DNA of 26,284 nt, taken from positions 1 to 26,284 of the IMG/VR virus record IMGVR_UViG_3300031232_000029. One strand, given 5' to 3'. Shown here one piece after another: positions 1 to 26,284 of the stretch. The notes beneath the pieces were generated by a model. It ran no database searches. It was not told where the DNA came from and saw only the letters and a program-made list of their open reading frames with translations. The translations under genes and the position numbers were made by a program. Within the stretch, counting starts at the first letter, position 1. Every line of letters starts with the position of its first letter. Source of the stretch: a virus.

Positions 1-3000
1 CTGTGTACCATCAGGATACACCTTTACGGTTAAATTAGCTGAATTGTACATTGTCATTAGGGGCGATATACTACGAAGCCTGCCCCATATAAGTGATGGA
101 CTATTATCTTGTGGACCTGCAATAGAACAACTAGAGGTAACCAACCGCATTGGAAAGGGTACAGTACCTGTTCCATTAATTGTATCAAAATCGGTTCCAC
201 TAGTCCAATCACTAAATGACAGTATAGAATAAGCCGCTATCGGCGATACAGTTGTATACATTTGTGTGTATAAAGTACCATACAAAGAACACAACATGGC
301 GCCCTCTAGCGTATCTGCACCAGATAATGACCACGTACCCCACAAACCAAGTTCAATATCTAATACTTTCAGTGATGAACCATTAACAACAAGCAATGGT
401 CCGTGTTCAGGCCTACCGAGAGGATCACCACCAGCCGTAGAGGATTTATGTGCCTCACAATATACAATATCGTTTATATTAGTGGGCGTATCTTTGGTGG
501 GTCGTCCAAGACATCTAGAGGTACCACTAGTATCGACCAACCATACCTCACCATCCATACCAAGATATGCCACACCAAGATTTGGCACATTAGTAACACA
601 CCGCGGACCGGTTACAGTGGTATATGACGAATTATTACTATTAGGTTTATTAATAAATCTAGTGTTAGGTAATATTTCTACAGTCCAGCCTGGCCCATTA
701 CCTGTATCGTCTACACCAGCACCATACACATTAGCCACACCACTAGTGCCCACTACAACTAACTTATCAATAATCGACCCAAGTCCAATTATCTCACCAA
801 TACCGGTTATAGGTATAGCAAGGGCACCAGACGTATTCCATGCCACAGATGTAACAGGACTAAATAACTTTGAAGCATAGACTGTTTTGTAATCTGCAGC
901 ATATATTCTATTGTTTACTAGAGCCACTCCCCGATCAGCACTAGGTGGAGGGCCGTCATCATATACATTTCCAACAGTATATAATATTTCCTCATTAGCA
1001 AACACAGTAACTGCGGGTCCTGTATTTGGAAATAGCGTTATAAAAGTAGGACCATTAACAATAATTCCCTTGGTTGTAGATGTAGATGCTATTGCCACTA
1101 AATTAAGTGGAGCATTGGCGCCTGCAGTAGCCTGTGTTGAATATACTTTAATTTTAAGGGATTTACCTGTCGTCAGATTGTGTGAAACAAATAGTGGATT
1201 GGTTACTGATATATTAATAACGCTATTGACCGATGTAACAGATACGGTTAGTGGTATAGATGCTTTAGATCTAATCCGTTTACCATTACTAGTCGTTAAT
1301 TCCCATACCGCCTGTAATGTATATGAACCACTACTAGCCACACCACTACCAGCCACTATACTGTTTAAAAACATACACGGTGCGCCCTCATAGAAGCTGA
1401 CCGGCAATATATCATTACCATCAAACATCATCGGAGCGCATCCACTTAAATATAGTGTATTATTAAGCTGTGCTGCATTAGATGGACACTCAGTTAAAGT
1501 AATAACACAAGATGAACTTAAGTTATTATTAATTCCTGTTCCACCAAAAGCCGATAAAGTAAACAGACTATTAGTATATGATGTTATTTCTTGAATACCA
1601 AATTTATATGTACCAGTGCTGCTATTAACGTATGAATTAGTGGCTGGAGAAACAGCATTCAAATCTGATTGACCAGCGGCCATAACTGTAGCAGTTCCAC
1701 CATTGTTTAATACGGCGTTATTAACCGCAGAATTAATATCTAGTATAAACCACTGTGCAGTTTGAATAGTGGTGGTACTGGTCAAATTTGGTAATGCTCG
1801 CAAGTCCTGAACACGCAGTACACCTATAGTAATACTGCCTGAGTAGCTAGTTCCAGCGATAGCACCAAATCTTTTAGCTGGTAAGAATGGATAATATCCC
1901 GTTGCCCATCCTATAAAAGTACTACCAGTTCCAGTCAAACTACTACTAGTCACAGATGAACCTACAGGAAGAAAATATATTAGCGATGGTGATGTAGAAT
2001 TATCTGCATTCATAAATATCATGCAGGCATCTGGCTTAGGTTGAATATTATTTTGAATAAAATTAACAACATAACGACCTAATCCACCAAATGCGGGTGT
2101 ATCAATATAACCAACAGTATGGTTCATGGCCACTTGCAATGCACTACTACTATTAAAATTAGTATTAATACCTGCGTCAGTCATAGTAGACGTATTAGTT
2201 ATATTAATAATTTTAGTTTTATAGGTATTAGTTGTAGAATCAACGTAGCCTAAGACTAACTTAGCAGAGTTGCCAATAACAGCCCCATTGTGACTTAAAC
2301 AAACACCGCTAAGTAAAGTACCAAGACCTGTAAGAGTTAATGTAGCTGTAGAGCCTGCAGCAGTAAGTCGAAGAATACGAACATTACCCGCTGTCGATGA
2401 TACACTGGCAACGTAAAATTCACCCGCAGATGCACCATTAACAAGCCATGTACGCTGTAAGGAACTAGTTGACACTGACCCAGCGCCAAGTAAATTGACT
2501 TCTGTACTAGAGCCAAGAAAGTTAGGAATAACAGAAGAGTCAACTGTATGCATCCATAACGAACCGTCCACTTTTGGATATACAATCATGTCTACTGTAC
2601 CATTATTAGCAATACTACACATAGATTGACTAACGGAGTCAAAATTAGTTAAAGACGTAGAATCTAGTAGTGTAATAGTTGATCCATCAACTAGTGGAAG
2701 ACCAGAGGCCTTATTACTAGTTATAGGTATACTAACCAGATTAGCGCCAGTATGGACAGGAGCAACAAAAGCAGGACCAGTAAAACTAGTACCTACTATC
2801 GTATTGCTATCAAGGAAGGGTGACACTTCCTTTTTAAACGACCAAAAGGGACCAACACCTCGCCAGTTATTAACTGAATTATTAGCATCAAATGGTTTAC
2901 TAGATCGAGCATACGCAGTACCTTGATATAGAGCTAATATCTGAGAATCAGTAGTTTCTAGTCCAGCCAGCCCATTAGGCCCATTAGCTACAACTAACTG

Positions 3001-3222
3001 ATGCATATTGGCGTTATCTTGCGCCGGACTACCAAAGGGTTCCGTGGTAGTTTGAGATGGCGTATTTTCAGATACCAAACCAGGCCTACCCCGGATTGAG
3101 CCCTTATGCGTAATGATACAATTATTCATTACATCTAACATGCTGGGATTACTGGCAGACGTGGGATCAACGTCCTGTCTAAGACCACCAGTTAATGGAA
3201 TAGTAAAGGGCTGGAATGACAC
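1..3222 (-). CDS. Tail nozzle / tail tubular protein B-like, partial (runs off left edge)
   Basis: A single minus-strand frame starts with GTG at 3222 and stays open for 1074 codons to base 1, so the C-terminus lies outside the window. AGGAGG precedes the GTG by 6 bases, and the GTG overlaps the TAG of the upstream gene (TAGTG). The N-terminus (SFQPFTIPLTGGLRQDVDPT, then N..I...GSIRGRPGL) has the pattern of podovirus nozzle proteins such as T7 gp12 and P22 gp10: an early D-x-x, then asparagine, glycine and R-x-G-L. The rest is rich in Ser, Thr, Asn and Gly, as in a beta-propeller or beta-sandwich protein. Near the left edge are tryptophan-containing segments (DIELGLWGTWSL, WGRLRS). The position after an adaptor gene fits a tail nozzle. 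It is longer than gp12 (about 800 residues), so extra fibre-like domains are possible. The family call is by pattern only. Confidence 0.75.
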   Translation of the reverse strand, partial: MSFQPFTIPLTGGLRQDVDPTSASNPSMLDVMNNCIITHKGSIRGRPGLVSENTPSQTTTEPFGSPAQDNANMHQLVVANGPNGLAGLETTDSQILALYQGTAYARSSKPFDANNSVNNWRGVGPFWSFKKEVSPFLDSNTIVGTSFTGPAFVAPVHTGANLVSIPITSNKASGLPLVDGSTITLLDSTSLTNFDSVSQSMCSIANNGTVDMIVYPKVDGSLWMHTVDSSVIPNFLGSSTEVNLLGAGSVSTSSLQRTWLVNGASAGEFYVASVSSTAGNVRILRLTAAGSTATLTLTGLGTLLSGVCLSHNGAVIGNSAKLVLGYVDSTTNTYKTKIINITNTSTMTDAGINTNFNSSSALQVAMNHTVGYIDTPAFGGLGRYVVNFIQNNIQPKPDACMIFMNADNSTSPSLIYFLPVGSSVTSSSLTGTGSTFIGWATGYYPFLPAKRFGAIAGTSYSGSITIGVLRVQDLRALPNLTSTTTIQTAQWFILDINSAVNNAVLNNGGTATVMAAGQSDLNAVSPATNSYVNSSTGTYKFGIQEITSYTNSLFTLSAFGGTGINNNLSSSCVITLTECPSNAAQLNNTLYLSGCAPMMFDGNDILPVSFYEGAPCMFLNSIVAGSGVASSGSYTLQAVWELTTSNGKRIRSKASIPLTVSVTSVNSVINISVTNPLFVSHNLTTGKSLKIKVYSTQATAGANAPLNLVAIASTSTTKGIIVNGPTFITLFPNTGPAVTVFANEEILYTVGNVYDDGPPPSADRGVALVNNRIYAADYKTVYASKLFSPVTSVAWNTSGALAIPITGIGEIIGLGSIIDKLVVVGTSGVANVYGAGVDDTGNGPGWTVEILPNTRFINKPNSNNSSYTTVTGPRCVTNVPNLGVAYLGMDGEVWLVDTSGTSRCLGRPTKDTPTNINDIVYCEAHKSSTAGGDPLGRPEHGPLLVVNGSSLKVLDIELGLWGTWSLSGADTLEGAMLCSLYGTLYTQMYTTVSPIAAYSILSFSDWTSGTDFDTINGTGTVPFPMRLVTSSCSIAGPQDNSPSLIWGRLRSISPLMTMYNSANLTVKVYPDGTQ

Positions 3223-3386
3223 TATAATCCTCCTGCTTTAAGTCTTAACTCAACATTAGTAAGTCTAATATCAAGTTCAGTTATTTTGTCTTCTATGGCT
3301 ATAAGCGCCGTTTTAGTGTTAATATCAGTAACTGTACGGCCCAGTTTACGCAATGATTTACTGATACCTGCAGTGGTAGCGGCCAC
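3222..3386 (-). CDS. Small coiled-coil protein between adaptor and nozzle genes
   Basis: A 54-residue protein starts at GTG 3386, overlapping the TAG of the adaptor gene. It ends in a TAG that overlaps the GTG of the nozzle gene, so it is coupled at both ends and completely fills the gap. The second half (LIAIEDKITELDIRLTNVEL) has a heptad-like pattern of I/L residues and should form an amphipathic helix or short coiled coil. The N-terminus is basic (SKSLRKLGRTVTD). No family is recognised. The position suggests a tail or connector accessory protein. It is shorter than common ORF cut-offs, but the precise stop/start overlaps make it convincing. Confidence 0.72.
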   Translation of the reverse strand: MAATTAGISKSLRKLGRTVTDINTKTALIAIEDKITELDIRLTNVELRLKAGGL

Positions 3387-4114
3387 TAGAAGTCACCACC
3401 AGGCCCAGCAACAGGATAATCGAATGCATACCTACTACGCGTAGTATTAACATCACGAATCATTGCAGGCTCACGATAATTAATCCAGGCCGCCTGGTCA
3501 GTCACTCCCTGTAATAGTTCTTGATAATCTTGCTTAAGATCCATCATATCTTGTCGTCTAGCGGCGCCCTCTTTACGTATACCATTAATAGCTGCTTGAA
3601 TAGCCACAAGCTCATCCGACCTGTCTGGACCAGGCCATACAGTACCATCAGCTGTAAACCCCCCAAAACTAGGAATATAATCCACGGAATAAGTTCCACC
3701 GCTAGACTTTGGTAAAAGCTCAAGAATATATCCTCCAGTGGCATTAATACGAATATCATAAAATTCGGCAAATCCAGTCAAACCCACTGCTGACGTTAAT
3801 TGGGCACGATAGCCCTCATTAATACGTCTCATCATAAACCGCTCACTGGCAAGTACATAATATACACCATGAATAGCAGCTATGGGAGTAGTGGGCGCTG
3901 GACTACCACCAGACAATGGATAGGTTAATGAACCATTGGCCGTAATAGTGGTGGTTGAAAAATCAACGGGCCAGCCCGCTTTCCATAAGTCATACCACAC
4001 ACGCTTGCCAGCTGCATCTACGAGTAAATTATACTGTGCAATAGTGGGAAAGTCGCTAGAATCTTGATCAGCAAATAATTGAGCAAGAGTTCGTATATCA
4101 GCGCGCGTGGCCAT
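3386..4114 (-). CDS. Head-tail adaptor (connector / tail tubular A-like)
   Basis: A 242-residue protein starts at ATG 4114 with an AGAGGAA Shine-Dalgarno overlapping the previous stop. The C-terminal half has the arrangement common in phage head-tail adaptors: a tyrosine/proline strand (SVDYIPSFGG), then W-P-G-P-D-R-S-D-E-L-V and a helix with A-A-I-N-G-I-R-K-E-G. A K-Q-D-Y helix follows, then an R-E-P-A-M-I-R-D-V tail. That R-x-P-x-x-I-x-D-V ending is typical of adaptors that sit under the portal in podoviruses and some siphoviruses. The gene lies between head genes and the nozzle gene, as expected. The family is inferred from these motifs and gene order. Confidence 0.72.
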   Translation of the reverse strand: MATRADIRTLAQLFADQDSSDFPTIAQYNLLVDAAGKRVWYDLWKAGWPVDFSTTTITANGSLTYPLSGGSPAPTTPIAAIHGVYYVLASERFMMRRINEGYRAQLTSAVGLTGFAEFYDIRINATGGYILELLPKSSGGTYSVDYIPSFGGFTADGTVWPGPDRSDELVAIQAAINGIRKEGAARRQDMMDLKQDYQELLQGVTDQAAWINYREPAMIRDVNTTRSRYAFDYPVAGPGGDF

Positions 4115-4117
4115 GAA

Positions 4118-4291
4118 TTATTCCTCTTTATCTTGCGCGAGCACTATTAATGCATCAAGCGCATCATCAATCTCATCATCAGTAGCATCAACTTTTCGAA
4201 GTTTGCTACGTATTTCCTTAATCGCCAACTTACGCTTACTGGGGGCTTCCCACGCAGACATAAGACCGGCTGTATCAATAACGTCACTCAT
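4118..4291 (-). CDS. Small acidic protein between head and adaptor genes
   Basis: A 57-residue protein has its ATG at 4291 overlapping the TAA of the upstream gene (TAATG). It stops at 4118, four bases before the adaptor start. The N-terminal half is basic (SKRKLAIKEIRSKLRKV) and the C-terminal half acidic (DATDDEIDDALDALIVLAQD), giving a strong charge split and a predicted helical hairpin. No family is recognised. Its position resembles that of small head-completion or chaperone proteins, but that is only context. It is too short for usual ORF cut-offs. The exact overlap and ribosome-binding arrangement support it. Confidence 0.72.
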   Translation of the reverse strand: MSDVIDTAGLMSAWEAPSKRKLAIKEIRSKLRKVDATDDEIDDALDALIVLAQDKEE

Positions 4292-4725
4292 TAGATAGCC
4301 TGGTCCATACGAGAGTAACAGATAACAATCTGAAACGACACCGTAATCGCAGCAGTAGTATCGGCAGCAGCTCCAGTAGTCTGAGTAGTTTGAATTTTAA
4401 TAATCAAATCACCTGCAGTATTAGTAAGTACCGAAGCCACTCTGGCATCAAGTGCAGTAGCCACAGTAGTAGCAATAATCTTAGCATCTGCGTCTAAGAG
4501 TTCAACAGATTGGAAAACAGCTCCACTAACTGTACTAGTAACCTTAACAGTAACATCATACGTTCCTGTGCCGTTCTTAACTACGCTCATAGCCTTGCCG
4601 CGTACAGTTTTAATCTGCCCTGCAGGGTATGAGATATTAAGAACAGCCGCCGAGGAGTTTAAGTCAAAACATCCTTCAATTTCATAACGAGAGTCATTAT
4701 GAAAAATAGTGTTCATAGTTGCCAT
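4291..4725 (-). CDS. Possible capsid decoration or head-fibre protein
   Basis: A 144-residue protein starts at ATG 4725 with AAGAAGG about 7 bases upstream. It is rich in beta-branched residues and alternating hydrophobic strands (VVKNGTGTYDVTVKVTSTVS, AGDLIIKIQTTQTTG), as in an immunoglobulin-like or beta-sandwich fold. It lies directly downstream of the major capsid gene, where decoration or head-stabilising proteins are often encoded. No specific family is recognised, so the role is inference from fold impression and position. About 85 untranslated bases separate it from the capsid gene. They contain a weak CCTAG...CTAGG dyad at 4751-4772 but no clear terminator. Confidence 0.55.
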   Translation of the reverse strand: MATMNTIFHNDSRYEIEGCFDLNSSAAVLNISYPAGQIKTVRGKAMSVVKNGTGTYDVTVKVTSTVSGAVFQSVELLDADAKIIATTVATALDARVASVLTNTAGDLIIKIQTTQTTGAAADTTAAITVSFQIVICYSRMDQAI

Positions 4726-4810
4726 TATAGCCTTCTTTCTTAATGGGTTCCTAGGACAAATATTAACTAGGATACTTACATAGTGTACTACAGCCCATTG
4801 TTAGTTTATA

Positions 4811-6103
4811 TTACGAAGTTGCGAACACGCCATTTTCAGCAGGGGCATAACACACCGGCTGAGCATAATAACGGCAACGAATCTCAATCTGATCAAGGCC
4901 TGGGCGACGAAGGGCACTAAGACCATCCGTAGTCACAATCTCAGGAAGACCCAGATGCTTAATACGCCAACTATCCATAGTAAGAAGATAGCCACGATCC
5001 TCAGGACAGTCGCTATCCGCGTACACGGGAATGATACCGCTAGAGATAGCAATACCAAAAGTCATGAATCCATACTTAGCGTCACCACCCGCACCGTCAT
5101 ACTCCACCTTAGCATTAAGTCGCTTACTAATTTTAGTAAACTGACGAGGACTAACAATAGCAATATCAGGAGACGCACCTCGCTCATGCATAACTTCACC
5201 AAGTGCCAAAATGCTATCTTCTGCCGGAGAAGTGGGATCATTAAGACGATGGCCAGCAAGGCGAGTCGGGAACACACTCCTATCAACACCCCAAAAGCTA
5301 TCGCCAGCCGTTGGCTCAATAAGAGGAATCCAGGCAGCTAAGCCACGAACCTTCTGAATAGCGGTAGTAGCAAAAGCACTATTATAATCGCCCACTGGAG
5401 CAATAAAGTCAGTATTAGCAAGAGAAGTGTAATACGTAGAAATATTGGAAACAGCCGCACCATTAGAGTCAATAGCACACGTAAGTGTCCCTGAATCTTC
5501 ACTAATCTTAGTAACCACAACTCGGAAGCTGGCAGCAAGCACACGGGGCGAACCAGTAGGAACGCCACCGGAGTTAGGGATAAAGTCGAGTTGCATGCCT
5601 AAGTTAAAGAACTTAGTATCAGCTCGCTGCAGTAACGTAATAACATTACCAGTAATAGTCCATGCGCCGTCACCGCGAGCAGTTGTACCACTGCCGTCAC
5701 GATACAGTCCGTGAGCCAGTGAATTGCCCAGCTGACGTAACAAACCATCAACCTCGAATTTGCGAGCATTGACAAAACTACCACGGTCATTAGCGGCCTT
5801 ACGAATCGTAAGTTCATTAATGTACGTAGCAGCATAGTCGGAGCTAAGCGAGACTAAGAACTTTTTAGACTGGGTAGGCGCCACAGGACCATTAGTACCG
5901 AGCAGAGCCGCAATATCCGCACTACGACCAGCAGGATTATCATACACGACCGGGATAACCATGTGATCGCCATAAGCATCACCATCCTTCTGCATCTTGC
6001 TTAAAAGGACGTGCTTACGCATCATAATCTGAGCAGGAAGACCGTCAGGATAAAGCTCCTTGAGTAGTGCATTCCACTGAACATCGCCTAAAACAGTCGG
6101 CAT
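4811..6103 (-). CDS. Major capsid protein (HK97-fold type)
   Basis: A protein of about 430 residues sits between scaffold and decoration-like genes. I prefer ATG 6103 because AGGTGG lies 5 bases upstream of it. A GTG at 6112, inside that same AGGTGG, would add three residues. Features fitting an HK97-like capsid protein are the N-terminal helical stretch (QWNALLKELYPDGLPAQ), a basic lysine-bearing loop (QSKKFLVSLSSDYAATYINE) and a long mid-domain. A C-terminal part follows with the typical S-P-R-Q-F-T-K-I (PDIAIVSPRQFTKISKRLNA), a P-V-Y-A-D-S-D-C-P-E turn, and an R-C-R-Y-Y-A-Q ending strand. Size, order and the scaffold immediately upstream support the call. There is no separate protease gene. 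Confidence 0.85.
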   Translation of the reverse strand: MPTVLGDVQWNALLKELYPDGLPAQIMMRKHVLLSKMQKDGDAYGDHMVIPVVYDNPAGRSADIAALLGTNGPVAPTQSKKFLVSLSSDYAATYINELTIRKAANDRGSFVNARKFEVDGLLRQLGNSLAHGLYRDGSGTTARGDGAWTITGNVITLLQRADTKFFNLGMQLDFIPNSGGVPTGSPRVLAASFRVVVTKISEDSGTLTCAIDSNGAAVSNISTYYTSLANTDFIAPVGDYNSAFATTAIQKVRGLAAWIPLIEPTAGDSFWGVDRSVFPTRLAGHRLNDPTSPAEDSILALGEVMHERGASPDIAIVSPRQFTKISKRLNAKVEYDGAGGDAKYGFMTFGIAISSGIIPVYADSDCPEDRGYLLTMDSWRIKHLGLPEIVTTDGLSALRRPGLDQIEIRCRYYAQPVCYAPAENGVFATS

Positions 6104-6202
6104 ACATGCCACCTATAATCGCAGCACAAGAGGGAGCTTATTAGGCCCAATTTCTTGCCTGGCCACTTTAGTGTGTGGTCACATAAATCATTAAAACCTA
6201 AA

Positions 6203-7204
6203 CTAGCGAAAGGCAACAGCAGCAGCTCGTGCGATACGCTCAGCTTCGGTCATAGCAGGCTTAGTAGGAGCACCTCCAGCATTAAGCCCACGAGTACTTG
6301 TAGTATTACCATTACCATCTGCCTTGGTAGTAGGGGCCTCAGTCTTTTTAGTAGCGCCAGCGCGCTTTGCATCTCGAACAGCCATCCTGCGAGCTACCTC
6401 TATCTCAAGAGTCCTAGCAATATTAGCAGGAGATAAGTCAGCCGCTTGACCCGTCTTTTGAGCAGCTAAACCAATGTTATTGGCTGTTGCCATAAGACTC
6501 TTCATATAGTTGTCATGGTCAACTTTGCCATCTGCAGCAATAAACCAACTCTCACTCTCAGGATATGAACCTTCAGTAAAAGTTCGTGCAGCAGCGCTCA
6601 GTGCATTAGCAAAAGCCTCAATGTTGCGCTCAACAGCAGCAACCTGTGCCCTTGCCTCTGCTTCTTTCTGTGCTGCCTCGCGTGTCTCATTATCACGCTG
6701 TGTCTTAGCTTCAAATAATTTAAATCTTAAATCAGGTGGTGCCTTTTCAGGTGCCAAATCATACAGCAATGATTGACCTATTAAGATTTGCATCTCAGGA
6801 GTAATTTTACGACTCTTAATATAGCCAATAGGATCATCCTCAAATGCCTTGCTACTCTTAATCTTAGTAAGTTCATCTCGAAGTTGTTTAGCCTCAGCAG
6901 CTGCGGCTGTATTAGCTTGTGCTTCCTTATTCTTAGTAGCACGGGCCTCTCTATCTTCACGTAGAATATCTGCTAAGTTCCTATTGGCTGTATTTTCTCG
7001 TGCTGCCTCTTTATTGTCAACAGGTTTTTCATTTGACGACGGAGACACGGTTGATTCTGATTTAGTTTCGGCCTTAGCCTGACCATTTAACTGTTCACTG
7101 TCGTCTCCATTATGACCATTAACATCGGGTGGAGGAGGAGCGAATCCCCAGCCACCAACGCCAAAACCAAGAGACTCAGGAGTAAGTGGAGTATTATCGG
7201 GCAT
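6203..7204 (-). CDS. Capsid scaffolding protein
   Basis: A 333-residue, low-complexity, charged protein starts at ATG 7204 with AAGGA 7 bases upstream. Residues about 25-75 are Asp/Glu/Ser/Asn-rich and probably disordered. Residues about 80-110 and 160-205 are Ala/Glu/Lys/Arg-rich helices of coiled-coil type. The C-terminus is basic and Ala-rich (ERIARAAAVAFR), as in scaffold proteins that contact the capsid protein. The position between portal and major capsid genes is the classical one. A weak hairpin lies in the 100-base gap before the capsid gene (GGCCAC at 6160 with GTGGTC near 6175). The sequence itself is not diagnostic, but composition plus position is. Confidence 0.78.
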   Translation of the reverse strand: MPDNTPLTPESLGFGVGGWGFAPPPPDVNGHNGDDSEQLNGQAKAETKSESTVSPSSNEKPVDNKEAARENTANRNLADILREDREARATKNKEAQANTAAAAEAKQLRDELTKIKSSKAFEDDPIGYIKSRKITPEMQILIGQSLLYDLAPEKAPPDLRFKLFEAKTQRDNETREAAQKEAEARAQVAAVERNIEAFANALSAAARTFTEGSYPESESWFIAADGKVDHDNYMKSLMATANNIGLAAQKTGQAADLSPANIARTLEIEVARRMAVRDAKRAGATKKTEAPTTKADGNGNTTSTRGLNAGGAPTKPAMTEAERIARAAAVAFR

Positions 7205-7207
7205 GTA

Positions 7208-9082
7208 TTATCCTTGTAGTGGAACACCTGCAGCAGGCCCACTGGCCATACTACTAGGTGGTGGTGTGGGTGGAGGTTGATTGGCAGCAGCTTCAGCAAG
7301 TTGAACTTGGTCTAGTGCTTCTAAAAATCGACCCATGTTATCAATAATAGTCTGTGGTGCATCTTGAGTAATGGCTATAGCTCTACCCTGTTTAATAACT
7401 CTATTAAGTGCTACAAGATCAACCTTCTCATCGATTGCAAGATGTTCTCCCTTGCGCATCTTCTTAAGAGCCCAACGAGCATACGTCTCACCAGCATTAC
7501 CAAGGTCATCAGACTCCTTTAAATCAGGGTGAGCCACTAACGCCCTACCTTCTTCAGGTCTAATCCAGCCAGTCTGTGCTAGCTCTAATGCTGACTGAAT
7601 ACGTGCCGCAGGTGACATGGAATCAAGGCTACTAGCATCAGCCTTAATTACATATGCATCCTTCTCGAGATCAGGCCACTTAACCGTGTACATACGTTTG
7701 CGATCAGCCCACGATATACTTGGTCTTTCTTTGTGATTTTCAACATAGTGTTTATACATTGCAATGATTTTAGTAGACGCATCAACTGCAATTGAGTGCT
7801 CCCATCGCTGACTGACCGGAGCAAACTTCTGAGCTTCCTTATAATTCCATTCACGCTGAGCTGGTGCACTTTCAATACCCGCAGGGAGTGTTGCAGTACC
7901 ACTAGCAGCGCTCATACCCTCATCTTCATAACAGCCGCGCTCTAAAGCATCAAGCCACTTATATGTATCAGATGGAACAGGATTTTGAACTTGAAATGTT
8001 GGTGGCTTACGTGCACTAATAACTGTACCAATCTCGTTAGATAGTTGCATGGTAGGAGGGCCGCCTTGAGGATCAACCCATGCGCGAGGAGTACCATACA
8101 GGTCCTGGACTCTTTGAATCCATCGATACATATATGTGATGCGCTGCTGTCTACCATATTGACGATAACAAACACCATCACCATAAAATCCGGTAATAGG
8201 TAAGCACCACCATAACCACGAATAAGGCTGAAAATCGTATGGCCATGCACTATCATCAAGCACTACACTACCAGTAGTAAGTACACGTCTAGGTTCGTCA
8301 ACACCACATGGATCAACATAAATAGCTTCAATAAGAACTATCTTACCTGGTGGTACAGGCCTATTAGTCCAGGTAGTAGAGCCAGACCGTTGCTGTAACC
8401 TAGACCTAAGAAGTCTTTCCTTAGCAGAGTTACCACTAGCATACTTTTTAATAACTGCATCCAATCGAACTAACATACGATGATAAGTAGACGCAGGATA
8501 TAAATGCTCGCGCACCTCATCCTCATCAACTATCAGATCGTCAATAAGTACGCGCTCAGTCTTAATACAAAAACTAGTGCCCGTGCCATATGGCACATAT
8601 TTCCAGCCTCCAGTACCAAATATGGTGGAATCTAAAAACGAGCGAGGTGCAATCTGATATATACCAGATAACTCATATGCGCCTAGCATGAATGAGTCCA
8701 TATCCTCTGCCTGAGTCTGAATATCAAAATCAGCGCCAGTAGTAACAAACGTAGCCTTGGGCCTAGACTTCACAATAAGCGAGGTTGCAGTCTCACACAC
8801 ACCTCGTGCCACATTTTTCGTAACCTCAAATGGACTACGTGTATTAATACCCGAAGTACTACCCCAATTAAGGCCGACAGGAGTATAACCACTAAAAATA
8901 CGAGCATGGCGACGATTACCTTCATATATTGACTGTTGCCGCCTCTCTATATCTTGTACCGTTTGTAATATGCATACTGCTAACCTCTCCTGTGGTGCGT
9001 CCTCTTGCTCATAAGTATACCATGGCATGTCGTCAGGACTGATAGCTGGGCCGACATAGTTGGTTGATATAATGTCAGACAC
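7208..9082 (-). CDS. Portal protein (podovirus-like)
   Basis: About 625 residues. The favoured start is GTG 9082, preceded by GAGGAG and overlapping the TGA of the small gene upstream. ATG 9094 and TTG 9100 are in-frame alternatives without an obvious ribosome-binding site. It forms the dodecameric ring at the packaging vertex. Supporting features are an N-terminal region with R-R-Q-Q-S-I-Y and G-N-R-R, and a long middle with the segment GFYGDGVCYRQYGRQQR at about residues 298-314. That segment is followed by an amphipathic helix, and such G-x-G-x-x-x...Q-x-x-x-N/Y helices are typical of portal clips and stems. A proline-rich tail (PPPTPPPSS) closes it. Order terminase, small gene, portal, scaffold, capsid agrees. 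Confidence 0.85.
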   Translation of the reverse strand: MSDIISTNYVGPAISPDDMPWYTYEQEDAPQERLAVCILQTVQDIERRQQSIYEGNRRHARIFSGYTPVGLNWGSTSGINTRSPFEVTKNVARGVCETATSLIVKSRPKATFVTTGADFDIQTQAEDMDSFMLGAYELSGIYQIAPRSFLDSTIFGTGGWKYVPYGTGTSFCIKTERVLIDDLIVDEDEVREHLYPASTYHRMLVRLDAVIKKYASGNSAKERLLRSRLQQRSGSTTWTNRPVPPGKIVLIEAIYVDPCGVDEPRRVLTTGSVVLDDSAWPYDFQPYSWLWWCLPITGFYGDGVCYRQYGRQQRITYMYRWIQRVQDLYGTPRAWVDPQGGPPTMQLSNEIGTVISARKPPTFQVQNPVPSDTYKWLDALERGCYEDEGMSAASGTATLPAGIESAPAQREWNYKEAQKFAPVSQRWEHSIAVDASTKIIAMYKHYVENHKERPSISWADRKRMYTVKWPDLEKDAYVIKADASSLDSMSPAARIQSALELAQTGWIRPEEGRALVAHPDLKESDDLGNAGETYARWALKKMRKGEHLAIDEKVDLVALNRVIKQGRAIAITQDAPQTIIDNMGRFLEALDQVQLAEAAANQPPPTPPPSSMASGPAAGVPLQG

Positions 9083-9302
9083 TATGCTCCTCATTCTCAA
9101 ATAACTTATTACTGTCTAAATTAGGGGATTTCCATCCGCCTGCAGTAGGTACTTCTCCCATAGTAGGAGCAACAGTATCTGGTGCCATGACCACAGATAG
9201 TTCAAATGCTTCATGACTATCATCAAATCCCTTCATAGCAGCAGACATGCATCCGGCATCACGTATAACTTTAAGGTACTCAGCTAAAGCGGCTGATGTC
9301 AT
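9075..9302 (-). CDS. Small unknown protein between terminase and portal
   Basis: A 75-residue protein starts at ATG 9302, overlapping the end of the terminase gene by 23 bases, and ends inside the portal start. The N-terminal third is a probable helix (AALAEYLKVIRDAGCMSAAM). The rest is polar and Pro/Gly-rich and probably unstructured. No family is recognised. The overlaps on both sides argue for a translated, coupled gene of the packaging cluster, for example a small terminase- or portal-associated accessory protein, but nothing in the sequence fixes a role. Confidence 0.65.
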   Translation of the reverse strand: MTSAALAEYLKVIRDAGCMSAAMKGFDDSHEAFELSVVMAPDTVAPTMGEVPTAGGWKSPNLDSNKLFENEEHSV

Positions 9303-10911
9303 GTATATCCTTCCACCACTCTTGGTCTAATCTACTATCATCCTTGGACCTACGGGCCTGTAGTTCTAGTTCAGCTAGTTCCCTAGTTTGCTCTAATCTA
9401 TACCACTCAATACTACCAACTTTAATTTTGTCTTCTTCTGGTTTAGCTTGTCGATGTCTACACCAACGATAGGCATAAAGACCAGCATCACATAAGTCGT
9501 TAGGAGTTTCTGGGTCTTCCTTACGCTTATCAGTACCAATAGTTTTAAGTAACCATCTATTATTAAGAAGCTCATCTGATAGTTCAGAGTTCTTAAGGAT
9601 GTGAATGACCTCATTATCAAGATCATTGTTAAATAATTCTATATGGTCTACTTTCTCGCGCTTCTCAGCGGGCTCTATGTATATATTATGCTCGACTGCC
9701 AGAGTTTCAATTACCATAGTTGCGAGCCCCGCCGGATCGCCAACTAGGCCAGCAAAGGGTCCATATATCGCATCTACCTCTTTAAACCACCTAGCAATAG
9801 CTGAGACTGATAATCGTAAGTCATCGGTGGTTTGTCGCTTTTCACTATATATTTCCCATAGCCCCGGAAACGTAGGACTCCAGGCCCATATCACAAAAGC
9901 AGTTCCATCTTTGGTACCAAAGTCAAATCCAATGGCAGTATTCCATTTAGTATCTTTAGGGCATGGAATTCCCCAATGCAAATCTACTGGTTGCTTAATA
10001 TAGTCATGTATATGTGGTTTGTATCTATACACCAGGCGCATATTGGTAGCAACCCAGTGACCAAGATACTCACGACGCCAGGTTGGGTGGTCATCTTTCC
10101 AGCCCTTCTCTTTCTTCTTACGTAGGGCCTCTTCCCATAGTGTGAACTTACGACCAGTACGAGGATTAATAAATTCAATATCATTGTCCTCTAATGTCCA
10201 TAAATGGAAAGACCATATAGCGGTATGTTCATCTGGACCTGTATTAGCTGGCCAGTTAGACCATCGTAATCCGTCACCAAGGTCTATTAATACTGGTGGC
10301 TGACACGTTGCTAGATAGAACTCACCTCTAAGCACGTCGCCAGGAGTACCAATTATAATAGTAGGACCTGACTGACCTAACAAAGCCGGTGCAAGAATAT
10401 CATCAATAAGCGTCTTAAACGTAAGCTCTGGAAAGCTCTTACATTCATCAATAATAGCTCCATGATATCGACCGCCGCGAATCTTCTCAAGCTCATCAAA
10501 TTTATCAATACCTTGAAAGTATATAATAGACCCATTTGGTAATGTCGCAGTAAGTTCAGTGTGCTGAAACTTTATACCTAAATCAAATGCCTCAGATAGT
10601 TTTTGAAGGTCGGCCCAGTAGACTTTCTTAATAGAGATGCGCGTCAATCCGATAATTATCCAAGAACTGTAGGCTCTCTGTAGACAGCGAATTAGGGCGA
10701 TAACTAGAGCACCCGTAGACTTGCCTGTCTGTCGTGGCGAAATAACTGAAATTAAATTTGAGTCATCTGCCTCAAGTCGCCGCTGGTGAGGCCGCAGGAA
10801 GGTACGCAACGCACTAATCACGTCTACATGTGTCTTGGTTTTTTCTCGTTTATCCTGCTCATTCTTAATATTAGCCCATAAGGCATTCATTAAGTCAGTA
10901 CGCTTTTTCAT
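9280..10911 (-). CDS. terL: Terminase large subunit (packaging ATPase-nuclease)
   Basis: 543 residues, starting at ATG 10911; an in-frame TAG lies six codons upstream. It is the motor and endonuclease of DNA packaging. ATPase domain: Walker A SPRQTGKST at 58-66, Walker B with catalytic glutamate IIDE at 153-156, and a coupling-type T-P-G motif at 189-191. RNase H-like nuclease domain: GFDFG at 328-332 with the first metal-binding Asp, GDPAG at 391-395, and NDLCDAGLYA at 471-480 with the last acidic residues. Length is normal and all key motifs are present. There is only a weak AGAGG about 12 bases from the start. The C-terminus overlaps the next gene. Confidence 0.95.
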   Translation of the reverse strand: MKKRTDLMNALWANIKNEQDKREKTKTHVDVISALRTFLRPHQRRLEADDSNLISVISPRQTGKSTGALVIALIRCLQRAYSSWIIIGLTRISIKKVYWADLQKLSEAFDLGIKFQHTELTATLPNGSIIYFQGIDKFDELEKIRGGRYHGAIIDECKSFPELTFKTLIDDILAPALLGQSGPTIIIGTPGDVLRGEFYLATCQPPVLIDLGDGLRWSNWPANTGPDEHTAIWSFHLWTLEDNDIEFINPRTGRKFTLWEEALRKKKEKGWKDDHPTWRREYLGHWVATNMRLVYRYKPHIHDYIKQPVDLHWGIPCPKDTKWNTAIGFDFGTKDGTAFVIWAWSPTFPGLWEIYSEKRQTTDDLRLSVSAIARWFKEVDAIYGPFAGLVGDPAGLATMVIETLAVEHNIYIEPAEKREKVDHIELFNNDLDNEVIHILKNSELSDELLNNRWLLKTIGTDKRKEDPETPNDLCDAGLYAYRWCRHRQAKPEEDKIKVGSIEWYRLEQTRELAELELQARRSKDDSRLDQEWWKDIHDISRFS

Positions 10912-11018
10912 AATATATACTGGCCTCTAAGACTCATCGATTGTATATTGACACATTTGGTCGATTGAATTAATCTGAGGCTCTGGCCGACGACAAAGGA
11001 AGTATAAGATTACTTTCA

Positions 11019-11447
11019 TTAGGCCGGTATCCATGTAAAGACGTACCATGACCTAGGTATAGCCACATGATGTCCAGTGTTAAATACAAGTAATAGTCCA
11101 TCCTTAGTTAAGTCAGCAGACTCAAGTCGACTATAACCTAACCTATCCGTATTTTCCCTCAATATATATCTACCATTATGATAGTACACACGACTAAACT
11201 CATTAGTACTATCAAGTGTAATAAGATAGCCGGGGCCACACGGAGCAGGTTTAATAAGTAAACTAAGCTCCTTTAATGGCTTGCCATCAAGTGTCGGAGC
11301 TCGTAACCCCTGTATGGGTTTAGCAATTTCCGGCGTCCCATTGCTGATGTCAGTGCTGCCGGGGTACTTGGTAAGCACTTGAGCTGCGTTAGTAATCGCT
11401 TTGATAGTCCCTGGGACCGTAGCTTTCCCTGTCGTATTTGGCACCAA
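11019..11447 (-). CDS. Unknown protein overlapping the acetyltransferase gene
   Basis: A 142-codon frame ends at 11019. The longest start is TTG 11447 (or GTG 11444), which overlaps the 3' end of the acetyltransferase gene by 175 bases in another frame. No ATG lies in the part downstream of the overlap, so either the long overlap is real, a non-standard start is used, or the frame is entered by ribosomal frameshift. The C-terminal part looks like a genuine folded protein (GPGYLITLDS, RVYYHNGRYIL, LVFNTGHHVAIPRSWYVFTW), resembling small phage proteins that end in a strand with a V-x-I-P motif. The N-terminal overlapping part is Thr/Pro-rich. No family is named. Terminase follows after a gap of about 107 bases. 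Confidence 0.6.
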   Translation of the reverse strand: MVPNTTGKATVPGTIKAITNAAQVLTKYPGSTDISNGTPEIAKPIQGLRAPTLDGKPLKELSLLIKPAPCGPGYLITLDSTNEFSRVYYHNGRYILRENTDRLGYSRLESADLTKDGLLLVFNTGHHVAIPRSWYVFTWIPA

Positions 11448-11695
11448 AATAACACTCTTTCCGGTATGCCTACAGCATAACCTATAATTTCATTGGGGTT
11501 GTCAGCCGTGGCTAACACTAAAACCTGTACTTCTTTATCACTAAATATACGTTTAATATATTCACGATGTGAGTTATACCATATATCAGATGGAAGCGAG
11601 CCTCTATCCTCTTTACGCATATCGCGTAACCAAGTAGACATTATATATGGTTCATCTGATGGAACATAATTACGTATGATAAATGGGTCATCCAT
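11273..11695 (-). CDS. GNAT-like N-acetyltransferase
   Basis: A 140-residue protein has its ATG 11695 overlapping the previous TAA (TAATG). It shows the GNAT order: an N-terminal strand IIRNYVPSDEPYIMSTW, a P-S-D-I-W-Y helix with H-R-E-Y-I-K, then strands VQVLVLATAD and IIGYAVG. V-L-F-W follows, and the acetyl-CoA pyrophosphate loop R-S-Q-G-L-S lies at 93-98 before helix KRLLTQL. The C-terminal L-L-N-P-Y resembles the end of a phage-encoded GNAT-like group found beside terminase genes. The substrate is unknown. The reading frame remains protein-like to its stop, which argues against a simple frameshift mutation despite the 175-base overlap with the next gene. Confidence 0.72.
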   Translation of the reverse strand: MDDPFIIRNYVPSDEPYIMSTWLRDMRKEDRGSLPSDIWYNSHREYIKRIFSDKEVQVLVLATADNPNEIIGYAVGIPERVLFWCQIRQGKLRSQGLSKRLLTQLKCLPSTPAALTSAMGRRKLLNPYRGYELRHLMASH

Positions 11696-12150
11696 TAGCG
11701 CACCTTACTCTCTAGGAGCGGCTTACTAGTTTGTGCCTCCCACTCATCCCACTTCAATCTAAGTGATGCACGATAAGCGGGTGTAAGAGACGTCACCCAA
11801 TCGATAAATAACTCAGCGCGCTCAGCAAATGACATCTGCTCGACTGCCTGAACACCATCAGTCTGAATCTTACGCGCACTTTCAAGCATTTTAGATGCCG
11901 CATTAGATATGGCAAGCATACGAGATTCAAGCTGCATCTCCGTCTTAGGATCGTTACTATCCTTAAGTAATTTCTTAATAGTCTTTAAGCGCGCGCGCAG
12001 TGCACTTACAATCTCACCACCAGTTGCAGCAAGACTAGGTCTGTCTTCCTCATCTTCACCTACAACCACTAAATGCTTGCGTATTGGATTACAAAGACTA
12101 CAACCTGTGTCGGCTGATATTGGAACTCGGCAAGCTCGGCAAGCCAGCAT
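11695..12150 (-). CDS. Zinc-ribbon helical protein, candidate small terminase
   Basis: A 151-residue protein starts at ATG 12150, overlapping the stop of the upstream gene. It begins with two CxxC pairs (C4-x2-C7 and C17-x2-C20), a probable zinc ribbon. A long helical part follows (ALRARLKTIKKLLKD, ESRMLAISNAASKMLESARK) and a C-terminal helix (YRASLRLKWDEWEAQ). Two genes separate it from the large terminase, where a small terminase subunit would be expected. Small terminases are mostly helical, but a zinc ribbon at the N-terminus is not usual. I see no definite family match, so the terminase role is only a contextual suggestion. Confidence 0.6.
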   Translation of the reverse strand: MLACRACRVPISADTGCSLCNPIRKHLVVVGEDEEDRPSLAATGGEIVSALRARLKTIKKLLKDSNDPKTEMQLESRMLAISNAASKMLESARKIQTDGVQAVEQMSFAERAELFIDWVTSLTPAYRASLRLKWDEWEAQTSKPLLESKVR

Positions 12151-12320
12151 TAGTAACCACTCTTAACCTTACGTCCTGCCATATCACGACTCTTATGCTT
12201 AGAGGCTCGTTGTTCACTATATGCTATAGCCACGGCTTGCTTAAGTGGTTTTCCATTGGAGCGCTCAATAGCAATATTCGCGCTCAATGCTTTCTTACTT
12301 TTACCTTGAATTAGTGGCAT
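12150..12320 (-). CDS. Small conserved phage protein of the MPLI-GKS type
   Basis: A 56-residue basic protein with ATG 12320 directly after the previous TAG and an AAAGGG site upstream. It begins MPLIQGKSKKALSANI and continues with G-K-P-L-K-Q-A-V-A-I-A-Y. This is the hallmark of a small, very common phage protein family of unknown function (MPLI-x-GKS ... GKPxxQAxAIAY). The stop overlaps the next ATG. Its C-terminus (DMAGRKVKSGY) nearly repeats the C-terminus of the neighbour encoded at 12321-12479. It is shorter than usual ORF cut-offs but is one of the safest family assignments here. Confidence 0.85.
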   Translation of the reverse strand: MPLIQGKSKKALSANIAIERSNGKPLKQAVAIAYSEQRASKHKSRDMAGRKVKSGY

Positions 12321-12479
12321 CTAATATCCCTTTCCAGGTTTGTATTTACGTCCAGCAATGTCTTTCATACCTATTACTGTGTCTTTGGGTTCTACCATCG
12401 GCATAGTAGGCGGCTTAGATAGCCTCTTATTAAGAACTTTCTGAGACGGAGTTATCTGAATCTTCTTAATGAAACTCAT
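12321..12479 (-). CDS. Small basic protein, first gene of the leftward structural operon
   Basis: A 52-residue protein. The start is ATG 12479 because GGAGAG lies 7 bases upstream; the frame is open further upstream, but that part looks like untranslated leader. The protein is basic and proline-containing (SFIKKIQITPSQKVLNKRL) and ends KDIAGRKYKPGKGY, sharing a D-[IM]-A-G-R-K-x-K tail with the following gene product. No known family. It is the promoter-proximal gene of the minus-strand packaging and structural cluster. Confidence 0.65.
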   Translation of the reverse strand: MSFIKKIQITPSQKVLNKRLSKPPTMPMVEPKDTVIGMKDIAGRKYKPGKGY

Positions 12480-12780
12480 TTCGTTTCTCTCCACTGATAA
12501 TGTGTTAGTACATATAAGACTGTGGTGCAAGGCATCGCCTCTGTGTAATGGCTGTATAGAGCTAAATAGAGATGAAAGACCTTGCTTTCGATTCCCAGAG
12601 CCAGTGCTACCGCTGTGCAATAAGTGACATTCGATTACCATCTCATGTCATCTAGTAATATAAAGGTGTAATTAGCATGAGACTATGCGTGCTTTGCTCA
12701 CCTAAGTGTGCTTGCCTGGGGCTTACTGTAGCTACAAGTGCCGCCCGCAGCGTCGCTATAAGGCTCAGAAACTAATTACG

Positions 12781-12841
12781 AATTGAGTGTAGCAATTAAA
12801 TAGTCGGCTCGTCAAGTACCAAGGGGGTCGAGAGCTCAATT
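12781..12841. promoter_or_regulatory. Nested inverted repeat in the leftward leader
   Basis: AATTGAG at 12781-12787 pairs with CTCAATT at 12835-12841. Inside it CTCG (about 12808) pairs with CGAG (about 12829). The two stems could form a two-tier hairpin in a transcript running leftward towards the structural operon. There is no U-tract, so it is not a standard terminator. A role as leader element, antiterminator site or protein-binding site is inference. Confidence 0.35.
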
Positions 12842-12915
12842 GACTACGTGATTCTGCAATGGCCTAGAGAATCGCTACTGAATTAAAAAGCCGTTTATAT
12901 ATGTTAACTAGACCA

Positions 12916-12944
12916 ATAATGATATAGTTGATGACACATATCAA
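12916..12944 (-). promoter_or_regulatory. Candidate leftward promoter for the structural operon
   Basis: On the minus strand TTGATA (12944-12939), a 17-base spacer and CATTAT (12921-12916) give a moderate sigma-70-like match. Transcription would start near 12909 and give a leader of about 430 bases before the first structural gene at 12479. The match is clearly weaker than the leaderless promoters nearby. A late promoter used by a phage factor elsewhere in this stretch is equally possible. Confidence 0.35.
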
Positions 12945-13129
12945 AATGTCGAAAAGGTTTTGAATATCGCGCACATAGGCAACACCGCGCCGCTGGGGTC
13001 CCCTTTGCATTAGGGGGAAGACAGGGGTGGTTATTATAGGCTTGCACATATAGTAACGGGTGTTACCATGGTGCAGCCCTGAGTGATACGACGACCACTG
13101 GGGATGCTTAGTACTGGGTACTCAGGTAC

Positions 13130-13336
13130 TCATGGGTACAGCCGCGCCGCAGTCTCCTTCAGTTCCATCTCTGACATACTTGGGTTCCACACCCACCCCA
13201 TCGTCACATACCATGCGACGCGGTCTCGGTGGGCAGCGCCTGCGTAGTGGATGAGCTCGAGCCGCCCGGCGCGGCGCATGTCGGCGATGATGGCGTCGAA
13301 GTACTCGGTCTGGCTCTTGGTCATCTGGTTCGTCAT
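13130..13336 (-). CDS. Small unknown leftward protein with leaderless start
   Basis: A 68-residue protein starts at ATG 13336 and is mostly helical (YFDAIIADMRRAGRLELIHY, SMSEMELKETAARL). No family is recognised. It lies alone downstream of its own promoter, whose -10 box ends exactly 6 bases before the ATG, so the mRNA should be leaderless. GAGGG immediately before the ATG is too close to act as a ribosome-binding site. The gene is visibly richer in G+C than the structural operon or the flanking intergenic DNA, as is its neighbour at 13400. This suggests separate acquisition. A regulatory or early host-takeover role would fit its position but is not shown. Confidence 0.65.
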   Translation of the reverse strand: MTNQMTKSQTEYFDAIIADMRRAGRLELIHYAGAAHRDRVAWYVTMGWVWNPSMSEMELKETAARLYP

Positions 13337-13342
13337 GCCCTC

Positions 13343-13371
13343 AACGTAATACGTCCCAGTCAGGATGTCAA
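13343..13371 (-). promoter_or_regulatory. Leaderless promoter of the 13336 gene
   Basis: Minus strand: TTGACA at 13371-13366, 17-base spacer, TACGTT at 13348-13343, then 6 bases and the ATG. The -35 box is preceded by TCACATTTTCAG, nearly the same as upstream of the second promoter (TCACATTTCAG). A dyad GATGTCA (13364-13370) / TGACATC (13381-13387) overlaps the -35 box and looks like an operator. Confidence 0.72.
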
Positions 13372-13399
13372 CTGAAAATGTGACATCGAGTGTGACATC

Positions 13400-13693
13400 C
13401 TACTGCCGACCGTCGATCTCCCGGTTGGACCAGTTCCCCATCAAAAATGCTTGCCATTGCCTGGCTAGCATATCCCGTGCCGTCTCAACTGAGTGGCCGA
13501 ACTTCAGGACCGCCAACCGCTGATAGGGCTGGTATCCCCCTCCTCCGTACCTCTCCTCCCACGAGCTTGCGGTGATGGGGTTCTCCTCCCCGAGGGCGAT
13601 GCGCCCTACAATGACTGTGACGTCGTCGCCGTGGCGTCCGGCGTCGTTGATGAGCTGGATAAGCTGCGAGTCTTTAATGGTTGTGTTGGACAT
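13400..13693 (-). CDS. Small unknown leftward protein with leaderless start
   Basis: A 97-residue protein starts at ATG 13693. It contains a hydrophobic strand after an N-terminal helix (DDVTVIVGRIAL), a glycine-rich loop (RYGGGGYQPYQ) and a helix with R-D-M-L-A-R-Q-W-Q-A-F. No family is recognised. The promoter sits so that transcription would begin at the ATG, and there is no Shine-Dalgarno. Base composition is GC-richer than the structural operon. It is the first leftward gene from the divergent control region, where phage regulators often lie, but no helix-turn-helix pattern is clear. Confidence 0.68.
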   Translation of the reverse strand: MSNTTIKDSQLIQLINDAGRHGDDVTVIVGRIALGEENPITASSWEERYGGGGYQPYQRLAVLKFGHSVETARDMLARQWQAFLMGNWSNREIDGRQ

Positions 13694-13699
13694 GTCATC

Positions 13700-13728
13700 A
13701 ATCTAAGGCATCACACCTCGCGTGTCAA
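13700..13728 (-). promoter_or_regulatory. Leaderless promoter of the 13693 gene
   Basis: Minus strand: TTGACA at 13728-13723, 17-base spacer, TAGATT at 13705-13700, 6 bases, then ATG. This is the same geometry as the promoter at 13343-13371. Directly upstream lies the dyad AATGTGA-TG-TCACATT (13733-13748), an operator-like palindrome with 7-base arms. Confidence 0.75.
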
Positions 13729-13748
13729 CTGAAATGTGATGTCACATT

Positions 13749-14037
13749 GGGTGATAGTGCAGTCCGTGCACGGGTAAGCCATGCGGCGTCTGAGCAGCTG
13801 GCTAGATGTCCCGGGCACTATGCGACACTCTGCGACACTAGTACTGAACAGATGTCCATAATACTATCATGCACCTGGATGGTGTGACGTCGCATGCGAC
13901 AGTTGAGTGGTGTCGCACTTCGATGCTCGCCTATCAGATATCAAGCACTTGTACCATAACTGGCGTGGCATACGCCTCGCATTAGTACTTGTCATGCCTA
14001 CCATTTAGTAGCCTCGGACGGTTATAATGTGCAGCGT
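13749..14037. promoter_or_regulatory. Divergent control region with TGCGACA half-site cluster
   Basis: Non-coding DNA between leftward and rightward transcription. The motif TGCGACA(C) occurs at 13821-13828 and 13831-13838. It occurs again as the palindrome CGTCGCATGCGACAG at 13888-13902, and as GTGTCGCA at 13910-13917. This makes five half-sites within about 100 bases. GATGTCC also appears twice (13805, 13851). A TATAAT box lies at 14023-14028. Such clusters are typical of repressor or initiator binding regions. No binding protein is identified in the window. Confidence 0.55.
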
Positions 14038-14175
14038 ATGTATGCACCAGCCAGGCGCGTTGAACTCCCCATCAAGTTAGCCACTGCTGAGCCGTGCGGC
14101 AAGGCACAATCTTTGCCCGCTGGTTCAGGCACTTACATCCACAAAGACCATTGGTCTACCACTCACGATGCTTGA
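14038..14175 (+). CDS. Possible small rightward ORF
   Basis: A 45-codon frame (MYAPARRVELPIKLATAEPC...) starts 9 bases after a perfect TATAAT at 14023-14028. There is no good -35 and no ribosome-binding site. A nearly leaderless transcript could read it. Its TGA lies inside the -35 box of the next promoter. No family is recognised, and it could be chance. Confidence 0.3.
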   Translation: MYAPARRVELPIKLATAEPCGKAQSLPAGSGTYIHKDHWSTTHDA

Positions 14176-14200
14176 CACCTCATCAGTCATACCTTATAGT
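14172..14200 (+). promoter_or_regulatory. Leaderless rightward promoter of the 14207 gene
   Basis: TTGACA at 14172-14177, a 17-base spacer, TATAGT at 14195-14200, then exactly 6 bases to ATG 14207. It repeats the geometry of the two leftward promoters at 13343-13371 and 13700-13728, but on the other strand. Confidence 0.78.
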
Positions 14201-14206
14201 AACATC

Positions 14207-14344
14207 ATGATGCAAGTCAGCCAGGTTAAGCCGGTGTGGTTCGAAGCCAATCAAAGTCTGCGAGACTTAGCTGTTGCTATCTGCGGTTACAAGAGCGACA
14301 GCCTCATCACGTGGCAAGGATTCACCCTTTGGAAAGTCAATTAA
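14207..14344 (+). CDS. Small unknown protein with leaderless start
   Basis: A 45-residue protein (MMQVSQVKPVWFEANQSLRD...) ends WQGFTLWKVN. The middle (SLRDLAVAICGYKSDSLITW) vaguely recalls a LysM-like S-L-x-x-L-A ... W pattern, but it is too short to call. The near-consensus promoter is placed 6 bases before ATG 14207, and no Shine-Dalgarno is present. It is the first well-supported rightward gene, so an immediate-early protein is a reasonable guess. Confidence 0.6.
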   Translation: MMQVSQVKPVWFEANQSLRDLAVAICGYKSDSLITWQGFTLWKVN

Positions 14345-14396
14345 TACCTTGTGAAGAGTCTCATCCTGTGTTAGGTTGAGATTCTGCGGAGGTATT

Positions 14397-14648
14397 ATGA
14401 GAGATCGAATCAGCTATGTTGAACTTGTTAGCTCCCTTGGTAATGAATCTATGGCAGTCGAGGCGCTACATGCATGTCTTGATTTGGGCTTCGGCGACAC
14501 TCCGTTAGAGCTGTATCGATGGGCCATTGAACGCAGTGTTAGTCTCACACAGCCTCATCGACATAAGCAAGCCGCTCGTATACTGGCAGACCATATAGCT
14601 GAGCTAGCACTCACTGGTCATCATTGGGTTAGCTTACCAGGTGATTAA
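14397..14648 (+). CDS. Small helical protein of unknown function
   Basis: An 83-residue protein starts at ATG 14397, because GGAGG lies 4 bases upstream; an in-frame start at 14376 has no such site. The sequence is helical and rich in Ala, Leu and His (YVELVSSLGNESMAVEALHA, KQAARILADHIAELAL). No family is recognised. It follows the leaderless gene by about 50 bases and may be cotranscribed with it. Confidence 0.6.
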   Translation: MRDRISYVELVSSLGNESMAVEALHACLDLGFGDTPLELYRWAIERSVSLTQPHRHKQAARILADHIAELALTGHHWVSLPGD

Positions 14649-14760
14649 CTAGGGTTAGTGCTTAACAATCATACCGTGCTTGTGTCCCTCTTCTGAGTCC
14701 GCTTTTGACAAAGCTCAATTTAACGACAGATAAACCTCTGTCAAGGGGCAATCGATTGAT

Positions 14761-14865
14761 ATGTCAGCAGAATTCTTGATGCGATGTGCAGCTTCATGCA
14801 AATGGAGCATTTTCAATCGTGACGCGGCAATCTGGGTCGCTATCATGAGGGCAAATCAACATTAG
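14761..14865 (+). CDS. Possible 34-residue peptide
   Basis: The ATG at 14761 opens a 34-codon frame (MSAEFLMRCAASCKWSIFNR...) ending 15 bases before the start of the 27-codon peptide. AGGGG lies about 12 bases upstream, which is far. A GACAG...CTGTC hairpin lies before it (about 14725-14743). No family is recognised; weak support. Confidence 0.3.
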   Translation: MSAEFLMRCAASCKWSIFNRDAAIWVAIMRANQH

Positions 14866-14880
14866 GAAGGAGGAGATAAG

Positions 14881-14964
14881 ATGCTCAAGACTAGCAAAAA
14901 GAAGTTGACACTGAGGTCGGAAGTTACTAATATGAGTGTGAAGGAACTGAGCGGAGAGTCCTAG
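14881..14964 (+). CDS. 27-residue peptide resembling a RiPP leader without core
   Basis: ATG 14881 is preceded by the strongest Shine-Dalgarno of the window (AAGGAGG, 7 bases spacing), so translation is likely. The peptide contains KKKLTLRSEVTNMSVKEL and stops with SGES. The K-K-L-x-L-[KR]-x-E start followed by a hydrophobic helix resembles class I lanthipeptide leaders and the leader of the precursor at 15511 (KKLNLKNETLRNL). The VxGG and core expected next are missing; TAG comes instead, and tRNA-Leu begins 4 bases later. It may be a truncated precursor, a leader-only peptide or coincidence. A promoter for the tRNA lies inside this frame. Confidence 0.6.
   Translation: MLKTSKKKLTLRSEVTNMSVKELSGES
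14905..14933 (+). promoter_or_regulatory. Promoter of tRNA-Leu inside the 27-codon ORF
   Basis: TTGACA at 14905-14910, 17-base spacer, TAATAT at 14928-14933. Transcription would start near 14940, about 28 bases before the tRNA. Geometry matches the other strong promoters of the window. Confidence 0.55.
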
Positions 14965-14967
14965 TAA

Positions 14968-15049
14968 GTCCAATTGGCGAAATGGTATACGCGGCAGACT
15001 TAAAATCTGCTACCCAAAAGGTTTGAGGGTTCGAGTCCCTCATTGGACA
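14968..15049 (+). tRNA. tRNA-Leu (anticodon UAA)
   Basis: Full cloverleaf: acceptor GTCCAAT / ATTGGAC with discriminator A at 15049. The anticodon arm is GCAGA-CTTAAAA-TCTGC, with anticodon TAA. A long variable arm (ACC-CAAAA-GGT) makes it class II, and the T arm is GAGGG-TTCGAGT-CCCTC. No CCA is encoded. It reads TTA (and TTG); TTA is frequent in the leftward structural genes. Confidence 0.95.
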
Positions 15050-15104
15050 CTATAAGATTAATATAGCACTAAACCAATACTACAAAAAGAAAGAGCAAGA
15101 TTAT

Positions 15105-15506
15105 ATGGATGACATTACTTTTCCGACTGACACTGATTCGACCGTCTCTGGCTCCACGCAGCCTCTCATCACTAATGCCGGTGCTAAGGTGGAATTGCTG
15201 ATTAACCAGCCTATTCCTACCAGCTCGCGCGGGCGTAAGCGCAAGCCTCTGGACGAGACCTATCCATTCACTGACATGGTTGTCGGTGCAAGCTTCGTTG
15301 TTAGTGGTAAAAAGGAGGTTCAACAGGCGCGTAATGCTGCCCAGCAATGGGCAAAGGAGCATGAGACATGGAAGTTCATTACTCGTAACCTCTCAGGCCA
15401 CGCTAACCCGCATGGTGGCGTGTATCCAGCTGATACCATCGGCGTCTGGCGCGTTCCTCCTACGTCTACTGTCGTTCGCGATACCACCACTGACCATTCC
15501 TCGTAG
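15105..15506 (+). CDS. Phage protein of the DUF7303-like type
   Basis: A 133-residue protein starts at ATG 15105, with a purine stretch (AAAGAGCAAG) upstream. After a Ser/Thr-rich N-terminus comes a basic patch (SSRGRKRKPLD), then YPFTDMVVGASFVVSGKKEV and a helix QQARNAAQQWAKEH. W-K-F-I-T-R-N and a G-V-W-R-V strand follow. This order (YP..M.VG.SF.V ... helix ... F.TR ... WR) is seen in a widespread family of small phage proteins of unknown function, often annotated DUF7303. It ends 4 bases before the RiPP-like precursor, so the two should be translated from one message. It has no resemblance to a modification enzyme. Confidence 0.68.
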   Translation: MDDITFPTDTDSTVSGSTQPLITNAGAKVELLINQPIPTSSRGRKRKPLDETYPFTDMVVGASFVVSGKKEVQQARNAAQQWAKEHETWKFITRNLSGHANPHGGVYPADTIGVWRVPPTSTVVRDTTTDHSS

Positions 15507-15510
15507 ATTT

Positions 15511-15693
15511 ATGAAGCACACTCGTAAGAAGTTGAATCTCAAGAACGAAACACTGCGTAATCTTCGTCATGTTGACATTACTAGCGTCAATGGAGGCGCT
15601 CCAAAAGAAACCGACGAGGGCGCTAGCTGCGGGACGTGCACAATGACATGTCCAACCAATACCTGTACAACTTATCAGTCATACGAGTGTTAG
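15511..15693 (+). CDS. Lanthipeptide-like RiPP precursor peptide
   Basis: A 60-residue peptide from ATG 15511. The frame is open further upstream, but MKHTRKK is where the precursor-like sequence begins. The leader RKKLNLKNETLRNL...ITSVNGG has the K-L-x-L-x-x-E-T-L-R-x-L ... V-x-G-G signature of class I lanthipeptide and related precursors, with the double glycine at 28-29 as the likely cleavage site. The core holds five Cys (40, 43, 47, 52, 60) and ten Ser/Thr, arranged as repeated S-C or T-C pairs (ASCGTCTMTC, then PTNTCTTYQSYEC). There is no good Shine-Dalgarno; translation probably couples to the gene ending 4 bases before. No LanB/LanC, radical SAM, YcaO or transporter gene is in the window, so maturation would rely on host or distant phage enzymes. 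Function inferred. Confidence 0.8.
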   Translation: MKHTRKKLNLKNETLRNLRHVDITSVNGGAPKETDEGASCGTCTMTCPTNTCTTYQSYEC

Positions 15694-15787
15694 TGTTAGT
15701 GGTCTGAATCCTGCTTCGACCTCTCATTGACTATAATCTACCTGGACTAAAGTCTGTAATATGGGGTGAGAGGCCCTTGGAGGATTT

Positions 15788-16219
15788 ATGGCAAAAGATT
15801 ATGACGGTTCTGAGCTCACTATTAAGATGATGTTCGAGCGCGCGGTTAGGGGGCTGAAGTCGCAAGACTTCAACCCCTCATTGAAGCAGGGGGCCTGCGT
15901 ATACAAGTCGGAAGATGGAAAACACTGTTCATGGGGGTGGGTTGACATGTACATCCCCGATTATGCCGAGGGCGGAACGGTGACCGTCCTGTACGAAAAT
16001 AAAATAGGTATCGCTGCGACACTTACCGCGGATGAGCTAGAATTTGCAAAAGATCTGCAGGAAGCACATGACCGAGGTGCCTTCGGGAGTCCGGGCCGGC
16101 GGCGAGGCGCCCCACCGCCCTCGGCGATTATTATTGATAGCCTGAAAGTCGTCATGGTTAAGTATGGCCTCCTAAATGCATGCAAGGCTCTTTTCGACGA
16201 CGGAGAAAGCAACCAATGA
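15788..16219 (+). CDS. Unknown phage protein with CxY...GxxC motif
   Basis: A 143-residue protein starts at ATG 15788 with GGAGG 4 bases upstream. The N-terminal half contains QGACVYKSEDGKHCSWGW, a C-x-Y-x(4)-D-G-x-x-C-x-x-G motif found in many phage proteins of unknown function. Two helices follow (LTADELEFAKDLQEAHDRG and LKVVMVKYGLLNACKALFDD) around a basic-proline loop (GRRRGAPPP). The motif has a loose likeness to the M-C-C-L-G-F element of the paralogue pair at 18544-19259. Its stop overlaps the start of the beta-helix gene (ATGA). Confidence 0.65.
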   Translation: MAKDYDGSELTIKMMFERAVRGLKSQDFNPSLKQGACVYKSEDGKHCSWGWVDMYIPDYAEGGTVTVLYENKIGIAATLTADELEFAKDLQEAHDRGAFGSPGRRRGAPPPSAIIIDSLKVVMVKYGLLNACKALFDDGESNQ

Positions 16220-17484
16220 GCGACACTAGTGATATTCAGGCGATTATTGATAATGCGCCGCCGGGTACCGTGGTTTCTCTTGACCAAAATAGGCAGTATG
16301 TTATCTCCCCAGGGGCCTCTAACATTGGCGGAATTGTTTTACGCAATTCTTATATTACTCTCAATCTTAACGGTTCCACTCTAGTTGCAGCCAATAACGT
16401 ACCAGTAGCGTTTAGCACTGTCATGGTCACGGGGCCTGGATGTAGGGTGCTCAATGGAACCCTGTTAGGGCCCGTTACTGGTGGAGGGGAGCACCAGCAC
16501 GGATTATGGGTTCAGGGTGCTGGATTTGTAGGCAGTGACATTGTCTCCAATCTTAATCGTGGAGATGGAATTTATTGCTATACTGGAGCTGATGGTGTGA
16601 CGCTTAGACGATGCATCACCCAATCAAATTTTCGCAATGGAGTTACCGCAGGAGGAGCCATCAGCGGTATGATGGTTGACAATCTAGTATCCACAGGGAA
16701 CTTGGCCCAGCAATTCGACGTAGAACCGGATTCGAGTAGTGGTATAGTTGTCAATAACTTGGTTATTAACGGCTCTATTCTGGACTGCATGCAGTCGACC
16801 GACTATGCAGTCACACTTGGCGATAAAGGACGTAACCACAAGTTAATCAACTCTACCATAAATGGTGGCATATTTATGCCTTGGGCCGATTCTGTGGACA
16901 TTATTGACTGTAATGGCACCAACAGGACTAGTAAGGGCTGCGTAGAGATTAACAGAGCGTCGACGAGGATTAATATTAGTCGATGCAATTTCATGGCAAC
17001 AGTAGCTAAGCGTGCTATATTGTGCGAGGCCACTGCTGGCGGTAGTCCCGACGCCATAACTATCATTGACACTAATCTGACTACACAAGCACCCGGGGCC
17101 TGCGCTATTGAGAACAACAATGCAATTAGTCTGCACATTGAGCGATGCCAGCTGCAAGGTAATGGCACGCGCGCTGCGCAGCGTGGTGGCATTATGAATA
17201 GAGCAACCATACTTCCGCCTGGCCAGATGAAGTCTGTTACTATCATTGACACTAATATTCTTGACTTCGGAGAAGCGGCCGTTGTGTGTGGAGGTAACAG
17301 CGCTGTTCTTGCTGACGGTACCAAAATTGTGTCGTCTATTTATAGAGTTACAGCGTTAAATCTATCTCATAATATGCCAATCAGGTTTCTTATGGACAAT
17401 ACGGTTCAACACTTTGTTTCTGATATGCCTCGTGTTGGACCTGATGCAGGTGGATTTAGTGGCGACTGGACACTGTTATATTAG
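16216..17484 (+). CDS. Right-handed parallel beta-helix (pectate lyase-like) protein
   Basis: 422 residues from ATG 16216, overlapping the upstream TGA, with GGAG about 10 bases before. The opening IQAIIDNAPPGTVVSLDQ.. and Y-V-I-S-P-G are typical of the capping strand of pectate-lyase-like proteins. Repeating short strands with Asn/Gly/Asp turns follow (GDGIYCYTGADGVTLRRC, GAISGMMVDNLVSTGN, VTIIDTNILDFG), the last type recurring near the end (TIIDTNL, TIIDTNI). This fold occurs in phage tailspikes and depolymerases and in surface-sugar enzymes. No signal peptide is visible. Unlike a standard tailspike it is encoded far from the structural genes and on the other strand. Enzymatic activity cannot be judged from sequence. 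Confidence 0.78.
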   Translation: MSDTSDIQAIIDNAPPGTVVSLDQNRQYVISPGASNIGGIVLRNSYITLNLNGSTLVAANNVPVAFSTVMVTGPGCRVLNGTLLGPVTGGGEHQHGLWVQGAGFVGSDIVSNLNRGDGIYCYTGADGVTLRRCITQSNFRNGVTAGGAISGMMVDNLVSTGNLAQQFDVEPDSSSGIVVNNLVINGSILDCMQSTDYAVTLGDKGRNHKLINSTINGGIFMPWADSVDIIDCNGTNRTSKGCVEINRASTRINISRCNFMATVAKRAILCEATAGGSPDAITIIDTNLTTQAPGACAIENNNAISLHIERCQLQGNGTRAAQRGGIMNRATILPPGQMKSVTIIDTNILDFGEAAVVCGGNSAVLADGTKIVSSIYRVTALNLSHNMPIRFLMDNTVQHFVSDMPRVGPDAGGFSGDWTLLY

Positions 17485-17526
17485 AGCTATAGCTCCACAA
17501 GAAATGGACACTAGAGACTAATAAAG

Positions 17527-17925
17527 ATGATTAAACTGTGTGTATTTGGTGGTAGAAATTTATATCCCACTATTGCTCAGATAAACGATGCAGTGTCAAG
17601 TTACTATGAGCCTTATGACCATTTACTGGTGTCTCGAAGTAGCGTAGAGGTTGTGTGTGGTATGGCACCTGGAGCTGACACACAAGGCTTACTATGGGGT
17701 GAATTGATGGGACTCCACGTTGAGAAATTCTATGCTCAATGGTCTAAGGGAAATCAGGCGGGCCCTGAGCGCAACGAGAGGATGGCGGCATATGCTACTC
17801 ATGGGATTGGATTTTGGGACGGTAAGAGCCGTGGCACCTCTAATATGGCAGCTCTGCTGTTGTTGGCTGGAAAGCCTGTTAAGTTAGTACCCATGAGCCC
17901 AACACCGCGTCCCCTTAAGCCATAG
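17527..17925 (+). CDS. SLOG-domain protein (DUF2493 / YspA-like)
   Basis: A 132-residue protein from ATG 17527. It has the motifs of the SLOG (DprA/LOG-related Rossmann) family. G-G-R lies at 8-10 after the first strand, with VVCGMAPGADTQGLLWG as the second nucleotide-binding loop. A-x-W-x-K-G ... A-G-P-E-R-N follows, and FWDGKSRGTSNM before the last helix. Such proteins are thought to bind nucleotide-derived ligands, and small phage versions are common beside nucleotide metabolism genes. The length is that of a single domain. The partner and ligand are unknown. Confidence 0.85.
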   Translation: MIKLCVFGGRNLYPTIAQINDAVSSYYEPYDHLLVSRSSVEVVCGMAPGADTQGLLWGELMGLHVEKFYAQWSKGNQAGPERNERMAAYATHGIGFWDGKSRGTSNMAALLLLAGKPVKLVPMSPTPRPLKP

Positions 17926-18038
17926 GATTTAGCGGGCTCTGTCTCCATTACGCCCCCTATACATTTAATCCCAAGCGCGCAGGCCGCACAGGCCGAGCAC
18001 TCTTAGCAACGTACTAACGGCGCACAGCCGCATACCCA
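17926..18038. other. Short non-coding stretch
   Basis: About 110 bases with GGCCG twice around 17983-17996 and no clear promoter or terminator. Nothing further can be supported. Confidence 0.4.
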
Positions 18039-18284
18039 ATGATGCATATATTAATGGCGATGTTAGTCTCGTGTATCTCATGCACCTCTAACAAGGAAAT
18101 TATTACAGTCAAAACCGGAGACACTGTAGTGTATATGTGTGGAGCCATCCCAACTACTCCAGGATATACATACTACTCGCCAGGCACGGGAATCACCGCT
18201 ATCTCCGATATAAACATTCTCGCTATTACCTCCTACATCAAAGAAATCGATGGGTGGAGTGAGTGCGTTAGGAACATACCATAA
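18039..18284 (+). CDS. Small possible lipoprotein or exported protein
   Basis: An 81-residue protein from ATG 18039 (or the next codon). The start MMHILMAMLVSCISC is a short hydrophobic segment containing L-V-S-C, which fits a lipobox. The segment is short and lacks the usual positive residues, so export is uncertain. The rest (EIITVKTGDTVVYMCG, then a Tyr/Pro/Gly-rich loop and TSYIKEIDGW) is compatible with a small beta domain. No ribosome-binding site is obvious. No family is recognised. If exported, a role at the host surface such as superinfection exclusion is conceivable. Confidence 0.5.
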   Translation: MMHILMAMLVSCISCTSNKEIITVKTGDTVVYMCGAIPTTPGYTYYSPGTGITAISDINILAITSYIKEIDGWSECVRNIP

Positions 18285-18383
18285 GACCGCTCAAGCGCCG
18301 CTACGGCTTTGCGTTCTGGATTTATGCGGAGTATCCCGCCCCTTTCTAAATATAACTAAGAAAATAATCACTAAATTTTATAT

Positions 18384-18421
18384 TGTCAAGGGTTGACAGA
18401 GTGCCCTGCCACCCGTAGGTT
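18384..18421 (+). promoter_or_regulatory. tRNA-Ile promoter with inverted TTGACA
   Basis: TTGACA at 18393-18398, 17-base spacer, TAGGTT at 18416-18421. The start would fall just before the tRNA at 18433. The -35 box is half of the dyad TGTCAAGGGTTGACA (18384-18398), which places a second TTGACA on the minus strand followed, 17 bases on, by TATTTT (18366-18361). Confidence 0.6.
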
Positions 18422-18432
18422 GACCGAACTGA

Positions 18433-18507
18433 CCTCAACTAGCTCATGATGGATAGAGCAATCGCCTTATAAGCGGTAGGTACTGAGTTCGACTCTCAGG
18501 TTGAGGA
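18433..18507 (+). tRNA. tRNA-Ile (anticodon UAU)
   Basis: Acceptor CCTCAAC / GTTGAGG with discriminator A. The D arm is GCTC-ATGATGGATA-GAGC, the anticodon arm ATCGC-CTTATAA-GCGGT (one T-G pair) with anticodon TAT, and the T arm CTGAG-TTCGACT-CTCAG. No CCA is encoded. It reads ATA directly, unlike the usual bacterial CAU/lysidine tRNA. Confidence 0.93.
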
Positions 18508-18509
18508 CT

Positions 18510-18524
18510 ACGTCATTATGACGT
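18510..18524. repeat. Palindrome ACGTCAT-T-ATGACGT
   Basis: Perfect 7-base arms around one T, between tRNA-Ile and the gene at 18544. The loop is too small for an RNA hairpin, so a protein-binding site or processing signal is more likely. Role unknown. Confidence 0.5.
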
Positions 18525-18543
18525 TAATAACAAAGGATATTGT

Positions 18544-18900
18544 ATGAGTCTTACTAAGCTTGTAATCGACCGGTCTAAATGGGGAGCTGGAGGCCTACTT
18601 AATGACGACGGGCGTATGTGTTGTCTAGGATTTGCTAGCAAGGCTTGTGGAGCTTCCGAAGATGAGATAGGAGGCCTTGCATTCCCTCCGCATAGTTTTG
18701 TTGGCAAATATAATATGCCACCATGGATGTGTTGTAATGAGAAATGCACGGACACCCGCTGCCGACCGGCCGCCGTGCTCGGGCATGCCGCCGCCGCAGG
18801 AATCAACGACAGCAGTATTCCTGAGTCAGAAAAAGAAGAAAGGCTTGCGAAGCTGTTTGCAGCAAATGGTATCGAGCTGTCTTTCATTGGAGTCAAGTAA
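18544..18900 (+). CDS. MCCLGF-family phage protein, copy 1
   Basis: A 118-residue protein from ATG 18544 with AAAGGA upstream. It belongs to a common phage family of unknown function marked by an L-V-I-D-R-S-K-W start, a G-R-M-C-C-L-G-F-A-S-K-A-C-G motif, an I-N-D-S turn and an ending E-E-R-L-A-K-L-F-A-A-N-G-I-E-L-S-F. The cysteines (M-C-C, A-C-G, W-M-C-C, K-C, R-C) could bind metal. A second copy follows, with TAATG overlap. Bases 18748-18800 are strongly GC-rich compared with the rest of the gene and encode the variable part (CTDTRCRPAAVLGHAAAAG). Confidence 0.75.
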   Translation: MSLTKLVIDRSKWGAGGLLNDDGRMCCLGFASKACGASEDEIGGLAFPPHSFVGKYNMPPWMCCNEKCTDTRCRPAAVLGHAAAAGINDSSIPESEKEERLAKLFAANGIELSFIGVK

Positions 18901-19259
18901 TGCTTATTACCAAGCTTGTTATTGATAGGTCTATGTGGGGAGCTGGCTCGTTGCTGCGGCCCGGTGACGGAAAAATGTGTTGTCTAGGATTTGCTAGCAA
19001 GGCTTGTGGCGCTACTGATGACGAGATTAAGGGGCTGGACTTTCCACCTCCATATTTTATTGATAAATATGGGCTTCCAAAGTGGATGTGCCTTTCACCG
19101 AAGTTCGAGCATCTGTGCGTCGACGAGGGCCTCGCGCCGGCGCTGCGCGCGACTAGTATTAACGATACTGTACATATTAGTGATTCTGAAAGGGAGTCTG
19201 AATTAATAAAATTATTCAATTATAATGGCATTGAATTATCTTTTATTGGAGTCAAGTAG
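18900..19259 (+). CDS. MCCLGF-family phage protein, copy 2 (tandem paralogue)
   Basis: A 119-residue protein whose ATG 18900 overlaps the stop of copy 1. It shares L-V-I-D-R-S-x-W-G-A-G, the K-M-C-C-L-G-F-A-S-K-A-C-G motif, I-N-D-T and the ending N-G-I-E-L-S-F-I-G-V-K with copy 1. Bases 18975-19009 are identical to 18616-18650 (35 bases), so the pair arose by tandem duplication or is kept similar by recombination. Between these shared parts the copies differ, and copy 2 has its own GC-rich patch at about 19113-19152 in the equivalent place. The stop overlaps the next GTG (TAGTG). Function unknown. Confidence 0.75.
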   Translation: MLITKLVIDRSMWGAGSLLRPGDGKMCCLGFASKACGATDDEIKGLDFPPPYFIDKYGLPKWMCLSPKFEHLCVDEGLAPALRATSINDTVHISDSERESELIKLFNYNGIELSFIGVK

Positions 19260-19750
19260 TGAGCCATCACGATAAGTCTAGCATTATTGTTCGATACGAG
19301 CGTACTCATTGTGTAACCCCAGTGCGCATTAAGAAGGAATGGGTTAATGGTACATTCCGAGCTACCCGGGTAACCGAAGTGCCTTGGAATAAGATGGAGA
19401 AGCCTGACAGTGCTAGGATGTCGTCTGGAGAGCTCGACAACTGGGGCTCGTGTATGTCAGTAGAAGACCGCAACGTTGACCCTACGCTTGTTAAGAGCTT
19501 CATGGAGTTCAGAGGATTGCTAGGTAAGCCTGGCACGTGGTTGGGCTCGGGGCTTCCCGGTGAGACGCCAAGTCATGACAAGTACCTACCTCTTGACGAT
19601 AATGCATGGGATTCTCATGCTCGCGATGTTGAGCGAGTCTCACGAGGAGAGGCTCCTACACAACCGAGCGGTTGGATTGAAGACCCATTGACAAGCACTG
19701 ATGACGACCTTACCTTAGCTGGAGAGAAATATGAACAGCCATCCCGATGA
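19259..19750 (+). CDS. Unknown 163-residue protein
   Basis: Starts with GTG 19259 overlapping the upstream TAG. The N-terminal part (SIIVRYERTHCVTPVRIKKEWVNGTF) looks beta-rich and basic. The second half is acidic and Pro/Gly-rich (SGLPGETPSHDKYLPLDDNA, DPLTSTDDDLTLAGE), probably partly disordered. No family is recognised. It lies in a coupled rightward series ending in the annealing protein, so a role near DNA metabolism is possible but not shown. Confidence 0.6.
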   Translation: MSHHDKSSIIVRYERTHCVTPVRIKKEWVNGTFRATRVTEVPWNKMEKPDSARMSSGELDNWGSCMSVEDRNVDPTLVKSFMEFRGLLGKPGTWLGSGLPGETPSHDKYLPLDDNAWDSHARDVERVSRGEAPTQPSGWIEDPLTSTDDDLTLAGEKYEQPSR

Positions 19751-19952
19751 TTTTACTTTTGCAATCATTGATAACTTGTCTAAGTTAATTAAGTTTCATG
19801 GCATGCGAGCCCGTGCCGAGGAGCTAGCCGCTGCGTTCCATGGTGACACCAGCGAAGAGTCTGATAAGCTTATCAAGCAACACGCATCTGCATATAATAC
19901 ACTTCGCTACACTCGAGATTCACTAGAGGACTTGTTCTATCGTAAATCATGA
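19731..19952 (+). CDS. Small helical protein of unknown function
   Basis: A 73-residue protein from ATG 19731, overlapping the previous gene by 20 bases; GGAGAG lies 8 bases upstream. Nearly all helix by composition (TFAIIDNLSKLIKFHGMRAR, YNTLRYTRDSLEDLFYRKS). It directly precedes the annealing protein gene, and its TGA overlaps an ATG of that frame. No family is recognised. Confidence 0.65.
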   Translation: MNSHPDDFTFAIIDNLSKLIKFHGMRARAEELAAAFHGDTSEESDKLIKQHASAYNTLRYTRDSLEDLFYRKS

Positions 19953-19990
19953 TACTACTCAGTCTTAACCGCGCACCCCTAGGAGTTGAT

Positions 19991-20632
19991 ATGATTTATG
20001 ATGGTATGGTAGATGGACAGCCAAGAAAGCCCGGAGCGGTGCTTAAAGCGGTACTTGAGTTGCGCCGCCGGGTTGGCATCATTGACAAGAAAAAGAAGCC
20101 TGGTATGCGGTTTGAAACTCGTAGTAGTGAGGACTTAATTGATGCAATGCGAGGTCCATGTAACGAGCTTGGACTGTTGATTTATCCTACTGAGTGCAAG
20201 GGTAATGGATTTCCAGTAGAGGACGGTACACTTGCGTCTGTTGGATTGGATGTTGTTGTCCAATCTGTAGAGGATGGCTCTGCTATTAAATGGGCAGGGT
20301 TTGGCCTCGGCGCCGATTCTCAAGATAAGGCCGGCGGAAAGGCCGGTACTTACGCATTCAAGGCAGCATGCTTACAGGGTTTATTGGCTGCCGGGGCTGA
20401 GGATACTGATGATACTGACACACCAATTCAGGGCGGAGTTCGAGCTCGACAGCCCTTGACGAAGACACAGGCAGTGACTATCTCTAAGGAGTACGTTCTA
20501 AGCAGGCTCAAGGCGGCGTCTGATACCGTAGCTTATGCTGAGGCAAAAGCCTTGCTAAGCAGGCTCAGCAAGGACGATGTGGTCGAACTATTCCCAATTG
20601 CTAAGGAAGCAAAGGAGCGAGTAGGTGCATAG
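19991..20632 (+). CDS. erf: ERF-family single-strand annealing protein
   Basis: 213 residues from ATG 19991, chosen because AGGAG lies 5 bases upstream; ATG 19949, overlapping the previous stop, would add 14 residues. It promotes annealing of single strands in phage recombination. The order fits ERF: a lysine-rich region before MRFETRSSEDLIDAM (39-53), a central strand set (LASVGLDVVVQSVEDG), and GLGADSQDKAGGKAGTYAFK (105-124), the hallmark G-x-x-x-x-D-K-A-x-x-K-A-x-T-Y-A-x-K. The C-terminal part is helical and may bind partners. It works naturally with the Cas4-like nuclease and SSB encoded downstream. Confidence 0.83.
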   Translation: MIYDGMVDGQPRKPGAVLKAVLELRRRVGIIDKKKKPGMRFETRSSEDLIDAMRGPCNELGLLIYPTECKGNGFPVEDGTLASVGLDVVVQSVEDGSAIKWAGFGLGADSQDKAGGKAGTYAFKAACLQGLLAAGAEDTDDTDTPIQGGVRARQPLTKTQAVTISKEYVLSRLKAASDTVAYAEAKALLSRLSKDDVVELFPIAKEAKERVGA

Positions 20633-20828
20633 TCATGTTAATGTGTGGGAGCATGTTCAGCCAGACTATAGTGCTGCATTGTCTCAGTGGACTAAATACT
20701 TTGGTAGTAGGTCTGGACTGTTTGAGGGAGTGTGGTATGACCCAAATCCGTATGCACTTGAGCCTGTTTGGAATGTAATAGATAAACTTAAGAAGATTAA
20801 TGTGTTCAACGAAATGGGAATCGGATAA
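20625..20828 (+). CDS. Small Trp/Tyr-rich unknown protein
   Basis: A 67-residue protein from GTG 20625 with GGAG 7 bases upstream, overlapping the end of the annealing gene by 8 bases. Aromatic-rich (NVWEHVQPDY, ALSQWTKYFG, VWYDPNPYALEPVWNV). No family is recognised. It is the last gene before the non-coding block and its terminator. Confidence 0.6.
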   Translation: MHSHVNVWEHVQPDYSAALSQWTKYFGSRSGLFEGVWYDPNPYALEPVWNVIDKLKKINVFNEMGIG

Positions 20829-20957
20829 TTATTGAGGAACTTATTAGGTTAGCAGTTAAGTCGGAGTATAAATAAGGATATCATCGCGGATTTAGTGCTA
20901 GTAGTGGTGTAGGAGCCCACGTAATAGAGTCCACCTTCGAGACGGACACATCTAGCT

Positions 20958-20977
20958 AGCCCTACGGGGCTTCTTTT
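20958..20977 (+). terminator. Rho-independent terminator
   Basis: AGCCC-TACG-GGGCT followed by TCTTTT. A five-pair GC-rich stem with a tetraloop and a T-run, 130 bases after the last gene of the preceding rightward series. Confidence 0.75.
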
Positions 20978-20990
20978 AAGGGGTAGTTAT

Positions 20991-21007
20991 GTTGGTTCGA
21001 ATCCAAC
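20991..21007 (+). other. tRNA T-arm-like hairpin
   Basis: GTTGG-TTCGAAT-CCAAC is a perfect T arm. The bases before it (CTTCTTTTAAGG) recall a Lys-type anticodon loop, but no matching acceptor or D arm is present. A tRNA remnant or an attachment-type tRNA 3' fragment is possible. Confidence 0.4.
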
Positions 21008-21224
21008 CCATTCATTGGCAAATGAGTGAAGTAGCGGCATTAACTTAGGTTATGGTAACCGCGCCCTAGTTATTGCAAAGTATCATAGAAGCGAGTGATG
21101 ATAATTCATGTACGTCTATGTGAAATGTAATCGGTAAAATCTTAGACCGTTAGTCGATGGCATCAATAAGCCTGGAAACGAGGGATCGGTCTTAGGCCTA
21201 TGACGTCTAACTAGCATAACACCA

Positions 21225-21254
21225 TTGACAATAGAGTCATTTAGTTGGTAGTCT
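21225..21254 (+). promoter_or_regulatory. Candidate promoter before the hairpin array
   Basis: TTGACA at 21225-21230, 18-base spacer, TAGTCT at 21249-21254. It would start transcription at the first of three hairpins. The -10 match is only partial. Confidence 0.35.
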
Positions 21255-21334
21255 TGCTGAAAGACTTTAAAGACATCTGAGCGATGCTCGCCAACACTTT
21301 ATGACTTTGCGTTCCAGCTTACTGGCGTAAAGTC
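21250..21334 (+). ncRNA. Putative structured RNA with three hairpins
   Basis: AGTCTT-GCTGA-AAGACT (21250-21266) and GAGC-GAT-GCTC (21279-21289) come first. The third is a long hairpin with outer stem GACTTTGCG / CGTAAAGTC, a TT bulge, and inner stem CCAG-CTTA-CTGG (21303-21334). A further imperfect CCAGG...CCTGG stem and a T5 run follow up to about 21375. No open frame covers them. That they form one RNA is inference. Confidence 0.45.
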
Positions 21335-21468
21335 GTCCAGGCAACATACATATAATTGTGTAAGCCCTGGCATTTTTGTGAGTCGGACCTTAAATATCGG
21401 ACCTATAGGTGATGTAATAATCGCTGACTCTATTTTGGGTGTGACACGGCCCGCCATATAGTGTCAAT

Positions 21469-21546
21469 GTCTTATAAGTTTATGGTTAGAATTTTAATTG
21501 AGACGTCCAACAATTAGAGGCATGGGTTCGAATCCCATATAAGATA
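21469..21546 (+). tRNA. tRNA-like element with abnormal anticodon arm
   Basis: Acceptor GTCTTAT / ATAAGAT (one G-T) with discriminator A, D arm GTTT-ATGGTTA-GAAT and T arm ATGGG-TTCGAAT-CCCAT are all good. The anticodon arm is TAATTG / CAATTA (6 pairs) with a 10-base loop AGACGTCCAA instead of 5 pairs and 7 bases, so no anticodon can be assigned. It could be a pseudo-tRNA or a specialised tRNA-shaped RNA. Confidence 0.5.
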
Positions 21547-21587
21547 CGGCATAGTTGTGTGTATAATCGATAGCATGAACACACTGG

Positions 21588-21616
21588 TTGACCACCATTA
21601 TAAGGTCTTTTATTAT
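21588..21616 (+). promoter_or_regulatory. Promoter of the recombination/replication series
   Basis: TTGACC at 21588-21593, 17-base spacer, TATTAT at 21611-21616. Transcription would begin about 20 bases before the nuclease gene at 21643. Near-consensus with the same spacing as the other promoters. Confidence 0.65.
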
Positions 21617-21642
21617 TTATAACTCAGTAATCGCAAGGAGCT

Positions 21643-22473
21643 ATGTGGGCAAGAGCAAGCGCATTAACTAGACACTTGAACTGTGCGGCCGCGTCATGGT
21701 TACCCCGAGATGAACGTCAGGAATGGGTTCCAGGATATCTTGAGAATCCCAATGGCGCAATGGTTCCAGATTCGGATATGTATCCTAATCAGGGTGATAG
21801 TGTCTTTGCTGAGTGGGGTACGCAAATGCACCTAGCAAAAGAGAACTCACCGTTCGCAAGTGACCCATGGTTAGGTTATGTTAATCCCGAGCGCTCGAGG
21901 TTGTGGCCAAGCCTTCTAGGAAGGCATGAGATACCATACGCATACAATTGTAGAACTGGAAGGGTTTTACAGGGGCCGAGTGACGGGGCGGATAGCTGGA
22001 AGGGTAGGCAGGGACCTGATTACATTACGGGTACAACTGATTGGGTTGGTAATGTACCCTCTGGTAAAGACAAGGCGGGCGATTATTGGATTGATGACCT
22101 AAAGACCGGTCACGCCACCCCTGATCCCCTTAGTGACCAGTTTAAGTTTTACGCACTGTGCGCGTTGCGTTGGGCCAACCAAGAGGGATTAATAGATTTA
22201 AACCCCAGGCGCACGTGCAGGACTAGCGCCACCCACTGGCCGCGCAGCGCAGATAAGCCCACCAGATACTGGTCACAAATCACTTGGGCTGAATTAGAAG
22301 AATTCGAGGATGAGATTAAGCGCGCGTGGCGCAACGCGCTTAGAGGTCCAGAAGCTGTGCCTGGTACACACTGCCTATACTGTTCTAGTATGGATGTGTG
22401 TGAAGCAATCAACGGAGTTAGAAAAGTTCAGCTGAAGAAAGCTCGTGTAGCATCGGAGGATGACAATGAATAA
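21643..22473 (+). CDS. Cas4-like PD-(D/E)XK exonuclease with Fe-S cysteines
   Basis: 276 residues from ATG 21643; AAGGAG is only 2 bases upstream, unusually close. It carries the Cas4/RecB-type set: an early cysteine C14, G59-x3-H63, D133 (GTTDWV), the D-x-K core in WIDDLKTG (D152, K154), Q166-x3-Y170 (QFKFY), and C244-x2-C247-x5-C253. The four cysteines are those expected to hold a 4Fe-4S cluster. Such nucleases resect DNA ends. With the ERF protein and SSB nearby, a phage recombination module is likely. No CRISPR array or Cas1/Cas2 is present, so an adaptation role is not suggested. Confidence 0.83.
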   Translation: MWARASALTRHLNCAAASWLPRDERQEWVPGYLENPNGAMVPDSDMYPNQGDSVFAEWGTQMHLAKENSPFASDPWLGYVNPERSRLWPSLLGRHEIPYAYNCRTGRVLQGPSDGADSWKGRQGPDYITGTTDWVGNVPSGKDKAGDYWIDDLKTGHATPDPLSDQFKFYALCALRWANQEGLIDLNPRRTCRTSATHWPRSADKPTRYWSQITWAELEEFEDEIKRAWRNALRGPEAVPGTHCLYCSSMDVCEAINGVRKVQLKKARVASEDDNE

Positions 22474-22729
22474 ATACGTTCTTACTGTGTTTGACAGCGA
22501 TGATAATCGTAGTGTTCCGGCCTACATGCTGCGCAGCGTGTACGGTAGCTCTACCTTCATTAGCGGTAACTTACTTAAGTTAATCGAGAAAGTTTACCGT
22601 TATTTATCTTGGCGTGATTGCTCGTTATTAATTAATGAGCTTATTAGAGAGAAATCAGGCGGAGATGTGGATGGTTATATGTACATTGAAGGTAACGAAT
22701 TTATGTTGTATATTGCAAAGGAAGTTTAA
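22466..22729 (+). CDS. Small unknown protein between nuclease and SSB genes
   Basis: 87 residues. The ATG 22466 is favoured because GGAGG lies 6 bases before it; ATG 22460 abuts that site. It has an N-terminal strand (KYVLTVFDSDDNRSV), then helices with L-L-K-L-I-E-K-V-Y-R-Y and a closing strand (GYMYIEGNEFMLYIAKEV). No family is recognised. It overlaps the nuclease gene by 8 bases and ends 1 base before the SSB gene, so it is probably translated with both. Confidence 0.62.
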   Translation: MNKYVLTVFDSDDNRSVPAYMLRSVYGSSTFISGNLLKLIEKVYRYLSWRDCSLLINELIREKSGGDVDGYMYIEGNEFMLYIAKEV

Positions 22730-22730
22730 T

Positions 22731-23168
22731 ATGAACAACGGAACGTATATTGTGAATCTTGGTGCCGACCCGGAAAAGATTGAGCTTGGTGGCCGTGAGC
22801 TTTACAAGCTGAGGTGTGCGGATAAGACGCCCGGTAAGCGCAGTATTGTGCGATGGTTTACTGCAATGGTCGGTGGTCCAGATGTGACGGTTGCTAATCG
22901 GTTGGCCAAGGGCGATACGATAGTCTTGACCGGTACTCTTACCAAGGAAGAGTATTCGCCAAAGAAGCCCCGCTACAAGGGGGAAAAGATTGAAACGGAC
23001 AACATGCCATTCGCAAAGATTTTGCAGGTTGTTAAGAGTGACACGTTCTTTGGCCGCGAGTCTGTGAGCTCTGATGAGGCGCCTCGTGCATCTACTGCTG
23101 AGGTCATTGCTACCGACGGTGCTTTCCCTACTGATGAGGACGCATCTGCTGCTATGGAGGGCTTGTGA
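22731..23168 (+). CDS. ssb: Single-stranded DNA-binding protein (OB-fold)
   Basis: 145 residues from ATG 22731, with AAGGAAG upstream; longer frames begin inside the previous gene. It shows an OB-fold pattern: NNGTYIVNLGADPEKIEL, KLRCADKTPG, RWFTAMVGGPDVTVANRLAKG, DTIVLTGTLTKEEY and a final strand around MPFAKILQVV. R-W-F plus the A-x-R-L-x-K-G-D-x-x-x-x-x-G-x-L run is typical of SSBs. The C-terminus (EDASAAMEGL) is acidic but lacks the usual D-D-x-P-F tip that recruits partners. An extremely acidic small protein is encoded directly downstream. Confidence 0.8.
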   Translation: MNNGTYIVNLGADPEKIELGGRELYKLRCADKTPGKRSIVRWFTAMVGGPDVTVANRLAKGDTIVLTGTLTKEEYSPKKPRYKGEKIETDNMPFAKILQVVKSDTFFGRESVSSDEAPRASTAEVIATDGAFPTDEDASAAMEGL

Positions 23169-23341
23169 CCACTACTGCTACCATTACTTCAGACGGAACC
23201 ATCATAATCGATGATAGATTAGACAACGAAGATTATGTCGAATATGATTGCGACGAGTACTATGATGACGATGACGATGATGAATACGACGTCGACGAGT
23301 GGGACGATGAGGACACCGAAGTTGAAGGAGAAGAAATTTAA
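23165..23341 (+). CDS. Extremely acidic small protein
   Basis: 58 residues from GTG 23165, overlapping the SSB stop; its TAA overlaps the next ATG. After a Thr-rich start and a strand G-T-I-I-I-D-D, residues 20-58 are almost entirely Asp, Glu and Tyr (CDEYYDDDDDDEYDVDEWDD). There is no lysine and a single arginine. Such proteins can mimic DNA (as Ocr or Arn do) or imitate the acidic SSB tail. Neither role is shown. It is below usual length cut-offs, but the tight overlaps on both sides support translation. Confidence 0.72.
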   Translation: MTTTATITSDGTIIIDDRLDNEDYVEYDCDEYYDDDDDDEYDVDEWDDEDTEVEGEEI

Positions 23342-23580
23342 TGTATTTAGCCTTGTTTACGGTTACTAGTGTCGTTAATGCTACTCCTGCCGTTCCAGTT
23401 CCCAGGCGGGCCATTGTTAACTCGTTCTCAGACGGATTTGTGTGGGCACAAGCACAATATGATCAGCTATCTGTTGTGGGTCCATATGCCCGTGCCTTTA
23501 ATTTGCTATTTACTGACGCTGATTTATACGTTCCACCAGTCGTTAGTCAGCCTGTCATCGCTCCGACTGTGAGCGCCTAG
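23341..23580 (+). CDS. Small unknown protein
   Basis: A 79-residue protein whose ATG 23341 overlaps the previous stop; AAGGAG lies about 11 bases upstream. The first 20 residues are hydrophobic (YLALFTVTSVVNATPAVPVP) and might be a weak signal or membrane-associated segment, though no positive residue precedes them. A region with W-A-Q-A-Q-Y-D-Q-L follows, and a proline-rich end. No family is recognised. Its TAG overlaps the next GTG. Confidence 0.6.
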   Translation: MYLALFTVTSVVNATPAVPVPRRAIVNSFSDGFVWAQAQYDQLSVVGPYARAFNLLFTDADLYVPPVVSQPVIAPTVSA

Positions 23581-24101
23581 TGCGTGGCGTTCGGTTCACT
23601 GCAGCCGAGCGCAATACTATTGACAAGGCACTTACTTGTCTTCAGGACTATTTATCTGCTCTTGAGACGTCTGGCGCACTGACTAAAGCAGATGATAAAG
23701 CCATATCCACAATTCGTACTAAGCTATCTGATAGCGATAAGCCTAGTACCAACGTCCCAATATTGCCATTAGAGCGGCTTTTGGTGATGGCCTGCTCCAA
23801 GTGTATTAGCCTTGACAATGCTCAAGGATATGCTAGAGCCAGCATCCTAGCCGGTAAGATGGACATTACTGATGCGGATATGATAGCCGTTGGGCACTGG
23901 ATGCAGCGTCAGGGCTGGATTACGAGCAAAATGACCATCCTTGACGTGTTAAGTAAGTGGCCATCCTGGCGGGCTAAAGCGCTAGCCGAGGCTAACAATG
24001 TTAGACCTAAGCCAGGATTGGGGGATAATAATAATGGGGCAAATACCAAGCAAGAGCCTAAATCAAATACTAACAGACCGCGCCAAGGGTTTGCGTGTTG
24101 A
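23580..24101 (+). CDS. Unknown helical protein upstream of the helicase, possible loader
   Basis: 173 residues from GTG 23580. The N-terminal half is helical (AERNTIDKALTCLQDYLSAL, DDKAISTIRTKL). The middle has a C-S-K-C pair (LLVMACSKCISLDNAQGYAR) and a helix-turn-helix-like stretch ending W-M-Q-R-Q-G-W. The C-terminus is Asn/Lys/Pro-rich and disordered. It overlaps the DnaB-like gene by 68 bases. Replication initiators or helicase loaders often lie just before phage helicases, but no family signature is seen, so this is context only. Confidence 0.55.
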   Translation: MRGVRFTAAERNTIDKALTCLQDYLSALETSGALTKADDKAISTIRTKLSDSDKPSTNVPILPLERLLVMACSKCISLDNAQGYARASILAGKMDITDADMIAVGHWMQRQGWITSKMTILDVLSKWPSWRAKALAEANNVRPKPGLGDNNNGANTKQEPKSNTNRPRQGFAC

Positions 24102-24948
24102 TGTAGGGCGTAGACAGGCTGGAGAGGCCAACATAACCCACGTTCCAACTGGATTTAATGTCATTGATAGGACATTTGGTGGCATTAGGCGGGGCACTAC
24201 AACGGAGTTAATGGCTCACACCGGAGACGGAAAATCCACCTTTGCCAGACAGATATGTGAGAGTGTTGCCAAATCTGGTGGGGGAGTGTTGTGGTTTTGC
24301 GGAGAAGATCCTGAGGATGCCACAGCAGAGAGATATCTGGCTGACGGGGCGGGAATAACAGCCACGCAGATGGGTAGACTTGATTTATCTGTCAAGGAGC
24401 TTGCAGCAATAGACAAAACTGCAACATCCGCCAGTTCATGGGCTAAACGAGTTGAAGTGATATTTGAGGCTCCTACAGTAGACGAAGTTCTTGAGCGTGT
24501 GCTTGACACTAAGTCTGTTGGCGGGGCCTCTTTGCTTTTAGGTGTATTTGATTATGCGCAAATTTTTGGTGACAGCACGAACCTTGAGACTGAAATTGCA
24601 AAACTTAGTACTAAACTTAATCAGATGTCTGGAGAGCGGAGGCTCGCTAGCCTACTTTTGTCTCAAGTTAGTAATGACGTTATTCGTCGTGGCCGTGATA
24701 AGTTTAACAGTAGTCATGACATTAATGGTTATATTCCTACCCTTGGCGATACTGAGTGGTGCCGACGGGCAGAGAAATCGTGCAAGGCAGTGTGGAGCTT
24801 GATAAGGCCCGGCCGCTGGATTAAAGAGAATGGTGAGGAAGCGGAAGATAATACTGCCGAACTTCACGTTAAGAAAGCCAATTTTGGTCCATTAGGATGG
24901 GAAACCATTGGCTGGGATGGGCCCAAATGCAGGTTCTTTAATATATGA
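24034..24948 (+). CDS. DnaB/RecA-like replicative ATPase
   Basis: 304 residues. ATG 24034 is preferred, with GGGGGA 8 bases upstream; the frame is open to 23998. It is of RecA-fold helicase type: PTGFNVIDRTFGG before the ATPase, Walker A AHTGDGKST (61-69), a catalytic-type glutamate in CGEDP (E91), Walker B VFDY (171-174), and a sensor S-Q at 210-211 followed by N-D-V-I-R-R-G-R. It lacks the DnaB N-terminal domain, so it is shorter than host DnaB, as in several phage helicases. RadA or KaiC-like recombination ATPase is an alternative. SSB and nuclease genes nearby fit a replication-recombination cluster. Confidence 0.78.
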   Translation: MGQIPSKSLNQILTDRAKGLRVDVGRRQAGEANITHVPTGFNVIDRTFGGIRRGTTTELMAHTGDGKSTFARQICESVAKSGGGVLWFCGEDPEDATAERYLADGAGITATQMGRLDLSVKELAAIDKTATSASSWAKRVEVIFEAPTVDEVLERVLDTKSVGGASLLLGVFDYAQIFGDSTNLETEIAKLSTKLNQMSGERRLASLLLSQVSNDVIRRGRDKFNSSHDINGYIPTLGDTEWCRRAEKSCKAVWSLIRPGRWIKENGEEAEDNTAELHVKKANFGPLGWETIGWDGPKCRFFNI

Positions 24949-25079
24949 ATACAGCTGATAATACTGGTAAAGCCGTTAAATGGCTGTGTAAGAATTCTGC
25001 TGTGAATACTAGACGGCGTAGTGAACGTAAAGATATTGAGAATGTTCCTAAGCACCCCTATAAAGGCTGGGCAGATTAA
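24945..25079 (+). CDS. Small basic protein
   Basis: A 44-residue protein whose ATG 24945 overlaps the helicase stop (ATGA) and whose TAA overlaps the next ATG. It begins MNTADNTGKAVKWLCKNSAV and ends with KHPYKGWAD, with a central arginine cluster (TRRRSERKD). No family is recognised. The overlap on both ends supports it despite the size. Confidence 0.6.
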   Translation: MNTADNTGKAVKWLCKNSAVNTRRRSERKDIENVPKHPYKGWAD

Positions 25080-25582
25080 TGAACGACAATGACAATGATT
25101 ATTTGGACGCACTTAATAATAGACAACGCGTTATGTTAGAGCCAGAAGAGTTACGACCAGTATTCTATATGGCACATCCTGTTACTGAGAATATTGATAC
25201 TGGTAGTCGTGGACCGGAGAATTTTAAGACGAATATTGCCAGAGCCAAGAAATGGCTTGCCTGGTTTATGTTGAACGATAGGAGCCGAGTGTATATTGCT
25301 CCTTGGATAGTTGAGGTCCAGCTAGTAGATGAGGGGGTCTTGTTTACCTCCTATGAAGAGGCCTTGAGGGATGACGAGGAGGTTGTTCGTAGAGTTGATG
25401 GTCTCGTAATGGTCGGTGGTAAGATTACGGAAGGAATGCGGCGAGAGTTTGACGTGGCTTGTGCTAGGTCTATTGAGATTATCGACATTAGCGGATGGCG
25501 TGAGCCACCAGAGAGCGACACTGAGGAGTTTGATGCTCTTGTGTCGTTTATGGATAACAACATGGATAACAATAATGACTAA
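25079..25582 (+). CDS. DUF4406 / nucleoside deoxyribosyltransferase-like protein
   Basis: 167 residues from ATG 25079. After an Asn/Asp-rich start it has VFYMAHPVT, N-F-K-T-N-I-A-R-A-K-K-W, SRVYIAPWIVE, V-V-R-R-V-D-G-L-V-M-V-G-G-K-I-T-E-G-M-R-x-E and a final strand I-E-I-I-D-I. This is the DUF4406 / 2'-deoxyribosyltransferase-type Rossmann pattern (Y-A-x-P, D-x-x-x-x-G, S/T-x-G-M-x-x-E). Members handle nucleosides or nucleotides. The substrate is unknown. The ending is a low-complexity Asn/Asp tail (MDNNMDNNND). The next gene starts inside it. Confidence 0.75.
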   Translation: MNDNDNDYLDALNNRQRVMLEPEELRPVFYMAHPVTENIDTGSRGPENFKTNIARAKKWLAWFMLNDRSRVYIAPWIVEVQLVDEGVLFTSYEEALRDDEEVVRRVDGLVMVGGKITEGMRREFDVACARSIEIIDISGWREPPESDTEEFDALVSFMDNNMDNNND

Positions 25583-25964
25583 GGTACCTAATCCTAAGCA
25601 AGTTCATGGTGATAAAAAGGTTAAAGTCCAGTATATACCTCCGTCTGCTATTATTGCGCTAGGTCAGGCACTTGGAGAGGGTGGAGATAAGTATGGACCA
25701 TTCAATTGGCGTAACAATCCTATTGAGTGTCTTACCTATATTGGTGGCTGCATGCGTCACTTATTGGCATACATGGATGGAGAGACCATTGACCCCGAAG
25801 GCGGTAAGCATCATCTTGCTGGGGCTCTTGCTAATCTTGCTATACTTATTGATGCTGAGTCTATGGGCACTATGATAGATAATCGACCTAAGAGCAGTAA
25901 TGCCGGTGCTAAGATTCGTGAACTTGCTGGAGTTAAATTAAAGGATGATGATGTCCTCTTTTGA
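25575..25964 (+). CDS. dATP/dGTP diphosphohydrolase-like (DUF5664) protein
   Basis: 129 residues from ATG 25575, overlapping the previous gene by 8 bases; no clear ribosome-binding site. The run KYGPFNWRNNP, Y-I-G-G-C-M-R-H-L-L-A-Y-M-D-G-E, then D-P-E-G-G-K-H-H-L-A-G-A-L-A-N-L-A is the mark of the phage dATP/dGTP diphosphohydrolase N-terminal family (MazG-like all-alpha fold; acidic and His residues bind metal). It would shape the phage dNTP pool. It stands beside the DUF4406 gene, which agrees with nucleotide metabolism. Confidence 0.82.
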   Translation: MTKVPNPKQVHGDKKVKVQYIPPSAIIALGQALGEGGDKYGPFNWRNNPIECLTYIGGCMRHLLAYMDGETIDPEGGKHHLAGALANLAILIDAESMGTMIDNRPKSSNAGAKIRELAGVKLKDDDVLF

Positions 25965-26284
25965 GACTTATCCCAAGATTCCACGACTGTATCGTGAATG
26001 CATTATTACTGAAAAGATTGACGGTACTAACGCACAGGTTGTGATTCCTGAAGACCCTAATGAACCATTGTTAGTTGGTAGTCGTAATCGTTGGATTACT
26101 CCAGGTAAGACTACTGATAACTATGGATTTGCTCAGTTTGTGTATGACAACGAAGCAATGATTCGTAGGCTTGGACCTGGTAAGCACTTCGGAGAATGGT
26201 GGGGTTGTGGTATTGCTCGTACCTATGAGTTGACTGAGCGACGTTGGTGGTTATTTAGGACTGACAAGCCACTGCCCGAAGGTC
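25951..26284 (+). CDS. RNA ligase (Rnl2-like), 5' part only
   Basis: Starts at ATG 25951, AAAGG 6 bases upstream; two more in-frame ATGs directly precede it. The right edge cuts it after 111 codons. The nucleotidyl motif I is E-K-I-D-G-T-N with the reactive lysine at K22. GSRNRWI at about 43-49 and FGEWWGCGIARTY at about 80-92 follow, as in phage RNA ligases of the Rnl2 group. It could repair cleaved tRNAs, which fits a phage that carries its own tRNA genes. The C-terminal motifs IV and V lie outside the window. Confidence 0.8.
   Translation, partial: MSSFETYPKIPRLYRECIITEKIDGTNAQVVIPEDPNEPLLVGSRNRWITPGKTTDNYGFAQFVYDNEAMIRRLGPGKHFGEWWGCGIARTYELTERRWWLFRTDKPLPEG

Follow-up and report, generated by a model that had tools for sequence, protein, structure and literature searches.

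Introduction

Class I lanthipeptide precursors with an LxLxKx5L...GG leader and C39 processing have been described in Bacteroidetes (Walker et al. 2020, PMC7268733). A different arrangement is found in the prochlorosins of marine picocyanobacteria (ProcA/ProcM), which belong to class II, carry a Nif11-type leader and consist of many precursors distant from one tolerant, trans-acting enzyme (PMC7268733, PMC10783134); phages were not mentioned in the prochlorosin paper examined. Sublancin of prophage SP-beta is an S-linked glycopeptide with its modification and export genes alongside (cf. PMC8270828). Lanthipeptides also serve as host-encoded defence against phages in Streptomyces (PMC12360287), and in an ocean study co-expression linked families of RiPPs with phage, and Acidobacteriota were named as RiPP-rich (PMC11118758). 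The open-access literature searched, from which most subscription papers and bioRxiv are missing, yielded no description of orphan lanthipeptide precursors encoded by phages.

The window analysed here is a viral contig of 26,284 bases, a fragment of a tailed phage. An earlier note, made from sequence alone, had claimed that it carries a class I-type lanthipeptide precursor without maturation genes, and this claim is supported, also by three further phage genomes. The window precursor shares with the Bacteroidetes precursors the leader layout, the Gly-Gly end, the C39 link, the Ser/Thr/Cys core and relatives adjacent to LanB/LanC. It differs from them in being carried by a phage, in lacking any maturation gene and in having Asn where the motif has Lys, and the nearest relatives found are Acidobacteriota. 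The likeness to prochlorosins lies in the many precursors distant from a trans-acting enzyme, whereas the window leader is of the LanB type and the enzyme of its relatives is LanB. As with sublancin, a modified peptide would be specified by a phage (the modification being inferred for the window peptide), but modification and export genes do not accompany the window precursor. With the Streptomyces peptides it has in common a link between lanthipeptides and phage infection, although the window gene is on the side of the phage.

Results

The precursor and its peptide

The open reading frame at 15511-15693 on the plus strand encodes 60 residues and is very likely a stand-alone precursor gene for a class I (LanB-type) lanthipeptide; the lanthionine bridges are inferred, as there are no mass data. 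Its product consists of the leader MKHTRKKLNLKNETLRNLRHVDITSVNGG (15511-15597), which was aligned with LanB-linked bacterial leaders, followed directly by the core APKETDEGASCGTCTMTCPTNTCTTYQSYEC (15598-15690). The leader has the pattern LxLxxETLRxL...VxGG, with the GG at residues 28-29, and also meets the LxLxKx5L/GG motif (L8-x-L10-x-N12-x5-L18 and GG28-29) with Asn for the motif Lys. Cleavage is predicted after Gly29, and a related precursor adjoins a C39-peptidase ABC transporter. The 31-residue core contains 5 Cys and 10 Ser/Thr, from which rings could form; it has S-C or T-C dipeptides at 39-40, 42-43, 46-47 and 51-52 and a terminal Cys60. The 60-residue frame, the GG at 28-29, the four pairs and the final Cys had all been described in the earlier note and held as described. 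The emphasis on the pairs has to be corrected: adjacent S-C or T-C residues form no lanthionine rings, and the partner Ser/Thr lies a few residues away.

The window contains a single instance of the pattern LxLxxETLRxL-x7-VxGG, and 100 dinucleotide shuffles of it contain none. The pattern was derived from the peptide itself, and the non-circular test is the peptide-only search given below. No library model, including those of Pfam, matched the peptide above cut-off. The RiPP-model check proposed earlier gave no match in the window to NCBIfam NF038153 (lant_leader_L1a) at E<=10; since the coverage of Acidobacteriota leaders by this model is untested, the precursor was not assigned to it. There was likewise no Pfam match to a Nif11 leader, so the prochlorosin criteria (a Nif11-type leader plus a LanM-type enzyme) are not met.

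The GC3 of the frame is 48%, similar to that of the neighbouring phage genes and unlike the 64-72% GC of the bacterial relatives, and the gene is therefore not a recent host fragment. By codon score the leader is phage-like and the core near zero, i.e. neutral. No Shine-Dalgarno sequence precedes the start, and a clear one is also missing at most of the window start sites checked.

Genomic context in the window

The ATG of the precursor lies 4 nt past the stop of a gene on the same strand (15105-15506, 133 aa, with a weak DUF7303 match below cut-off). The next gene, at 15788-16219 on the plus strand, has a GGAGG ribosome-binding site and matches the phage family phrog_17693. Shortly upstream of the precursor, at 14968-15050 on the plus strand, is a phage tRNA-Leu(taa), which gives a weak hint of the host; a second phage tRNA, tRNA-Ile with anticodon tat, is located at 18433-18508. 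The minus strand of the window carries the terminase, the major head protein and a head-tail connector-like match, and the plus strand carries genes for Erf, an exonuclease, a DnaB-like helicase, a pyrophosphohydrolase-like protein and an RNA ligase. Two adjacent frames, 18544-18900 (118 aa) and 18900-19259 (119 aa), appear to be tandem duplicates; both carry TKLVIDRS.WGAG..L and MCCLGFASKACG, and neither has a Pfam match.

Pfam and PHROGs annotation of the window genes gave no LanB/LanC, radical SAM, YcaO, protease or transporter, and the LanB and LanC models had no match in the window. The earlier statement that none of these lies nearby thus held within the window. The window is a fragment, and maturation genes could sit in the unseen rest of the genome. 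A sublancin-type cluster is not present either, the genes around the precursor being without modification or export domains.

A contig from another sample (L002) is 99.95% identical to the window over 9137 bases (5960-15096) and ends before the precursor frame. Its end at 15096 is 9 bases ahead of the first gene in the precursor's run, and may reflect either a junction that varies or a break in the assembly. Searches for sister phages with the terminase and helicase recovered this kind of material only, one near-identical fragment that ends before the precursor. As no sister phage covers the gene, a dN/dS test is impossible.

Relatives in bacteria and their association with LanB

Direct searches of phages, plasmids, viral contigs and genome contigs found no close homologue of the exact peptide, and selection on the precursor is therefore not measurable. 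After direct peptide searches of the collections had given no relatives, a leader DNA pattern was used over the genome collection. It returned 32 stretches, most of them small frames with the leader and usually a Cys-containing core. They come chiefly from Acidobacteriota MAGs (titled Thermoanaerobaculum, Thermoanaerobaculia, gp7 and Holophagales), with further ones from Planctomycetota, Actinomycetota and one Myxococcales MAG. A looser leader pattern added chance frames only, another variant gave nothing, and the profile alignment A1 proved too heterogeneous for scanning the collection.

For the peptide-only search we took 149 genomes belonging to the same class as G002, an Acidobacteriota MAG titled Thermoanaerobaculum. 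Eight genomes matched at E<=0.01, the best match having an E of 2.8e-5 per genome and 52% identity. A LanB N-domain is encoded in 20 of the 149 genomes, and 7 of the 8 matched genomes are among them (p about 2e-6). A family profile matched 11 of the 149 genomes at E<=1e-6, all within the 20 LanB-positive ones (p 1.2e-11). This second test is partly circular, as part of the profile members came from matched genomes; G020, G021, G028 and G038 were not included, and in each of these no more than about 2 kb separates the precursor from LanB.

The gene order is clearest at L039 (G008:C240), where a C39-peptidase ABC transporter is followed by the precursor, LanC and a full LanB with both N and C domains. 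Precursors also lie beside LanB at G004:C35, G008:C255, G020:C49, G021:C73, G028:C23 and G038:C44, and a two-domain LanB adjoins the L018 and L033 precursors. The window precursor is thus akin in sequence to LanB-linked precursors. The claim of a class I-type leader held, through relatives adjacent to LanB and the association with LanB at the level of genomes, and the search of phage and host genomes proposed in the same place did yield relatives, by the leader pattern and by the peptide-only search.

Bacteria with related precursors can hold many of them far from LanB. At E<=0.01 there are 50 precursors in G002, 33 in G003 and 44 in G005, spread over many contigs, while the LanB matches number 3, 1-2 and 3 respectively, some of them partial. 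In 20 sampled stretches around G002 precursors, of 9.6-19 kb each, no LanB was found. Substrates distant from their enzyme are thus normal in these bacteria, in a prochlorosin-like manner, and the scattered precursors of G002 (L013, L150-L169), G003 and G005 are the class I equivalent of what is seen with prochlorosins. On one 8-kb stretch of a Phycisphaerae MAG (L017) there are at least 7 precursors, mostly with ETVR leaders, in a genome with one LanB match. We also considered whether these phages spread the host precursors. This is unsupported: besides the precursors, the same 20 G002 stretches have no clear relative of the proteins of these phages (one weak match, E 1e-5).

Orphan precursors in other phages

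Precursors of the same kind were found in three further phage genomes, all in IMG/VR. In G012 (L004), a 64.7 kb IMG/VR record, the precursor is at 12668-12877 near the endolysin gene (all positions in this paragraph are in record coordinates unless given for a pattern). This genome, which has terminase, major head protein, DNA polymerase, endolysin and integrase genes, is apparently complete because it has an exact 120-bp terminal repeat. In G013 (L007; 53 kb; terminase, tape measure, RecT) the precursor is at 1834-2040, and G156 (L068; 97 kb; portal, DnaB helicase) has two, at 22128-22334 and 64970-65212. Two more viral contigs match on the minus strand, both with an ETIR-type leader and a Cys-containing core: L148 (30 kb, pattern at 2801-2865, 3 Cys, a portal gene nearby) and L149 (76 kb, pattern at 86-150). 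For the latter the context is 1.8 kb only and has no phage matches, and its viral status rests on the IMG/VR classification. The patterns were narrow, and the numbers of phage precursors are a lower bound.

Apart from the 3 Cys of L148, the phage cores contain 5-10 Cys together with Ser/Thr. The LanB and LanC models had no match in the window record (G000), G012, G013 or G156, and tblastn of 17 LanB proteins against the four phage records gave nothing significant. The criterion for a class I cluster, LanB and LanC nearby, is unmet in all four, and each therefore has an orphan precursor and not a cluster. The four phages have almost no proteins in common, which makes repeated acquisition of the gene probable.

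Discussion

We consider it likely that the gene is a phage lanthipeptide precursor matured in trans by enzymes of the host, and the other phages with orphan precursors probably rely on host enzymes as well. What the data show is the sequence of the precursor, its kinship to LanB-adjacent precursors, the many related precursors that some bacteria hold far from LanB, and that neither the window nor the three other precursor-carrying phage genomes have LanB/LanC. Expression, modification in trans and export are inferred, in the absence of expression or mass data. The precursor would be translated during infection within the phage gene run, and its leader would be recognised by the LanB dehydratase and the cyclase of the infected bacterium. 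These enzymes would install (methyl)lanthionine rings in the Cys/Ser/Thr-rich core, after which a host C39-type transporter/protease would cut the leader off after Gly-Gly. The labour would then be divided, with the sequence coming from the phage and the chemistry from the host. That the phage cores retain Cys and Ser/Thr is expected if the core is modified.

The host is unidentified. Among the genomes examined, the phage tRNA-Leu is nearest to that of G002 (86%, 76 bits) and less close to those of 149 sampled genomes from the phylum to which the Phycisphaerae MAG G009 belongs (65 bits at best), again a weak hint. When 20 kb of the window was compared at the DNA level with 149 genomes in search of spacers or prophage, the matches were mainly to tRNA and low-complexity sequence. 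The contrast in GC, 45% in the phage against 64-72% in the related bacteria, counts against the explanation, as do the failure of NF038153 to match, the near-zero codon score of the core, the lack of a close homologue and the fragmentary state of the window.

Several other readings were weighed against host maturation. The peptide could be a decoy or counter-defence that mainly works through its leader, occupying the host LanB so that the host's own lanthipeptides, some of them anti-phage, are not matured. In its favour, the leader is well preserved, no enzyme is encoded, and anti-phage host lanthipeptides are known in Streptomyces (PMC12360287). On the other hand, a leader alone would suffice, yet the phage examples retain a core with Cys and Ser/Thr, and Acidobacteriota lanthipeptides are not known to have an anti-phage role. 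We regard the decoy as unlikely, though it is not excluded. Of the functions proposed earlier (killing, decoy, signal), none is resolved, and the Ser/Thr/Cys make-up retained in the phage cores speaks to some degree against a pure leader decoy. A similarly doubtful reading is that of a passenger, a host precursor captured by chance and useless to the phage. Capture should be easy where some bacteria have dozens of such genes, and there are no close relatives to show conservation; but the precursor sits tightly in a phage gene run with phage-like GC3, and intact precursors, one or two in each, occur in four phage genomes with almost no common genes.

There is even less to be said for an unmodified small protein rich in Cys, such as a metal or iron-sulphur binding protein or a disulphide peptide, whose likeness to a precursor would be accidental. 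Weak ferredoxin-like matches exist, but they are below cut-off and the Pfam matches span the Cys stretch only, for which reasons the ferredoxin reading was rejected; the leader match and the LanB association would also remain unexplained. An assembly artefact, with bacterial DNA joined to a phage contig, is practically ruled out. The independent near-identical contig backs only 5960-15096 and stops short of the frame, but the phage genes on both flanks match it in composition, and the same kind of orphan gene occurs in other phage genomes.

Under the preferred reading of a precursor matured by the host, the most likely kind of use is a peptide acting inside the infected cell or in its surroundings, the benefit being inferred. 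Host takeover, exclusion of rivals and competition with anti-phage lanthipeptides of the host are possible uses. A bolder reading, which we can neither favour nor dismiss, is that phages of LanB-bearing bacteria repeatedly capture stand-alone precursors and use the maturation of the host; phage-specified lanthipeptides would then be made in infection or lysogeny, and the precursors would be a class of phage auxiliary gene.

Mining based on clusters misses orphan phage precursors because no enzyme gene is nearby, and the leader together with a Cys-rich core in a phage genome offers a simple handle for finding such peptides. If the peptide is modified, one gene of 180 bases would let a phage direct the natural-product chemistry of its host, which would extend the phage auxiliary genes by a new kind and give the anti-phage lanthipeptides discovered recently a counterpart.
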